Assembly (NCBI GenBank): GCA_021776025.1
Contig: JAJFGR010000007.1
Location: 310,001-374,000 of the forward strand
DNA from: Alphaproteobacteria bacterium
GTDB taxonomy: Bacteria > Pseudomonadota > Alphaproteobacteria > Micavibrionales > Micavibrionaceae
Reading direction: 5' to 3'
DNA length: 64,000 nt
Shown here: positions 1 to 64,000 of the stretch, in pieces
Numbering within the stretch: position 1 is the first letter of the stretch
Layout of the letters: every line of letters begins with the position of its first letter
Notes under the pieces: model-generated
Databases searched by the model: none
What the model was told of the DNA's origin: nothing
What the model saw: only the letters and a program-made list of their open reading frames with translations
Translations under genes and position numbers: made by a program

Positions 1-75
1 GAATGCCGCGTTGTGCGCCCGGATGGGTTTCTTGCCCACACAGCGCGCAGCCTCGGTATTTCATTCGGGGATTGA
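1..75 (+). CDS. 3' end of an unidentified upstream gene (partial)
   Basis: The first frame is open from the window edge to a TGA at 73-75. It encodes about 24 residues containing RPDGFLAH, vaguely like the C-terminus of FAD-dependent hydroxylases, but far too short to identify. The second frame is also open, to a TAA at 113-115, so the frame is not certain. Codon choice looks slightly more like the neighbouring genes in frame 1. Confidence 0.25.
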   Translation, partial: ECRVVRPDGFLAHTARSLGISFGD

Positions 76-131
76 AGGGCAGGCGTTTTTTAGGCTAAGC
101 TGCGCCGGTAAGTAACAGTTAAGGATACTTT

Positions 132-662
132 ATGCTCTATGTAGAACAGTCGTTAGGCCCCAATGAGGAGCTCGTTCATATTGGAAAATTCCATTGGATG
201 TATACGGTTCAGTCTTTTATGGCCATTATATGGGGTATTGTGATTAGCATTATGATCGTGGTTGGGGGCGTTATTATTTACAAGCAGATGGGGTGGTTTC
301 CGCACGATCTTCCTGCATTGGAAGGCATAAAGTTTTTACATCCGGGCATTCGCATTGGTGCATTTGTGGCATTTGTTTTTGGACTGCTGAGTTTTGCACA
401 AATGATGGTTGTTAAGGCGACAACAGAAATTGCGATTACCAATACACGGTTGGTTTATAAACGCGGGCTGGTGGCCCGGCAGGTTGGAGAGATCAGTATT
501 GACCGGATTGAAGGGGTGAACGTGCTCCAGACGATTTTAGGGCGAATTTTTAATTATGGGCGTTTGGCGATCCGCGGAATGGGGATCGGTGAGGTGGTGT
601 TGCCGCCGATTGAAGATCCGATTGTTTTTCGTCAGGCGATCGAAAAGGCTCGGGCGATTTAA
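132..662 (+). CDS. PH-domain (bPH2/YdbS-like) membrane protein
   Basis: A 176-residue inner-membrane protein. Two hydrophobic segments (about residues 26-50 and 73-95) are followed by a cytosolic bacterial PH-like domain (about 95-172) with the typical stretch ITNTRLVYKRGL and a conserved DRIEGV segment. Proteins of this family (PF03703-like) are small membrane proteins of unclear function. The start is preceded by AAGGATA. The next gene, 17 bases downstream, encodes a second protein of the same build, so the two are probably one transcript and may form a hetero-oligomer (inference). Confidence 0.75.
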   Translation: MLYVEQSLGPNEELVHIGKFHWMYTVQSFMAIIWGIVISIMIVVGGVIIYKQMGWFPHDLPALEGIKFLHPGIRIGAFVAFVFGLLSFAQMMVVKATTEIAITNTRLVYKRGLVARQVGEISIDRIEGVNVLQTILGRIFNYGRLAIRGMGIGEVVLPPIEDPIVFRQAIEKARAI

Positions 663-679
663 AATTAGGATAAAGAATT

Positions 680-1186
680 ATGGTTGAGACAAAAAAGAAA
701 TCCGGATTTTTTAAGCGTAACGATGACATCGATAAGATGCTGGTTAAAGGCGAGAAGATAGTCGAGCAAGCGATTATTAGCCCGTTTATCTACTGGCAAT
801 CGGCTGGTGTGTTTGCGCTGGCTGTTATAGTTGGGCTGTTTGTGGTTTTTGAGCTTGGAGCGTTACTGGCTGTAACAGCTATATTGATGTTTGTTTATGC
901 GGCGCTGCGTAGGCAAATTATGATGTTAGTTTTGACGAATAAGCGCATTCTTTTTCGTTACGGTATTTTGCAGGTTGATGTTGTCGATTTGCGCTTTTCT
1001 AAAATTGAAAGTGTTGAGTTAGAGCGCATGCCTACTGGTTATGTTATGGGTTATGCTAATGTTGTGATGATGGGAACTGGTAACCGCTATGTGGTCATTC
1101 CTTACGTTGAGAACGGGCCAGAAATTCGCCAGGCCTATAACCGCATGACATTGGCAGATGATAAAGACTTAGAAGTCGAAGAATAA
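680..1186 (+). CDS. second PH-domain membrane protein
   Basis: A 168-residue paralogue-like partner of the preceding gene. It has a basic N-terminus, two hydrophobic segments (about 36-58 and 60-76), then a PH-like domain with LTNKRILFRYGIL and FSKIESVELER. The C-terminus is strongly acidic (DDKDLEVEE). The reading frame follows AGGATAAAGAATT. It lies between the first PH-domain gene and ilvD with short gaps, so all three may be co-transcribed. Function is not known; membrane binding or oligomerisation is the only reasonable inference from the fold. Confidence 0.72.
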   Translation: MVETKKKSGFFKRNDDIDKMLVKGEKIVEQAIISPFIYWQSAGVFALAVIVGLFVVFELGALLAVTAILMFVYAALRRQIMMLVLTNKRILFRYGILQVDVVDLRFSKIESVELERMPTGYVMGYANVVMMGTGNRYVVIPYVENGPEIRQAYNRMTLADDKDLEVEE

Positions 1187-1209
1187 ATTTCAAATAGAGG
1201 AATTCTAAA

Positions 1210-2955
1210 ATGTTTAACGAAAAACGCGCTCATCCAAACGGGTGGGATAAAGACAAGCTTGTCAGCCGGTATGTGACCGAGGGGCCAGAATCTGCGCCGC
1301 ACCGTGCGTATTACTATGCGATGGGCATTACGGAAGAAGAGATTCATCAGCCATTGATTGGTGTGGCGACATGCTGGAACGAGGCGGCGCCGTGTAATAT
1401 TGCGCTGTCACGTCAGGCGCAGGCTGTGAAGGTTGGTGTGAATGAAGCCAAGGGCACGCCGCGTGAATTTACAACGATTACGGTGACCGACGGGATTGCG
1501 ATGGGGCATGAGGGCATGCGCTCTTCGCTGGCGTCGCGTGAGGTGATTGCGGATAGTGTTGAGCTGACCATGCGCGGGCATTGTTATGACGGGCTTGTCG
1601 GGCTTGCAGGCTGCGATAAATCCCTGCCGGGGATGATGATGGTGATGGTGCGGCTGAATGTGCCGTCTGTGTTCATGTATGGCGGGACGATTTTGCCCGG
1701 CAAGTTCAAGGGCCATGACGTTGATATCGTCAATGTGTTTGAAGCTGTTGGTGAGCATGCCAGCGGCAAGATGAGTGATGAAGATCTGCATGAGCTGGAA
1801 TGTGTGGCGTGTCCGTCTGCGGGGGCGTGCGGCGGGCAGTTTACGGCCAACACGATGGCGTGTGTGTCTGAAGCTATGGGGTTGGCTATACCGCATTCGG
1901 CTGGGGCACCTGCGCCGTATGAATCGCGCGATGAATATGCCAAGGCTTCGGGTGAAGCGGTGATGGCGCTGATTAAAAATGGCGGGCCGTATCCGCGTGA
2001 TGTTGTCACGCGCAAGTCACTTGAGAATGCAGCGGCGATTGTGGCGGCTACAGGCGGCTCCACGAACGCTGGACTGCATTTGCCTGCGATTGCGCATGAG
2101 GCGGGGATTGATTTTCCGCTGGAAGAGGTGGCAGAGATTTTTAAGAAGACGCCGCTGATTGCGAATTTACGCCCGGGCGGGAAATATGTGGCCAAGGATT
2201 TGTTTGATATTGGCGGCGTTGGCGTGGTGATTAAAGAGTTGCTCGATAACGGTTTTATGCACGGTGATTGCATTACGGTGACCGGTAAGACGTTGGCGGA
2301 GAATTATGCCGATGTGACGTTGCCTGAGGACCAGGACGTGGTGTTTCCTTGTTCTAACCCGATTCACGACACGGGCGGCGTTGTCGGCCTGAAAGGCAAT
2401 CTTGCGCCGGAAGGGGCGATTGTGAAGATTGCGGGCCTTGAAGAGCTGGTGTTTGAAGGGCCTGCGCGGGTGTTTGATGGCGAAGATGCGTGTTTTGCAG
2501 CGGTTCAGAACGAAGATTATAAAGAGGGCGATGTGATTGTCCTGCGCTATGAGGGGCCGAAAGGCGGCCCGGGGATGAAGGAAATGCTCTCGACCACCGC
2601 GGCGCTATACGGGCAGGGGGTGGGCGGCAAGGTTGCGCTGATTACTGATGGTCGTTTTTCCGGCGGGACACGCGGTTTTTGTATTGGACATGTTGGACCG
2701 GAGGCTGCGGTTGGCGGGCCGATTGGCTTACTTAAAGATGGTGATATTATCCGCATTGATGCGGAGGTTGGAACGCTGGAGGTGAAGCTCACAGACGAAG
2801 AGCTGGCAGAGCGTAAGAAGGACTGGAAGCCGCGTAAAACCAATTACAATAGTGGCGCGCTGCAGAAATATGCGGCTTTGGTTGGGCCTGCCCGTGACGG
2901 TGCGGTGACGCATTCCGGCGCCAAGGAAGAAACGCATACATTTGTTGACCTTTAG
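1210..2955 (+). CDS. ilvD: Dihydroxy-acid dehydratase
   Basis: Dehydrates 2,3-dihydroxy-isovalerate and 2,3-dihydroxy-3-methylvalerate to the 2-oxo acids, the third common step of valine, leucine and isoleucine synthesis, in the cytosol. The 581-residue length is normal for the long IlvD form. Candidate iron-sulfur ligands are Cys62 (APCN), Cys135 (GCDKS, with the following Asp-Lys as likely Mg2+ site) and Cys207 (AGACGG). Family signatures [13 protein letters not shown] and [15 protein letters not shown] are intact. The start follows AGAGGAATTC with ideal spacing. No other ilv genes are nearby. Confidence 0.97.
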
Positions 2956-2988
2956 GCATGCTTAAGTGCACGAATTTTTAAGGAATTC

Positions 2989-4707
2989 ATGTTAATATCA
3001 CTGAAGATATTGATTGAGGTTCTTAAAAAATACATGCCACGCAAAGTTCGTTTTTTTACTGTGATTGCTGCCAGCGCCCTGCTATCGGGGGGCATTTTTA
3101 TATCTGCACCACAAGCACAGCAAATTACCCCTGAAGCGCTGCTTAATGAGCAGGCGGGTGTAAGGGGAACAATACAGCACAGCTTGAGCTCAAAGGAAGT
3201 GCGCAAGACTTTCAAGGATGTTAGAGCGCTGGAAACATTTTATTTGAACCGCAGTTACAAGCCATATTGGGTGAATAAATCACGGACAAAATCAAACGGG
3301 CATGATCTGGTTCAAATCATTGAAAAGAGCTGGATTCACGGGTTAAACCCCTATTCGTATCATCTTGAAAAAATTCATGCATTGACGGATACTGAGGATC
3401 AGAGCGATTTAGCGGATCTGGATGTTTTACTGAGCGATGCTTATGTGCGTTTGGGGCAAGATTTAACCGGCATACGTGTTGATCCGAAGTTTATGAAGTC
3501 GCATAAGCGTTTCTGGAAAGCGTCGTTGCCTGCGGATGAGTTGCTTGGATTTTTAGAAGAAAAACGTAATATTGAACGCCTTGTCGATTCCTTTGAGCCG
3601 AAAGGGCAGACTTACAAACGTGTTCAAAAAGAGTTGCTTAGCCAGATCGGCCGGGAACCTGAGCCTTATGAAGTGGTTTTGCCGATTAAGATTAAAGGGT
3701 TGCTGAATCCTATGCGGCGGGATGATCGTGTGCCTGATCTGCGTTTGCGATTAGGGGCTGGTGGGCCGCAAACCCAGGATGAGTTTCTTTATGATGATAA
3801 ATTGGCAGCGGCGGTTATTCGTTTTCAACGTGAGAATGGGTTGAAAGATGATGGGGTTGTTGGCCCGCAAACGCTGGATATCCTTAATCGTACACGCGGG
3901 CAAAAGATCGAACAGCTTATTGCTAACCTTGAAAGATTGCGCTGGGTTGAAGAAGATAAGCCGGACAAGTTTGTTGTGGTGAATGTGCCTTCGGCACGGC
4001 TTTGGGCGGTGGAAGATAACCGCGTGGCATTTGAAATGCCGGTAATTGTGGGGCGCAAAAACCGCCCGACTAATATTTTTCAAACAGAAATTCATGGGGT
4101 GCGTTTGAATCCTGATTGGACGGTGCCGCCGACGATCAAGAAAGATGATATTTTGCCGAAGTTGATGGAGAATCCTGACTATCTTACGAGCAAGGGAATG
4201 CAGCTTATTAGTGGCCGCGGCAAGGATGCGATGACGCTGGATCCGATGGCGTTTGATTGGGAGAACATTTCACCGAAAGAGCTTAGAGATCTACGGATGG
4301 TGCAGATGCCCGGGGCACATAATCCGCTGGGTCGTGTGCGCGTGTTGATGCCGAATTCCTATAATATCTATCTGCATGATACGAATGAACGGCATTACTT
4401 CGAGCGGGCTAACCGCGCGGCTTCTTCGGGGTGCGTGCGTATGGAAGATCCGGAGCGGATGGCGAACTTTATTTTGAAGGAACGTAGTGGTTGGGATGAG
4501 CATGACCTTGGTCAAAGGCTGGCGGATGGTAAAAAACGCGACATTTTCATTGCTGAACCCATACCGGTATATTTGCTCTATTATACAGTTTGGATCAATG
4601 ACTTAGGTCGTTTTGTTTATGGTCAAGACCTTTACCAGTTTGATAAAAGTTTAATAAAAAGGCTCAAGGATATTGACGGATTCTTCATTCCTGTGGATAA
4701 TACTTAA
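2989..4707 (+). CDS. L,D-transpeptidase, YcbB/LdtD type
   Basis: Periplasmic murein cross-linking enzyme that makes 3-3 bridges between meso-diaminopimelate residues. 572 residues: N-terminal signal segment (hydrophobic core about 22-39, cleavage probably after SAPQAQ), a scaffold region, a peptidoglycan-binding PG_binding_1 domain (about 265-305, LRLGAGG to VVGPQTLDILNR), and a YkuD catalytic domain (about 330-500). The catalytic cysteine is Cys482 in SSGCVRMEDP; an upstream HGVRLNPDWTVP stretch is typical of the YcbB branch. A start at Met16 (3034) would give a more standard signal peptide, but the better ribosome site (AAGGA) precedes 2989. Possible target of the LdtR-like regulator at 18.6 kb (inference). 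Confidence 0.9.
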   Translation: MLISLKILIEVLKKYMPRKVRFFTVIAASALLSGGIFISAPQAQQITPEALLNEQAGVRGTIQHSLSSKEVRKTFKDVRALETFYLNRSYKPYWVNKSRTKSNGHDLVQIIEKSWIHGLNPYSYHLEKIHALTDTEDQSDLADLDVLLSDAYVRLGQDLTGIRVDPKFMKSHKRFWKASLPADELLGFLEEKRNIERLVDSFEPKGQTYKRVQKELLSQIGREPEPYEVVLPIKIKGLLNPMRRDDRVPDLRLRLGAGGPQTQDEFLYDDKLAAAVIRFQRENGLKDDGVVGPQTLDILNRTRGQKIEQLIANLERLRWVEEDKPDKFVVVNVPSARLWAVEDNRVAFEMPVIVGRKNRPTNIFQTEIHGVRLNPDWTVPPTIKKDDILPKLMENPDYLTSKGMQLISGRGKDAMTLDPMAFDWENISPKELRDLRMVQMPGAHNPLGRVRVLMPNSYNIYLHDTNERHYFERANRAASSGCVRMEDPERMANFILKERSGWDEHDLGQRLADGKKRDIFIAEPIPVYLLYYTVWINDLGRFVYGQDLYQFDKSLIKRLKDIDGFFIPVDNT

Positions 4708-4712
4708 ATTAT

Positions 4713-4744
4713 ATGGCAATTTTGCCTCTCCGGCAAAGAGCCAT
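4713..4744 (+). terminator. Hairpin after the L,D-transpeptidase gene
   Basis: The segment holds TTTGCC-TCTCC-GGCAAA nested inside ATGGC/GCCAT, starting six bases after the stop codon and followed by GTTTTAT. The T-run is short, so termination efficiency is uncertain. Confidence 0.5.
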
Positions 4745-4828
4745 GTTTTATAGAAAACGGGGTTTATTTTCTTGCTTTTAGCCCTTTACTCATTCGAAAA
4801 TTCTGTTTACGTCTATTCAAATTAATTT

Positions 4829-4843
4829 TTAACACTCAGTTAA
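4829..4843 (+). promoter_or_regulatory. Candidate CtrA site upstream of the M15 peptidase gene
   Basis: The sequence reads TTAACACTCAGTTAA, an exact match to the CtrA consensus TTAA-N7-TTAA known from Caulobacter and relatives. It lies 22 bases before the start codon of the next gene in a clearly AT-rich intergenic stretch. Chance matches are possible in AT-rich DNA. Confidence 0.4.
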
Positions 4844-4865
4844 AAAACAAATCCAAAAGGTCGGT

Positions 4866-5450
4866 ATGTCTGATAACAACGAAATGATTTTAGGATCGAA
4901 TCTGAATTCAATTGATCGTCGCGAAATCCTCAAGCTTGGTTTGGCTGGCACGCTGGCCTCTATTATTCCGCTTAGCCTTTCTTCCTCTCCTGTGGAGGCT
5001 GCGCGTAATACGTGGCGTGTGACCTTTCGTCAGGGGCATACGGGTGAAAGCTTTAACGGCGTATACCGCGTTGGTGATAAATATTTGCCGGAAGCGTTTG
5101 AGCGTTTGAATTATATTTTGCGTGACTTTCGCACGGGTGAGGTTTTCCCGATGGATCCGCGGGTTGTTGATATTATGGCGCTGATGCAGAAAAAAGCTGG
5201 TCGCCGTGAGCCGATTGAAATTTTATCAGGTTACAGAAGTCCCAAAACAAATGCGCGTTTGCGGAAAAATACATCCGGCGTGGCTAAGAATTCCTTCCAT
5301 ATGTACGGCCAGGCGCTGGACATGCATATTAAAGGTTACAAAACTAGTAGCCTGCGTAGCATTGCGATGAATTTACGCGCCGGCGGTGTTGGGTATTATC
5401 CGAAGAGTGATTTCATCCATGTTGATACAGGCTCTGTTCGCAGCTGGTAA
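4866..5450 (+). CDS. YcbK-like M15 peptidase (DUF882), Tat-type signal
   Basis: A 194-residue exported murein-type metallopeptidase-fold protein. The N-terminus carries DRREILKLG (Arg18-Arg19) followed by a moderately hydrophobic segment ending SSPVEAA, which looks like a twin-arginine signal. The mature part has the family block LSGYRSPKTNARLR and the zinc-site residues His145 (SFHMYGQALD), Asp152 and His185 (FIHVDTG). The family (PF05951/M15) is related to D-Ala-D-Ala carboxypeptidases or endopeptidases acting on peptidoglycan; the exact bond cut is not known. It follows an L,D-transpeptidase gene, an association common in Alphaproteobacteria. Confidence 0.87.
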   Translation: MSDNNEMILGSNLNSIDRREILKLGLAGTLASIIPLSLSSSPVEAARNTWRVTFRQGHTGESFNGVYRVGDKYLPEAFERLNYILRDFRTGEVFPMDPRVVDIMALMQKKAGRREPIEILSGYRSPKTNARLRKNTSGVAKNSFHMYGQALDMHIKGYKTSSLRSIAMNLRAGGVGYYPKSDFIHVDTGSVRSW

Positions 5451-5514
5451 ATCAACTTTATCATTACATTTTAATGCGCTAGAGTGCAGCCTTCTGATTT
5501 TACAGGAGGCTGTT

Positions 5515-6015
5515 TTGATTCTGATTGCGTTGGGGGCGAACTTGCCGAGCCGTTTTGGCGAGCCGGAAGAGACGTTGAAAGCGGCGATTAAAGCGATTGT
5601 TGCTGAAGGCCTTGAGGTGCTTAAAGTCTCCAGTATTTGGCTTACCGCGCCGGTCCCTGCTTCTAAGCAGCCTTGGTATAGGAATGCGGTTGTTTCCGTT
5701 CAGACTAACCTAAATGCGGGTGATCTTATGAGGTGCTTGCAGAAGATTGAAGAAGATTTTGGCCGGGAGCGCAGTGTGAAAAACGCGCCGCGCGCTCTTG
5801 ATCTTGATATTTTGGCCTTTAATCATGAAGTGCACACAGGACATGATTGTGTGGTCCCGCATCCTCGAATGCATGAACGGGCGTTTGTGCTTATGCCCTT
5901 GGCTGAGGTTGCGCCGACATGGCGCCATCCGGTTTTGGCGCTGTCTGTTCAAGATTTGATAAACGAGATGCCAGAGGGGCAGGAGATAGAAATTTCTGAA
6001 AAAAGGGCGGCATGA
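5515..6015 (+). CDS. folK: HPPK, 6-hydroxymethyl-7,8-dihydropterin pyrophosphokinase
   Basis: Transfers pyrophosphate from ATP to 6-hydroxymethyl-7,8-dihydropterin in folate synthesis. The start is TTG at 5515, chosen because a perfect AGGAGG lies five bases upstream and because the protein then begins MILIALGAN, the usual HPPK N-terminus; longer readings overlap the preceding peptidase gene. 166 residues, normal size. Signatures present: ALGANLP, RNAVV, RALDLDIL and VPHPRMHERAFVLMPL. The stop overlaps the folP start by four bases, so the two are translationally coupled. Confidence 0.94.
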   Translation: MILIALGANLPSRFGEPEETLKAAIKAIVAEGLEVLKVSSIWLTAPVPASKQPWYRNAVVSVQTNLNAGDLMRCLQKIEEDFGRERSVKNAPRALDLDILAFNHEVHTGHDCVVPHPRMHERAFVLMPLAEVAPTWRHPVLALSVQDLINEMPEGQEIEISEKRAA

Positions 6016-6869
6016 GTAAAATGAACCCTAAATGCGCCCTTTTAAAACGTCATGTTTTTGCTGGTGGGCCGCACATAATGGGGGTGGTGAATGTGACCCC
6101 CGACAGTTTTAGTGACGGTGGCGATTTTCTTAATATAGACAAGGCGATAGAGCATGGTTTGCAGCTAGTTCACGACGGTGCAACGATTTTGGATATTGGC
6201 GGGGAGTCGACGCGGCCAGGTGCGGAAGTTGTTGAAGTGGCTGAGGAAATTGAGCGCATTGTACGGGTGATTGAAGGGCTGAAAGGAAAGGCTCCCTGGA
6301 TTTCGGTGGATACGCGCAATGCGAAAGTGATGGAAGCGGCGCTAAAAGCAGGTGCGAACGCTTTAAATGATATCAGTGCATTAACGCATGATTCTCAAAG
6401 TATTCATGTAGCTTTTGAGGCCCAAGTTCCTGTATTCCTTATGCACATGCAGGGCAATCCTCAGAGCATGCAAAAAAAGCCGCATTATAACAATGTAGTG
6501 GAGGATATTTATCAGTATTTACAAGAGCGTATATCTATTTGCGAAACGCACCGTATTGATGCTGATTTGCTTATCTGCGACCCGGGTATTGGTTTTGGGA
6601 AGACAGTAGAGGATAACCTTTTAGTCCTTAGAAATATAAGTAAATTTCATGATTTAGGTGTACCTGTACTGCTTGGAACAAGCCGGAAAAGTTTCATTGG
6701 AAAAGTTGCAAATGATGAACCGGTAAATGAACGAATTCCGGGTTCGCTTGCGTCAGCGCTTTGGGGGTTGTCACAAGGTGTGCAAATTTACAGAGTCCAT
6801 GATGTGAAAGAAACGGTGCAAGCGTTCAAAATTTATCAGGCGATTTCATCTGTTGAAGCCGAGTCGTAA
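6012..6869 (+). CDS. folP: Dihydropteroate synthase
   Basis: Condenses the pyrophosphate made by FolK with p-aminobenzoate to dihydropteroate; target of sulfonamides. 285 residues with the full TIM-barrel signature set: IMGVVNVTPDSFSDGG, DIGGESTRPGAE, and DPGIGFGKT, plus LLGTSRKSFIG near the end. Starts in an ATGA overlap with folK. The 3' end overlaps the convergent histidine phosphatase gene by about 34 bases, so transcription from the two sides meets here. Confidence 0.96.
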   Translation: MSKMNPKCALLKRHVFAGGPHIMGVVNVTPDSFSDGGDFLNIDKAIEHGLQLVHDGATILDIGGESTRPGAEVVEVAEEIERIVRVIEGLKGKAPWISVDTRNAKVMEAALKAGANALNDISALTHDSQSIHVAFEAQVPVFLMHMQGNPQSMQKKPHYNNVVEDIYQYLQERISICETHRIDADLLICDPGIGFGKTVEDNLLVLRNISKFHDLGVPVLLGTSRKSFIGKVANDEPVNERIPGSLASALWGLSQGVQIYRVHDVKETVQAFKIYQAISSVEAES

Positions 6870-7480
6870 ATGTCGGATTGTGATTTGATTACTTTTTGTG
6901 TTTTTGAACAGAATTGGTAGTCAAAAACATCCCATGGAAAGTGCGCTTTTTCGGTATTCGGGGTGAATTCATAAAGGTGTGCGTTTTGAAACTTACCTGG
7001 GACGGGTAGATTGTAAATCGCGCCAAAGGCTCGCATCACTCCGCCATGACAAACAATCAAAATAGGTTCATTGAACTGCTCTATAGCCTTTGATTTTCCA
7101 CGCTTGACCCGATTAAAGAACTCTTTTGGGTCTTCACCGTTTAACACGCGCGGCCAGCTTTCAAACAGCTCACGGCAATGTTCATAGCTGACGCCTTCTA
7201 GCTCACCAGCGTGAATTTCGGCCAGATCTGGGTCTTCAAATGTTTCAACATTAAGTGCTTGGTTCATGATAAGGGCTGTATCACGGGCGCGCGATAGATG
7301 ACTGTGAAAAATGGCGGCCGGCTTTATTTTCAGAGCGGCAATGATTTTCTGCGCTTCATAAGCTTGTCTGCGGCCTTTTTCAGTAAGCGGGGAATCGAGG
7401 CTGCCGGCCATAAGCTGGGCCTTATTGGCTTCGGTCTGGCCGTGGCGGATCATGTAAAAAGGCTTAAGTGGAATAGGCAT
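6836..7480 (-). CDS. Histidine phosphatase (phosphoglycerate mutase-like)
   Basis: A 214-residue member of the RHG phosphatase family. The phosphohistidine motif is IRHGQTEAN near the N-terminus, and the second catalytic histidine is in VCHGGVMRAF. Substrate cannot be told from sequence; cofactor-dependent mutase, cobalamin-phosphate phosphatase and broad phosphatase roles all occur in the family. The start at 7480 was chosen because the longer frame would run into the upstream gene and the RHG motif should lie near the N-terminus. It begins one base after the stop of the upstream aspartate dehydrogenase gene, so the pair is an operon. Confidence 0.85.
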   Translation of the reverse strand: MPIPLKPFYMIRHGQTEANKAQLMAGSLDSPLTEKGRRQAYEAQKIIAALKIKPAAIFHSHLSRARDTALIMNQALNVETFEDPDLAEIHAGELEGVSYEHCRELFESWPRVLNGEDPKEFFNRVKRGKSKAIEQFNEPILIVCHGGVMRAFGAIYNLPVPGKFQNAHLYEFTPNTEKAHFPWDVFDYQFCSKTQKVIKSQSDIYDSASTDEIA

Positions 7481-7481
7481 T

Positions 7482-8285
7482 TTACAACACCACAATAGCT
7501 TTGTTGATGTCTTTAAGGACAGCCACAATGCTTTGTGCGGCGAGCATTGAGCTTTTGGGGTTTGCGGGGTCTGGTTTGTTTTCAATGCGCATATTAAGCG
7601 TGCTGAACTCCCCGCTTACCGTGATTTCGTGGCTATTGCTAATGGCATCCGGGTCGGCCCAGATTTCGACCATGGTGTTTTGAGCGCCGATTCCTGCCAG
7701 TGAAAGTGTGGCGGCGACATTGACGTTTGCGGGGAACCCTTTTGCGGCTTCTAGCGCGTTGCCCTTAAAGATTTTGGTTTTGACCCCGCTGGCTTGTATT
7801 TGATCCAAATTTATCCCCGCCTTATTTACATGCGGCGCGCCATTGAACCCACGTGGAGGCTTTGTTGAAGCTATAGTGCTTTTTTGAATTCCCAGTTCTT
7901 TCAGTCCTTTAATGCCATCAATGCCTGCAATCGCACCAGATGGAACGATGATGCGACTTGTGGATAACCCATGGTATTTAAGGATGTCAGGGAACATCAG
8001 CAAAGCGCATGATGAAATCAAAATAAGTGTCTTTTGCTTTTCAAAGGTAATTTTGGCTAATTCTGGAACAGCTTTTGGTGGCAGGGCTTCGATGATGATG
8101 TCGCAGCGCTCTGCGAGTTCTTCAAAGTTGACAAGTGGCACATCAAATTCATCATGTGCATTCAAATCGCTGGCGGCGACCCATTCCAATCCATCGATAC
8201 CTTTATTCAAAGCGCGGCCAACAGCGCTGCCGATGGCACCAAGTCCGGCGATACCCACTGTTTTTACGGCAATGTTTGAACCCAT
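7482..8285 (-). CDS. nadX: L-aspartate dehydrogenase (NadX family)
   Basis: NAD(P)-dependent oxidation of L-aspartate to iminoaspartate or oxaloacetate; in some bacteria NadX feeds NAD synthesis in place of NadB. 267 residues. An N-terminal Rossmann fold starts with GIAGLGAIGSAVG, and the C-terminal half has the family stretch FPANVNVAATLSLAGIG. No nadA or nadC is in the window, so a role in NAD synthesis is only possible. It is divergent from recO, 39 bases away. Confidence 0.8.
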   Translation of the reverse strand: MGSNIAVKTVGIAGLGAIGSAVGRALNKGIDGLEWVAASDLNAHDEFDVPLVNFEELAERCDIIIEALPPKAVPELAKITFEKQKTLILISSCALLMFPDILKYHGLSTSRIIVPSGAIAGIDGIKGLKELGIQKSTIASTKPPRGFNGAPHVNKAGINLDQIQASGVKTKIFKGNALEAAKGFPANVNVAATLSLAGIGAQNTMVEIWADPDAISNSHEITVSGEFSTLNMRIENKPDPANPKSSMLAAQSIVAVLKDINKAIVVL

Positions 8286-8324
8286 AGTCTCGCTTTCTCT
8301 TTATAATGCGCTTATTCTCATGGC

Positions 8325-9089
8325 ATGGAACAATGGCAAGATCAAGGGATTGTGCTGTCGGTAAGGCGGCACGGCGAAAATGGGGGCATTGTCTCGCTGC
8401 TTACTGAGGGACGGGGGCGATGCGCGGGTTATGTGCGCGGTGCGCAAGGCTCCAAAATGCGCGGTACGCTTGAGGTTGGTAATGTTGTCGACGCGAATTG
8501 GCAAAGCCGCACCGATGACGGGCTGGGCACTTTTACGCTAGAACTTGCGAAAAACCACACGGCGCATTTTATGCAAGATCCGCTTAAGCTGGCCGCGCTG
8601 CAATCGGCATGTGGACTTTGTGAGGAATCGCTTCCAGAGCGGGAAATCCATGCGGGACTTTTTCATGGGCTTGGCGCGCTGTTTAATACGCTTGATACGG
8701 ATATTTGGGGCGCGGCTTATGTGATGTGGGAAATTGCGCTGCTGAAAGAGCTTGGGTTTTCGCTAGATTTGAGCTGCTGTGCAAGCGGAGGTGACGATCA
8801 GGATCTCCTATATGTTAGTCCCAAGACCGGTAAAGCGGTGAGCAGATCCGCAGGGGAGATATATAAAGAGAGGCTTTTGCCGCTTCCCGGGTTTTTAAAG
8901 CCGGGGGGAGGCGCGATGGAATCGAAAGACGTTTTTGCGGGTTTATTGATGAGCGGGCATTTCCTTGAGCATTGGGTTTTTACACATCATTCGAAGGGCG
9001 TTCCAGATGCGCGCTTGATTTTTGCTGAGAGATTTGCCAAAACTCTTGGTAACCAATCGATAGAAGAGAATGAGTATGCCGCAGGATAG
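8325..9089 (+). CDS. recO: DNA repair protein RecO
   Basis: RecFOR-pathway mediator that loads RecA on SSB-coated gaps. 254 residues: N-terminal OB fold starting with [24 protein letters not shown], then a helical domain. A zinc-type C4 cluster is not obvious, although Cys residues occur around residues 105 and 150. A TATAAT box at 8302-8307 lies only about 20 bases before the start, suggesting a very short leader. The 3' end overlaps parC by 20 bases. Confidence 0.93.
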
Positions 9090-11313
9090 CACCGCCCCTG
9101 ATAATAATATCGTCGACCAGCCGTTTGGAGAGCTGCTCTCTGATCGCTATTTGTCTTATGCGCTTTCGACGATTATGAGCCGCTCGCTGCCCGATGTGCG
9201 CGATGGGATGAAGCCCGTGCACCGCCGCCTGATGTATGCGATGTATCAGCTTAAGCTCAACCCGACGGGGGCGCCGAAGAAATCTGCGCGCGTTGTCGGT
9301 GATGTGATTGGTAAGTTTCACCCGCACGGCGATACGGCTGTATATGATGCGATGGTGCGTTTGGCGCAGGATTTTGCGCAGCGCTATCCGCTTGTCGATG
9401 GGCAGGGGAATTTCGGGAATATCGATGGCGATAATGCTGCGGCTATGCGGTATACGGAAGCGCGCTTGACGGCGGTGGCGTTGCTGCTGCTTGAGGGGAT
9501 TGAAGAAGACGCTGTTGATTTTCGCCCAACTTATGATGGGTCGGAGAATGAGCCGGCGGTGCTGCCGGGCGGCTTTCCGAATTTGCTCGCCAATGGCTCA
9601 ACCGGGATTGCCGTGGGGATGGCGACATCTATCCCGCCGCATAATGTGGCGGAGCTTTGTGAGGCGATGGAATTGATGCTTGAGAATAAAGAGGCGAGCG
9701 TGGCGGAGCTTGCTAAAATTGTTAGCGGTCCGGATTTTCCAACCGGCGGGACATTAGTTGAAGATAAAAAAGATATTGTTACTGCTTATGAAACCGGCAA
9801 GGGCTCTTTCCGGGTGCGGGCGAAGTGGGAGAAGGAAGAGCTTAAGGGCGGCACATATCAGCTGATTATCAGCGAAATTCCTTATCAGGTACAGAAATCC
9901 AAATTGATTGAGAGAATTGCCGAGCTGATTATGAGCCGCAAGCTGCCGATGCTTGATGATGTGCGCGATGAGTCGGCCGAAGATATTCGCGTTGTGCTTA
10001 TGCCAAAGAGCCGCAATGTTGATCCGAATTTGCTGATGGAAGCATTGTATCGCAATTGCGACCTTGAGAACCGTTTCAGTCTCAACATGAATGTGCTGGA
10101 AGACGGGCTTGTACCGCGGGTTATGAACTTAAAAGAGGTTCTGCAAGCGTGGATGAACCATCAAAAAGACGTTCTGGTGCGTCGTTCACAGCACCGTTTA
10201 GAGAAGGTTTTGCACCGGCTTGAAGTGCTTGACGGATATTTGATTGTTTATCTGAATATTGATGAAGTGATCCGCATTATCCGCTTTGAGGACGATCCTA
10301 AAGCGGAGCTGATGAAGGTATTCAAGCTCACGGATGTGCAGACTGAAGCGGTTTTGAACTTGCGTTTGCGCCGCTTGCACAAGCTGGAAGAGATGGAGAT
10401 CAAGGGGGAGCACGATAAACTCTGCACCGAGCGCGATGAGCTGGAGAAGTTGATTAAATCTGACGCGCGTCAATGGACGCGCATTAAGAAGCAGATTGCG
10501 ACGATTAAGAAGATGTTCGGGCAGGACACAGAGCTTGGGGCGCGCCGCACGGTTATTGGCAAGCCGCCTGCTCCTGTCACAGTTAATCTTGACGAGGCTA
10601 TGATTGAAAAAGAGCCCATTACGATTATTTGTTCGCGCCAAGGTTGGGTGCGCGCCATGAAAGGGCAGGGCCTGAATCCGAAGGACTTTAAATATAAAGA
10701 CGGTGACCGTGAGGCGTTTGTGCTGGAGGCGCAAACGACCGATAAGTTGCTCGTGTTTGGTACAAATGGGCGGTTCTACACGGTTGGCTGCGACAAACTG
10801 CCGCCGGGTCGGGGCTTTGGTGAACCGCTACGGATTATGGTGGATCTACCCAATGATAGTGATATCACCGGGATGATGCTGCATAAGCCGGGTCAAAAGA
10901 TCCTTGTTGCGGCGACATCGGGTCACGGCTTTATCGTGAAGAGCGATGATGTGCTCGCGCAAACTAAAAACGGACGCCAGGTTTTGAATGTTTCCGGTAA
11001 GTCTGAAGCGGTGCTTTGCAAGGCTGTGGCGGAGAGCCATGACCATATCGCGGTGATGGGCAAGAACCGTAAGATGCTGGTGTTTGAGCTGGAAGAATTG
11101 CCGGAAATGGGGCGCGGAAAAGGCGTTATTATGCAGAAATACAAAGATGGCGGAATATCTGATGCGAAGACCTTTAAATGGGAAGAGGGCTTAACCTATA
11201 AATATGCCAGCGGTGAAACGGTGGTATCAGACCTTAATCCTTGGCTTGGTAAGCGCGCATCGGCCGGGCGCCTCCCGCCGAATGGTTTTCCGAAGAGCAA
11301 TAAGTTTGGTTAA
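9070..11313 (+). CDS. parC: Topoisomerase IV subunit A
   Basis: DNA-cleaving subunit of topoisomerase IV, which decatenates daughter chromosomes together with ParE (57.8-59.9 kb). 747 residues. The catalytic tyrosine is Tyr128 in [11 protein letters not shown]. The quinolone region reads [12 protein letters not shown], so the position equal to E. coli ParC Ser80 is Thr89 and that of Glu84 is Asp93. The C-terminal domain contains degenerate beta-pinwheel repeats; no GyrA-box QRRGGKG is seen, which favours ParC over GyrA. It overlaps recO by 20 bases and the convergent aminoacyltransferase gene by 4. Confidence 0.95.
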
Positions 11314-12098
11314 GTGGCTGGCTCTGCCGTTATGAGTGAAACGAGGTCTGGACCGGTTCTATGTGTCTCCGGATCAAAATTGACCCATTGCCCATCTACG
11401 ATGGTTTCCAGCCCGGGAAAACGTTGTTTGTAACCAAGTGTCTTGCTTTTATCAGCCCAAGAGCCTGGATATAAATATTTGAATCCCGCTTTTTTCCCGC
11501 AATCTATAATTTTGAGCCAGGCATAGGTGCCAAGGCTTGCACATAGTTTTTGGTCAGGATCGTAAAAAATTTGTCCCAAACTTATGGTGTTGTCATAGAT
11601 ATCCATTGTGGCCAAAGCAAGAAAATTATTCTCTTTGTCTTTTATCAGCATTAGGTCAGTAGCCCCGAGAATTGTATCTTTTACGTCTTCTGCCCCATAT
11701 TTGGCCATATCGCTTTCAGGGTGACGGGCATGAATATATCGGCTGTAGAGGCGTAAAAAATCAGAATCGTAATAGGACGGTCCGCTTGTCATTATAAGGT
11801 TCTTATTGCCGTTATTTAGCAATTTTTGCTGGCTTCTTGAAAAGCTAGCTTTATCTGTATTTATGCGGATAGGAACGCAGGCTCTACAAAATTTGCAAGA
11901 TAGTGCTATTGAGTAGATGCCCTCTGTATTTAAACCCCGAGCGAGGTTTGCGAATTTTTTAAGGCGAAGGTCTTCTATTCTTGCAGGGGAAAGGCTTTCT
12001 TGACGTATGGGAGCTTCAGGCAGGACAAATGACGCTGTCCTCCCATCCGGAAAGTAGCTACAGGGGCTATCCGATTCAAATAACTCTGATTTTGACAT
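11310..12098 (-). CDS. bpt: Aspartate/glutamate leucyl- or arginyltransferase (Bpt/ATE family), divergent
   Basis: Adds Leu or Arg from aminoacyl-tRNA to N-terminal acidic residues, creating N-degrons. 262 residues. Family marks: N-terminal PCSYFPDGR, the cysteine cluster [21 protein letters not shown], and [10 protein letters not shown]. The usual YLGYWI..KMAYK segment is replaced by [20 protein letters not shown], so it is a divergent member and amino-acid preference cannot be assigned. Convergent with parC, overlapping its last four bases. Confidence 0.78.
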
Positions 12099-12135
12099 AG
12101 GGTGTCATAAACAAAAAAAGCCTAAATGTCAAATA

Positions 12136-13155
12136 TTATGGGAACTCCACAGCGCCGGAGGATTTTTTGAAGGTGCCAATTTTTGGTATTTTCGGCGCAG
12201 GCGGTGTGTCAGTCGTTTCACCGGTGTCTTTGATCTCTTCTTCATCAGCTATGGCTGCGGCCTTTTTACCGAAATCAGGGTTGGTGAGCTCTTCGCGGAG
12301 TAAAATTATTGAAATTCTACGGTTGCCTGTGCGTGTAGGCTCATCCGGGTATAGGTGCTCCGTATCGGCTTTACCGACCACGTTGTTGATCCGTTCAGGG
12401 GGAAAGCCTACGTCTAGAAGCACGCGGCGGCTGGAATTGGCGCGGTCAGCCGAGAGCTCCCAATTGGTGTAGGTTGCGCCGGGGGCGTAAGGGGAGCTAT
12501 CCGTGTGGCCACGGATGGAGAGTTCGTTGGGTTGTCCTTTTATAATTTCGCCGACCGTTTTTAGTAGTTTTTGTGTTTTTTCAAACATGCGGGCGCTGCC
12601 AGTGGCAAACATTGGATTGCCATCTTTATCGATAACTTGAATACGCAGGCCTTCATGGGTCATATCGACTAGGAATTGATCTTTTAGAGTGTTTAACTCT
12701 TCATCTTCTTCAATGGCTTTTTTTAAAGCTTCTTCGGCTTTTTTCATGCTGGTTTCTTCTTTTTTACGAAGCTCTTCCTTAACTTTATCCAACGAAGGAC
12801 TTTTAGCGGGGGCCTGACTTGAAGAGGCACCTGATAAGGGGGGATTTGTTATGGGCTGGACGTTGGTGACCATCGCACCTTCCGGGGCGACGCTTAAACC
12901 GCCGAGGACGCCGCCAGCCCCGCTCATGCGGTCTGATACTTTAGGGTGAGTTGGATCAAAATAATTGGAGATGGCGTTGAGCTCTTCCTCGGTAGATACA
13001 TTTAAAAGCCAAAGCAGCAAGAAAAAGGCCATCATTGCCGTCACAAAGTCGGCATAAGCAACTTTCCAAGCGCCGCCATGGTGGCCGCCGCCCTTGACGA
13101 TTTTTTTGATGACGATTGGTTGTTCAAGCTTGTCTTCTTCAGCCACTTTAGTCAC
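12136..13155 (-). CDS. motB: Flagellar motor stator protein MotB
   Basis: Peptidoglycan-anchoring half of the proton-driven stator. 339 residues. The N-terminal basic GGGHHGGAWKVAYADFVTAM leads into one membrane helix; Asp36 in AYADF is the proton-carrying residue, so H+ rather than Na+ coupling is likely. A charged, Lys/Glu-rich linker (about 105-160) precedes an OmpA-like domain with IRGHTDSSPY and NRRISI. The C-terminal tail is Pro/Lys rich. Located 104 bases downstream of motA on the same strand, probably co-transcribed. Confidence 0.95.
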   Translation of the reverse strand: MTKVAEEDKLEQPIVIKKIVKGGGHHGGAWKVAYADFVTAMMAFFLLLWLLNVSTEEELNAISNYFDPTHPKVSDRMSGAGGVLGGLSVAPEGAMVTNVQPITNPPLSGASSSQAPAKSPSLDKVKEELRKKEETSMKKAEEALKKAIEEDEELNTLKDQFLVDMTHEGLRIQVIDKDGNPMFATGSARMFEKTQKLLKTVGEIIKGQPNELSIRGHTDSSPYAPGATYTNWELSADRANSSRRVLLDVGFPPERINNVVGKADTEHLYPDEPTRTGNRRISIILLREELTNPDFGKKAAAIADEEEIKDTGETTDTPPAPKIPKIGTFKKSSGAVEFP

Positions 13156-13259
13156 TTCCTTTTACTTTTTCAGGTCGTTGCTGCGCTCCTAAAATAGTCT
13201 TTCTATTCGTTGTCGCTTGCGTTTACTGAAAAAGCAAAATTAAGCGACTGATTGGTCGT

Positions 13260-14153
13260 TTATGCGCCCGGACTCGGTAATTCATTTAATTTTTCTTCCA
13301 ACTCCTGGAAGCCGGGTTGAATATCATGCGGTAAAAACTTTCTGGAGAATTCAACAGCGACTTGGGGTGCGGAGCCATTTAAAAAGGCAATAATTGCGAC
13401 TTTCATACATCTGTAGAACATGACTTCTGATTCTGCTTTGCCGCTCATTGCGCCAGCAATTGGTGCGACCATACCGTAAGATAGCCATACGCCAAGGAAT
13501 GTTCCCACGAGCGCGCCGCCAATCATTTTCCCCAGTACCTCGGGCGGTTCTGAAATGGAAGCCATGGTTTTGATAACGCCGAGCACAGCGGCAACGATGC
13601 CGAGTGCCGGGATACCGTCGGCCATTGTTTGCACAGCGTGACCGGGGTGCCCTTCATGATGCTCAATAGTTTCAATCTCTTGATCCATCAAGGCTTCGAG
13701 CTCGAACGGGTTTTCGTTACCAAGAGAAATTATGCGCAAGTAATCACATAAAAAAAGTATGGCGTGGTGGTTGTGTTGAAAGCCCGGAAACTGCCCGAAA
13801 ACATCACTTTCATCCGGCGTTTCAATATGTTGTTCTAACGACAACCAGCCTTTTGTTCGGGCCAGTTTAAATACTGTGTACAGGGCGCTCATCATCTCGA
13901 TGTAATCATCTTTCGAGTAGGCGCTGGGCTTTGTGAGCGCGCTCATATATTTTATGGTGCCTTTGATAGTTTCCTTTGAGTTAGCAACCATAAAGGCAGA
14001 AACGGCACAGCCGAAAATGATGACCATTTCACCGGGCATTGCGCCGAGAACAAGCATCAAAAGTTTCATGAATTTAGGAATGTCGAAATGCATTGCGATC
14101 AAAAGACCGCCAAATGTGCAGACAAAAACAAGCGCAAGACCGACTAATTTCAT
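13260..14153 (-). CDS. motA: Flagellar motor stator protein MotA
   Basis: Membrane half of the stator unit that couples proton flow to rotation against FliG. 297 residues with four hydrophobic segments (about 1-20, 32-55, 175-200, 208-232). The periplasmic/TM3-TM4 signature ADGIPALGIVAAVLGVIKTM is intact. It is the alphaproteobacterial long form. A perfect CtrA-like site lies 71 bases upstream, consistent with cell-cycle-controlled motility. Confidence 0.95.
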   Translation of the reverse strand: MKLVGLALVFVCTFGGLLIAMHFDIPKFMKLLMLVLGAMPGEMVIIFGCAVSAFMVANSKETIKGTIKYMSALTKPSAYSKDDYIEMMSALYTVFKLARTKGWLSLEQHIETPDESDVFGQFPGFQHNHHAILFLCDYLRIISLGNENPFELEALMDQEIETIEHHEGHPGHAVQTMADGIPALGIVAAVLGVIKTMASISEPPEVLGKMIGGALVGTFLGVWLSYGMVAPIAGAMSGKAESEVMFYRCMKVAIIAFLNGSAPQVAVEFSRKFLPHDIQPGFQELEEKLNELPSPGA

Positions 14154-14223
14154 AGCGTTGGTGTAACCTTTTTAAAATTCGGAGATACGCAGTAGGTCTA
14201 TAAGCAGGATAAATGATTTCCTG

Positions 14224-14238
14224 TTAAGAAGTCTTTAA
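14224..14238 (-). promoter_or_regulatory. Candidate CtrA site upstream of motA
   Basis: The sequence TTAAGAAGTCTTTAA is a full TTAA-N7-TTAA match, 71 bases before the motA start codon in a 179-base intergenic region. CtrA controls motility genes in many Alphaproteobacteria, so the position makes functional sense. Binding is inferred, not shown. Confidence 0.5.
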
Positions 14239-14332
14239 TGAATCGGACCTTTTGAAACAGTGCTGTGTATGAAATATATCACTCCGCCATTCTGCTAGGT
14301 TTTGAGGTTAAGATCAAGGCTCCACGACGTAT

Positions 14333-16318
14333 TTACTTAGCCGGAGGGGTGAAATTTGGATTGGAGGCTGGCTTGCCATAGAGGTGGCCTTGCGCATATG
14401 TAATACCAACATCGGCCAACATATCTGCTTGTTCTTGGTTCTCGACACACTCGGCGATAATTTCAATATTCAACTCTTTGCATGCTTTTATCAATTTGTT
14501 GAGGCCGGTAACAGTTTTTTCCGAGGAGGTTAACCTACTGGTGTATTTTTCATCAAGTTTGACAAAGTTCACTGGAAGCTGTCGGAGATATTTTAAGGGG
14601 CCGGGGGCCAAGCTAAAATCGTCGAGGGCGATTCTATACCCTTGTTTACGAAATTTGTTTATGAAGTCGATTACTTTTTGTAAGTTTTGAATGTGTGCGG
14701 AGTCTGTAATTTCTAATAGCACTCTGTCGCTAAGGTTTCGTTTTGAGAGTTGTTCATCCAGCCTTTCTGCAAAATTTTTCTGTTCGATTGATTTGCCGCT
14801 GATATTAATTGAAAATTTTGTGCGGGTTGTCGCTGCTTTATAATGAACGTAATTGAAGGTGCGCTCAACGACGGCGAGATCAAAATCACCCGAAAGCCCT
14901 ACATCTTCACCGAATTTAATCCACTCTTGAATTTCCCCCTGTCTGAAACGGCTTAGTGTTTCATAATGGTCTGCTTCTTTTGTTTTAAGATTCATTACTG
15001 GCTGAAATACGATTTCAAAGTCAACGCGCTCAATAATACTTTTAAACTCTTTTAGTTTCTCTTCATTGCTTTTGACGAGTGTTGAAAACCCTGAGCTTAG
15101 GCCATCGACGTCAAATTTTGCTCCGTGTTCTTCAAATGCGCTCATCGTGTGGTGGAGTGCACGTGCGGCTTCGTGGTCTGAGAGATCTTCCAAATCTGTT
15201 TTAAGTGTTTTAGATTCTATTTCGATGCCGTTTCCGTTCGGGTCATATTCTTTGCACAGAGCGGCGATTTTATCTGCTATGGCCGCGGAATCTTTGGCGT
15301 TGTCATGAATCAAGCTGTACTGGCCTTCGCTAATTTCCGCTGCGGCATTTCCGCCTATGGATTCTTTGCGTAAAAGACTGGAGATTTTTTTCATAGCCTC
15401 AGCCCAATTTTCTTCTGTTATGGTTTCGCTTTTGCTAAAATCGAAGACCGTGAGCGCTGTTTCAATCTCTTGTGTGCGGGCAATTTCAAAGATAGCTTCG
15501 GCCTCATCGACGAAATCTGCTTTGTTGTAAATTGAATCGTCGAATTCTTCGTCTTCGTCTCCGTCTCCGGCTTTGAAGCCGGTTGTAAGAACTTCAGGTG
15601 CGTCATCATCTGTGGCTTCGAAGCCTGTTGTGATGGTTTCAGGTGCGTCATCATCTGTCGCGTCGAATCCTGTTGTGACGGCCTCAGTGGCGGCTTCGTC
15701 TTTGGCTTTGAAGCCTGTTGTGATGGCCTCAGCGGCAGCTTCGTCTTTGGCATCGAAATCTGTTGTGACAGCATCAGCCGTCGCCTCGTCTGTGGCTTTA
15801 AAACCGGTTTCGAGGGTCTCGATTTTTTCGTCTTCGGGCTTGAGGTTTGTGGTTAGGGGCAGGGCGCCTTCTTCATCAACCAGCTTGGATAATTTGTCCA
15901 TCAGGGGGTTGTTGAAGCTTAAGGTTATATAATAATTTTTTGTGCCGGGCATTTTGATGGCAGTGAGAATAGCCTTGTTTTTGCTGATCTTTTTATTAAG
16001 GTCGATCAATATTGGGCCACATCTTAAGCCTGGAATAGATTCTTTTTTAAGTTTTTTACAAAGCTTGCGTTCGTCTTTTTCAAAGAGTTCGAGCCATTTT
16101 TTTCCAATTAGGCTTTGTTCGTCAAACCCTGTGAGGGCCTTTACAGCGCCAAGCACAAATATGATTTTGTCGTTTGGTCCTATTTCGATGAATAAATCAG
16201 AAGATGCAAAAGCAAAAGCGAGAAATTTGTCGCGCTGCTTTTTAGGGTCTGTTTCGGTCTTAGGTTTGTTTTTTTTTGGCTTTGCCATTCCTTGGCCTTG
16301 GGCGTTGTTATTCCACAC
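14333..16318 (-). CDS. EAL-domain protein with PAS-like N-terminus and repeat linker
   Basis: A 661-residue cytosolic protein. Basic N-terminus, a PAS-like region (about 32-150), six tandem acidic 15-residue repeats (171-260), a helical region (265-420), and a C-terminal EAL-type domain (about 425-655). The EAL motif is ETL (Glu453); other catalytic positions are kept: Asn504-type INISG, Glu536 (EITDS), Asp566-Asp567 (DDFS instead of DDFG), Lys587 (VKLD), Glu623 (AECVE) and Gln643 (AQG). It could therefore hydrolyse or only bind cyclic-di-GMP. No GGDEF domain is present. It sits next to motA-motB on the same strand, which suggests a link to motility control (inference). Confidence 0.85.
   Translation of the reverse strand: MWNNNAQGQGMAKPKKNKPKTETDPKKQRDKFLAFAFASSDLFIEIGPNDKIIFVLGAVKALTGFDEQSLIGKKWLELFEKDERKLCKKLKKESIPGLRCGPILIDLNKKISKNKAILTAIKMPGTKNYYITLSFNNPLMDKLSKLVDEEGALPLTTNLKPEDEKIETLETGFKATDEATADAVTTDFDAKDEAAAEAITTGFKAKDEAATEAVTTGFDATDDDAPETITTGFEATDDDAPEVLTTGFKAGDGDEDEEFDDSIYNKADFVDEAEAIFEIARTQEIETALTVFDFSKSETITEENWAEAMKKISSLLRKESIGGNAAAEISEGQYSLIHDNAKDSAAIADKIAALCKEYDPNGNGIEIESKTLKTDLEDLSDHEAARALHHTMSAFEEHGAKFDVDGLSSGFSTLVKSNEEKLKEFKSIIERVDFEIVFQPVMNLKTKEADHYETLSRFRQGEIQEWIKFGEDVGLSGDFDLAVVERTFNYVHYKAATTRTKFSINISGKSIEQKNFAERLDEQLSKRNLSDRVLLEITDSAHIQNLQKVIDFINKFRKQGYRIALDDFSLAPGPLKYLRQLPVNFVKLDEKYTSRLTSSEKTVTGLNKLIKACKELNIEIIAECVENQEQADMLADVGITYAQGHLYGKPASNPNFTPPAK
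15539..15808 (-). repeat. Six tandem 45-base repeats coding for acidic TGFxA units
   Basis: Residues 171-260 of the EAL protein consist of six 15-residue units of the form T-G-F-x-A-x-D-(D/E)-x-A-x-E-x-(I/V/L)-T; the last is degenerate. The DNA copies are similar but not identical. Arrays of this kind often change copy number between strains. Confidence 0.9.
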
Positions 16319-16375
16319 AACTTTCAGAATAGCTTAAAAATACTACGGGCGCATCTGATCTTTGAGCTGCATACG

Positions 16376-18562
<2,187 letters not shown>

Positions 18563-18647
18563 TAAATCTTTTCCACTCTTGACCTTATCTCAACATCACT
18601 ACACACTGATCTTTGCTTAAATACTGAATTAATTTGGAGCGAAAGCC

Positions 18648-19109
18648 GTGACACCAACACCCTATTATGAAGCTATTCAACTTATTGAGCGCCTGCACCG
18701 TCATTTTTTGGACGTGTTGAAAGTGGAGCTGGATAAAAAAGGTATTCAGGACATTAACAACGTTCAGAGTATGATCTTGTACAATATTGGCGATGATGAA
18801 ATGACCGTCGGTGAGTTGACGATCCGTGGTTACTATCTGGGGTCCAATGTTTCGTATAACGTGAAGAAGATGGTTGAGAACGAATATCTGATTCAGGAGC
18901 GTTCGGTGCATGACAAGCGTTCTATCCGCGTGAAGTTATCGGACAAGGGGTTAGAGCTTAAGAATTTGATTTCCGAGATGTTTGCGCGCCATGAAGGTGA
19001 AATCACAGGTTCTGAAATTACGAATGAATCTCTTGATAATCTTAGCTCTACTCTCAAAATGCTCGAGAACTTCTGGGCACGCCAGACTAATTTCTCAGGC
19101 GGATTTTAA
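18648..19109 (+). CDS. MarR-type regulator, LdtR-like
   Basis: A 153-residue winged-helix DNA-binding protein. The core LIERLHRHFLDVL followed by DINNVQSMILYNIGDDE, GYYLGSNVSYNVKKM and KRSIRVKLSDKG closely matches the alphaproteobacterial LdtR group, first described in Liberibacter as regulator of an L,D-transpeptidase. Start is GTG at 18648 with GGAG eight bases upstream. It lies between two acyl-CoA catabolic genes, not next to a transpeptidase; the likely target at 3-4.7 kb is an inference. Gene start sits 85 bases after the hydrolase stop, so it may have its own promoter. Confidence 0.82.
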   Translation: MTPTPYYEAIQLIERLHRHFLDVLKVELDKKGIQDINNVQSMILYNIGDDEMTVGELTIRGYYLGSNVSYNVKKMVENEYLIQERSVHDKRSIRVKLSDKGLELKNLISEMFARHEGEITGSEITNESLDNLSSTLKMLENFWARQTNFSGGF

Positions 19110-19123
19110 ATAATTCTCTAGTT

Positions 19124-20302
19124 CTAGCTAAAAGCTTGCTCACCCGTCATTGCACGGCCAAGGATAAGGGCGTGGATGTCGTGGGTTCCTTCGTAGGTGT
19201 TTACGGCTTCTAAATTACACATATGTCTCATCACATGGTATTCGTCAGCAATTCCGTTGCCGCCGTGCATATCGCGGGCCTGTCGGGCAATGTCGAGCGC
19301 TTTGCCGCAATTGTTACGCTTCAATAGCGAAATGGCTTCCGGCGCGGCGCGGTCTTCATCTCGCAATCGCCCCAAACGGTGGCAGGCGACGAGGCCTAGG
19401 GTGATTTCAGTTTGCATGTCAGCGAGCTTTTTTTGGATCAGTTGTTGCGCCGCCAGTGGTTTGCCGAAAATTTTGCGTTCCATCACATATTCGCGGCTTC
19501 TGTGCCAGCAATCTTCTGCAGCGCCCATCACACCCCAGGCGATTCCGTAACGTGCGGAGTTCAGGCAGAGCATTGGGGCTTTCAAAGAGAATGCTTCGGG
19601 CAGGCGGTTTTCTTCAGGAACATGAACTTCATCCATAGCGATACCACCCGTTGGCGCGGCGCGCAGGGACAGCTTGCCGCCGATTTTCGGGGCGCTGAGG
19701 CCTTTCATGCCTTTTTCAAGGATGAAGCCAGCCATTTTGCCTTCGTCATCTTTGGCCCAGACGATAAAGACATCGGCAATCGGGGAATTTGAAATCCATT
19801 GTTTGGCACCGGAAACTGAATAGCCGTCTTTCATCTTTTTGGCTTTGGTTCTTATATTCGAGGGGTCGGAGCCGCCATCGGGTTCGGTCAGGCCGAAGCA
19901 GCCGACATATTCGCCGCTGGCGAGTTTGGGTAGGAATCTCTCTTTTTGATCTTCTGTGCCGAAGAGATATATGGGGAGCATGACAAGTGAGGATTGGACG
20001 GAGTAGCAGGAACGGTAGGCGCTATCGACGCGCTCAAGTTCCCGGGCGATAAGGCCTGAAGCAGTATAGGACGCACCAGCGCAGCCATAGCCCTCTATCG
20101 TCGGGCCGAGCAGTCCGAGCTCTCCCATTTCATTCATGATAGAACGGTCGAACTCTTCAGTTTGGTAAGCCTTAATTACGCGGGGTAGGAGCTTGTCCTG
20201 CGCATAATCACGGGCGGTCTGCATGATTAGGCGCTCCTCATCGGTGAGCAATTCATCGAGCAATAATGGATCTTCCCAGCTAAATTCTGCGCGCTTATGC
20301 AT
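19124..20302 (-). CDS. gcdH: Glutaryl-CoA dehydrogenase
   Basis: FAD enzyme that oxidises and decarboxylates glutaryl-CoA to crotonyl-CoA in lysine and tryptophan breakdown, passing electrons to ETF. 392 residues with the usual acyl-CoA dehydrogenase layout. Signatures: [18 protein letters not shown] (FAD/substrate), [18 protein letters not shown], and the catalytic base Glu371 in [20 protein letters not shown], the exact GCDH-type context. Convergent with the LdtR-like gene. Confidence 0.93.
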
Positions 20303-20347
20303 GTTAATGTCTTTCCCAATACTTTTTGTTTCGTTATAGACATTAGC

Positions 20348-20548
20348 ATGAGCAAAGAAATTTTAAATGGCCGTGAGGTAATTATCGAGTTTTTTCCCGT
20401 AGGAGCTTTTGTGAAAGTTTCGGCGATGGATACGAAAACACTCACGGAAATCTCTATTCAGGGGCCGGCCAGTGCCCCTGAAGAAACATTGAAGCGCAAT
20501 GCTCTCAAACGTCTTGAATATGTCCTGAAAAAGAAGGGATTGATTTAG
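20348..20548 (+). CDS. Small conserved alphaproteobacterial protein (DUF6898-like)
   Basis: A 66-residue soluble protein, [19 protein letters not shown] at the start and a terminal basic helix [15 protein letters not shown]. It resembles a small family found near rpiB/glyA in Rhodospirillales-like genomes, which I recall as DUF6898; function unknown. Start at 20348 is preferred over an upstream in-frame ATG that lies inside the divergent gcdH start region. It is followed after 27 bases by rpiB and probably belongs to the rpiB-glyA-nrdR-rib transcript. Confidence 0.7.
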
Positions 20549-20575
20549 GGGGCCTGCACACACTATATATTGTGC

Positions 20576-21001
20576 ATGACTCGTAGATTAGCCATAGCCT
20601 GTGACCACGGTGGATACACCCTGAAAAAAGCGATCAAAGCGCGGTTCAGCGATATTGAGTGGCTGGATTTGGGTACGGATTCGACCGAATCTGTTGATTA
20701 TCCTGATTTTGGCGATAAGCTTGCCAGCGCTATTGAGAGAGGTGAGGTAGAGCAGGGTATTGCGATCTGCGGTACGGGCATCGGCATTTCGATTGCTGCC
20801 AATCGGAACCCTGCTGTCAGAGCGGGCTTATGCACAGATACGGAGATGGCACGATTGACCCGGGAGCATAATGATGCGAATGTTTTGGCCCTCGGCGCGC
20901 GGATTACCGATGAAGCAACGGCTTTGGATATTGTCGAAACATTTTTGAATACAGAATTTGAAGGCGGGCGTCATGCCCGTCGAGTGGATAAACTTAGTTA
21001 A
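20576..21001 (+). CDS. rpiB: Ribose-5-phosphate isomerase B
   Basis: Interconverts ribose-5-phosphate and ribulose-5-phosphate; the product feeds both nucleotides and the riboflavin genes downstream. 141 residues, normal length. Marks: [40 protein letters not shown] with the catalytic Cys, and the ALGARI segment. The ATG at 20576 is chosen over TTG at 20570. It precedes glyA by 16 bases. Confidence 0.94.
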
Positions 21002-21017
21002 GAAAAGGATTAGAATA

Positions 21018-22325
21018 ATGAGCAGTGCAGCAAGGAATGAAGAGATGGTAGACGGTTTTTTTACAAGTGACCTAAAGGATGCAGATCAAGATGTATATAA
21101 AGCTACGCGCGATGAACTGCATCGTCAGCAAACACAAATTGAGCTGATTGCTTCTGAAAATATTGTTTCCAAGGCTGTGCTGGATGCGCAAGGGACAGTG
21201 CTGACCAATAAGTATGCTGAAGGCTATCCGGGGCGTCGTTACTATGGCGGTTGTGAGCATGTAGATGTGGTTGAGAATTTAGCTCGCGACCGTGCAAAGC
21301 AGCTTTTTGGTGCTAAATATGCCAATGTACAGCCGAGTTCGGGCTCACAAGCCAATCAAGGTGTAATGCAGGCTCTTCTACAGCCGGGTGATACGATTTT
21401 GGGGATGTCTTTGGCTGCCGGTGGTCATTTGACCCATGGCGCAGCGCCTAACCAATCGGGTAAGTGGTTTAATGCTATTCAATATGGGGTGCGGGAGAGC
21501 GATTCACTGCTCGATTATGATGAAGTTGAAAAGCTTGCGCAGGAACATAAGCCGAAGATGATTATTGCCGGTGCATCGGCCTATCCACGTCAGATCGACT
21601 GGAAGCGTTTCCGCAAGATTGCCGATGATGTTGGTGCTTATCTGTTTGTTGATATGGCGCATTATGCAGGTTTGATTGCTGGGGGCTCTTACGAAAGCCC
21701 TATTCCTTATGCTGATATTACAACAACAACTACACACAAGACACTTCGTGGTCCACGCGGTGGGATGATTTTGACGAATGATCTGGATATATTTAAAAAG
21801 ATCAATTCTGCAATTTTCCCGGGGATTCAGGGTGGCCCATTGATGCATGTTATCGCTGGTAAAGCAGTGTGTTTTGGAGAAGCTTTAACATCTGACTTTA
21901 AATTATATGCGAAGGCGATTGTTGAGAATGCGAAGGTGCTGGCTGATACGCTGATTGGAGGCGGGTTGGATATTGTTTCCGGCGGTACAGATTCGCATAT
22001 TGTGCTGGTTGATTTGCGCCCCAAAGGTGTGAAAGGGAATGATACTGAGGCAGCGCTGGAGCGTGCGGGTATGACCTGTAACAAAAATGCTGTGCCGTTT
22101 GATCCTGAGCCGCCTATGGTGACATCGGGCGTGCGTTTGGGGACACCCGCGGCGACAACACGCGGATTTGGTCCAGCGGAATGGAAGCTGACCGGTGAAT
22201 ATATTGTTGAGGTGCTTGATGGTCTTGCGGCCAATGGGCCAGAAGACAACGCTGAGATTGAATCGCGCGTTAAAGCTAAAGTGGAAGAGCTGTGTGGGCG
22301 CTTCCCGATTTATCCGACCTTATAA
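21018..22325 (+). CDS. glyA: Serine hydroxymethyltransferase
   Basis: PLP enzyme converting serine and tetrahydrofolate to glycine and 5,10-methylene-tetrahydrofolate, the main one-carbon source. 435 residues. The PLP lysine is in [15 protein letters not shown]; other marks are [16 protein letters not shown], and [13 protein letters not shown]. The start at 21018 follows AAAAGGATTAG and gives the usual N-terminus; a longer frame overlaps rpiB. It is tightly followed by nrdR, the common alphaproteobacterial order. Confidence 0.97.
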
Positions 22326-22334
22326 GGGGACTAA

Positions 22335-22802
22335 ATGCGCTGTCCATTTTGTGGAAGTGAAGAAACGCAAGTGAAAGACTCGCGCCCGACGGAGGATAGC
22401 TCTTCTATTCGCCGCCGCCGCTCTTGTCCGGATTGTGATGAGCGTTTTACGACGTTTGAGCGGGTGCAGCTGCGTGAGATGACGGTGCTTAAATCTGGCG
22501 GGCGCAAACAACCATTTGATCGGGATAAAATCATTAAGTCTATGCAGATTGCTTTGCAGAAACGCCCGGTTGAAATTGAGGGAATTGAAACTGCGACATC
22601 GCAGATTGTTCGTAAGCTGGAATCTAAAGGTGAGCAGGAAATTGCATCGGACGTTATCGGAGCGGCTGTGATGGATGCTCTTAAGGATCTCGATAAAATC
22701 GGCTATATTCGCTATGCCAGCGTTTATAAAGATTTCCGCCAGCCGGAAGATTTTAACGAATTCCTTGAAGATGTAAAAGTGCTTCAATCCAAAACAAAAT
22801 GA
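22335..22802 (+). CDS. nrdR: Ribonucleotide reductase regulator NrdR
   Basis: Zinc-ribbon plus ATP-cone repressor that senses dATP/ATP and represses ribonucleotide reductase genes. 155 residues; zinc ligands Cys3, Cys6, Cys31 and Cys34 are all present, followed by [18 protein letters not shown]. The ATP-cone spans about 48-138. Its stop overlaps the ribD start in ATGA, giving coupled translation. No NrdR boxes or nrd genes are seen in the window. Confidence 0.96.
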
Positions 22803-23770
22803 CCTCTCAAAGCGATATCCATTATATGCGTATGGCCTTAAATCTGGCCCGGCGTGGTTTGGGCGTGGTTGCGCCAAATCCTTCCGTGGGATGTGTTTTG
22901 GTGAAGGGTAGTATGGTGATTGCTGCGGCGCATACGGCCAAGGGCGGGCGGCCGCATGCTGAAGCGCTTGCACTTGAAAAAGCAGGGTTACAAGCAAAAG
23001 GTGCGACGGTTTATGTGTCGCTTGAACCGTGTTCACATCAGGGGAAAACTAGTCCGTGTGCGCAGGCGCTTATTGATGCAGATGTGGCCCGCGTGGTTGT
23101 CGCATGCACCGATCCTGATCCGCGCGTATCTGGGCAGGGGATTAAAATGCTTCAGGCGGTTGGCATAGAAGTCATTGAGGGTGCTTTAGAGTGTGAGGCA
23201 CTGGCGCTGAATGCAGGGTTTATATTACGCGTCACGCAAAATCGTCCGCTTGTGACGTGTAAGTTGGCGATCTCTGCTGATGGTAAGATTGCGGCTGAGC
23301 CGGGTGATAGGACGCAGATTAGCGGCGAACTGGCGGCGCGTTATATGCATCTGCAACGATCCAAACATGATGCGATTTTGGTAGGGGCAGAAACGTATCG
23401 CGTTGACGCTCCGGATCTGACGACGCGGCTTGGCGGGTTTGAGCATGAACCGCTGCGGGTCGTTTTGGGCAGTGTTGACGCGCCAGGTTTTATTGTGCTG
23501 AAAGATATGGATATTGCGGGCGTGCTAGCAGATTTGGCGGGCAAAGATATTACACGTTTGCTGGTTGAAGGCGGGGCAAAGACTCATAAAAGCTTCCTTG
23601 AAGCCGGCATGGTGGATGAATTTCAACTTTGTAAATCACCTATTACTTTAGGTGAAAAGGGCGTGGATGGTCTTGACGGCAAGCGAATTGAGGCTCTTTC
23701 GGGTCTAAAACACCAAAAAACGCGGGTTTTGGGCGAAGATAGACTGGAAATTTACGGCAAAGAAGCCTAG
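22799..23770 (+). CDS. ribD: Bifunctional riboflavin deaminase/reductase
   Basis: Deaminates the GTP-derived pyrimidine and reduces its ribose side chain in riboflavin synthesis. 323 residues, at the short end for the family. N-terminal deaminase: zinc site His53 and Glu55 (RPHAEALAL) with Cys78 and Cys87 ([12 protein letters not shown]). C-terminal reductase begins near [13 protein letters not shown] and includes [15 protein letters not shown] and [10 protein letters not shown]. Linked by an ATGA overlap to nrdR; ribE follows after nine bases. Confidence 0.95.
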
Positions 23771-23779
23771 ATTGCCCCC

Positions 23780-24376
23780 ATGTTTACAGGACTTATTCAA
23801 GATGTTGGCCGGGTGCGCTCCATTGATAAAGATGGGGATTGGCGCGTTGTAATTGAAACGGGGCTTGATCTGGGTGCGACGGAGATTGGCGCATCGATTG
23901 CGTGCTGCGGTTGTTGTTTGACGGTTGTTGAAAAAGATGATCGTTCATTTGCTGTCGATGTTTCTGCTGAAAGTTTATTTAAAACAGGTATTGGTAAATG
24001 GCAAGAAGGTACGCCGGTGAATCTTGAGCCGTCTTTAAAGCTAGGGGATGAGCTGGGCGGGCATATTGTTTCCGGCCATGTTGACGGGCAGGCTGAATTG
24101 ATTGAGGTCAAGGAAGACGGGGATTCATTTCGTTTAAAGATTAGAGCGCCGGGGGATTTCGCGTCATTTATAGCGCCGAAAGGATCGATATCGCTGGATG
24201 GAATTTCCCTGACGGTGAATGAGGTTGAGGGCGATATATTTGGAGTGAATATTATTCCTCATACTTGGGTGCATACTTCGCTTTCATCAAAGAAAGAGGG
24301 TGATTACCTGAACATCGAGATTGATATGTTAGCCCGTTATGTGGCAAGAATGCTGGACGTTACAAAAGGAGCCTAA
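23780..24376 (+). CDS. ribE: Riboflavin synthase, alpha subunit
   Basis: Dismutates two 6,7-dimethyl-8-ribityllumazines to riboflavin. 198 residues made of two similar beta-barrels: MFTGLIQDVGRV at the start, then CCLTVV in barrel one, GHIVSGHVDGQAELI at the junction, and ISLDGISLTVNEV in barrel two. Normal size. It lies between ribD and ribH; the ribBA gene that often sits between ribE and ribH is missing here. Confidence 0.95.
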   Translation: MFTGLIQDVGRVRSIDKDGDWRVVIETGLDLGATEIGASIACCGCCLTVVEKDDRSFAVDVSAESLFKTGIGKWQEGTPVNLEPSLKLGDELGGHIVSGHVDGQAELIEVKEDGDSFRLKIRAPGDFASFIAPKGSISLDGISLTVNEVEGDIFGVNIIPHTWVHTSLSSKKEGDYLNIEIDMLARYVARMLDVTKGA

Positions 24377-24379
24377 AAA

Positions 24380-24841
24380 ATGAGTGCGAAAATAGCTATA
24401 TTGTCTGCCTCATGGCATACGAGTATTATTGAATCGGCCGAGAAATCTTTTCTCGAAGATATGCAGAAGCGAGGATTTAGCGCGGAGCAGATTGATATTA
24501 TTAAAGTGCCGGGCGCGCTGGAGATTCCTTTGGCTGGAAAACTGGCATTAGAAAATGGATATGATGTTGCCGTTGGGATTGCATTTGTCGTTGATGGGCA
24601 AATTTATCGCCATGAATTTGTTGGTCACACGGTGGTGCAAAGCATTCTGGATGTGAGTCTTCAAACCAATAAGCCTTTTCTGTCGGTTGTTTTGACGCCG
24701 CAGTCTTATAGCGAGCATACTGAAGCTTATGAAGAGATGTATGTGAAGCATATGATCGAGAAGGGTGTAGAGGCAGCGGAAGCTTGCGCACGCATGTTGG
24801 CAGTTCCTGCTGAAATTCTTGGCCAGAAAAAAGCAGCCTGA
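24380..24841 (+). CDS. ribH: 6,7-dimethyl-8-ribityllumazine synthase, type II-like
   Basis: Condenses the ribD product with dihydroxybutanone phosphate. 153 residues. The middle block FVVDGQIYRHEFVGHTVVQSILDV and LSVVLTPQSYSEH resembles RibH2 (type II) lumazine synthases of Brucella and rhizobia rather than RibH1, which has a GETYHFE block and a PVGNGILT-like end. It sits in the operon position where RibH1 is normal, three bases after ribE and two bases before nusB. The start follows AAAAGGAGCC. Confidence 0.92.
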   Translation: MSAKIAILSASWHTSIIESAEKSFLEDMQKRGFSAEQIDIIKVPGALEIPLAGKLALENGYDVAVGIAFVVDGQIYRHEFVGHTVVQSILDVSLQTNKPFLSVVLTPQSYSEHTEAYEEMYVKHMIEKGVEAAEACARMLAVPAEILGQKKAA

Positions 24842-24843
24842 TT

Positions 24844-25311
24844 ATGGGCACCCCTATATCTTCTAAATCAAAACCATCAGCGAATGCAAAAGCAAGTTCG
24901 GCGCGGTTGGCGGCTGTGCAGGCGCTTTATCAGGCGGATCAGAATAAGCAGTCCATACGCTCTGTTGTTGATGAATATCTGAATCATCGCAGCGGTATGG
25001 AGGTTGAAGGGGAGCAAATGGTCCAGCCCGATGGGGCTTTGCTGAAAAAGATCCTTTATGGTGTTGATGAGCGTCGGCCTGAGCTCGAGTCGATTATTGA
25101 TTCCAATCTTAACAAAGATGCTCAGGACCGAACGATTGAGCCGCTGCTTAAATCTATTTTGATTTGCGGCACTTTCGAACTTTTAATCCAGGATGTTGAT
25201 TCTCCGATTGTGATTAATGATTACCTCAATGTGGGTCATTCATTCTACGATCGTAACGAGGTCGCACTTATCAACGGTGTTCTCGATAGTATTTCCTCTA
25301 TTTTTCAGTAA
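24844..25311 (+). CDS. nusB: Transcription antitermination factor NusB
   Basis: All-helical protein that with NusE binds boxA in rRNA leaders. 155 residues. Marks: SSARLAAVQALYQAD near the N-terminus, ILICGTFELL, and VIVINDYLNVGHSFYD-type block with GVLDSI at the end. It has a basic N-terminal extension of about 15 residues. Last gene of the rib block, two bases after ribH. Confidence 0.94.
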   Translation: MGTPISSKSKPSANAKASSARLAAVQALYQADQNKQSIRSVVDEYLNHRSGMEVEGEQMVQPDGALLKKILYGVDERRPELESIIDSNLNKDAQDRTIEPLLKSILICGTFELLIQDVDSPIVINDYLNVGHSFYDRNEVALINGVLDSISSIFQ

Positions 25312-25355
25312 TTTCCTGCAAAGCGGTATAAATAGATAAAATTGTATCTAAACCT

Positions 25356-25380
25356 AACCCGCTCTTAAGAGAATTGGGTT
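25356..25380. other. Hairpin between nusB and fliL
   Basis: AACCC and GGGTT flank the perfect palindrome CTCTTAAGAG. There is no T-run behind it, so it could be an mRNA 3'-end structure of the rib operon or an operator rather than a classical terminator. Confidence 0.35.
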
Positions 25381-25425
25381 TACCATAAGTATATAGGGTT
25401 CATATTAACGTTGGGGCGTTTATAG

Positions 25426-25899
25426 ATGCGTTTGGTTTTATTAGCTTTAGGAGCGATAGTTGCGCTTGGCGGCGGTGCCGCAGGCGCATATTTCTATTTC
25501 ATGAAGCCAGCAGAAGCGTCCTTGACCGAAGATCTTGATGAGCATAAAGAAGCCAAGCAAGACGATCATGGTGGTGGCCATTACGAATTTGTTGAGCTTG
25601 ATCCCCTTATTCTCCCCATTGTTGATGCTAACGGTGCAAGCCAAACGGTGAGTTTGGTCATCGTTCTGGAAGTCTCTGATGCGGCGGCCAAAGCAAAAGT
25701 TGAGGCGATTACGCCCCGTTTAAAAGACGCCTACATTCAAGATATGTATGGCGTTTTGAATAAGCATGCCGTACTGAAAGGCGGCGTGCTGCAAGTGGGA
25801 ATGTTGAAAGCGCGCCTGAACAAAATTAGTGCGAAAGTTGCTGGTGAAGGTACGGTTAATGACGTTTTGTTACAGGTGGTACAGCAACGCCCGATATAG
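25426..25899 (+). CDS. fliL: Flagellar basal body protein FliL
   Basis: Inner-membrane protein that stabilises stators around the motor. 157 residues: one N-terminal membrane helix (about 2-24, VLLALGAIVALGGGAAGAYF) and a periplasmic domain with FVELDPLILPIVD and the C-terminal VNDVLLQVVQQRPI, where the family normally has KVLFTEFVVQ. It stands alone, without fliM, but motA-motB are in the same window. No strong ribosome site precedes the ATG. Confidence 0.82.
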   Translation: MRLVLLALGAIVALGGGAAGAYFYFMKPAEASLTEDLDEHKEAKQDDHGGGHYEFVELDPLILPIVDANGASQTVSLVIVLEVSDAAAKAKVEAITPRLKDAYIQDMYGVLNKHAVLKGGVLQVGMLKARLNKISAKVAGEGTVNDVLLQVVQQRPI

Positions 25900-25952
25900 G
25901 AATTTTTAAAGTTTAAACCTTGATGTGAACCCTCTATACATCAAAAAACTTT

Positions 25953-25980
25953 CCCCCGTCCTTTGTGGCGGGGTTTTTTT
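25953..25980 (+). terminator. Rho-independent terminator after fliL
   Basis: Stem CCCCG/CGGGG (25954-25958 and 25969-25973) with a ten-base loop and seven T residues directly after it. Confidence 0.85.
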
Positions 25981-26056
25981 GTCTCAATTTTCATGTTGGG
26001 GACTGTTTGTTATAAAACGCTTGCCTTGGGAGTTTGACAGTTTAGTATCGAAAAAT

Positions 26057-26096
26057 TACGCTTCTTTGAGCGAATTCAAAGGTTTCGGGAAGCGTA
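26057..26096. promoter_or_regulatory. Dyad in the hppA leader region
   Basis: An eight-base inverted repeat TACGCTTC/GAAGCGTA encloses a second one, TTTGA/TCAAA. A TTGACA at 26034-26039 lies just upstream, so the dyad either overlaps the -10 region as an operator or folds in the 5' leader. No known riboswitch is recognised. Confidence 0.4.
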
Positions 26097-26142
26097 TTGG
26101 TAATAAACGTAAAAAACTAAACACACACACGAGGTGGGGAAT

Positions 26143-28275
26143 ATGTCACTACTCTTACTTATCATTGTCGGTTGTGGCGTGCTTGCTCTAATTTATAGCG
26201 CGCTCGCGGCTCGACAAATTACAAATCTTAGTCCTGGAACGAAGCGCATGCAGGAAATTGCAGGTGCGATCCAAGAGGGCGCAAGAGCTTATCTATCGCG
26301 GCAATACAGAACGATTGCCATTGTTGGCGTGGTTGTGGCTGCGCTTTTATACTTGCTGCTTGGAACGCATGTTGCGGTCGGGTTCATAATCGGTGCGGTT
26401 CTATCAGGCTTAGCCGGATATAACGGCATGCTGGTTTCTGTGAAGGCCAATGTGCGAACAGCGCAGGCGGCAACTGAAAGCGTTGAAAAAGCGCTGAATG
26501 TTGCCTTTAAGGCAGGGGCCATTACCGGAATGCTGGTTGTTGGTCTCGGGCTTTTGGGCGTCACCGGCTATTACATTTATATGCAGTATGACGTTGGTTT
26601 TTCTGGCCTTGAGGGTGAGGCGCGTATGAGTGCGCTTCGTCATATCCTTGAGGGGCTTGTTGCTCTTGGCTTTGGGGCGTCGTTGATTTCGATTTTTGCG
26701 CGTCTTGGCGGCGGTATTTTTACTAAAGGTGCCGATGTTGGCGCTGACCTTGTTGGTAAAGTCGAAGCAGGCATTCCTGAAGATGATCCACGGAACCCGG
26801 CGACGATTGCCGATAACGTTGGCGATAATGTTGGTGACTGCGCGGGTATGGCTGCGGATCTGTTTGAGACCTATGCTGTGACGATTGTGGCGACGATGCT
26901 GATTGCTTTTAGCACGTTTGCTCCTTCTGCGATTGAAACCATGATGGTTCTGCCACTGTTTATTGGCGCTGTTTGTATTTTGGGCAGCGTTGCGGGAACA
27001 TTCTTTGTTCGCCTTGGGCCGAATAAAAACATTATGGGCGCGCTCTATAAGGGCTTTCTTGCCAGTGCGATATTCTCAGCCATCCTAATTGCGGTTGCGC
27101 TTGCCAATATTGGCGTTGATACGGCTATTCCGCTTGCGGATGGGGGCTCTGTGACTTATGTCGAGCTGTTCCTGTGCATTCTGGTTGGTCTTGGCGTAAC
27201 GGGGCTGCTTATTTGGATTACGGAGTATTACACTTCGACCGAATATCGTCCTGTGCGTGATATTGCCAAAGCTTCGGAAACGGGGCATGGAACCAATGTT
27301 ATTCAAGGTCTGGCTGTATCACTTGAAGCGACGGCGCTTCCGGTGCTTGTGATTTGCGCGGGGATTTACCTCGCTTATGATCTAGCTGGTCTTTACGGCA
27401 TTGCAACGTCTGCGACAGCGATGTTGTCGCTGGCCGGTATGGTTGTGGCGCTTGATGCTTACGGCCCGGTTACGGATAACGCTGGGGGGATTGCCGAAAT
27501 GGCAGAACTTCCCGAAGGCGTTCGTAACACGACCGATGCATTGGATGCTGTGGGCAATACCACAAAGGCTGTGACCAAGGGCTATGCTATTGGCTCTGCT
27601 GGTTTGGCGGCGCTTGTGCTGTTTGCCGGCTATACAGAAGAGATCAAACATTACTTCCCTGAATATGCGGATATTTCATTCTCACTTCAGGATCCGTATG
27701 TGATTATTGGTCTCTTCCTTGGCGGTATGCTTCCGTATCTGTTTAGTGCGATGTCTATGACAGCTGTTGGCCGCGCAGCGGCCGCTGTTGTGGTTGAAGT
27801 GCGCAGACAGTTCAAGGAAATACCGGGCATTATGAAGGGTACAGAGAAGCCGGAATACGGCAAGGCTGTTGACCTTCTGACGCAGGCGGCTATCCGTGAA
27901 ATGATTGTGCCTTCGCTGTTGCCTGTTTTGGCTCCGGTGGTGCTGTTTATTACAGTCTTAAAGATAACGGGCGATATGGGCGCGGCGTTCCAGTGTTTGG
28001 GCGCGATGCTTGTTGGAACGATCGTGACAGGTATTTTCGTGGCGATTTCTATGACGGCCGGTGGCGGTGCATGGGATAATGCTAAGAAGTATATCGAAGA
28101 TGGTCATCATGGCGGCAAGGGCTCAGACGCTCACCACGCTGCGGTGACCGGCGATACAGTTGGCGACCCGTACAAAGATACGGCTGGCCCTGCTGTGAAC
28201 CCGCTGATCAAAATTGTGAACATTGTGGCGATCTTGCTGGTTGCGGTTCTTGCGAAGTTTTCAATTGGCGCGTAA
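26143..28275 (+). CDS. hppA: K+-independent H+-translocating pyrophosphatase
   Basis: Integral membrane enzyme that hydrolyses pyrophosphate and pumps protons. 710 residues with about 16 membrane helices. Substrate motifs: [32 protein letters not shown], and [16 protein letters not shown]. The residue that decides K+ dependence is Lys475 in [17 protein letters not shown], which marks the K+-independent class. The ATG at 26143 is preferred over GTG at 26134 because GAGGTGGGGA lies at the right distance. It forms a single-gene unit with a terminator on each side. Confidence 0.96.
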
Positions 28276-28293
28276 GCCTTAAATTAATTCAAC

Positions 28294-28325
28294 AAAAACC
28301 CCGTTCAATTGAGCGGGGTTTTTTA
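28294..28325. terminator. Bidirectional terminator between hppA and the phosphoesterase
   Basis: Stem AACCCCG/CGGGGTT with loop TTCAATTGAG; T-run on the right and A-run on the left, so it can act on both convergent genes. Confidence 0.88.
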
Positions 28326-28375
28326 GTTTAGCAAAGGGCGTTGGTGTCTTTTCCCTTTTTACAGGTAAAAAAGTT

Positions 28376-29386
28376 TTAAATTATGCGGTTCAACAACACC
28401 TTTGGATGAATTACATTTTTATCTCTATCCTGACGTCTAAAATGGTTTCTTAGCAGCTCTATTGCAAACGAGGCTCGCAGGTAAAACTCTTTAGTTGTAA
28501 TTATGTTCTTAATTTCCTCTATAGATTCTCCAAATTCTTGGTACTCTTTTTCTGCATCCGGGCCCATAAAGGCATGATAGGCTTTCATCGCATCCTCTTG
28601 ACTAACCTTGGGAGGGTAAGCCAAGCGAAACTCTCCACTGTCATCTTCTAAAAGAACTGATCTGTGACTTAAACTAAAGTGTCCTGAATTAAGAATAATT
28701 TTGCCATCCTCACGCGTGCGGCACACAGGATGATGAGTATGTCCCGTGGCGATACCGTCTTCTTCTATGAGGTCAAGCTCCTCATGAAGCTTGCGGTTAA
28801 AAAATGTAGCCGAGGCAGCCACCCTATGAAATATTTTTTCATACGCCTTACCCAGCGATCCCTTTTCCTTTTCATCATAATAAGGTGGGCGATGCTTTTT
28901 TTTGTTATGATACCCATGAACGGCATCAACTGCTCTACTAAAGGTCTCATTGTGAAATTGGTGGCCATGCAAAACCAGATATTTTTTTCCATCGGCCGCT
29001 ATATGCGTGTGTTTTTCTTCCGGGATAAGTCCTAGATCATCTTTCATAACTTGGCCGTATTCAAATCTTTCTTCAAGATCAGGCAGAAACGGCCAATCGT
29101 GATTCCCGGGGACAAAAATGAGCTTGCCGCTCTTTCCAAGACGAGCCATCACATTAATGATTGGATTAATATGCTCACTTCTGTATCGCGGCTGTATCTT
29201 GTCTTGCCATAAATCTATGATATCGCCATTTAGAATGATTTTTTTAGCTTTGACTGTTGATAGGAAATGGAGAAACCCCAAAAAATCACTGCCATAGGAA
29301 AGCAAGTGGACATCAGACATAATCACGCAATTCCAATGGGTGTTGAAAATTGTTGTTAAATCGAGAATTGGGCTATTTTTTTCCAT
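28376..29386 (-). CDS. Metallophosphoesterase, LpxH/UDP-diacylglucosamine hydrolase-like
   Basis: A 336-residue calcineurin-like phosphoesterase. All two-metal motifs are present: MSDVHLLSYG, LNGDIIDLW, PGNHDWPF, LHGHQFH and GHTHHPV. The layout resembles the UDP-2,3-diacylglucosamine hydrolase-like group that acts near lipid A synthesis, but Alphaproteobacteria usually use LpxI, so the substrate is open. The C-terminal 70 residues are extra and basic. Codon use is more AT-rich than in hppA, a possible sign of later acquisition. Confidence 0.75.
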   Translation of the reverse strand: MEKNSPILDLTTIFNTHWNCVIMSDVHLLSYGSDFLGFLHFLSTVKAKKIILNGDIIDLWQDKIQPRYRSEHINPIINVMARLGKSGKLIFVPGNHDWPFLPDLEERFEYGQVMKDDLGLIPEEKHTHIAADGKKYLVLHGHQFHNETFSRAVDAVHGYHNKKKHRPPYYDEKEKGSLGKAYEKIFHRVAASATFFNRKLHEELDLIEEDGIATGHTHHPVCRTREDGKIILNSGHFSLSHRSVLLEDDSGEFRLAYPPKVSQEDAMKAYHAFMGPDAEKEYQEFGESIEEIKNIITTKEFYLRASFAIELLRNHFRRQDRDKNVIHPKVLLNRII

Positions 29387-29510
29387 AAGCGTTTTATAAG
29401 GGTAGCGCTATAAAATTGCAAAGTTTTTTATCTTACGGATAGCTTACAGCCTTAAGCCGCTTGATCCTGCAAGGCCGCATAGGAAACCCTGAAATAAGGT
29501 GACAGTGTTA

Positions 29511-29960
29511 TTACTGCCCGGTATTAGGATTGAATTTGCCGAGGTTGCCGAGGAATTGCTGCATGATAGTTGTTTCGTTGCCGTGGGTTGGGGTTTTATC
29601 ACGCACGTATGGAATGTTGAGGCGTTCGCGGTCGATGTCTTTGATTTCTTGGACAAAGCCATCCTCATTAAAGGCGACCAGAACAATGCGTTCTTCAACG
29701 ATTTCGGGGTCTAAAATGCCGCGTTTATGTGTTTCCTGACCGATGTAATACCAGACATTAGAGTCAAAAGTGGATTTCGTTGTTGGTGAGCCTAAGGAGC
29801 GCAAAACGTCGGAACGGGTGCTTTCCAGAGCGGTGACTTGCTGAACTTGAAAGTTTTCCAACAGGTTGCCGCGCTGGGCTACTGTAGGTGAGCAAGCACC
29901 CGCGCCAAGAGTTAAGAGGGTGGCGGAGAGTAAAAAGACTTTTTTAGAGGCTTGAATCAT
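29511..29960 (-). CDS. bamE: Outer membrane assembly lipoprotein BamE-like
   Basis: Lipoprotein of the BAM complex that folds outer-membrane proteins. 149 residues; lipobox LGAGAC with Cys23 as the lipidated residue. The SmpA/OmlA domain includes STRSDVLRSLGSPTTKSTFD and WYYIGQETHKRG. A C-terminal Gln/Asn-rich tail follows, as in other Alphaproteobacteria. Divergent from the CBP3 chaperone gene, the usual order in the class. Confidence 0.88.
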   Translation of the reverse strand: MIQASKKVFLLSATLLTLGAGACSPTVAQRGNLLENFQVQQVTALESTRSDVLRSLGSPTTKSTFDSNVWYYIGQETHKRGILDPEIVEERIVLVAFNEDGFVQEIKDIDRERLNIPYVRDKTPTHGNETTIMQQFLGNLGKFNPNTGQ

Positions 29961-30024
29961 GCGTATAAGTTCTTATGTTCAGTTGTCAGGTTTCATATAC
30001 TGCGCATCAAAAAAGGAAAAATCA

Positions 30025-30552
30025 ATGCTGGCGCTTTTGAAAAAGAAAAATCCCTATGCACAAGAAGCACGTCAGGCTTATGCGGCTGCCTTGCTGCATA
30101 CAAGAAAAGAAGAGTTTTATGAGAATTTAGGGGTTCCCGATACTTTTGATGGGCGCTTTGATCTGATGGTGCTTCATATATATATGATTTTACACCGGAT
30201 GTTGGAAGATGGGCAGGACCAAGCCGAAAGCTTTAACCAAGCGCTGTTTGATGTCACTTTTGCAGATATGGACCAAACTTTGCGTGAAATGGGTATTGGA
30301 GATATGGGCGTGCCAAAACATATGCGAAAAATGATGAAAGGCTTTAATGGCCGGATGCATGCTTATGAAGAGGCGTTGGAGCAGGGGCAGTTTGCTCAGG
30401 CACTCAAGAGAAATCTCTATGGAACGGCCTTGGCGCCGGATGATAAAAAGATTGCCAAAATGGAGGCAAAGGCGTTAGAAATGCTGGGATTTCTTAAAAC
30501 GCAGGCCAGTAGCGATATTCTGTCTGGTCAGGTTAAATTTGATAAGGAGTGA
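30025..30552 (+). CDS. Ubiquinol-cytochrome c chaperone (CBP3/UQCC1 family)
   Basis: A 175-residue homologue of mitochondrial Cbp3, which helps cytochrome b assembly for the bc1 complex. Family marks: ARQAYAAALLHTRKEEFYENLGVPDTFDGRFDLMVLH, abbreviated here as YENLGVPDTFDGRFDLM, and FDVTFADMDQTLREMGIGD, VPKHMRKM. The start at 30025 follows AAAGGAAAAATCA; a longer frame would overlap the divergent bamE start. Followed five bases later by yceD. Its presence suggests an aerobic respiratory chain with complex III. Confidence 0.88.
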   Translation: MLALLKKKNPYAQEARQAYAAALLHTRKEEFYENLGVPDTFDGRFDLMVLHIYMILHRMLEDGQDQAESFNQALFDVTFADMDQTLREMGIGDMGVPKHMRKMMKGFNGRMHAYEEALEQGQFAQALKRNLYGTALAPDDKKIAKMEAKALEMLGFLKTQASSDILSGQVKFDKE

Positions 30553-30557
30553 CGCGG

Positions 30558-31166
30558 ATGTCACAAGAAGCCAAAACAATTCTGGAGACCGAGTGGTCTT
30601 ATTGGATTGATACGGAAGAGTTGGAGCGCACATCGAATAAGATGTCTATTGCGCCGGATGAAGCTGCGCGCAAGCGTTTGGCACAACGGCTAGGCATTGT
30701 TTCGCTCGATTCACTGCAAGCCGATATTAAAATTTCACGGCAACCCGGAGAGGCAGCCTTTCATGTTAACGGGCATATTGATGCGAAATTGACGCAGGAA
30801 TGTGTGGTGACGCTTGAGCCTTTAGACGTGCATGTTGAGGATGATTTTGAGGCTTGGTTTGCGGACGGCGAGGCCGCGATTTCAATTGCCAAAGCCCGTC
30901 ATGAAAAACTGAATGAAAAAGGCCATGGGGAGCTTCCGGTGCTGGATGAGCGCGATGATCCTGAGCCGCTCATTGATGGCAAGCTTGATTTGGGTGAGCT
31001 GGTTACGCAATATTTATCGCTATCTGTTGATCCGTATCCGCATGCGGAAGGGGTGGAATTTGAAGAGATTGCGGAAGGTGTGGGCGATGAAGGGGAGGAT
31101 CTTATTAAAAACCCGTTTGCAGCCCTGAAAGACTGGAAAGACAGGCTTGGCAGCGGTGAAAATTGA
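30558..31166 (+). CDS. yceD: YceD/DUF177 family protein
   Basis: A 202-residue member of the family linked to 23S rRNA accumulation and ribosome assembly; it typically precedes rpmF. Central marks: VNGHIDAKLTQECVVTLEPL, then acidic FEAWFADGE, and a C-terminal KNPFAALKDWK. Start at 30558, eight bases after AAGGAG. Here it is parted from rpmF by an opposite-strand pentapeptide gene whose open frame runs into the end of yceD. Confidence 0.88.
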   Translation: MSQEAKTILETEWSYWIDTEELERTSNKMSIAPDEAARKRLAQRLGIVSLDSLQADIKISRQPGEAAFHVNGHIDAKLTQECVVTLEPLDVHVEDDFEAWFADGEAAISIAKARHEKLNEKGHGELPVLDERDDPEPLIDGKLDLGELVTQYLSLSVDPYPHAEGVEFEEIAEGVGDEGEDLIKNPFAALKDWKDRLGSGEN

Positions 31167-31783
31167 TCGTTTGCGTTGCCCCCTTGGTGGGGTTTTGGCC
31201 CAACTTCAAGTTTTTGGGTCCAGCCAAGTTTAACGTTTGAGTTAGCGTGATAAATTTGTGCAAGCATTGATGTTGAAATTTTTGCACCTCTTAAGTCGGC
31301 ACCATGAAAATCAGCATTATAGATACTTATGCCCCTTAGGTCGGCTTTTTTAAAATCGGCACCTATGAGATCCGCATTATTAAAGTTTGCGCCCTTTAAG
31401 CTTGCTCTAGAAAAATCTGTACAAGCACATTTTGCATTAGAAAAATTACTTTGTTGTAAGCCTACATTCTTAAATGAGGAGAAGGATAGATCTGTATCAC
31501 TAAGGTCTATTTTTTGAAGTTGAGCACCCTCAGGAAAATTGATGCCAGACAAGTATTTTTGGTCGGAATCTTTGTCTTTGTGTTTTTCTAGGTGTTTTTT
31601 TAGCTTGCTCCATTTTTCATGTTCGGCTGCGTCATCAAACTTTTTGTGAAAAGTGTCTTTTGCCTGTCTGACCAAGGCATTTTTAAGGGGAACGCCTATA
31701 ACAATAATGGGCGATAGAAGCGCTATGATGCCTGCAGTAGCGGCAATGTCTGCAAAATGATTGTTCTGCAAGGAGCCTCTCAT
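30899..31783 (-). CDS. Membrane-anchored pentapeptide-repeat protein
   Basis: A 294-residue open frame. One N-terminal membrane segment (about 11-33), a charged Lys/His-rich stretch (41-76), and about sixteen pentapeptide units (about 78-172) of the A(D/N)LxG form, for example GADFKKADLRG. Residues 206-294 lie antisense to yceD and are Ser/Pro rich, so the frame probably once ended earlier. Role unknown; pentapeptide proteins can mimic DNA or act as scaffolds. The gene breaks the usual yceD-rpmF neighbourhood and is AT-rich, so it is probably an insertion. Confidence 0.7.
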   Translation of the reverse strand: MRGSLQNNHFADIAATAGIIALLSPIIVIGVPLKNALVRQAKDTFHKKFDDAAEHEKWSKLKKHLEKHKDKDSDQKYLSGINFPEGAQLQKIDLSDTDLSFSSFKNVGLQQSNFSNAKCACTDFSRASLKGANFNNADLIGADFKKADLRGISIYNADFHGADLRGAKISTSMLAQIYHANSNVKLGWTQKLEVGPKPHQGGNANDQFSPLPSLSFQSFRAANGFLIRSSPSSPTPSAISSNSTPSACGYGSTDSDKYCVTSSPKSSLPSMSGSGSSRSSSTGSSPWPFSFSFS

Positions 31784-31886
31784 ATCAGTTCTTGTATGTA
31801 TTAAACCTACTACATTTACATATTTTTTACTAATTTTAGGGTTTCAAGTTGATTTTAGTGAGGTTTTTCAAATCGTAAGAATTTTC

Positions 31887-31915
31887 TTGCGCTGGGCCTT
31901 CGAATTCGTTACAAG
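31887..31915 (+). promoter_or_regulatory. Candidate promoter of rpmF
   Basis: TTGCGC (-35, 31887-31892) and TACAAG (-10, 31910-31915) are 17 bases apart, 35 bases before the rpmF start. The match is moderate. Confidence 0.35.
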
Positions 31916-31949
31916 ACGGGCCTGAATTGATTTTAGAGGATTAAGAACA

Positions 31950-32129
31950 ATGGCTGTTCCAAAGAGAAAAACATCGAAGTCCAAGCGCAATATGCGCCGC
32001 GCGCATGACGCGTTGCCTACGGAAAACTGGGTTGAGGACGCCAATACAGGCGAAGCTAAGCGTCGCCACCACATTGACCTTAAAACCGGGACTTACAAAG
32101 GTAAGCAAGTCATTGAGGCTCGCGACTAG
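31950..32129 (+). CDS. rpmF: 50S ribosomal protein L32
   Basis: A 59-residue ribosomal protein. It begins [20 protein letters not shown] and has the C-terminal [16 protein letters not shown], both typical. The zinc-binding cysteines of some L32 proteins are absent, as is normal in Proteobacteria. AGAGGA precedes the start. A strong terminator follows, so rpmF is probably transcribed mainly on its own. Confidence 0.95.
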
Positions 32130-32179
32130 ATCTTTAATGCTTTAGCGCTGGCTTTTGGCCGCAAATATTGTCAAAATTA

Positions 32180-32204
32180 AAAAGCCCTGTATTTCAGGGC
32201 TTTT
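32180..32204 (+). terminator. Rho-independent terminator after rpmF
   Basis: Perfect ten-base stem AAAAGCCCTG/CAGGGCTTTT with loop TATTT. Confidence 0.9.
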
Positions 32205-32237
32205 GCTTTATCAAAACATGAATAAGGACATATATCT

Positions 32238-33284
32238 GTGTCATCATCACCAGCTACAATAGCTCTCGACGCCATGGGCGGGGATAACGGTCCTGAAAGT
32301 GTGATTTCCGGGGCCGCGCTGGTGTTGAAAAAACACCCAAACCTACGGTTTCAGATTTTTGGCGATGAAGCTCGAATTTGGCCGTTTTTGGATAAATATC
32401 CTGAGCTAAAAGCTGTGAGCAGCGTTATTCATACCGATAAGATGATCCGCAGTGATGAGAAGCCTTCTGCAGCTTTGCGCTCTAGTAAAGGTAGCTCTAT
32501 GCGCATGGCGATTGAATCTGTGAAAGAGGGACATGCAATGGCTGTTGTTTCTGCTGGGAACACGGGCGCGTTGATGGCCTTGGCGAAAATGGTACTCAAG
32601 CCACTCGCCGGTATTCACCGCCCGGCGATCGCCAGTATTTTCCCAACTATGAAGGGAGAGACGATTGTGCTGGATCTGGGGGCTAATGTTTTAGTGGATG
32701 CTGAGAATCTTGTGCAATTTGCTGTTTTGGGCAGTATTTTTGCCAAGGTCCATATGAGCCTGTCTGTGCCAAGCATTGGTTTGCTCAATGTTGGTTCAGA
32801 AGATGTGAAGGGGCCGGACCATGTGCGCGGGGCGGCGGCAATTCTATCTGAAATTGATTTTCCTGGTCATTATCATGGATTTGTTGAAGGTGATGACATT
32901 ACCAAAGGTACCGTGGATGTCGTTGTAAGTGATGGTTACGCCGGGAATATTGCCCTGAAAGCGGCGGAAGGTGTTGGGAATCTGGCTGAGCATTTGTTTA
33001 AAAAACATATGTTGGGCGATCCTTTGGGGATTTTAGGCGCGATGATTGCATTTTTCTCCCTAAAACGTTTGAAAAAGAACATTGATCCACGGCGTTATAA
33101 CGGGGGGGTGTTTTTGGGATTAAACGGACTATGTGTTAAAAGCCATGGAGGCTGTGATGCTCTCGCATTTTCTTCGGCAGTCGGTTTAGCGGCAGAGCTT
33201 TGTGAGCAGAATTATATAGAGCGCGTGGCAAGGCATATTGAAAATCTTATGGAGCAGGAGTCGTTTCTGTCTCGGGATTTATAA
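32238..33284 (+). CDS. plsX: Phosphate acyltransferase PlsX
   Basis: Converts acyl-ACP to acyl-phosphate for phospholipid synthesis. 348 residues, GTG start at 32238. Marks: IALDAMGGDNGPESV at the N-terminus, SAGNTGALMALAKMVL, and LLNVGSEDVKGPD. The C-terminal DGYAGNIALKAAEG is intact. It is followed by fabH after four bases, the normal plsX-fabH pair. Confidence 0.96.
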   Translation: MSSSPATIALDAMGGDNGPESVISGAALVLKKHPNLRFQIFGDEARIWPFLDKYPELKAVSSVIHTDKMIRSDEKPSAALRSSKGSSMRMAIESVKEGHAMAVVSAGNTGALMALAKMVLKPLAGIHRPAIASIFPTMKGETIVLDLGANVLVDAENLVQFAVLGSIFAKVHMSLSVPSIGLLNVGSEDVKGPDHVRGAAAILSEIDFPGHYHGFVEGDDITKGTVDVVVSDGYAGNIALKAAEGVGNLAEHLFKKHMLGDPLGILGAMIAFFSLKRLKKNIDPRRYNGGVFLGLNGLCVKSHGGCDALAFSSAVGLAAELCEQNYIERVARHIENLMEQESFLSRDL

Positions 33285-33288
33285 AAAA

Positions 33289-34263
33289 ATGACAATAAAA
33301 TCAATTATTAAATCAACTGGTGCGTATCTTCCTGAGAAAATTCTAACGAATCAGGATCTTGAAAAGATGGTGGATACCACCGATGAATGGATTACCCAGC
33401 GTAGTGGGATTAAGCAGCGCCATATTGCTGCGGATGACGAAACGACGGCAGATATGGCTATTCATGCTGCGCGTCAGGCATTGGAGGGCTCAGGGCTTAA
33501 GCCTGAGGAAATTGATGGGGTGATTGTAGCCACAACGACGCCGGATCAAACGTTTCCGGCGGTGGCGGTGAAGGTGCAAGCGGCGCTTGGTTTGCCGGCT
33601 GGTATGGCGTTTGATTTGCAAGCGGTGTGCACGGGCTTTGTTTATGCTCTCAGTGTAGCCGACAACTTTATCAAAGCTGGGCAGGCCAAACGTATCATCG
33701 TGGTTGGCGCGGAGAAAATGTCTTCGATTGTTGATTGGAATGATCGCACTACTTGCGTGTTGTTTGCTGATGGAGCAGGGGCAGTAGTGCTTGAAGGGCA
33801 AGACAGCGGCAAGGATGTTTCGCCGCGCGGCATTCATTCAACGCATTTATATGCCAAAGGAGAGCAGCGTGATTTGCTTTATACCGATGGTGGTCCGTCG
33901 AGTACAGGGACGGCCGGGCATATTGTGATGCAAGGCCGGGAAGTATTTAAATATGCTGTGGCATATATGGCGGACGCCGTTAATGAAGCTTTGAAGGAAA
34001 ATAACGTGAGCGCAGACCAGGTTGACTGGCTCGTGCCGCATCAAGCCAATCTTCGAATTATTGAAGCTACAGCGAAAAAATTGAAGCTGTCTATGGATAA
34101 GGTTGTGGTTACGGTCGATCATCATGGGAATACCTCTGCGGCTTCTATTCCGCTTGCTCTGCATGAAGCGGTTAGTGATGGGCGAATCAAAGAAGGTGAT
34201 CTGCTTTTGCTTGAGGCTATGGGTGGTGGTCTGACATGGGGATCGGCGCTGGTTAGGTTTTAA
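33289..34263 (+). CDS. fabH: 3-oxoacyl-ACP synthase III
   Basis: Starts fatty acid chains by condensing acetyl-CoA with malonyl-ACP. 324 residues with the start placed four bases after plsX. Catalytic triad: Cys114 (AVCTGFVYAL), His251 (PHQANLRI) and Asn281 (HGNTSAAS). N-terminal TGAYLPEKILTNQDLEKMV is typical for the family. Confidence 0.96.
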   Translation: MTIKSIIKSTGAYLPEKILTNQDLEKMVDTTDEWITQRSGIKQRHIAADDETTADMAIHAARQALEGSGLKPEEIDGVIVATTTPDQTFPAVAVKVQAALGLPAGMAFDLQAVCTGFVYALSVADNFIKAGQAKRIIVVGAEKMSSIVDWNDRTTCVLFADGAGAVVLEGQDSGKDVSPRGIHSTHLYAKGEQRDLLYTDGGPSSTGTAGHIVMQGREVFKYAVAYMADAVNEALKENNVSADQVDWLVPHQANLRIIEATAKKLKLSMDKVVVTVDHHGNTSAASIPLALHEAVSDGRIKEGDLLLLEAMGGGLTWGSALVRF

Positions 34264-34322
34264 GTCTTTTCTCTAGTCCATTGATCCTGAATCATTTTTT
34301 GGGGTTAACTTCATGCTTTACA

Positions 34323-34351
34323 TTGACGCGGCGCTGCCGGGTGGTTAATCT
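34323..34351 (+). promoter_or_regulatory. Candidate promoter of ihfA
   Basis: TTGACG (34323-34328) and TAATCT (34346-34351) are 17 bases apart and lie 31 bases before the ihfA start, in a 119-base gap. Confidence 0.4.
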
Positions 34352-34382
34352 TAACCTATTCACAAATTGGGAGTAAAAACCG

Positions 34383-34709
34383 ATGGAAAGTCGTACAATT
34401 ACACGCGCTGATCTCGCGGAAGCGGTATATGAGCAAGTTGGCTTGTCACGCAATGAATCAGCAGATCTTGTTGAGGCCGTTCTTGATGAAGTTTCTGAAG
34501 CGCTGGTTAAAGGTGATAATGTTAAAATCTCATCCTTTGGCAGTTTTTCTGTTCGCGAAAAAGGTGAGCGTATTGGCCGCAATCCCAAAACAGGCGTTGA
34601 AGTGCCGATCTTACCCCGCAAAGTTTTGGTGTTTCGTGCATCGCATGTATTGAAAGACCGTATTAACGGTGGCTCTGGCGGCGGTGAAGCTTCTCATGGA
34701 GAGTTTTAA
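34383..34709 (+). CDS. ihfA: Integration host factor alpha subunit
   Basis: DNA-bending protein, forms a heterodimer with IhfB (not in this window). 108 residues. [19 protein letters not shown] at the start, the DNA-contact arm with [12 protein letters not shown] (Pro intercalation residue inside NPKTG), and a Gly-rich tail. Position after fabH and before a merR-type gene, separated from the latter by three bases, is the standard alphaproteobacterial order. Confidence 0.95.
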
Positions 34710-34712
34710 GAT

Positions 34713-35270
34713 ATGAACCAGCCTTATACCCAACCGGCCGACCAAATTATTGAAGAAGAGACGCAGGCAGAGAGCGTTGCTCATGAAGCCGCTGAGAAGA
34801 TTAGCGGACCATTGACTGGAAAGGACGTTCAGCCCGAGCCTGTAAAAAAGCCGAAGGTCCGTAAATCCGCTTCTGCTTTTAGAACAATTAGCGAAGTGGC
34901 CGATGTTTTGGATGTGCAGCAGCATGTGTTGCGGTTTTGGGAAACTAAATTCTCACAGATTCGTCCACTCAAACGTGGCGGTGGGCGCCGGTATTATCGC
35001 CCTGAAGACTTGGAATTACTGACAAAAATTCATCATTTGCTTTATACTGAAGGTTATACGATCAAAGGTGTGCAGAAGCTTTTGCGTGAAAAAGGCAAAG
35101 CGGCAGTGCTTCAGGAAAAACCTGCACCGCAAAACAACAACGAGCCTAAAGCTGCTGCTAAGAGTGTGCAGGGGCAGGTGAGTGTTGGTATGAGCACGAA
35201 ACAGCGCTCAGCCTTGCAGTCGATGCTGAGCGAGCTCAAAGAGTTGCGGGCGTTGATTAAGCCTGAATAG
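34713..35270 (+). CDS. MerR-family transcriptional regulator
   Basis: A 185-residue regulator. An acidic/charged N-terminal tail (about 1-50) precedes a MerR winged-helix domain (about 55-120): [22 protein letters not shown] and [17 protein letters not shown]. The C-terminus is Ala/Lys rich with a short coiled-coil, and no metal-binding cysteines are seen, so it is not a metal sensor. It is the regulator that follows ihfA in most Alphaproteobacteria; target not known. Confidence 0.88.
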
Positions 35271-35297
35271 TTGCTTTTAGACCCTAAACCTTATACA
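35271..35297 (+). promoter_or_regulatory. Candidate promoter of tRNA-Pro (and dusB)
   Basis: A TATACA -10 box at 35292-35297 lies 13 bases before the tRNA; TTGCTT at 35271-35276 is a possible -35 with a short 15-base spacer. The same TATACA box precedes tRNA-His. Confidence 0.35.
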
Positions 35298-35310
35298 TCA
35301 TCACCTAAAT

Positions 35311-35387
35311 CGGAATGTGGCGCAGTCTGGTAGCGCGTTCGCCTGGGGGGCGAAAGGTCGTGGGTTCGAGTCCCGCCATTCCGACCA
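35311..35387 (+). tRNA. tRNA-Pro (anticodon GGG)
   Basis: A full 77-base cloverleaf: acceptor CGGAATG/CATTCCG, anticodon loop CTGGGGG with anticodon GGG, T-loop GGTTCGAGTCC, discriminator A and an encoded CCA. The dusB start codon follows 16 bases after the CCA. Confidence 0.96.
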
Positions 35388-35403
35388 TTCTTTGGGTTTA
35401 GGT

Positions 35404-36390
35404 ATGAGCATATTCATTGGAAATATTGAAATTGAAGATCCGGTGTTTTTGGCGCCGATGTCCGGCATTTCTGATCTGCCGTTTCGCCGGATTGTGAAGC
35501 GCTATGGCGCTGGGCTGGTTTTTTCTGAGATGATTGCCAGCCGCGCAATGATCCAGCGTTCCCGTGAATCTTTGAAAATGAGCACGTCTTGTGATGGGGA
35601 GTTTCCTTTGGCCGTGCAGCTTGCGGGTTGTGAGCCGGAGGTTATGGCCGAAGCGGCGCGTATGAATGTGGAGCGGGGGGCTGCGATTATCGACATCAAT
35701 TTTGGCTGTCCGGTGAAGAAGATTGTCAATAAATTTTCCGGTTCTGCCTTGATGAAGGATGAAGAGTTGGCCGGCGCAATTATGGAGGCGACGGTTAAGG
35801 CTGTGGATGTACCGGTGACGGTTAAGATGCGTCTTGGCTGGGATTACGATTGTCTGAACGCGCCGGAACTGGCCAAACGTGCGCAGGACGCCGGGATTAA
35901 GATGGTGACTGTGCATGGGCGCACACGTAATCAGATGTATAAGGGCGCGGCGGATTGGGCGGCTATCGCTGCGGTGAAAGAGGCGATAGAGATTCCTGTG
36001 ATCGTTAATGGCGATATTATGGGACCGGAAGATGCGAAGGCGGCGCTAGAGGCCTCAGGCGCGGATGGTGTGATGATGGGGCGTGGGAGCCAAGGAAAGC
36101 CTTGGGCGCTGCGTGATACGATTGAGCATTTGAAGGGTGAGGCCATTCCAGCGCCGCCGAGTATGGGGGAGCTACACAGCCTTATCCGCGAACATTACGA
36201 TGCGATTTTGGAGTATTACGGGGAGCGCACAGGCGTGGCGCTCGCGCGGAAGCATCTGGCTTGGTATTGCGCGGGCATTCCTAATGCGGCGAGTTTTCGC
36301 AATGAAATCAACAAAATTGCTGATGCGAACGCAGTGAAACAGCGTCTTGATGAATTCTTTTTGGGTGAGACATATGCAATAGCAGCATGA
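35404..36390 (+). CDS. dusB: tRNA-dihydrouridine synthase B (NifR3 type)
   Basis: FMN enzyme that reduces uridines in the tRNA D-loop. 328 residues. N-terminal LAPMSGISDLPFRRIVKRYGAG, catalytic Cys in NFGCPVKKIVNK, and MVTVHGRTRNQMYKG, VIVNGDI, GVMMGRGSQGKPW. The start at 35404 is the first Met after the tRNA gene; a longer frame would read through the tRNA. Probably co-transcribed with tRNA-Pro. Confidence 0.93.
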   Translation: MSIFIGNIEIEDPVFLAPMSGISDLPFRRIVKRYGAGLVFSEMIASRAMIQRSRESLKMSTSCDGEFPLAVQLAGCEPEVMAEAARMNVERGAAIIDINFGCPVKKIVNKFSGSALMKDEELAGAIMEATVKAVDVPVTVKMRLGWDYDCLNAPELAKRAQDAGIKMVTVHGRTRNQMYKGAADWAAIAAVKEAIEIPVIVNGDIMGPEDAKAALEASGADGVMMGRGSQGKPWALRDTIEHLKGEAIPAPPSMGELHSLIREHYDAILEYYGERTGVALARKHLAWYCAGIPNAASFRNEINKIADANAVKQRLDEFFLGETYAIAA

Positions 36391-36393
36391 TGT

Positions 36394-36879
36394 TTATATT
36401 CTCATGCCGCAATTTCGGTGAGGTTGTCCGTCGTTAAGAAATCTAGCCTTAGTATCCATAGAAAATTCTATTTTGTTCCCTTTGGGAGGATATTGACGTC
36501 TTGCTTGTTTTGAAAGCTGTCTCATTTTTTTATTGAATTCGCCTAAGGGTGTCTCGCCGCCATTTAGATCGTCATAGGATTTGCCGTGCGTGATGTCTTG
36601 AAAAGCTTTATATGACGTTTGTAGAAATAGACGAATACGACTTTGAACATATGCTGGGTCTGTCTTCATTCTGTTATCTCGTTGAATTTTAGGGGCGATT
36701 TGAAGCTCAAAGGCGACGCCTCTTGGTGTGCAGTAGTGAAATGTTACGGCCAGAGGCTGTCCGTCGGGGGATAGGATAGGATCGTATGGTTGCGCTTCTT
36801 GGGCGACAGCAGCCGAAGAAGTGGATAACCCTGCTGCAAGGGTGAAGGCCAGTAGGAATTTTTTTACACGGTTTGACAT
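36394..36879 (-). CDS. Secreted protein of unknown function
   Basis: A 161-residue protein with a clear signal peptide, KKFLLAFTLAAGLSTSSAAVAQE, cleaved probably after AVA. The mature part is basic, with two cysteines (HYCTPRG and HRNCGMRI) that may form a disulfide. I do not recognise the family. It is convergent with dusB, three bases apart. The start at 36879 is chosen because the signal peptide begins there. Confidence 0.6.
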   Translation of the reverse strand: MSNRVKKFLLAFTLAAGLSTSSAAVAQEAQPYDPILSPDGQPLAVTFHYCTPRGVAFELQIAPKIQRDNRMKTDPAYVQSRIRLFLQTSYKAFQDITHGKSYDDLNGGETPLGEFNKKMRQLSKQARRQYPPKGNKIEFSMDTKARFLNDGQPHRNCGMRI

Positions 36880-37005
36880 ACTGATTTTTTTACAGAGGAT
36901 AGAATAGGTTTTCAATATATTTTTTATAGAAAATGTTTGTTTAGTGAAGTTAATGTACGGTATTAAGGTACCGCACTTTTATCCTCCTGTTTTTGTTTGT
37001 TTTTA

Positions 37006-37034
37006 TTGACACTGCGGTTCAATTCCTGCATAAC
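37006..37034 (+). promoter_or_regulatory. Promoter of rplM-rpsI
   Basis: A perfect TTGACA (37006-37011), 17-base spacer and CATAAC (37029-37034), 31 bases before the rplM start. Confidence 0.6.
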
Positions 37035-37065
37035 CAGCACACTTTTGAATTAAAGGAATAAGATT

Positions 37066-37530
37066 ATGAGCAAGACTACATCTGCAAAACCCGCAGAAGT
37101 TGTGAAGAAATGGATCATTGTTGATGCCGAAGACGTTGTATTGGGACGTTTGGCCAGCATTATCGCTCTTCGCCTTCGTGGGAAGCATAAGCCATCTTTC
37201 ACGCCACATGTTGATGATGGCGACAACGTAATCGTGATTAATGCCGAGAAGGTTCGCCTGACTGGTAATAAGCGCGATGGCGACATCTTTTACTGGCACA
37301 CAGGTTATCCTGGTGGGATTAAGCAACGTACAAAAGGCGAAATCCTTGAAGGCAAGCACCCTGAGCGTGTTGTCGAGAAAGCTGTGCAACGTATGTTGCC
37401 ACGCGGGCCGATGGGCTACCAAGTTTTCGGTAACCTGAAAGTTTACGCTGGCACGGAGCATCCACATGAGGCGCAGAAGCCTGAAGTGCTCGACGTTGCA
37501 TCTATGAACCCTAAGAATAAGAGAGGCTAA
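37066..37530 (+). CDS. rplM: 50S ribosomal protein L13
   Basis: 154 residues, the normal length. Marks: [39 protein letters not shown], and [31 protein letters not shown] precedes the start. Forms the usual two-gene unit with rpsI, five bases apart. Confidence 0.97.
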
Positions 37531-37535
37531 TCACC

Positions 37536-38108
37536 ATGGCCAAAAAAGAAGATAAAACTGAGAACAAAGAAGAAGCCGTGAAGGATCTGAAAGATCTTGG
37601 CGCGGCTGTGAAAGCTGATGAAGCGAAGGCGGAAGCGCCTGCTGAGGAGGCCAAGGTTGCGGATGAAGCTCCTACTGAAGAAGCTGATGCGCCGATTGTT
37701 CGCGTTAAAACAGTTGATAAGCAAGGCCGTGCATACGGCACAGGTCGTCGGAAAGACGCGGTTGCCCGTGTTTGGATTAAGCCGGGTAGCGGTAAAGTGA
37801 CCGTGAATGGCCGTGATCAGGTTAAGTATTTTGCCCGTCAAACGCAGCGTCTTGTGCTGAATCAGCCATTTCTGATTGTAGATAGCGTTGGTAAATTCGA
37901 TGTGATTTGTACAGTGAAGGGCGGCGGTTTGTCTGGTCAAGCTGGTGCAGTTCGCCACGGTATTTCCCGCGCTCTTGAGAAATTCGAACCAGAAATGCGT
38001 CCCGCGCTGAAAAAGGCCGGCATGATGACACGTGATGCACGTATCGTTGAGCGTAAGAAGGTTGGTAAGCACAAAGCTCGTAGAACTAAGCAGTGGGCTA
38101 AGCGTTAA
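37536..38108 (+). CDS. rpsI: 30S ribosomal protein S9 with N-terminal extension
   Basis: 190 residues instead of about 130. The first 60 residues are a Lys/Glu/Ala-rich low-complexity extension; the S9 core follows ([21 protein letters not shown]) and ends with the canonical RRTKQWAKR. Long S9 extensions are known in Alphaproteobacteria but this one is highly acidic. No alternative start in the frame would shorten it cleanly. A strong terminator follows. Confidence 0.95.
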
Positions 38109-38152
38109 GAGCTTTTGCATTCTCCTCTACCAAAGAGAACAGCAAATAAAGA

Positions 38153-38180
38153 AACGCCTCGAGAGATCGGGGCGTTTTTT
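38153..38180 (+). terminator. Rho-independent terminator after rpsI
   Basis: Nine-base stem AACGCCTCG/CGGGGCGTT with one G-T pair, loop AGAGAT, followed by a T-run. Confidence 0.85.
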
Positions 38181-38185
38181 ATGCG

Positions 38186-39025
38186 TTAAATTGTAAATTT
38201 ATTAGTTTCCTGGCTTTGATGGTCGGTTTCAATAGTTGCAGGGCTTCTGGGAGATTTTGGTTGAGTGATGGTTTCCGCAGTAGAACCTGAGAGCAGTGTA
38301 ATGGCCTTTTGGCGGCCGCGTTTCAACGCGCTGAAAAGACTAGGATGATTGCTTTTTAAAAAGTCATAAGCTAGGATTTGTAGTGTTTCTATAAACTCCA
38401 GATCTGGTATTTCGGTTTTTAAACGCTCATAGTAAGGGCGTGTGTTAATAGGTGATAAAAGCCCAAGATGCGCAGATCTGAATTTTTTGTTTAGTGCATC
38501 TAGTTCAAAACGTCTATGTCCAAAAAGCCGTCCATCAGAGCCTGATGCAGCTGTGCTTAAGGTTGCCGTGGATTGATCCAATACTTGACGTTTTATGCTA
38601 TCAGCTGAGGCCGCTAGAGATGCTTTTGTTATCCCTATGTCTAAATAAGGTGTGTCCTTTGTTGCATTAGAAAAGACGCCTGTGAGTTTAACTGAATCAG
38701 AGCGAAGTGAAGCAGAAACTGTTATTATTCCGAGTTGATCATAAAAATATTTCTGTAGCCCAGATGGTAGATCTGTTTTTACTTCGGCTTCTGTGTTTGC
38801 TGGTAAAGAGTTGAGTAGTTTTTCAAGGAGCTCTTGGGCTTTTGCATCTTTAAGTCCGGCGAAGCGGATATCGTAGTCATTGATAGACTTATAGCCGGTT
38901 AAGGAGTCTCTAATAGCTCCGCCAAAGAGAACAGGAGAAGTCATCCCTCGGTTTTCTAAGTGCAGCAGAACATCCTGAAGCTTTTTAGGTAATGTTAGGT
39001 CTAAATTCTTATATTTATGCAACAT
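38186..39025 (-). CDS. Standalone nucleotidyltransferase-fold protein of unknown function
   Basis: 279 residues. The N-terminal part has the pol-beta superfamily pattern: GG at 35-36 (VLFGGAIRDSLTGY), Asp50 and Asp52 (NDYDIRF), and a third carboxylate Asp129 (YLDIGI). The GG-x2-RD spacing resembles the head domain of poly(A) polymerase/CCA-adding enzymes, but the C-terminal RNA-binding domains are absent. The C-terminal 40 residues are Ser/Thr/Pro rich. It could be a nucleotide- or protein-modifying transferase. AT-rich, convergent with rpsI where argC is often found. Confidence 0.65.
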   Translation of the reverse strand: MLHKYKNLDLTLPKKLQDVLLHLENRGMTSPVLFGGAIRDSLTGYKSINDYDIRFAGLKDAKAQELLEKLLNSLPANTEAEVKTDLPSGLQKYFYDQLGIITVSASLRSDSVKLTGVFSNATKDTPYLDIGITKASLAASADSIKRQVLDQSTATLSTAASGSDGRLFGHRRFELDALNKKFRSAHLGLLSPINTRPYYERLKTEIPDLEFIETLQILAYDFLKSNHPSLFSALKRGRQKAITLLSGSTAETITQPKSPRSPATIETDHQSQETNKFTI

Positions 39026-39176
39026 ATTATAATCCGGAGAGGATCTTAATATGTAAAAAATAAAAAGTCAAATATATAGCTTTAACCGTTTTTTGCCACC
39101 ACATGGCGGCGTGAGGCGTTTTTTTCTTGCTTTTGGGCAAAGATGCGTATATTTTCCAGAAAAATTTTGAGGTTTT

Positions 39177-39830
39177 ATGTCTATTCGTTTAAGTGATCAA
39201 GATATCTCTCGTGAGCTCTATTGTTACAGTCAGCCAGGGCCCGTGGGGCTTATGCGGGCCCATGTGGTTGCGGCTATACAAAAAGAGATACTCTTTAAAG
39301 GTGAAGAGGCATTAAAGCATGCGAAGGCTGCGTACTTTATGGCTTTGATAGTGTCTATTTGCCATGCTCTGGAAAAAGGAAAAAAAACACCAGAGGTTGC
39401 TAAGAGCTTTTTCAATGCAGCAGATATTAGCTCGGTCTCCTCTGAAATTATGACTGGTAAGTATGATGAGGGTATGCCTAGTCATGCTGTGAGTGAAAAA
39501 GCAAAAATAAACGCTAAAATGACTGCAACTGAAAACTTACATTTACTGTTTCAGATTGCTCATGTCAGTTTTCAAAAGAATAGCTTTATTGAAGTTGCAA
39601 AGTTAAAAGAAACATTCAAACAGACAATTGAAGATAATCTCTGGCCGCAAGATTTTATTGATATGATGAGGGGCGTGTTTGTAATGGATCTTTCGCAGGC
39701 TGATAATAGCGAAGTGGATTCAATAATGGCCATAAGTAATGAGGCTTTTTATGAGACTATTGCTATGGCTAAAAAACTGCACGGTGATTACGATGATTTA
39801 AGACTCGGTGAGTACCTGCATTTAAACTAA
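39177..39830 (+). CDS. Helical protein of unknown function
   Basis: 217 residues, predicted mostly alpha-helical and soluble, no signal peptide, no recognised motif. It is divergent from the nucleotidyltransferase gene with 151 AT-rich bases between the starts, and its stop overlaps the convergent phaC stop by four bases. Codon use is AT-rich, as in its partner, so the two probably arrived or evolve together (inference). Confidence 0.6.
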   Translation: MSIRLSDQDISRELYCYSQPGPVGLMRAHVVAAIQKEILFKGEEALKHAKAAYFMALIVSICHALEKGKKTPEVAKSFFNAADISSVSSEIMTGKYDEGMPSHAVSEKAKINAKMTATENLHLLFQIAHVSFQKNSFIEVAKLKETFKQTIEDNLWPQDFIDMMRGVFVMDLSQADNSEVDSIMAISNEAFYETIAMAKKLHGDYDDLRLGEYLHLN

Positions 39831-41689
39831 TCGCTTTTTACCATCACATACCGGCCTGGAGCGGGTTCGATTGAATTTTTGATCTTGCGGGCTTTGGTTT
39901 TTTCGCCGCCATAATCTTTGAGCCAATTACTCCAGTGCGGCCACCATGAGCCGGCCGTTTCTTTTGCCCCTTCCATCCAGTCATCGGCGATGCCGGGCGT
40001 TTCGTCCGCGCTCCAGAAACAATATTTATTCTTTGAGGGTGGGTTGACCACCCCGGCGATGTGGCCGGAGGCTGCGAGGGTGAAGGTTTTTGGGCCGCTG
40101 ACGAGCTGCGTTGTTGCGTAGGTCGCTTTCCACGGGGCGATGTGGTCTTCCTTGGTGGAGAGGAAGTAGCAGGGGGCTTTGATTTTGCTGATATCAATTT
40201 TCACGCCATCAATCTCAATGCCGCCGGCTTTGGGGAGTAAATTGTCGCGGTACATATTGCGCAGGTAAAAGGTGTGCATTTTCGCGGGCATGTTGGTGGA
40301 ATCATCGTTCCAATACAGCAAGTCGAACGGGAAGGGTTCTTTGCCCATTAGGTAGTTATTCACCACGAAAGACCAGATAAGGTCGTTGGCGCGCAGGAGG
40401 CTGAAGGTACGTTGTAGTTCCTCGGCCTTCAAAATACCTTTGCTTTCCATTGACTTAATCATGTCGTCGATTTGTTCATTATCCATGAAGAGTTTCATGT
40501 CGCCAGCATCGGCGAAATCAACCAATGTGGTGAGGAAGGTGGCAGAGGCAATGCGGCTGGCTTGTTTCTTTACGGTGAGATAGGCCATGGTTGTTGATAG
40601 GAGTGTCCCGCCAAGGCAATAACCGATGGCGTTGCAATCTGGTTCGCCAGTGATCTCTTCGATCTGATCCAGTGCAGCGATAACCCCTTCATGCATATAG
40701 GAGTCGAACCCTTTTTGCGCCAATTTTGCGTCTGGGTTGACCCATGAGATGCAAAATACTGTGTGGCCTTGTTCGACGGCCCAACGGATGAATGAGGTTT
40801 CTGCTTGTAAATCAAGGATGTAGTATTTGTTAATCCATGGCGTGACGATGAGCAGAGGGCGTTTAGAGACTTCCTGCGTTTGCGGTTCATATTGGATGAG
40901 CTGCATGAGGTCATTCTCATAAACGACATGGCCGGGGGTAACGGCTATATTTTCGCCGAGCGTAAAGGCGTCATAATTTGTCGTGCTGATTTTGAGTTGG
41001 CCTTGGCCGCGCTCGATATCTTCGTGCATATTTTGTAGGCCGCGCACAAGGTTCTCGCCACCGCTTTTCAAGGTCTCGGCCAGAACATCAGGGTTGGTCA
41101 TGGCGAAGTTGGATGGGGACAGTGCATCCATCATTAGTTTGGATGAAAAGGCGAGTTTCTTTTTATCCTGCTCGGACAAACCTTCAGCGTTTTCAATATT
41201 TTGCTGCACAAAATCGCAGGCTAGCAGGTAGTATTGTTTCAGAAAATCAAAGAAAACGCTGTCGTTCCAAGCTTCTGATTTAAATCTGCGGTCACCTTTA
41301 TCCGGTTCTATAACGGGCTGGCTTTCCATTCCCCATAATTTATTCATGCTGGATTGCCAAAGCTCGGCCTGTTTCTGGCTGTGTTTCATCTGCATTTCCC
41401 ACATTTTCATCGGGTTTTGCATCATTGTACTCATGAGGTTCATTGAGGATTGGCTGACATTCATGGGGTCAGGGTCAAAACTCTCCGTAGCTGCGGAGGA
41501 GGAGGCGCCTTCCTGCATGCGCTGCACCATATCCATGAACAGGGGTTGTGATTGCTGATAAGCGTTCATAAGGGCTTGAGAAAGCTGAGTAGGATCAGGC
41601 AGGGCATCAAGCTGTTTTTGCATATGAGCTCTTTGGGCTTCCTGATTATCATTGAGCGGCGAGCGCTTATTATGTTTTCGATCAGCCAT
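39827..41689 (-). CDS. phaC: Class I polyhydroxyalkanoate synthase
   Basis: Polymerises (R)-3-hydroxyacyl-CoA into PHA granules. 620 residues from Met at 41689 (an upstream in-frame Met at 41710 would add seven). The lipase-like box is GYCLGGTLL with catalytic Cys358; later LLYWNDDSTNMPAKMH and the C-terminal ASGHIAGVVNPP with the catalytic His are present. The first 130 residues are Met/Gln rich and longer than usual. No phaA, phaB or phasin gene is nearby. Confidence 0.94.
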   Translation of the reverse strand: MADRKHNKRSPLNDNQEAQRAHMQKQLDALPDPTQLSQALMNAYQQSQPLFMDMVQRMQEGASSSAATESFDPDPMNVSQSSMNLMSTMMQNPMKMWEMQMKHSQKQAELWQSSMNKLWGMESQPVIEPDKGDRRFKSEAWNDSVFFDFLKQYYLLACDFVQQNIENAEGLSEQDKKKLAFSSKLMMDALSPSNFAMTNPDVLAETLKSGGENLVRGLQNMHEDIERGQGQLKISTTNYDAFTLGENIAVTPGHVVYENDLMQLIQYEPQTQEVSKRPLLIVTPWINKYYILDLQAETSFIRWAVEQGHTVFCISWVNPDAKLAQKGFDSYMHEGVIAALDQIEEITGEPDCNAIGYCLGGTLLSTTMAYLTVKKQASRIASATFLTTLVDFADAGDMKLFMDNEQIDDMIKSMESKGILKAEELQRTFSLLRANDLIWSFVVNNYLMGKEPFPFDLLYWNDDSTNMPAKMHTFYLRNMYRDNLLPKAGGIEIDGVKIDISKIKAPCYFLSTKEDHIAPWKATYATTQLVSGPKTFTLAASGHIAGVVNPPSKNKYCFWSADETPGIADDWMEGAKETAGSWWPHWSNWLKDYGGEKTKARKIKNSIEPAPGRYVMVKSD

Positions 41690-41741
41690 ATTGTAAAAAA
41701 CCTGAACCATTCTCTAATCATCACTTTGTAAGGATATGAAA

Positions 41742-41815
41742 TTGCAACATAAATGCAGCAAAGAAAATGTGACTATACACAAAAATGCAGCATAAAGCGA
41801 TAAAAACTGCACAAA
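41742..41815. promoter_or_regulatory. TGCA-rich motif cluster between phaC and the OmpA-like gene
   Basis: Four related octamers occur: TTGCAACA (41742), ATGCAGCA (41753), ATGCAGCA (41785) and CTGCACAA (41808). PhaR regulators of PHA genes bind TGC-rich sites, so this may be an operator region. Chance in AT-rich DNA cannot be excluded. Confidence 0.3.
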
Positions 41816-41891
41816 AATTCTTATGTATGACCTGCGTATAACCTCTTGTAGAGGCTTGAACGGAACATGAGAATCGTTTGAAAATGATTCT

Positions 41892-42725
41892 ATGAACACA
41901 CTGCGCACATCATTCCCCCGTTTTCTTTGCATTTTCTGTGCCAGCATTTTGCTGCCATTGCTGCTTGGGGGTTGTTCGTATTTTGATACCAGCGAGCATG
42001 AAGAGCTGCGGGTTAGCAAATCTGTCGAAGATATTGAGGTTATAGAGGAGCCTGTTATTGCACCGGCACCTATTACTGCTGCTGAGGCGATTGTGCGTAA
42101 TACTGATGGCCGGGTGCAGGTTTTTGATCTTGATGGGCCGGCACAGCAAGCGCCATATTATGACGCACGGGCAACTGCTCAACCTATGCCTGTACAGCCG
42201 CTTAATGCTTCCGCGCCTGTGCCGCGCGTTTTCGCTGCCAATCCTAGTGTAGAGATTTTCCCGTTTGAAGATTTTGCGCCTACACCGATTGCTGCGCCGA
42301 TGCAAGCTAGCCCGCCGCCGCCGGTGGAACAGGTGATGCGCCATGAGGAAGATTATGTTGCAGTTGAGGGGCATGGTGGCAATAAGGTTATTGTCTATTT
42401 TGGTCACGATTCCACGGCGCTCTCACAGGCCGCGCTTAGTAAGGTTCAATCGGTAGCCAGCCAGTTTAATCAGGCTTCTGGCGGCGGCATTACCGTCGAA
42501 GGGCATTCCAGCGTTAAAGCGAATTATGATGATGCGGCCCAGCGTAAGATTGTGAACCTTAAAATCTCGATGGACCGGGCTTTTGCGGTGGCGCGTTCGC
42601 TTATTCAAAGCGGGGTTCCTGCTGATTTTGTGCGCGTTATGGCGTGGGGCGATGTGCGCCCGCCAATGCAAACAGATGGAAAAACAGCGGAAGATGCTGC
42701 AAGACGGGTTGAAATTTCTCGCTAA
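41892..42725 (+). CDS. OmpA-family lipoprotein
   Basis: 277 residues. Lipoprotein signal with lipobox LLGGC (Cys28), then a Pro/Ala-rich low-complexity linker (about 55-150), and a C-terminal OmpA-like peptidoglycan-binding domain (about 165-277) with ITVEGHSS and DAARRVEISR. It probably tethers the outer membrane to peptidoglycan. Divergent from phaC; hom follows after 58 bases. Confidence 0.83.
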   Translation: MNTLRTSFPRFLCIFCASILLPLLLGGCSYFDTSEHEELRVSKSVEDIEVIEEPVIAPAPITAAEAIVRNTDGRVQVFDLDGPAQQAPYYDARATAQPMPVQPLNASAPVPRVFAANPSVEIFPFEDFAPTPIAAPMQASPPPPVEQVMRHEEDYVAVEGHGGNKVIVYFGHDSTALSQAALSKVQSVASQFNQASGGGITVEGHSSVKANYDDAAQRKIVNLKISMDRAFAVARSLIQSGVPADFVRVMAWGDVRPPMQTDGKTAEDAARRVEISR

Positions 42726-42783
42726 ATCCTTACCAATACACTCTATTATTTTTACGGTATTCTTTTATTGAAAGGTCGAAAGC

Positions 42784-44091
42784 ATGGCTGCCAAGGATCT
42801 TGGAGCACTTCGTTTGGGAATTGCCGGGCTAGGAACGGTCGGGGCTGGCGTTGTTAAAATCATCGAAAAACATGGTGATATGCTGGCTATGCGCGCTGGG
42901 CGCGCGATAGAAATTACAGCTGTGTCCGCGCGGGATGTCGCGAAAGATCGGGGGGTTGATTTGTCCTCCTACGATTGGGTTGATGATGCCAATGATTTAG
43001 CTTCTCGGACGGACGTTGATGTGGTTGTAGAAATGATTGGCGGCTCTGAGGGGCTGGCCTATGATTTGGTCAAGGCTGCGCTCTCCAACGGTAAACATGT
43101 TGTTACAGCCAATAAAGCGCTGCTGGCCCATCACGGGTTTGAGCTGGCTAAACTTGCCGAGGATAATAATGTCTCTCTAGCGTATGAGGCCGCCGTTGCT
43201 GGTGGTATTCCCATCATTAAAGCCATGCGTGAGGGGTTTGCGGGCAACCAGATTGACGGCGTGTTCGGCATTCTCAACGGCACTTGTAACTACATGCTGA
43301 CGGCCATGCGCGAAACGGGCCGTGACTTTGATGTCATCCTCAAAGAAGCTCAAGACGCCGGTTATGCCGAGGCTGACCCTAGCTTTGATATTGATGGGAT
43401 CGATGCGGGGCATAAACTCTGTTTGCTTTCATCTATTGCCTTCGGGGTAAAGCCGGATTTTGGCAATCTGCAAATTACCGGCATTCGCGGCATTACTGCG
43501 GAAGATATCGCCTATGCGGATGAGCTTGGTTATCGCATAAAATTACTCGGCATGGCCAAGCGCATTGATGGGGAGTTGATGCAGGTGATGGAGCCTTGTC
43601 TTGTGCCGCTGTCCAATCCGATGGGCGTGATTGAAGATGTTTATAACGCGGTGTTTGTTGCCTGCGATGCGTTGGAAACCCCACTTCTCAGCGGCAGGGG
43701 TGCGGGCGAACAGCCGACCGCCTCGGCGGTGATGAGCGATGTTGTCGATATTGCCCGCGGGTTTAATGTGTCGACGTTTGGTATTCCAGCTGATCAGTTG
43801 CAAGATCCAAACTGGATGGCTTTGGAAGATACGCATGGTCGTTATTATCTGCGCCTTATGGTGCTAGATCAGCCGGGCGTTATTGCTGATATTTCTGCGA
43901 TTTTGCGGGACGAGAATATTTCGATTGAAGGGCTTATTCAACGTTCCCGAGACCCGGATCAGCCTGTTCCGGTTGTTTTGACTACCCATGATGTGCGTCA
44001 TGGGGCACTGGTTAAGGCCTGCGCCGCGTTCAAAGCTCTGGAGGCGGTTACGGAAGAGCCTTGTCTGATACGCATTGAAGAGCTAGAGTAG
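42784..44091 (+). CDS. hom: Homoserine dehydrogenase
   Basis: NAD(P)H-dependent reduction of aspartate semialdehyde to homoserine for threonine and methionine. 435 residues: Rossmann domain (GIAGLGTVGAGVVKII), catalytic region with VTANKALLA, NGTCNYMLTAM and EADPSFDIDGIDAGHKL, and a C-terminal ACT domain (about 355-435) that suggests feedback by threonine. GAAAGG precedes the start. First gene of the hom-glpX-recJ operon. Confidence 0.96.
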   Translation: MAAKDLGALRLGIAGLGTVGAGVVKIIEKHGDMLAMRAGRAIEITAVSARDVAKDRGVDLSSYDWVDDANDLASRTDVDVVVEMIGGSEGLAYDLVKAALSNGKHVVTANKALLAHHGFELAKLAEDNNVSLAYEAAVAGGIPIIKAMREGFAGNQIDGVFGILNGTCNYMLTAMRETGRDFDVILKEAQDAGYAEADPSFDIDGIDAGHKLCLLSSIAFGVKPDFGNLQITGIRGITAEDIAYADELGYRIKLLGMAKRIDGELMQVMEPCLVPLSNPMGVIEDVYNAVFVACDALETPLLSGRGAGEQPTASAVMSDVVDIARGFNVSTFGIPADQLQDPNWMALEDTHGRYYLRLMVLDQPGVIADISAILRDENISIEGLIQRSRDPDQPVPVVLTTHDVRHGALVKACAAFKALEAVTEEPCLIRIEELE

Positions 44092-44096
44092 CGCCT

Positions 44097-45113
44097 ATGA
44101 CAAACGCAGAAAGAAAAAACACTATGCCCGAAGCAGAGAATTTTATGGATCGTAACCTTGCGATGGAGCTTGCGCGCGTAACCGAAGCAGCAGCCTTGGC
44201 GGCATCAAAGCTTGTTGGGCGCGGCGATAAGGTTGCTGCTGACCAAGTGGCGGTGGATGCGATGCGCGATGCGCTGAACTCTCTACATATTCACGGCACG
44301 GTCGTTATTGGCGAAGGTGAGCGCGATGAAGCGCCGATGCTTTATATTGGTGAAGAAGTTGGCGATGGCAAAGGGCCGGAGATTGATATTGCTCTCGATC
44401 CTTTGGAAGGCACAGATATTACAGCGGCTGGCGGAACGAACGCTTTGGCTGTTGTCGCGATGACGGATAAAGGCGGATTTTTGAATGCGCCCGATACTTA
44501 TATGGATAAGATTGCTGTTGGGCCTGGTATCGACCCAAATATTTTAGATCTTGATGCACCGATTGGTGATGTGCTTGCCAAGGTTGCCAAGCAAAAAGAT
44601 GGTCAGGTGAATGATCTGAATGTCTGTATTCTTGATCGCCCGCGCCATGAGAACTTGATTAAAGGTGTGCGCGAGGCTGGTGCGCGGATCACGCTGATTG
44701 GTGATGGAGATGTTAGCGCGGTGATTGCGACGACTGACCCTGACACCGGGATTGATCTCTATGTCGGTAATGGTGGTGCCCCTGAAGGGGTTTTGGCTGC
44801 GGCCGCATTGCAGTGCATAGGCGGGTCAATGCTGGGTCGTTTGGTGTTTCATACGGATGTTGAGCGCGAGCGAGCGGAAAAATGGGGTATTACAGATTTG
44901 AACGCGATCTACACGACAGATGATTTGGCCAAGGGTGATAATGTGATGTTTGCGGCTACCGGCGTGACAGACGGCACGATGCTGCGTGGGGTGCGCCGCT
45001 TTCCCGGCGGGGCGAAAACCTCGACGATCGTGATGCGGTCTAAGTCCGGTACAGTGCGCCGCATTGAGGCAACGCATAATCTGCGCCGGAAAACTTGGAT
45101 TAAGTCTATTTAA
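44097..45113 (+). CDS. glpX: Class II fructose-1,6-bisphosphatase
   Basis: Gluconeogenic phosphatase. 338 residues; Met10 (44124) is an alternative start giving the usual MPEAENFMDRNLAMELARV. Metal sites: IGEGERDEAPML and ALDPLEGTD. The C-terminus has NLRRKTW. Lies five bases after hom and 17 before recJ. Confidence 0.94.
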   Translation: MTNAERKNTMPEAENFMDRNLAMELARVTEAAALAASKLVGRGDKVAADQVAVDAMRDALNSLHIHGTVVIGEGERDEAPMLYIGEEVGDGKGPEIDIALDPLEGTDITAAGGTNALAVVAMTDKGGFLNAPDTYMDKIAVGPGIDPNILDLDAPIGDVLAKVAKQKDGQVNDLNVCILDRPRHENLIKGVREAGARITLIGDGDVSAVIATTDPDTGIDLYVGNGGAPEGVLAAAALQCIGGSMLGRLVFHTDVERERAEKWGITDLNAIYTTDDLAKGDNVMFAATGVTDGTMLRGVRRFPGGAKTSTIVMRSKSGTVRRIEATHNLRRKTWIKSI

Positions 45114-45130
45114 GCTTTACGCTGCCTTTT

Positions 45131-46909
45131 ATGGATTCTCTTTCTTTAAATAAAGCCCAGTGGGTGATGCCGGATGCTGATCTCTCAATTGTTGAGAAGA
45201 TTGTGCGGGCGCATGATTTGCCGGAAGTGATTGCGCGTCTGCTGGTGCAGCGCGGTGTGGCCCCCGAAGAGATTGAGCGCTTCCTTAATCCTACCTTGAA
45301 GAATGATTTTCCTGATCCGTTTGCGCTGGCGGATATGGATGCGCTTGCGAGCTATATGGCTGAAGCTATAGATGCCAAAAAGCAGATCGCGATTTTTGGA
45401 GATTTTGATGTTGATGGGGCGACGTCTTCGGCGCTGCTCAATCGTTTTCTCAAATATTGCCGCATTGATGCGCCAATCTATATTCCGGGGCGTTTGACGG
45501 AAGGGTACGGGCCGAATGTCGGGGCTTTGCAGAAACTCAAAGATGACGGGGCGGAGATTGTGTTTTTGCTTGATTGCGGGACCACCGCGTTTGATGTGGT
45601 GGAAGCGGGCGCGGCTATGGGGCTAGAGATACTCATTCTCGATCATCATGAAGCGGAGGATAAGCTTCCGGCTGCGAAATTCGTAATTAACCCGAAGCGC
45701 AAGGATGATACATCGGGTTTGGATGTGCTGGCGGCTGTTGGGGTGACGTTTCTGACCTGCGTGGCGATTAATAACAAAATGGGCGGAGATGCGCCGTTGA
45801 AAAGCTGGCTGGATTTGGTGGCGCTTGGCACTGTCTGCGATATGGTGCCGCTGACAGGTGCGAACCGTTTGTTCGTTAAGCATGGGTTTGTGCAGATGCA
45901 AAGTAGCGGCAATGTGGGCCTTAATGCACTTATCGAAGTCTCGCGGATTAGCGGGCCTTTAGAGCCGTATCATGCTGGTTTTGTTTTGGGGCCGCGGATC
46001 AATGCGGGTTCACGGGTGCATAAATCTGATCTTGGGGCTCGGTTGCTGTCGATTGAAGATGCCGGAGAAGCTAATGATATTGCCTGGACTCTCAATGATT
46101 GTAACGACAAACGCAAAGCCATTCAGGGGGAGATGGAACGTGAGGCGCTTGATATGGTCGAGCGGGAGGGGCTGGACCAGCATCCTATCATATTTGTCGC
46201 TTCAGAGAATTTTCACCAAGGCTTAAGCGGTCTTGTTGCCGGTCGCCTCAAAGAAAAATACGGGAAACCTGCGGCGCTTGTGGCGTTTGCGGAGAATGAA
46301 AAGGGCAAGATTGAAGGGCGCGGCAGCGGCCGCTCAATCCCTGGCATTCATATTGCGCAGGCCTTTATTGATGCGCGCAATGAAGAGATTATCCAAAAAG
46401 GCGGCGGGCATGCCATGGCGGGCGGCTTTACGGTGGCCAAAGACCAGGTCGAGGCTTTTAAAGAATTTCTCTATACTCATATAGGCAAGCAAATGGGTTC
46501 TACTGAACCCAATATCCATACGCAGATTGACGGAGTTGTTACGGTGCGCGGGGCTACGCCAGCTTTAGTGCATTTGCTGCAAGATCATATTGGTCCGTTT
46601 GGTGAGAAACACCTAGAGCCGCTCTTCCTGCTGCAGAATGTGCGCGTTCATAGCGCCGATGTTGTTGGAGATGAACATATACGCTGCATGGTTTCAGACT
46701 GGGAAGGCGGCACTAGGATGAAGGCGATGGCGTTTCGCGCTGTGGGCACGCCGCTTGGTGATGCCTTGTTGAAGCAAGGTAAGGCGGCGTTTGATATGCT
46801 CGGTACGCTGAAGATTGATAATTGGGGCGGGCAAGATAAAGTTGAAATGCACATCAAAGATGCCGATTTGCCTGCGGAAGAGCTTGCAGAGCGTACGGCG
46901 ATCCTTTAA
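45131..46909 (+). CDS. recJ: Single-strand-specific 5'-3' exonuclease RecJ
   Basis: DHH/DHHA1 nuclease for recombination and mismatch repair. 592 residues. Motifs: IFGDFDVDGATSSALL, LLDCGTTA, LDHHEAED, and GTVCDMVPL; the DHHA1 part carries GRGSGRSIPGIHI and GGGHAMAGGF, followed by the OB fold. Normal size. Confidence 0.95.
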   Translation: MDSLSLNKAQWVMPDADLSIVEKIVRAHDLPEVIARLLVQRGVAPEEIERFLNPTLKNDFPDPFALADMDALASYMAEAIDAKKQIAIFGDFDVDGATSSALLNRFLKYCRIDAPIYIPGRLTEGYGPNVGALQKLKDDGAEIVFLLDCGTTAFDVVEAGAAMGLEILILDHHEAEDKLPAAKFVINPKRKDDTSGLDVLAAVGVTFLTCVAINNKMGGDAPLKSWLDLVALGTVCDMVPLTGANRLFVKHGFVQMQSSGNVGLNALIEVSRISGPLEPYHAGFVLGPRINAGSRVHKSDLGARLLSIEDAGEANDIAWTLNDCNDKRKAIQGEMEREALDMVEREGLDQHPIIFVASENFHQGLSGLVAGRLKEKYGKPAALVAFAENEKGKIEGRGSGRSIPGIHIAQAFIDARNEEIIQKGGGHAMAGGFTVAKDQVEAFKEFLYTHIGKQMGSTEPNIHTQIDGVVTVRGATPALVHLLQDHIGPFGEKHLEPLFLLQNVRVHSADVVGDEHIRCMVSDWEGGTRMKAMAFRAVGTPLGDALLKQGKAAFDMLGTLKIDNWGGQDKVEMHIKDADLPAEELAERTAIL

Positions 46910-46921
46910 AAGCATTCCACC

Positions 46922-47344
46922 ATGCATGAAAAACACCAAAAGCGGCTCTTCTGGGCCATTGCCCTTTCTGAAACCAGCCATATTTTTTGCTGCGTTTTGC
47001 CGACGGTTATCAGTCTGCTCAGCCTTCTTGCCGGGTTTGGCTTGGTTGTAACCTTGCCGGGCTGGCTGCAGAGTATGCACGGTTTTATGCATGAGTGGGA
47101 ACTAACCATGATTGCGGTGTCTGCGTGTGTCATTGCTTTGGGCTGGGGGCTATATTTTTACAGTAAACGTGCAGAGTGTTGTCATCATACTGGGTGTCAT
47201 CATGCGCCTTGCGGTCCGCGTAAAAATATGGCGAATAAAATTCTGATTGCGGCAACCGTTTTGATGGTTTTCAATGTCGGGATGTATTTTGGCGTGCATC
47301 GTCCGATGGAAGCTGAGCGCATCGAACAGGGTCACGAGCATTAG
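46922..47344 (+). CDS. Small Cys/His-rich membrane protein (MerC-like)
   Basis: 140 residues with three to four membrane segments (about 21-45, 62-80, 105-126). The first contains IFCCVLP, reminiscent of the vicinal Cys pair of MerC-type transporters. Between the second and third lies [13 protein letters not shown] (85-97), a strong soft-metal-binding motif, and both termini have His (HEKH, GHEH). A metal transport or metal-trafficking role is likely, but the metal cannot be told. No mer operon is nearby. It is 12 bases after recJ and its stop overlaps the convergent hisI. Confidence 0.68.
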
Positions 47345-47718
47345 CCTTTGTTAATGAACCTTAATTGACCCGTTTCTAGATCCACTTCTCTATAAAAGCA
47401 GTTCTTGCGACCTGTGTGGCAGGCAGGGCCAGCCTCGGCGGTGACCCATATGCAATCTTGATCGCAGTCTGTACGCATGTTGACAACTATTTGAATATTG
47501 CCGCTTGTTGCGCCTTTATGCCAGAGCTCGGTGCGGCTGCGGGACCAATAATGAATTTCACCTGTTTCCATGGTTTTACGCAGCGCCTCTTCATTCATAA
47601 ACGCAAACATCAGGACTTCGCCGGTTACTGCGCTTGTCGTGATGCAAGGGATGAGACCTGCATCATCAAAGCGCGGGGTGAATTCGAGGGTTTCTTCTAA
47701 AGTTTTTTTATCGCTCAT
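47341..47718 (-). CDS. hisI: Phosphoribosyl-AMP cyclohydrolase
   Basis: Third step of histidine synthesis. 125 residues, normal for the single-domain form without HisE. Metal and catalytic sites are intact: [24 protein letters not shown], and [10 protein letters not shown]. It stands apart from other his genes, as often in Alphaproteobacteria. Confidence 0.95.
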
Positions 47719-47727
47719 TAGGTATCT

Positions 47728-48183
47728 CTAACGGCGGAAGCGGACTTTATCAACCCAGATGCGCTCATCATATTTATAAAAAAATTGTTTTGAAGTTGTT
47801 CTAGGGTCTTTGAATACGCAATAGATCTCGGTTGCCGTTGTGCTTTTGTTGATGTTACGAATGCCGGAATCCAGAAAAATGACCTTTGGATATTTGACAT
47901 GTTTGAGGGGGATCGTTTCTCCGTTTACTCGCACTTCGTGCAAATCACCCCTTCCCATCACTAAGCGTTTAGGGTCAGCCATGACCCAATCAAATGAATT
48001 TTCACAAAGAATTGCGGCTAATTTGAGTTCGCCATTGACCTGTTCATGATATTTTTGGTCGTAACCAAAGCCAAAAACGACATAGCCAATACCAAGAAGG
48101 ATGATGGTGGCGACAATCAGCTTGCCATTTGCTTGGTCTCTGAACCATCTGCGGGTGTTATCAAGCCAGTCTTCGTTGCTCAT
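47728..48183 (-). CDS. Single-pass membrane protein of unknown function
   Basis: 151 residues with one N-terminal membrane helix (about 22-42, KLIVATIILLGIGYVVFGFG) and a beta-rich extracytoplasmic domain. I do not recognise the family. The start at 48183 is firm because it overlaps the upstream gshB stop in ATGA, so it is translationally coupled to glutathione synthetase. Role unknown. Confidence 0.65.
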   Translation of the reverse strand: MSNEDWLDNTRRWFRDQANGKLIVATIILLGIGYVVFGFGYDQKYHEQVNGELKLAAILCENSFDWVMADPKRLVMGRGDLHEVRVNGETIPLKHVKYPKVIFLDSGIRNINKSTTATEIYCVFKDPRTTSKQFFYKYDERIWVDKVRFRR

Positions 48184-49139
48184 GCGCGGGCTTTCTTTTC
48201 TTCGTAACGGGCTTCGAACGCATTCCAGATGGCTTCTTCGCATTTTATTCCTTGAAATTTATAGATATGCTGAAGGCCGGTTGGGGATTTAGGGTTAATT
48301 TCGGTCACATAATCACCAATGACATCGAGGCCGACAAAAACCAAGCCTCGTTTAATGAGTTCGGGTTTTAGCTTTGCGCAGATGTCGCGTTCACGCTGGG
48401 TGATTTTACCAATGGCGGCGGTGCCACCGACGGCGAGATTCGCGCGGGATTCACCGTCTGGGGGGATGCGAGAAACGGCGCCAATTGGCTCGCCTTCAAC
48501 TACAATGATGCGTTTATCACCGGCCTTAATTTCCGGCAGATATTTTTGTACGACGAAAGGTTCGCTATGCAGGCGGCATAGCATGTCAAAAACAGCCTGT
48601 AAATTATCATCCCCAGCTTTGATATGGTAGATATCCAGCCCGCCAAAGCCGTTTAGAGGTTTGATAATGAGTTCACTATGCTCTTTTTGGAGCTCTCTTA
48701 TGTCATTAAGGTTGCGCGTAATTACGGTCGGGGGGGCGAGATCCGGGAAATGGGTGATGAGCATTTTTTCAGGTGCTTCGCGGGTGCCGGTGGGGTCGTT
48801 GAGGACAAGCGCCTTTTGCGTCACGTGATCCAACATATGGGTCATAGCATTATACGCTAAAGGATCATTAAAATCATTGCGCATCAATATGATATCGAAA
48901 TTTGTTAAATCTGTTTCTTCAAATGATTGAAGGGTGAAATGTGTGTCTTTATTGCGGATAAATTCCAGCGGTGCGCAAGAAGCCTTAACAACGCCGTTTT
49001 TAAGGCTCATTGTTTCTGTGGAGTAGTAGAAAAGCGTATGTCCGCGCTTCTGCGCTTCTAAGCCCAGAACAAAGGTTGAGTCTTTATCCGGATCTATACT
49101 TTCCGGTGGGTCCATTTGTAGGGCAATATTAAGGGACAT
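48180..49139 (-). CDS. gshB: Glutathione synthetase
   Basis: ATP-grasp ligase joining gamma-glutamylcysteine and glycine. 319 residues, standard prokaryotic form. Marks: N-terminal IALQMDPPESIDPDKDSTF, IIKPLNGFGGLDIYH (ATP-grasp), VVQKYLPEIKAGDKRIIVV and GLDVIGDYVTEINPKSPTG. gshA is not in the window. Divergent from the rhlE gene. Confidence 0.96.
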   Translation of the reverse strand: MSLNIALQMDPPESIDPDKDSTFVLGLEAQKRGHTLFYYSTETMSLKNGVVKASCAPLEFIRNKDTHFTLQSFEETDLTNFDIILMRNDFNDPLAYNAMTHMLDHVTQKALVLNDPTGTREAPEKMLITHFPDLAPPTVITRNLNDIRELQKEHSELIIKPLNGFGGLDIYHIKAGDDNLQAVFDMLCRLHSEPFVVQKYLPEIKAGDKRIIVVEGEPIGAVSRIPPDGESRANLAVGGTAAIGKITQRERDICAKLKPELIKRGLVFVGLDVIGDYVTEINPKSPTGLQHIYKFQGIKCEEAIWNAFEARYEEKKARA

Positions 49140-49214
49140 TCTTCCGCGCTTTCTGTTGATTTTCCTAAAGATTTAATATAGCTAGGGTGTTCATAAGGAA
49201 AAAGCAAAAAATAT

Positions 49215-50606
49215 ATGTCTTTTGAAGAACTTGGATTAAGTGAAAATATCCTGAAGGCGATTGCCGAATGTGGCTATACGGAGCCGACGCCTATACAGGC
49301 TAAAGCGATCCCGGCCGTGTTGATGGCGCGCGATGTTGTAGGGCTTGCGCAGACGGGCACGGGGAAAACGGCCGGTTTTACGCTGCCCATGATTGAAATT
49401 CTTTCTGGCGGCCGGGCAAAAGCCCGGATGCCACGCTCTTTGATCCTTTCGCCCACGCGGGAGCTGGCGGCGCAAATTGCTGAAAACTTCGATACCTATG
49501 GTAAATATTGTAACCTCAGCAAGGCTTTGCTGACCGGTGGCAGCTCAATGGGCGATCAAATTAAATTGCTTGAGCGCGGGGTTGATGTGCTCATAGCCAC
49601 ACCCGGGCGTTTGCTTGATTTGTTTGAGCGGGGCCAGATTTTATTGACAGATATTAAGGTTCTGGTGATTGATGAAGCCGACCGGATGATGGATATGGGT
49701 TTTATCCCTGATATTGAGAAGATTGTCAGTCTTGTGCCGTTTACGCGTCAAACGCTGTTGTTTTCAGCGACAATGCCGCCGGAGATCAAGAAACTTTCTG
49801 ATAAATTTCTGAGCAATCCTAAGGAAGTGTCGGTTGCGCGGCCTGCGACTGCGGCGACAAATGTTGAACAATTTCTTGTGCATGCTGACCCCCGCAAGAA
49901 AAATGAAATATTAGAGAAAATCATCCGTCAGGAAGATGTGAAAAGCGCGTTTATCTTCTGTAATCGTAAGCGCGATATTGATGGGTTGGTGAAGTGGCTA
50001 AAGGGCAAGAGGTATGATGCTCGCGGCCTGCACGGGGATATGGCACAGAAAAACCGCACCGAAACGCTTGAAGACTTCAAGGCGGGGAAAATAACGCTGC
50101 TGGTTTGTAGCGATGTGGCGGCGCGGGGGCTTGATGTTGATGATTTGTCCCATGTGTTCAATTTCGACGTGCCGATGACGGCAGATGATTATGTGCACCG
50201 CATTGGCCGTACGGGGCGGGCTGGGAAGACGGGCCGCGCATGGATGCTGACAACAGCAAAGGAAAAAAAGTATCTCGATGCGATTGAAACGCTGATTAAA
50301 ACTAAAATTCCCGTCGAACAGGTCGGGGTTCAAGGGACCGCCAAGAACAGTGCGCCGCGTAATGCAAAACCTTCTCATGAGAAGAAGCGCGAGCCCAAAA
50401 AACAGGATCAGTCCGCATCCCATTCCCGCGGCAAGCCTCAGGACAAAAAAGTCGATAGCGGGCCGGTTTCTCAGGGCGCTCCGAATAAGCCGCGCGGCAA
50501 TCATCGCGAACATGATCAGGAGCGCAAAGAGAAGCCTGATGGCAATCGTTCGGGGGTCAAAGGTTTTGGCGACGAAATGCCGGGATTTTTTGATAATTCA
50601 GAGTGA
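49215..50606 (+). CDS. rhlE: DEAD-box RNA helicase, RhlE type
   Basis: 463 residues. Q-motif YTEPTPIQAKAI, Walker A AQTGTGKT (45-52), DEAD box in VIDEADRMMDMGF, SAT, and the C-terminal HRIGRTGRAGKTG. The tail after about residue 375 is Lys/Pro/Gly rich and unfolded, as in RhlE proteins, and probably binds RNA. Role in ribosome assembly or RNA decay is inferred from the family. Confidence 0.94.
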   Translation: MSFEELGLSENILKAIAECGYTEPTPIQAKAIPAVLMARDVVGLAQTGTGKTAGFTLPMIEILSGGRAKARMPRSLILSPTRELAAQIAENFDTYGKYCNLSKALLTGGSSMGDQIKLLERGVDVLIATPGRLLDLFERGQILLTDIKVLVIDEADRMMDMGFIPDIEKIVSLVPFTRQTLLFSATMPPEIKKLSDKFLSNPKEVSVARPATAATNVEQFLVHADPRKKNEILEKIIRQEDVKSAFIFCNRKRDIDGLVKWLKGKRYDARGLHGDMAQKNRTETLEDFKAGKITLLVCSDVAARGLDVDDLSHVFNFDVPMTADDYVHRIGRTGRAGKTGRAWMLTTAKEKKYLDAIETLIKTKIPVEQVGVQGTAKNSAPRNAKPSHEKKREPKKQDQSASHSRGKPQDKKVDSGPVSQGAPNKPRGNHREHDQERKEKPDGNRSGVKGFGDEMPGFFDNSE

Positions 50607-50707
50607 TAAATCCTTGCTCTGCGCTCCGTAAGCAGGCAAACTTAAAGCTGAAAAAGGAGTAGGGGCGCTCTTTGTAAATTTATCGTCATATGCCCCGTAA
50701 TTAGTCA

Positions 50708-53143
50708 ATGCGTTCAGTTTTTCATATAGCCTTCTCAGCAACTTTTTTGCTCTGTTCGTCCGCGCACGCACAGCTTCTAACCGGCTATGGTCAATCTTTT
50801 GAACCTGATGTTGTTGAAGAACCGTCAGCCCCTCTCACAAAAACATCATCCGAACCTGTTGAGCTTTTTGTTAAAACGCCGCCTGCGCTGGGAAAACCGG
50901 TCAGTTTTAATATTGTCTCTGCGCCTGTAGAACCTGCTGCTCCGGTTTATACGCCTTTGTTAACACATAAAAACACAGGGTCCGCGGATAATGTTGTTGA
51001 TCAGGATGGAGAGAAAGCGCCGGTTGATATTCAGGCCGATCAAATGTCGCGTGATGAGAAAACAGATATTGTCAGTGCTTCGGGCGATGTGATGATTGTT
51101 CAATCGGGGCGTATTTTGCGCGCCGATGATGTGCTTTACAAACTATCTGAAGATACGGTTGAGGCTGAGGGTTACGTTGTTTTGAATGAAGAAAACGGCG
51201 ATATCCACTTGGTTGATCGGGCTGTGTATCAAAATGCCTTGCGCGACGGGAAGGTTGAGAATTTACGAACGGTTTTAAATGATGGTTCGCGTTTCACGGC
51301 GGAAAGCGGGGAGCTTAAAGGCGGGGTTGCAGCGACGATGCACGAGGCAAGCTATACGCCCTGTGAGCCGTGTAAAGACGATCCGGATAAGCCGCCAATC
51401 TGGGGGATTGTGGCCTCAGAAGTGCTGCATGATCAAGAAGAGCACAGGGTTTCATATAAGCATGCGCGGTTTGAAGCGATGGGCGTTCCCATTGGCTATG
51501 CCCCGTATTTCTCGCACCCTGATGGTACGATTAAGCAAAAGAGCGGGTTTTTAGCGCCTTCGGTAGGATATAAAAGCGAGCTCGGCGGATTTGCGGAAAA
51601 TAGCTATTACTGGGCGATTGCGCCTGATCAAGACGCGACATTTGGTTTGATTGCTATGACAGAGCAAGCTCCGTTAGGTCTGCTTGAGTACCGAAACCGC
51701 TGGGATGATGCGTCGTTTGAGATTAGCGGCGGGCTGACCTATTCAGATCGCACGGAAAGCAGGAATGGTGAAGATGTCCATAAGGATGATGAAATGCGTG
51801 GACATGTTTTCGCGGAAGGCTTGTGGAGTATTGATGATAAATGGCGCTCTGGTGTGAATGTCAATTGGGCGTCTGATGATCAATATATGCGTCAATATGA
51901 TTTTACCAACGAGGATGTGCTGGAAAATGAAGTTTATTTAGAGCGCTTTTCAGGGCGGGATTATGCGGCCGCGCGGGTTATTGCGTTTCAGGATATCCGC
52001 ATTCGTGAAACGCCGCTGGATCAACCGAATATTCTGCCTGAGGTGGTGGCGAGCTTTAAGGGCGAGCCGGGAAATATTCCGCTGCTTAAAGGCCAATGGA
52101 GTGTGGATACCTCGGCTCTGGGCTTACGCCGTGATAGCGGAGAGCAGGACGTTCAGCGAGTTAGCCTTGGGGCTGGCTGGGACCGAAAAATGGTTTCTGA
52201 TTATGGTTTGCTCACGGCCTTGCATGCGAGTGTACGCGGCGACGTTTATCATACGACTGATCGAACCGAGGCGACGACAGGTTCCGGACGCTCCACCAGT
52301 TCAACGGACATAAGAGGTTTTCCGCAGTTTCATATGCAAAGTAGTTATCCGATGGCGCGCAGTTTTAAAAATGTACAGGCCAAAATTGAGCCGGTTGTGG
52401 CTGTCACCTTCGCTCCGAATTTGACACGTGAAGACAGCATTCCTAACGAGGACAGTAATAATGTGCAGATTGATGCAAGTAATGTTTTTGAACCGAACCG
52501 TTTTCCCGGTTATGACAGGGTAGAGGACCGCAGCCGTGTCACCTATGGGTTGCGTACAGGGTTATATGGATATGAGGGGAGTTCCGGTGAGGTTTTTCTG
52601 GGGCAGAGCTATCGGTTCGATAAAGGTGATAACCCATTTCCACAAGGTTCGGGCTTGGATAGGCAAGATTCCGATATTGTGGGTCAGATTTCCGGGAAAT
52701 ACAAAAGTACTTATGATTTAAATTACAGGTTCCAGCTGGGCAGTAATGATGTTTTTTCGCAGCGGCATGAAGTTGATGCCTCGGCTGATTGGAATCGTTT
52801 CCGGCTGAATTCTACATATCTATTTGCGAATGCTTTAGAGGGAACGGATATTACTGAAAGCCGAGAACAGCTTGAAGCTCACGCACAGTTCTATTTCACG
52901 AAAGAGTGGCGTAGCCGTTTCGGTGCAACGCAAGACTTAGGAGAAAACCCGGGTTTGCGTAAAGCCTATACTGGGCTTGATTATCTTGGGCAGTGTTTAT
53001 TTTTATCGCTGACCGGAGAGCGTAATTTAACACGCGACGCCTCCGGAGATAGTAGTACTGAAGTACTTTTCCGCATCGGTCTTAAAAATCTGGGCGAGTT
53101 TGAAGAATCGTCTTTACGACCGGCTTCTGAAACGGACGGTTGA
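50708..53143 (+). CDS. lptD: LPS-assembly protein LptD
   Basis: Outer-membrane barrel that inserts lipopolysaccharide with LptE. 811 residues: signal peptide ending SSAHA (1-21), an acidic linker, an LptA-like domain (about 102-205, VDIQADQMSRDEKTDIVSASG), then the barrel (about 240-800). Only three Cys pair candidates are seen: Cys219 and Cys222 (YTPCEPCK) and Cys763 (LGQCLF). lptE and surA are not adjacent, and an SLC13 transporter follows instead. Confidence 0.92.
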   Translation: MRSVFHIAFSATFLLCSSAHAQLLTGYGQSFEPDVVEEPSAPLTKTSSEPVELFVKTPPALGKPVSFNIVSAPVEPAAPVYTPLLTHKNTGSADNVVDQDGEKAPVDIQADQMSRDEKTDIVSASGDVMIVQSGRILRADDVLYKLSEDTVEAEGYVVLNEENGDIHLVDRAVYQNALRDGKVENLRTVLNDGSRFTAESGELKGGVAATMHEASYTPCEPCKDDPDKPPIWGIVASEVLHDQEEHRVSYKHARFEAMGVPIGYAPYFSHPDGTIKQKSGFLAPSVGYKSELGGFAENSYYWAIAPDQDATFGLIAMTEQAPLGLLEYRNRWDDASFEISGGLTYSDRTESRNGEDVHKDDEMRGHVFAEGLWSIDDKWRSGVNVNWASDDQYMRQYDFTNEDVLENEVYLERFSGRDYAAARVIAFQDIRIRETPLDQPNILPEVVASFKGEPGNIPLLKGQWSVDTSALGLRRDSGEQDVQRVSLGAGWDRKMVSDYGLLTALHASVRGDVYHTTDRTEATTGSGRSTSSTDIRGFPQFHMQSSYPMARSFKNVQAKIEPVVAVTFAPNLTREDSIPNEDSNNVQIDASNVFEPNRFPGYDRVEDRSRVTYGLRTGLYGYEGSSGEVFLGQSYRFDKGDNPFPQGSGLDRQDSDIVGQISGKYKSTYDLNYRFQLGSNDVFSQRHEVDASADWNRFRLNSTYLFANALEGTDITESREQLEAHAQFYFTKEWRSRFGATQDLGENPGLRKAYTGLDYLGQCLFLSLTGERNLTRDASGDSSTEVLFRIGLKNLGEFEESSLRPASETDG

Positions 53144-53222
53144 AATCTGTAAGCGTTTACGAATATGATTATGCTTGTTTGTCAGTAAACAGAGTGTAGC
53201 AGCTCAGGAGCTTTTTCGTCTC

Positions 53223-55130
53223 GTGAATATCCTTTTAGATTCCAGCATTCATATGTGGTTCGGGCTGTTTATTACGGTTGCCGCTGTGGCGTCGTTTATG
53301 CGCGAAAAAATCTCAATTGAAATTACCAGTCTGGCGGTTTTGACTGCGCTGCTGGTTTTTGGCCAACTTTTTCCATTGCCGGATGCTGCGGGTAAAAATC
53401 AGCTTGATTCTTTTACGCTTTTGGCTGGGTTTGCCAATCCGTCATTGATTGCTGTTTTGGCTTTACTGGTTATGGGGCAAGGGATGATTCAAACTGATTC
53501 CTTGCGTTTTATTACCTCAGCTTTTGCCCGCTCTGGTACGAAAAGTGGCTGGATATCAATTATTGCGCTCTTGATTTTCGTGTGTGTGATGAGCGCGTTT
53601 ATGAACAACACCCCACTTGTTATTATTGCCATCCCTATTATTCAGGTTCTGGCACATCGTTTGGGTTTATCAGATAGCCGCGTTCTTATTCCGCTTAGCT
53701 ATATTGCGATATTGGGAGGGATGACGACTTTGATAGGCTCATCCACGAACCTGCTGGTTTCCAGCGCGATGGTCGATTTGGGTTACTCGCCGCTTGGTTT
53801 CTTTGAGTTTGTCGTACCGGGCGCGATGTTGGCGGCGGTTGGCTTTGTGTATGTACTTGTCGTTCTGCCTAGGTTTTTGCCGGACCGGACCAATATGATG
53901 AAAGATTTGGCGGGCTCTCAAAAAGAGTTTGTTGCTGAAGTTGATATTGCTTTTGATTCCAAGCTGATCGGGACAGAATGTATTGATGGGCAGTTTCCAG
54001 GATTGCCTGATCTTACGATTAAACTGATACAGCGCGGGGGGCATCTCATTTTGCCGCCGTTTGAAGGCTACAGCATTGAGAGCGGCGATATTCTTATTAT
54101 TGCGGCTACGCGCGAAAGCCTTACGGAACTCTTGTCGCAACATCCGGGTTTTCTTCTTTCCGAACAGCAGGAACAGACAATATTGCAAACAAGCGCTAGT
54201 GAGGTGGCTGAGGGCGAAGAGGAAATAGCTACTCCTGACGAGAAGCCTCTGCAAACGCGCGTTCTTGCTGAGATTATGATTACACCGGCATCGCGTCTTC
54301 TTGATATGTCTTTGGAACATGCGAATTTTGCGAAGCAGTTTGGCGTTGTTGTGCTGGGTATTCAACGCCGCGCTAAAGTCGTTAGGCGCCGACTTGGGCG
54401 TATTCGCCTTGAGTCTGGGGATGTTTTGCTTGTGGCCGGTAATCGCAGCACGGTCAATTCTATGCGTGATAGCACGGACTTTATCGTTCTATCGGGCTCC
54501 AAGCGCGATTTGCCCGTACCGGGTAAGACGCCGATGGCGATTGGTATATTTGCAGCAGCCATTGGTTTAGCTGCTATAGGGGTTATGAGCATTCCTGTTG
54601 CGGCGATTACCGGGGCGGCGGGGATGATTGCGACGGGGTGTTTGAATATTCGTCAGGCAACGCGGGCGATTGATCGTAAGATTTTTCTGCTTGTTGGTTC
54701 GATGTTGGCGCTGGGAATTATTCTTGAGGCTTCGGGCGCAGCACGTACTATTGCTGACTTGCTGATTTCCTTGCCGTTTGCGGATAGCCCGCTATCGATT
54801 CTTTCGATCTTGTTTATTGTTGTGGCGGTGTCGACCAATATTTTGAGTAATAATGCTTGTGCGATTTTGTTTACGCCGATTGCGATGAATCTGGCTGGTA
54901 GTATCGAAGCACCTGCAGATTTAGGTATGGATATTGCGCATCTTTTTGCGATTACGGTCATTTTCGCTGCGAACTGCTCCTTTGCGTCGCCCATAGGTTA
55001 CCAGACGAATTTGCTAGTTATGGGGCCGGGCCACTATCGTTTCCGAGACTTTGTTCGGGCGGGTATTCCTCTTGTTCTGCTGATGTGGATTACGTATATT
55101 CTAATCGCTCAGCATTATTACGGGCTATAG
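53223..55130 (+). CDS. SLC13-type permease with two TrkA-C (RCK) domains
   Basis: About 635 residues. N-terminal half of a sodium/anion symporter (FANPSLIAVLALLVMGQG, NNTPLVIIAIPII, SSTNLLVSSAMV), then two cytosolic TrkA-C domains (about 230-310 and 355-425) and the second membrane half (NILSNNACAILFTPIA, FASPIGYQTNLLVMGPG). Members carry sulfate, dicarboxylates or other anions; substrate unknown. The start is uncertain (GTG at 53223 or ATG at 53253). Confidence 0.87.
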   Translation: MNILLDSSIHMWFGLFITVAAVASFMREKISIEITSLAVLTALLVFGQLFPLPDAAGKNQLDSFTLLAGFANPSLIAVLALLVMGQGMIQTDSLRFITSAFARSGTKSGWISIIALLIFVCVMSAFMNNTPLVIIAIPIIQVLAHRLGLSDSRVLIPLSYIAILGGMTTLIGSSTNLLVSSAMVDLGYSPLGFFEFVVPGAMLAAVGFVYVLVVLPRFLPDRTNMMKDLAGSQKEFVAEVDIAFDSKLIGTECIDGQFPGLPDLTIKLIQRGGHLILPPFEGYSIESGDILIIAATRESLTELLSQHPGFLLSEQQEQTILQTSASEVAEGEEEIATPDEKPLQTRVLAEIMITPASRLLDMSLEHANFAKQFGVVVLGIQRRAKVVRRRLGRIRLESGDVLLVAGNRSTVNSMRDSTDFIVLSGSKRDLPVPGKTPMAIGIFAAAIGLAAIGVMSIPVAAITGAAGMIATGCLNIRQATRAIDRKIFLLVGSMLALGIILEASGAARTIADLLISLPFADSPLSILSILFIVVAVSTNILSNNACAILFTPIAMNLAGSIEAPADLGMDIAHLFAITVIFAANCSFASPIGYQTNLLVMGPGHYRFRDFVRAGIPLVLLMWITYILIAQHYYGL

Positions 55131-55137
55131 AAACACT

Positions 55138-55152
55138 TTAATTTACGGTTAA
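55138..55152 (+). promoter_or_regulatory. Candidate CtrA site before the coiled-coil gene
   Basis: TTAATTTACGGTTAA matches TTAA-N7-TTAA. It lies only eight bases before the next start codon, which is unusually close for an activator site, so a repressor role, a later start codon or chance are possible. Confidence 0.3.
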
Positions 55153-55159
55153 AAGCATT

Positions 55160-55885
55160 ATGCGGATATCGTCATATAACCCTCAAGACCGTTATCGCCA
55201 GCGCAGCTCAGAGCGTATGACGGGTTTTTTGGTGGTGTTTTGTGTTTTGGGGTTGGCTTTTGGTATGGGGTTTTGGCTGGGCAATCAAAACGCGGGTCAG
55301 CAGGAGCGCATGCTTAAAAAACGCGTTGAGAAGTTGCTTAATGAACAAGAAGCGATGCAGGACTCTGTTACGGAGCTGCGTGTGGAGGCACAAACAGCGC
55401 TTAGCCGTTACGATCAACTTCAGGAAACTTACAAGGAAGTGCTGCCGGAAGGCCCGATGCAGGAGCTTGTCGCTTTGGTGAAGCAGCAACTTGATGAAGG
55501 GCGCAGCGCTGAACGGCTAACCTTTTTAATTCGAAGCGCACGGCCTCCTCGAAATTGCTCGGAACCTGAAACCAAGCGCTTCGTCGTTGTTACGCCAGCC
55601 TATGATGGGCCCGGTAGTCAGATTAGTATCGCGGAAGGGGCTTTGATTGTGAAAGCTTCGGGAGGATCGGCTATAGATGCGCAAGGGCGTCCGGAGGCGT
55701 GGTATGACCCTTCTAAAAAGATCAAAGTTGAGTTTTTGGGCAATGAAGGTACGAAAAAGGTCAAAACCGGGAATATGCCGCTACGCCATTCTATCATCGT
55801 TGATAATCGTGAATACAGACTCACTGTGGCCGAAGGCGCGCGCTCTTTCGCTAAGGTGACCTTTGATAGTTGTGATTACCCCTAG
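55160..55885 (+). CDS. Membrane-anchored coiled-coil protein of unknown function
   Basis: 241 residues: short cytosolic N-terminus, one membrane helix (about 20-42, MTGFLVVFCVLGLAFGMGFW), a coiled coil (about 46-92, QQERMLKKRVEKLLNEQEAM), and a beta-rich C-terminal domain with two Cys that could pair (RNCSEP, DSCDYP). I do not recognise the family. The stop overlaps the convergent YdbH-like gene by four bases. Confidence 0.62.
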   Translation: MRISSYNPQDRYRQRSSERMTGFLVVFCVLGLAFGMGFWLGNQNAGQQERMLKKRVEKLLNEQEAMQDSVTELRVEAQTALSRYDQLQETYKEVLPEGPMQELVALVKQQLDEGRSAERLTFLIRSARPPRNCSEPETKRFVVVTPAYDGPGSQISIAEGALIVKASGGSAIDAQGRPEAWYDPSKKIKVEFLGNEGTKKVKTGNMPLRHSIIVDNREYRLTVAEGARSFAKVTFDSCDYP

Positions 55886-57798
55886 GGCTGTTCTTCCGAT
55901 TTAAATAGCTTTGTTATAGTAGGCGAAAGATCCGGCGTAATTTCAAAATCTAATGAAAAGGTGCGCCCCTGCATTAACCCCGGGTTTTTGCCTTTGCCAA
56001 ATACTGAAATTTTTACCTGATCGGGGAAAGTACCGCTGGCTTTGATTTCCAGCAAATCGTAATGGAAATTTTCCAGTGCTAGTTTCATGGTTTCTCTTTC
56101 AAGCTCTTCCATATCCATGAGATCAAAAAGCCGATCATCTGTAAGCTTAAGAATGCCCACGCCCTGATTTTTCAGGTGTAGTTTATCGATGCTCATCACG
56201 TCGTTTTCGTTTTGTAGGTAGAAGGTGCCGGTTAAAAGCCCTGCGCCGTCCCATGTCTTGAGCTTGAACGTGTCGAACAGGTCCTTAATGTCGATTGTTT
56301 CGGCGCTGAGGAAGGTTTTATCGTTTGTTTTTGGGGGGTGTGGCACATTTAGACGTAAGCCGGGGCCATTGAAGGTGAGGGCGCTTAAATGCGGTTGGCC
56401 ATTTTTAAATTGCAAAGAAACGCTACAGCTTATGGCCGGGTTTAGGCCTAAAGCACTGCAGTGTAGATTTTTTCTGGGAGGGCCGCTAAGGGTTTTGAGT
56501 TTATCAATGTTCACACTAGCGTTCAGGTTGCTGATGGGAACCGCACCGTAATTAAAATGGGCTTCTGTTAGCTTGATTTCAACTTCTCCGTTTAAAGCCT
56601 CCGGGTTTTTATCAATGCTTCCAGTGATTGCGTATGTGCCGACGTGACTTTCAAGGCCGGGCAAGGTTGAAACAGGGGTGGGGGCAGCGTTAAAATCAGC
56701 CTCATAAGTATTACTATGTTTAATGTCAATTTTTCCATTTATATCAATATCTTTATTTCTGTTGTTAATCTTAAACATTAAGTTATTTTGGTATGCGAAT
56801 TGAACCATTATGGAGGTAAAAGGTTCCAAGGCGCTTAAGGATTTTCGTTTTACAGGTAGAAGCTTATGGCTTTCCAAATAATCAAAGGCGTCGGTGAGCT
56901 GCTCTACATGTATTTGTCCCAAAAATTCTTGCGGAAAACGGATGTTGGGCATTGTTAAACCGAGCTCCAGACCTTCATAGCCAGAGGACTTGGCGGCGAC
57001 GATCATTCGCGGTTTCCTCAGGATTCCATCAATGGTTAGGGCGCCGTTTTGCCACGGCAGATTTAAGATGCTTAATCCTCCAGCTTGCAACTCGCCAACG
57101 ATTTGGGCCTCCTGTCCTTTGCCGGCACTGATGTTTAAAAGACCAGCCAGTCTGGAGGCCTTGATCGCGCCGAGTTCAAATTTACCTTTTTCAAGTTCAA
57201 TGCGGGCGTCCCAGAATCCCTCACTATTTAGTTGTCCTTCAATTTTAGCATCGGCGCTGAGCTGTTTTTGCGCGCCTTTGAGCCGGGCCTGAAAATTTGT
57301 ATTTTGTTTTGAGGGCTGGAGCTGCATATCACCCTGTATGGTAATGCCGCCCCATTTTTCACTCAGTAGGGACAGGCGCGCGTTTTCAAAGGAAATGACG
57401 CGGGCTTTAAGGTTGCGCTGGCTTTGAACGCTCGGAAGCGCGCCATTCCAGCCGGCAATTGTAATCTCGCCGTTTTCACTAAGCTCACCCGTGAGATCAA
57501 TACCCTCAAATGTAATGTTTTCTAATGTGCTGCCAATAATCAAAGACAGCGGGCTGGCGGTAAGGGTGATGTGCTTGATGGTACTAAACCCATTCTCATC
57601 CAGTTTGATGTCGCTATATATGACGCGCCCTAATTTGGTTTCTGGTTCTGGCAGAGTGGCGGCTTCGAAGCCCGCCTCTGTAAAAATTTGTTTTGTTTTT
57701 TCAGCAAGTTTTTGAGGTGCGGAAAGCCAGAGGTACAGGCTTCCACAGATGGTTAGAAGTAAGAATAGTCCCAGCAATGGAATGATGAGTTTGCGCAT
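55882..57798 (-). CDS. AsmA/YdbH-like intermembrane lipid transport protein
   Basis: 638 residues: N-terminal membrane anchor (KLIIPLLGLFLLLTICGSLYLW) and a long beta-rich periplasmic body made of repeated strands, with an ending GKNPGLMQGRTFSLDFEI like YdbH. YdbH/TamB/YhdP proteins carry phospholipids from inner to outer membrane. The AsmA superfamily is well supported; the YdbH assignment is moderate. No partner ynbE/ydbL gene is seen next to it. Confidence 0.75.
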   Translation of the reverse strand: MRKLIIPLLGLFLLLTICGSLYLWLSAPQKLAEKTKQIFTEAGFEAATLPEPETKLGRVIYSDIKLDENGFSTIKHITLTASPLSLIIGSTLENITFEGIDLTGELSENGEITIAGWNGALPSVQSQRNLKARVISFENARLSLLSEKWGGITIQGDMQLQPSKQNTNFQARLKGAQKQLSADAKIEGQLNSEGFWDARIELEKGKFELGAIKASRLAGLLNISAGKGQEAQIVGELQAGGLSILNLPWQNGALTIDGILRKPRMIVAAKSSGYEGLELGLTMPNIRFPQEFLGQIHVEQLTDAFDYLESHKLLPVKRKSLSALEPFTSIMVQFAYQNNLMFKINNRNKDIDINGKIDIKHSNTYEADFNAAPTPVSTLPGLESHVGTYAITGSIDKNPEALNGEVEIKLTEAHFNYGAVPISNLNASVNIDKLKTLSGPPRKNLHCSALGLNPAISCSVSLQFKNGQPHLSALTFNGPGLRLNVPHPPKTNDKTFLSAETIDIKDLFDTFKLKTWDGAGLLTGTFYLQNENDVMSIDKLHLKNQGVGILKLTDDRLFDLMDMEELERETMKLALENFHYDLLEIKASGTFPDQVKISVFGKGKNPGLMQGRTFSLDFEITPDLSPTITKLFKSEEQP

Positions 57799-57824
57799 AA
57801 CGCCTTATCATCTATGGCGAAAGG

Positions 57825-59861
57825 CTAAACGTCAATGTCGGAAGCAAACTCGGCGTTATCCTGAATGAACTGAAAGCGCGGCTCGGCGTTTTTGCCCATG
57901 AGGCGCTCGACGAGATCATCGATATCGGCGTTTGAGACCTGGGCTTCCAGTGGATTTTCACCTTCCAAATCATCGGCCATTCCAATGGTTGCGATTGCTG
58001 CAGCTTCGGGGAGTTTTACGCGCAGTAGCGTGCGGCTTTTTGGGCTCATTGTCGTTTCTTTGAGCTGTTTGGCGGGCATTTCACCAAGCCCTTTAAAGCG
58101 GCTCACTTCAACCTTTTTACCTTTAAACTCTTTGGTTTCCATGAGTTTACCTTTGGCCTCATCGTCCATGGCATAGGCGCTGTTATTACCGGCAACAAGG
58201 CGGTAAAGCGGCGGTTGAGCCAGATAGAGATGACCTTCTTCGAGCAGTTCACGCATTTGCGTATAGAAAAATGTGATGAGTAGGGCGGCGATGTGCGCAC
58301 CATCGACATCCGCATCGGTCATGATAATCACGCGTTCATAACGCAGTTTGCTTAAATGAAAATCCGGGCCTGCACCGCAGCCCAGAGCTTGAATTAAGTC
58401 CTGAATTTCCTGATTGGCGCGAATTTTATCTGGAGTGGCGCTGACAACATTGAGAATTTTTCCACGTAAGGGGAGGATTGCCTGCGTCTCGCGGTTGCGG
58501 CCCTGTTTGGCGGAGCCGCCCGCGCTGTCACCCTCAACGATGAACAATTCGGTGTCTTCGGCGTTGGCGCGGCTGCAATCGGCTAGTTTGCCGGGCAGGC
58601 GTAGTTTCTGGGTTGCGCTCTTGCGGGCCTGTACGCGGTCCATTTTACGGCGCATGCGTTCTTCTGCGCGCAAAATGACGGCTTCGAGCAGTTTATTGGC
58701 CGATGCCGGATCGTTGGAAAGCCACAGGTCGAAATGGTCTTTAACGGCGGTATCAACCCATTTGGTGACATTGGCACTGGACAATTTTTCTTTGGTTTGG
58801 CCCTGAAATTGCGGGTCTTTAACAAAGACGGAGAGCAGAATCGCAGCCCCGCCCATGACATCATCAGCGGTAATCAAATTGGTTTTCTTAACTCCGGTCA
58901 TTTCGCCATAGGCGCGAAGCCCGCGAGACAAGGCTGTGCGCAGGCCACTTTCATGCGTGCCGCCCATGGGGGTGGGCACGGTATTACAATAGGAATGCGA
59001 AAAGCCATCGATGGCTGTGGGCCAGGTAATAGCATATTCAACACGGCCTTCGCCGTCTGGCAGGTCAGCTTTGCCCGCGAAAGGTTTAGGGATAATGGTT
59101 TTACGCTCACCCATGGAGGCTTCGAGATAATCAAGTAAGCCGTTAGGGAATTTGAATGTTTCTTCGGTTTTGACGGCGCTGTCTTCGGGGATAATTGACG
59201 GATCGCATTTCCAGCGAATTTCTACACCGGAATAGAGGTAAGCCTTGGAGCGTGCCATCTGATACAGCCAGCCCGGTTTGAAGTGCGCAGCATTCCCGAA
59301 AATATCCGGGTCGGGGTGAAAGCTCACGGTTGTGCCGCGGCGGTTATTGATGGCGCCCAAGTCCTCTAGTTTTGATGTTGGCAGGCCGCGTGAAAAGCTT
59401 TGTTTGTAGAGTTTCTTATCGCGGGCGACCTCGACCCACATTATATCAGACAGGGCGTTGACGACCGAAATGCCAACGCCGTGCAGACCGCCGGAGGTTT
59501 CGTAAGATTCGCCAGAGAATTTACCGCCTGAGTGTAGTGTGGTGAGAATGACTTCCAGCGCAGATTTACCCGGATATTTTGGGTGTTCATCTACTGGGAT
59601 GCCGCGGCCATTATCGCGGGTAACGAGGGAGTAATCAGGCTCCAGTGAAATTTCAATCCAATCAGCATGACCAGCGACGGCTTCGTCCATGGAATTGTCT
59701 AGAACTTCGCCAGCGAGGTGATGTAGGGCGCGTTCATCTGTGCCGCCGATATACATGCCGGGGCGTTTACGGACAGGCTCAAGCCCTTCCAACACTTCAA
59801 TAGATGAGGCATCATAATCATTCTTTTTGGCGGTAGCGCCAGAGGCAAATAAATCAGACAT
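57825..59861 (-). CDS. parE: Topoisomerase IV subunit B
   Basis: ATPase subunit that works with ParC (9-11 kb). 678 residues from Met at 59861, where MSDLFASGATAKKNDYDASS is the typical alphaproteobacterial ParE start. GHKL ATPase: GEVLDNSMDEAVAGHAD, SGGLHGVGISVVNALSD. TOPRIM: FIVEGDSAGGSAKQGRNR and MTDADVDGAHIAALL. Size and the N-terminus fit ParE rather than GyrB. Confidence 0.94.
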   Translation of the reverse strand: MSDLFASGATAKKNDYDASSIEVLEGLEPVRKRPGMYIGGTDERALHHLAGEVLDNSMDEAVAGHADWIEISLEPDYSLVTRDNGRGIPVDEHPKYPGKSALEVILTTLHSGGKFSGESYETSGGLHGVGISVVNALSDIMWVEVARDKKLYKQSFSRGLPTSKLEDLGAINNRRGTTVSFHPDPDIFGNAAHFKPGWLYQMARSKAYLYSGVEIRWKCDPSIIPEDSAVKTEETFKFPNGLLDYLEASMGERKTIIPKPFAGKADLPDGEGRVEYAITWPTAIDGFSHSYCNTVPTPMGGTHESGLRTALSRGLRAYGEMTGVKKTNLITADDVMGGAAILLSVFVKDPQFQGQTKEKLSSANVTKWVDTAVKDHFDLWLSNDPASANKLLEAVILRAEERMRRKMDRVQARKSATQKLRLPGKLADCSRANAEDTELFIVEGDSAGGSAKQGRNRETQAILPLRGKILNVVSATPDKIRANQEIQDLIQALGCGAGPDFHLSKLRYERVIIMTDADVDGAHIAALLITFFYTQMRELLEEGHLYLAQPPLYRLVAGNNSAYAMDDEAKGKLMETKEFKGKKVEVSRFKGLGEMPAKQLKETTMSPKSRTLLRVKLPEAAAIATIGMADDLEGENPLEAQVSNADIDDLVERLMGKNAEPRFQFIQDNAEFASDIDV

Positions 59862-59959
59862 CAGTACTCTTAAGGTGGCTCGATAAAGTTTCAAAAAGCG
59901 GTTATAATCCCTCTAACTATACGTTCAATCAGCGCAAATCAAGGGTTACAGGCTATCCA

Positions 59960-60382
59960 ATGTCAAAAAATACAGAAAAATCTTTCGATGATCTTCAGGT
60001 TATGCCTTCAGAAATTGAAGGGCGCATTCCAACTATTCGTGTGATTGCCATGCCGGCGAACGCCAACCCGTCGGGTGATATCTTCGGGGGGTGGATTCTT
60101 TCGCAGATGGATTTGGCTGGAGCTGCCCACGCTTATAAATATGCGAAGAACAGAGTTGTTACAGTAGGGATAGAGGCTATGAACTTTCACAAGCCTGTAT
60201 TTATCGGTGATGAGGTGAGCTTCTTTACACATATTGAAAAAGTTGGAAGAAGCTCTATTTCTATAATGATAGAGAGTTGGGCCTTTCGCCGTAGTTGCAG
60301 CTGTTATGATAAAGTTACGGAAGGGCTATATACTTATGTTACAATAGACGATGAGCGTAATCCGATTGCCATACCGGAATAA
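59960..60382 (+). CDS. Acyl-CoA thioesterase, YciA-like hotdog fold
   Basis: 140 residues. The hotdog signature NPSGDIFGGWILSQMDLAGA with the catalytic Asp and GIEAMNFHKPVFIGDEV, and EKVGRSSISIMIE, identify the YciA/acyl-CoA hydrolase group. Substrate probably short or medium acyl-CoA. Divergent from parE. Confidence 0.88.
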   Translation: MSKNTEKSFDDLQVMPSEIEGRIPTIRVIAMPANANPSGDIFGGWILSQMDLAGAAHAYKYAKNRVVTVGIEAMNFHKPVFIGDEVSFFTHIEKVGRSSISIMIESWAFRRSCSCYDKVTEGLYTYVTIDDERNPIAIPE

Positions 60383-60413
60383 GTAGGAACAAAATCAATA
60401 GAGGTGTTTATCG

Positions 60414-61583
60414 ATGAAGGTTTTTAGTCTTGTTATAGCGGGCGCTTTTTTTCTGACCGCGCTGTTTGCAGTGCCGCAAACGATATTTGCGCAAAAAATT
60501 ACTGAACAATTTAAAAAGCCCATGCCTGAATTCGAGCTTACCTCGCAGGCGGAATTTGAAAAGCAAACGAATTTACTGTCTAAGGAATTTAAGCAGGACG
60601 AAGCTCTTAGCTATGAAATCCGTATTCCTAAAAACTGGACAGAAAGTGGTAAGGGCGGCCTTAGTGAGATTTCAGTCAGCAATATTCTTGGAGAGCTGGG
60701 AAAGTTTTATGGGCCGCCAAATATTGACGAGCGCAGTAAACTTGTCGTTGAGGCTGTTGGTCTTGAGTATGAGATGACGGCACAGCAATGGTTTGTGCAG
60801 TATCTCTTGGCCAATGGTTATAACCTTCAAGGCTTGAAGGCTTATGATAACGACAATGCTGAGGCGCTTTATGTTTTGATTGATAATGGCATTAGTTTTG
60901 CCGTGCGCGCAATGGCGCGTGTAAATAGTAAACGCGTTGTTTTTGCTCAACACTATGTGCCGATTGATCGTTGGCATGATGAGAAGGTTGCGCAAGCGCA
61001 AATTCTACAATCTTTTCAGCTTAAAAAAGATATTCAAGGGTTTGTGGAAGAGATGGGTGTTTTTCAGTTCCTCGACCTTGTTGAGCTTCAATACCCCAAA
61101 TCATGGTCTCTGAAGGCTCTGCCCATTCGTACTGTTGATAGGATGCAGGTGGAACTGTTGAATACTGCGACTGTGCAAAATGACTATGAAAAGGCTAAGA
61201 CCCGTCTTGATGGCCAAATTGATTTTAATCTTGTTTCGATATTTGCTTCAGAGACCCTGGAGGAGGAGCTTGATTGGTTCAGAGATAGTTTAGCAGAAAA
61301 AAATATGCTTCTTGGTGATGTTCTTGAGGTTCGCGACGATTTTTTATTTGGAGACAAATTTGATTTTGTAGATACGCAAGTTTACAGAGCAACAGGCGAT
61401 GTAAGCAAGCTTGTCGAGCATGAGTTATGGCTGACTATTATGTCGAAAGATGAATATTATTATTTTGTGAGTTTGTTTACGCCCTCAAGGGATCATGATT
61501 ATTTTACGTGGGCGCGTAATACTGAAACTTACAAGCTGGTTATATCGACGATTGAGCCGCAAGAATTAGCTTCTCTTCCTTAA
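60414..61583 (+). CDS. Secreted protein with two tandem similar domains
   Basis: 389 residues. Signal peptide ending TIFAQ (1-27). Two domains of alike pattern: residues about 63-205 (SYEIRIPKNWTE to QSFQL) and about 215-385 (LVELQYPKSWSL to LVISTIEP). Each has an IPKxW-type start, a WF segment and an ending of a hydrophobic strand, like PsbP/Mog1-type domains. Function unknown. It follows the thioesterase by 31 bases. Confidence 0.65.
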   Translation: MKVFSLVIAGAFFLTALFAVPQTIFAQKITEQFKKPMPEFELTSQAEFEKQTNLLSKEFKQDEALSYEIRIPKNWTESGKGGLSEISVSNILGELGKFYGPPNIDERSKLVVEAVGLEYEMTAQQWFVQYLLANGYNLQGLKAYDNDNAEALYVLIDNGISFAVRAMARVNSKRVVFAQHYVPIDRWHDEKVAQAQILQSFQLKKDIQGFVEEMGVFQFLDLVELQYPKSWSLKALPIRTVDRMQVELLNTATVQNDYEKAKTRLDGQIDFNLVSIFASETLEEELDWFRDSLAEKNMLLGDVLEVRDDFLFGDKFDFVDTQVYRATGDVSKLVEHELWLTIMSKDEYYYFVSLFTPSRDHDYFTWARNTETYKLVISTIEPQELASLP

Positions 61584-61593
61584 AGTTTAATAA

Positions 61594-63021
61594 TTAAGAC
61601 GAGTAGTAAAGCTTGTATTCGATCGGGTGAACCATGCTCTCGTAGGTTTCGTTTTCTTCTTCTTTGAGTGCGATATAAGAATCTAAAGCCTCCCCAGTGA
61701 AAACATCACCTTTTAACAGATATTCATGATCCTCGCGGAGTGCATCTAACGCGCTTCGTAGCGAATGACAGACAGTTGGGATTTTTGCGAGCTCTTCTGT
61801 GGGTAAATCATACAAAATATCGTCCATGGCTTCGCCAGGGTGGATTTTGTTTTCGATTCCATCCAGCCCGGCCATCACCATGCTGGCGAAAGCAAGGTAA
61901 GGGTTGGCAACCGGGTCGGGGAAACGAACTTCAACACGCTTGCCTTTTGGTGATGCGGAGTAGGGAATGCGGCAAGACGCGCTGCGATTGCGCGCTGAAT
62001 AAGCCAGAAAAACAGGGGCCTCATAACCCGGAACCAAGCGTTTATAGCTGTTGGTAGACGGGTTGGTAAACGCATTCAGGCTGCGGGCGTGTTTGATAAT
62101 GCCGCCAATATAATAAAGCGCTGTTTCGGATAGTTCGGCATAGCCATCACCAGCAAATAAAGGCTTACCGGCTTTCCACAGAGATTGGTGTACATGCATG
62201 CCTGAGCCGTTATCTCCGAATACAGGCTTCGGCATGAAAGTCGCGCTCTTGCCATAGGAGTTCGCGACATTCTGGACGGCATGTTTATAAAGCTGAATGT
62301 TATCGGCACTGTCGATAAGTGTTGAAAATTTAATGCCAAGCTCACATTGCGCTGGCGCAACCTCATGGTGGTGTTTTTCAACCTCAATGCCCATGCTTTG
62401 CATGACTGTGAGCATTTCTCCGCGAATGTCGGAAAGGCTATCAACTGGGCTTTCCGGGAAATACCCGCCTTTGGCTGCGGGGCGATGGCCCATATTGCCT
62501 GTTGGGTAATTGCGCCCGCTATTGTCAGGCATTTCTTCGCTGTCGACTTCAAAACCAACATGATTTTTCTGTGTGTGAACTTTAACATCATCGAAAATAA
62601 AGAACTCGGCTTCTGGGCCGAAATAGGCGGTGTCAGCGACACCACTGCTTTTTATGTATTTTTCTGCCGCCTTGGCTATAGAGCGCGGGTCTTTGTTATA
62701 GGCTTTACCGTCAGGGCTATAAATGTCGCAAAAGACCTTTAATGTTTTTTGGGCCGCAAATGGATCGATAGCCACTTTGCTAAGATCGGGTTTAAGCACC
62801 ATGTCTGAATTGTTTATTGGTTGCCAACCGGCTATGGACGAACCATCAAAGAAAATACCGCGATCCAATTTGTATTCATCCAGCCCTTCGGCTGCTTCCG
62901 TTGTGTGTTGCCATTTGCCACGCAAATCTGTGAAATTCATATCGATAAACTGAATGGCGTTATCTTTGATATATTTCAAAAATTCGTTGGTATTCTTAAA
63001 TTTTAGGCCATGTGCGCTCAC
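61594..63021 (-). CDS. glnA: Glutamine synthetase type I
   Basis: ATP-dependent amidation of glutamate. 475 residues. GTG start at 63021 with AAAGGA eight bases upstream; a longer frame would read through tRNA-His. Marks: FDGSSIAGWQ, EAEFFIFDDV, GNMGHRPAAKGGYFP, HHHEVAPAQCELGIKF, and NRSASCRIP. The adenylylation site is Tyr404 in LYDLPTEE, so control by GlnE is expected. glnB, the usual neighbour, is absent. Confidence 0.96.
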   Translation of the reverse strand: MSAHGLKFKNTNEFLKYIKDNAIQFIDMNFTDLRGKWQHTTEAAEGLDEYKLDRGIFFDGSSIAGWQPINNSDMVLKPDLSKVAIDPFAAQKTLKVFCDIYSPDGKAYNKDPRSIAKAAEKYIKSSGVADTAYFGPEAEFFIFDDVKVHTQKNHVGFEVDSEEMPDNSGRNYPTGNMGHRPAAKGGYFPESPVDSLSDIRGEMLTVMQSMGIEVEKHHHEVAPAQCELGIKFSTLIDSADNIQLYKHAVQNVANSYGKSATFMPKPVFGDNGSGMHVHQSLWKAGKPLFAGDGYAELSETALYYIGGIIKHARSLNAFTNPSTNSYKRLVPGYEAPVFLAYSARNRSASCRIPYSASPKGKRVEVRFPDPVANPYLAFASMVMAGLDGIENKIHPGEAMDDILYDLPTEELAKIPTVCHSLRSALDALREDHEYLLKGDVFTGEALDSYIALKEEENETYESMVHPIEYKLYYSS

Positions 63022-63044
63022 GGGATGGTTCCTTTTGCGTAAAA

Positions 63045-63121
63045 TGGGGCGACCGACGGGACTTGAACCCGCGACCACTCGGATCACAACCGAGGGCTCT
63101 ACCAGCTGAGCTACGATCGCC
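63045..63121 (-). tRNA. tRNA-His (anticodon GTG)
   Basis: 77-base gene with anticodon loop TTGTGAT, anticodon GTG, T-loop GGTTCAAGTCC, encoded CCA. An encoded G-1 faces discriminator C73 and the acceptor stem is GCGATCG/CGGTCGC. The CCA end is 23 bases from the glnA start. Confidence 0.95.
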
Positions 63122-63136
63122 ACAATTTAAGTGTCT

Positions 63137-63166
63137 TGTATAGGGTTTTGGCCTATATTAGGTCAA
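63137..63166 (-). promoter_or_regulatory. Promoter of tRNA-His (and probably glnA)
   Basis: On the minus strand TTGACC (63161-63166) and TATACA (63137-63142) are 18 bases apart, 15 bases before the tRNA 5' end. No other promoter for glnA fits in the 23 bases after the tRNA, and no sigma-54 element (TGGCAC-N5-TTGC) is seen. Confidence 0.6.
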
Positions 63167-63185
63167 GCAATTTAAGGAGTTCATC

Positions 63186-63944
63186 TTGGAAAATAACCCT
63201 GATTTATGGTTGAAGCAGCTTCCCCAGAAGAAAAATGACTCTCATAAATATGATTATGGGCATGCGTTGATCTATGGCGCGCCGGAATTAACGGGTGCAA
63301 CGCGGTTGGCGACTTCGGCGTGCGCACGCATTGGGGCAGGGCTTACAACCGTTTTGGCTGAGAAGGCGGATGTTTACCGCATGGCGCTTCCTGCGCACAT
63401 TATGGTGCGTGATGATTTGGCGTGGAGTGATCCCCGCGTTACTGCTCGGCTTTATGGGCCCGGGGGTATGGCTAAGGGTGTGAAGATTTCACTGAGCCGC
63501 CCCTGTGTACTCGATGCGGATGCCTTATTATGTATGCCGGAAGAGCTGAATGAGAATGTTGTGCTGGCTCCACATGAGGGGGAGTTTGCCAAAGCTTTTC
63601 CTGATATCGAGGGTTCTCGGGAAGAAAAAGCTTTAAAGGCTGCTCAGCAAACGGGCGCTGTTATTGTGCTGAAGGGCGGGGAAACCGTTATTGCTCATTC
63701 TGGTGGTCGTAGCGCAGTGAATACTCATGCTTCTCCATATTTAGCCACAGCTGGGACGGGGGATGTTTTAGCCGGACTGATTACCGGGCTGTTGGCTCAG
63801 GGCATGCCAGCATTTGAAGCTGCTTGTGCAGGTGTCTGGATCCATGGAGATGCGGCTTTGCGACATGGGCCAGGACTGGTCGCTAGCGACCTGATTGACT
63901 TTATCCCGCAAGTTTTGCAAGAAGGGCTTGGTTTTTCGCGGTAA
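63186..63944 (+). CDS. nnrD: ADP-dependent NAD(P)H-hydrate dehydratase (standalone)
   Basis: Repairs hydrated NADH and NADPH. 252 residues; TTG start at 63186, six bases after AAGGAG. Ribokinase-like fold with GHALIYGAPELTGATRLA, VLAPHEGEFAK, VIVLKGGETV and the active-site ATAGTGDVLAGLITGLLAQG. The N-terminal epimerase domain found in the fused Nnr proteins is missing, so the epimerase must be elsewhere or absent. The last 56 bases of the window after it show no gene. Confidence 0.9.
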   Translation: MENNPDLWLKQLPQKKNDSHKYDYGHALIYGAPELTGATRLATSACARIGAGLTTVLAEKADVYRMALPAHIMVRDDLAWSDPRVTARLYGPGGMAKGVKISLSRPCVLDADALLCMPEELNENVVLAPHEGEFAKAFPDIEGSREEKALKAAQQTGAVIVLKGGETVIAHSGGRSAVNTHASPYLATAGTGDVLAGLITGLLAQGMPAFEAACAGVWIHGDAALRHGPGLVASDLIDFIPQVLQEGLGFSR

Positions 63945-64000
63945 GTGCGCTAAAACGCCTCAGATTTTATATTTACTCAGTGTGCGGCTGTGGTGAAATT

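Follow-up and report, generated by a model that had tools for sequence, protein, structure and literature searches.

A tRNA-His gene turned in place may set glnA behind a stable-RNA promoter in a Micavibrionaceae genome

The tRNA-tufB unit of Escherichia coli is a mixed tRNA-mRNA operon, whereas in the secG-leuU unit of the same species the mRNA lies ahead of the tRNA, unlike the tRNA-His-glnA order described here. Mixed operons are already known as a class, and in the part of PMC1183518 that deals with them the tDNAs of the known heterogeneous operons always come first; for the polycistronic secG-leuU and metT transcripts of E. coli, RNase P is named in a title cited by PMC3985628. For glnA itself, a related case is glnBA of Caulobacter, a glnA region of the same class, where IS3 elements inserted in PglnBA have time and again provided a promoter that restores glnBA transcription without NtrC, and where NtrC works at sigma-70 promoters (PMC10274813, in the portion cited); a sigma-54 promoter may thus not define the glnBA operon in all Alphaproteobacteria.

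The locus resembles operons such as tRNA-tufB in that the tRNA comes first, the protein gene lies close behind it on the same strand (23 nt) with no terminator between them, and the 5' end of the mRNA would be made by tRNA processing; it would share with secG-leuU and metT, as far as the cited title describes them, the action of RNase P on a transcript carrying both a tRNA and an mRNA. It differs from the mixed operons in that a metabolic enzyme stands behind a single tRNA, in a pairing that appears to have come from inversion of a cassette and to have exchanged nnrD for glnA. It differs from glnBA as presented in that portion of the Caulobacter paper in that glnB has been lost here and glnA would borrow the promoter of the neighboring tRNA, brought by inversion and not by an IS element. 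By analogy, a foreign promoter for glnA is an easy evolutionary step in Caulobacter, and the flip of a tRNA may be another form of it.

The window (the whole stretch of DNA analysed, 64,000 nucleotides) belongs to a genome labelled G000, assembled into 24 contigs (2,315,335 bases, completeness 99.98%); G001 is a genome of the same genus. Its minus strand reads, in order, promoter, G-1 and tRNA-His, spacer, and glnA (Table 1). ARAGORN places tRNA-His(GTG) at 63045-63120 and the Rfam tRNA model concurs (63.6 bits), in agreement with the first-pass annotation, which had set the GTG of glnA (63021) 23 bases after the CCA of the tRNA. The base before the tRNA is G, as is the G-1 of tRNA-His, in all 101 genomes with a tRNA-His in reach of glnA. 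By DNA similarity the genome holds one full-length tRNA-His; two other matches are partial and fall inside tRNA-Ile and tRNA-Lys genes. With a score over the TIGR00653 cut-off of 429, GlnA classes as a glutamate--ammonia ligase of type I, and its GTG start, with AAAAGGA ahead, is backed by the relatives, in which the tblastn alignment opens at query residue 1-3 in 77 of 111 loci.

Table 1. Features around the tRNA-His-glnA junction, in window coordinates.
Feature	Position	Strand	Evidence
glnA (475 aa), glutamine synthetase of type I	61594..63021	-	TIGR00653, 648.5 bits
23-nt tRNA trailer, also glnA leader	63022..63044	-	sequence; terminator scans negative
tRNA-His, GTG anticodon; G-1 (63121) and CCA both encoded	63045..63121	-	ARAGORN, Rfam
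tRNA-His promoter, CTTGACC (-35), 18 nt, TATACA (-10)	63137..63167	-	consensus and conservation
candidate outward promoter, now toward nnrD, opposite strand of the tRNA-His promoter block	63121..63167	+	weak; position and partial similarity
nnrD, NAD(P)H-hydrate dehydratase	63186..63944	+	TIGR00196, 161.3 bits; position in relatives

The pattern CTTGACC-N18-TATACA occurs once in the 64-kb window and in none of 100 shuffles, a count that is weak alone, since the site itself supplied the pattern. The relatives give better evidence that this is the promoter of tRNA-His: 81 of 101 genomes have CTTGAC in the 100 nt ahead of the tRNA, where shuffles give 1.8, and for tRNA-Leu the figure is 0 of 59. 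The tRNA-Lys gene of the same genome (L116:7112-7187) also has CTTGAC ahead of it, and the ORF behind that tRNA resembles, by eye, the start of an integrase.

The 23-nt spacer, TTTTACGCAAAAGGAACCATCCC, contains the ribosome-binding site (AAAAGGA, 63030-63036, 8 nt before the GTG). After the CCA it opens UUUUA, a possible RNase E site; the trailer opens TTT in 57 of 93 genomes with a divergent tRNA-His as well, so a U-rich trailer is not special to glnA. Two pattern scans found no terminator between tRNA-His and glnA, and between 61400 and 63400 the only Rfam match to reach its gathering score, with glutamine and other leader RNAs in the search, is tRNA-His. A structured glnA leader was considered and set aside, the 147-nt fold being not special (z -0.89). 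The best sigma-54 core at glnA has 3 mismatches and is no better than shuffles, and sites of this type across 109 glnA loci are likewise no better than letter shuffles; the claim that sigma-54 control is absent thus stands for the site, whereas RpoN itself is encoded.

Across the relatives, 111 glnA loci were handled, and 109 entered the glnA protein tree (101 with a tRNA-His in reach, 8 without), the second glnA of G086 and a 104-aa fragment of G025 being left out. Unscored in the family are 7 of 104 genomes without a glnA match, G032 and G107 (weak, paralogue-like matches only) and G068 (contig edge); unscored in the order are G044 and G054 (no match) and G047, G050, G053 and G125 (paralogue-like matches only). 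In the 101 genomes, with loci of the order-level genomes G126-G141 kept out of the counts, tRNA-His and glnA are divergent in 93 and co-directional in 8: 82 and 5 inside the family (n=87), 11 and 3 in the other families of the order (n=14). In the 93 divergent loci the gap spans 76 to 1066 nt, with a median of 190, whereas the co-directional gaps are 23 (G000), 35, 46, 104, 119, 139, 187 and 987 nt.

In a further set, 80 named-record glnA loci were listed, best matches only, with titles nearly all alphaproteobacterial and one Mycobacterium. Among these, 29 have a tRNA-His within the fetched 2.5 kb, divergent in 28, the sole exception being the record of G001 itself; 9 of the 29 correspond to genomes of this order, and the other 20 are all divergent. 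The divergent orientation is thus taken as ancestral, and by this comparison of gene orders the co-directional arrangement is derived and recurrent. A P-II match lies within the locus in 67 of the 80 listed named-record loci, and P-II stands just upstream of glnA in 6 of the 111 loci of the Micavibrio order, all in families other than that of G000. We infer that the old state was a divergent tRNA-His beside glnB-glnA, and that tRNA-His became the direct neighbor of glnA when the locus lost glnB.

The neighbors of the cassette are unchanged in this genome: nnrD and tRNA-Leu are oriented as in most relatives, and only tRNA-His with its promoter is turned. Wherever nnrD was found, it is directed away from glnA (52 of 52 loci: 45 divergent, 6 co-directional and 1 without tRNA-His); that no more than 52 of the 111 loci yielded it is partly due to short flanks. 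Of the 45 divergent loci, 16 have nnrD at most 60 nt behind tRNA-His and 21 at most 100 nt, by distances extrapolated from tblastn, which suggests that the older layout was often tRNA-His then nnrD, with glnA on the opposite side. tRNA-Leu lies on the strand opposite glnA in 56 of 59 cases, the exceptions being G001 and G048 (co-directional) and G064 (divergent); in G001 (L003) both tRNA-Leu and tRNA-His are on the glnA strand, and nnrD between them is not. CTTGACC is present upstream of tRNA-His in 7 of the 8 co-directional genomes, G048 being without CTTGAC, and the -35 element thus travels with the tRNA. Short stretches similar to part of a tRNA (for example GACTTGAACCCC and CGCGGGTT) occur just behind tRNA-His in several divergent relatives (L002, L012, L013 and L050).

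Within one clade whose spacing is compact, the -35 and -10 elements of tRNA-His enclose a segment that is itself conserved, reading TTGTCTTCT..TATGGTAGCTCTGG on the glnA strand. In the 49 divergent genomes with CTTGACC, a 16-base spacer consensus derived from those same genomes is matched at 11 or more bases by 17, against an average of 6.4 for shuffles. The flipped genomes with gaps below 50 nt (G000, G001, G074) match it at 8 of 16 bases, and G007 (co-directional, gap of 119 nt) still matches at 12; G035, G036 and G042 match at 4-6, scores that are uninformative, since many divergent genomes outside the compact clade do no better. The simplest reading of these sequences is a promoter facing glnA, overlaid on that of tRNA-His, which would have decayed once it no longer pointed toward glnA; its homologue in G000 would be the tentative plus-strand candidate of Table 1. 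Among 109 loci of the relatives, 32 (for example L028, L062 and L073) carry a GCATA-type palindrome (GCATAnCTGnnATGC-like) in the 300 nt upstream of glnA, against 0.6% of letter shuffles; G000 and the compact clade are outside these 32 loci, and it is possibly an operator that they have lost.

At the level of sequence, comparison with the relatives establishes that the arrangement is inverted, that the neighbors are unchanged, that the -35 element has gone with the tRNA, that the glnA-facing sequence is lost, and that 23 nt are too short for a separate promoter. The reading we consider likely is that this inversion put glnA behind a stable-RNA promoter, and that read-through from the tRNA-His promoter probably expresses it. 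With no evident promoter of its own for glnA, no terminator, no sigma-54 core and no leader RNA family, read-through is the best explanation, and co-transcription of tRNA and glnA, in a joint transcript predicted from the gene order, the simplest one. The chief competitor, which we judge unlikely, places a separate glnA promoter within tRNA-His or right behind it; the short distance would then be incidental, and the tRNA transcript would end or be trimmed before glnA. Promoters can overlap tRNA genes, activator-dependent or non-sigma-70 promoters escape consensus scans, and a transcription start inside the tRNA-His gene is compatible with the sequence. On the glnA strand, however, a consensus scan of tRNA-His and the gap scores at best 7 of 12, on a scale built on the upstream site, which gets 12 by construction; this result supports the earlier view that the only promoter-like sequence precedes the tRNA. 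A -10 element inside tRNA-His would moreover face the constraint on tRNA sequence, and the missing terminator and sigma-54 core weigh against this alternative as well. In other genomes it gains ground: four of the eight co-directional gaps measure 104-187 nt and one 987 nt, which leaves room for a promoter of its own, and judging from these gaps the dependence of glnA on tRNA-His is not general.

The co-directional state is scattered over the tree. The glnA protein tree (109 rows, a quick tree) requires 8 changes of orientation, and its strongly supported branches force at least 5, whereas shuffled orientation labels need 7.8 on average; the state is thus scattered, not clustered. A glnA DNA tree of 18 close relatives, where the truncated gene of G003 has a long branch, needs 4 changes (bootstrap range 3-4), and its well supported branches alone force 1; both trees are of glnA alone. 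Since the 18-row DNA alignment does not reject a tree that joins G000 to G001 (p-AU 0.303), and the promoters of the two are similar to each other, they may share one flip. Such scatter, with 8 changes for 8 genomes, is also what a phase-variable switch could leave, in which the tRNA cassette flips within the population and turns glnA expression up or down. This we hold to be very improbable: among five loci examined, no inverted repeats of at least 10 nt surround the cassette in the window (62900-63400), G001 or G005, and G006 and G007 show no more than short, imperfect pairs; the flipped junctions, moreover, are unlike those of divergent relatives, as fits old, fixed inversions. An assembly or binning error in this genome, conceivable in that many relatives are draft or metagenome-assembled genomes, has just as little to commend it, the site lying within a 794,635-base contig, the flipped junctions differing from those of relatives and the co-directional state recurring in eight genomes.

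The locus also departs from the Ntr-controlled glnBA operon of Alphaproteobacteria: glnB does not adjoin glnA, no sigma-54 type promoter was found at glnA, and GlnE, the adenylyltransferase for GS, was not found. The absence of the glnB partner, first noted for the neighborhood, extends to the whole genome, which gives 0 P-II matches. Across the 104 family genomes P-II is found in 32 (31 over cut-off), GlnE over cut-off in none, with 2 weak matches elsewhere in the family and a positive Caulobacter control, and RpoN in 95, this genome among them. For NtrC (TIGR01818) 1 of 104 is over cut-off, a model by which paralogues are inseparable (controls: 1 of 14 over cut-off, 12 of 14 matching). The usual layers of GS control are thin across the whole family. 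GlnA of this genome retains an LYDLP stretch although GlnE is over cut-off in 0 of 104 family genomes; in other species the adenylylated tyrosine lies in this stretch. On G086:C148 a second glnA (62% identity) shares its contig with the only over-cut-off NtrC match (671 bits), and this is possibly a contaminant contig. A link between the flip and loss of PII was considered and gave no clear association: a PII match is absent in G000, G001, G007 and G074 and present in the flipped G035, so the loss is not specific to flipped genomes.

As to the enzymes that could make the 5' end of glnA, the first-pass annotation had tied it to RNase Z or RNase E, and it is the second half of that proposal that survives. 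The genome encodes RNase E (491.9 bits, cut-off 326). For canonical RNase Z, the search of G000 gave nothing over the cut-off of 293 (best match 37.7 bits), a cut-off also missed by 5 of 14 control genomes; a divergent RNase Z is possible. Given these results, and a CCA that is encoded and has UUUUA behind it, RNase E is the likelier of the two, and it probably makes the glnA 5' end.

In the read-through reading, the ancestral cassette, placed between nnrD and glnA, would have joined tRNA-His to a compact promoter working in both directions. One direction would have served tRNA-His (often with nnrD directly behind) and the other, through what was presumably a promoter in the conserved glnA-facing sequence of the divergent relatives, glnA. 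In the lineage of this genome the cassette would have turned in place. RNA polymerase would now start about 9 nt before tRNA-His and continue through it into glnA; RNase P would trim the 5' end of the tRNA, RNase E would cut in the U-rich trailer, and glnA would be translated from a short processed leader. Its output would then track a stable-RNA (growth-linked) promoter and not nitrogen control, in a cell that has neither PII nor GlnE. As a general account, that a cassette of tRNA-His and two-way promoter repeatedly flips between nnrD and glnA, swapping the enzyme fused to the stable-RNA transcript, and that without PII and GlnE this places GS under growth-rate control with the 5' end of glnA mRNA coming from tRNA maturation, the proposal is tentative, and we lean somewhat against it in this full form.

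The literature on tRNA-mRNA operons, tRNA gene inversion and alphaproteobacterial glnA, covered mostly by titles and abstract openings and with few subscription journals, gave no report of this arrangement. What looks new is that an inversion in place, recurring among these genomes, gives a tRNA a different protein gene as its partner, in this case glnA. If the reading is true, one tRNA gene turned in place would move an enzyme of central metabolism off its own promoter and onto that of a tRNA, and would have done so several times; related species with and without a tRNA in front of glnA would then offer a natural comparison, within a group that is without GlnE and mostly without PII.
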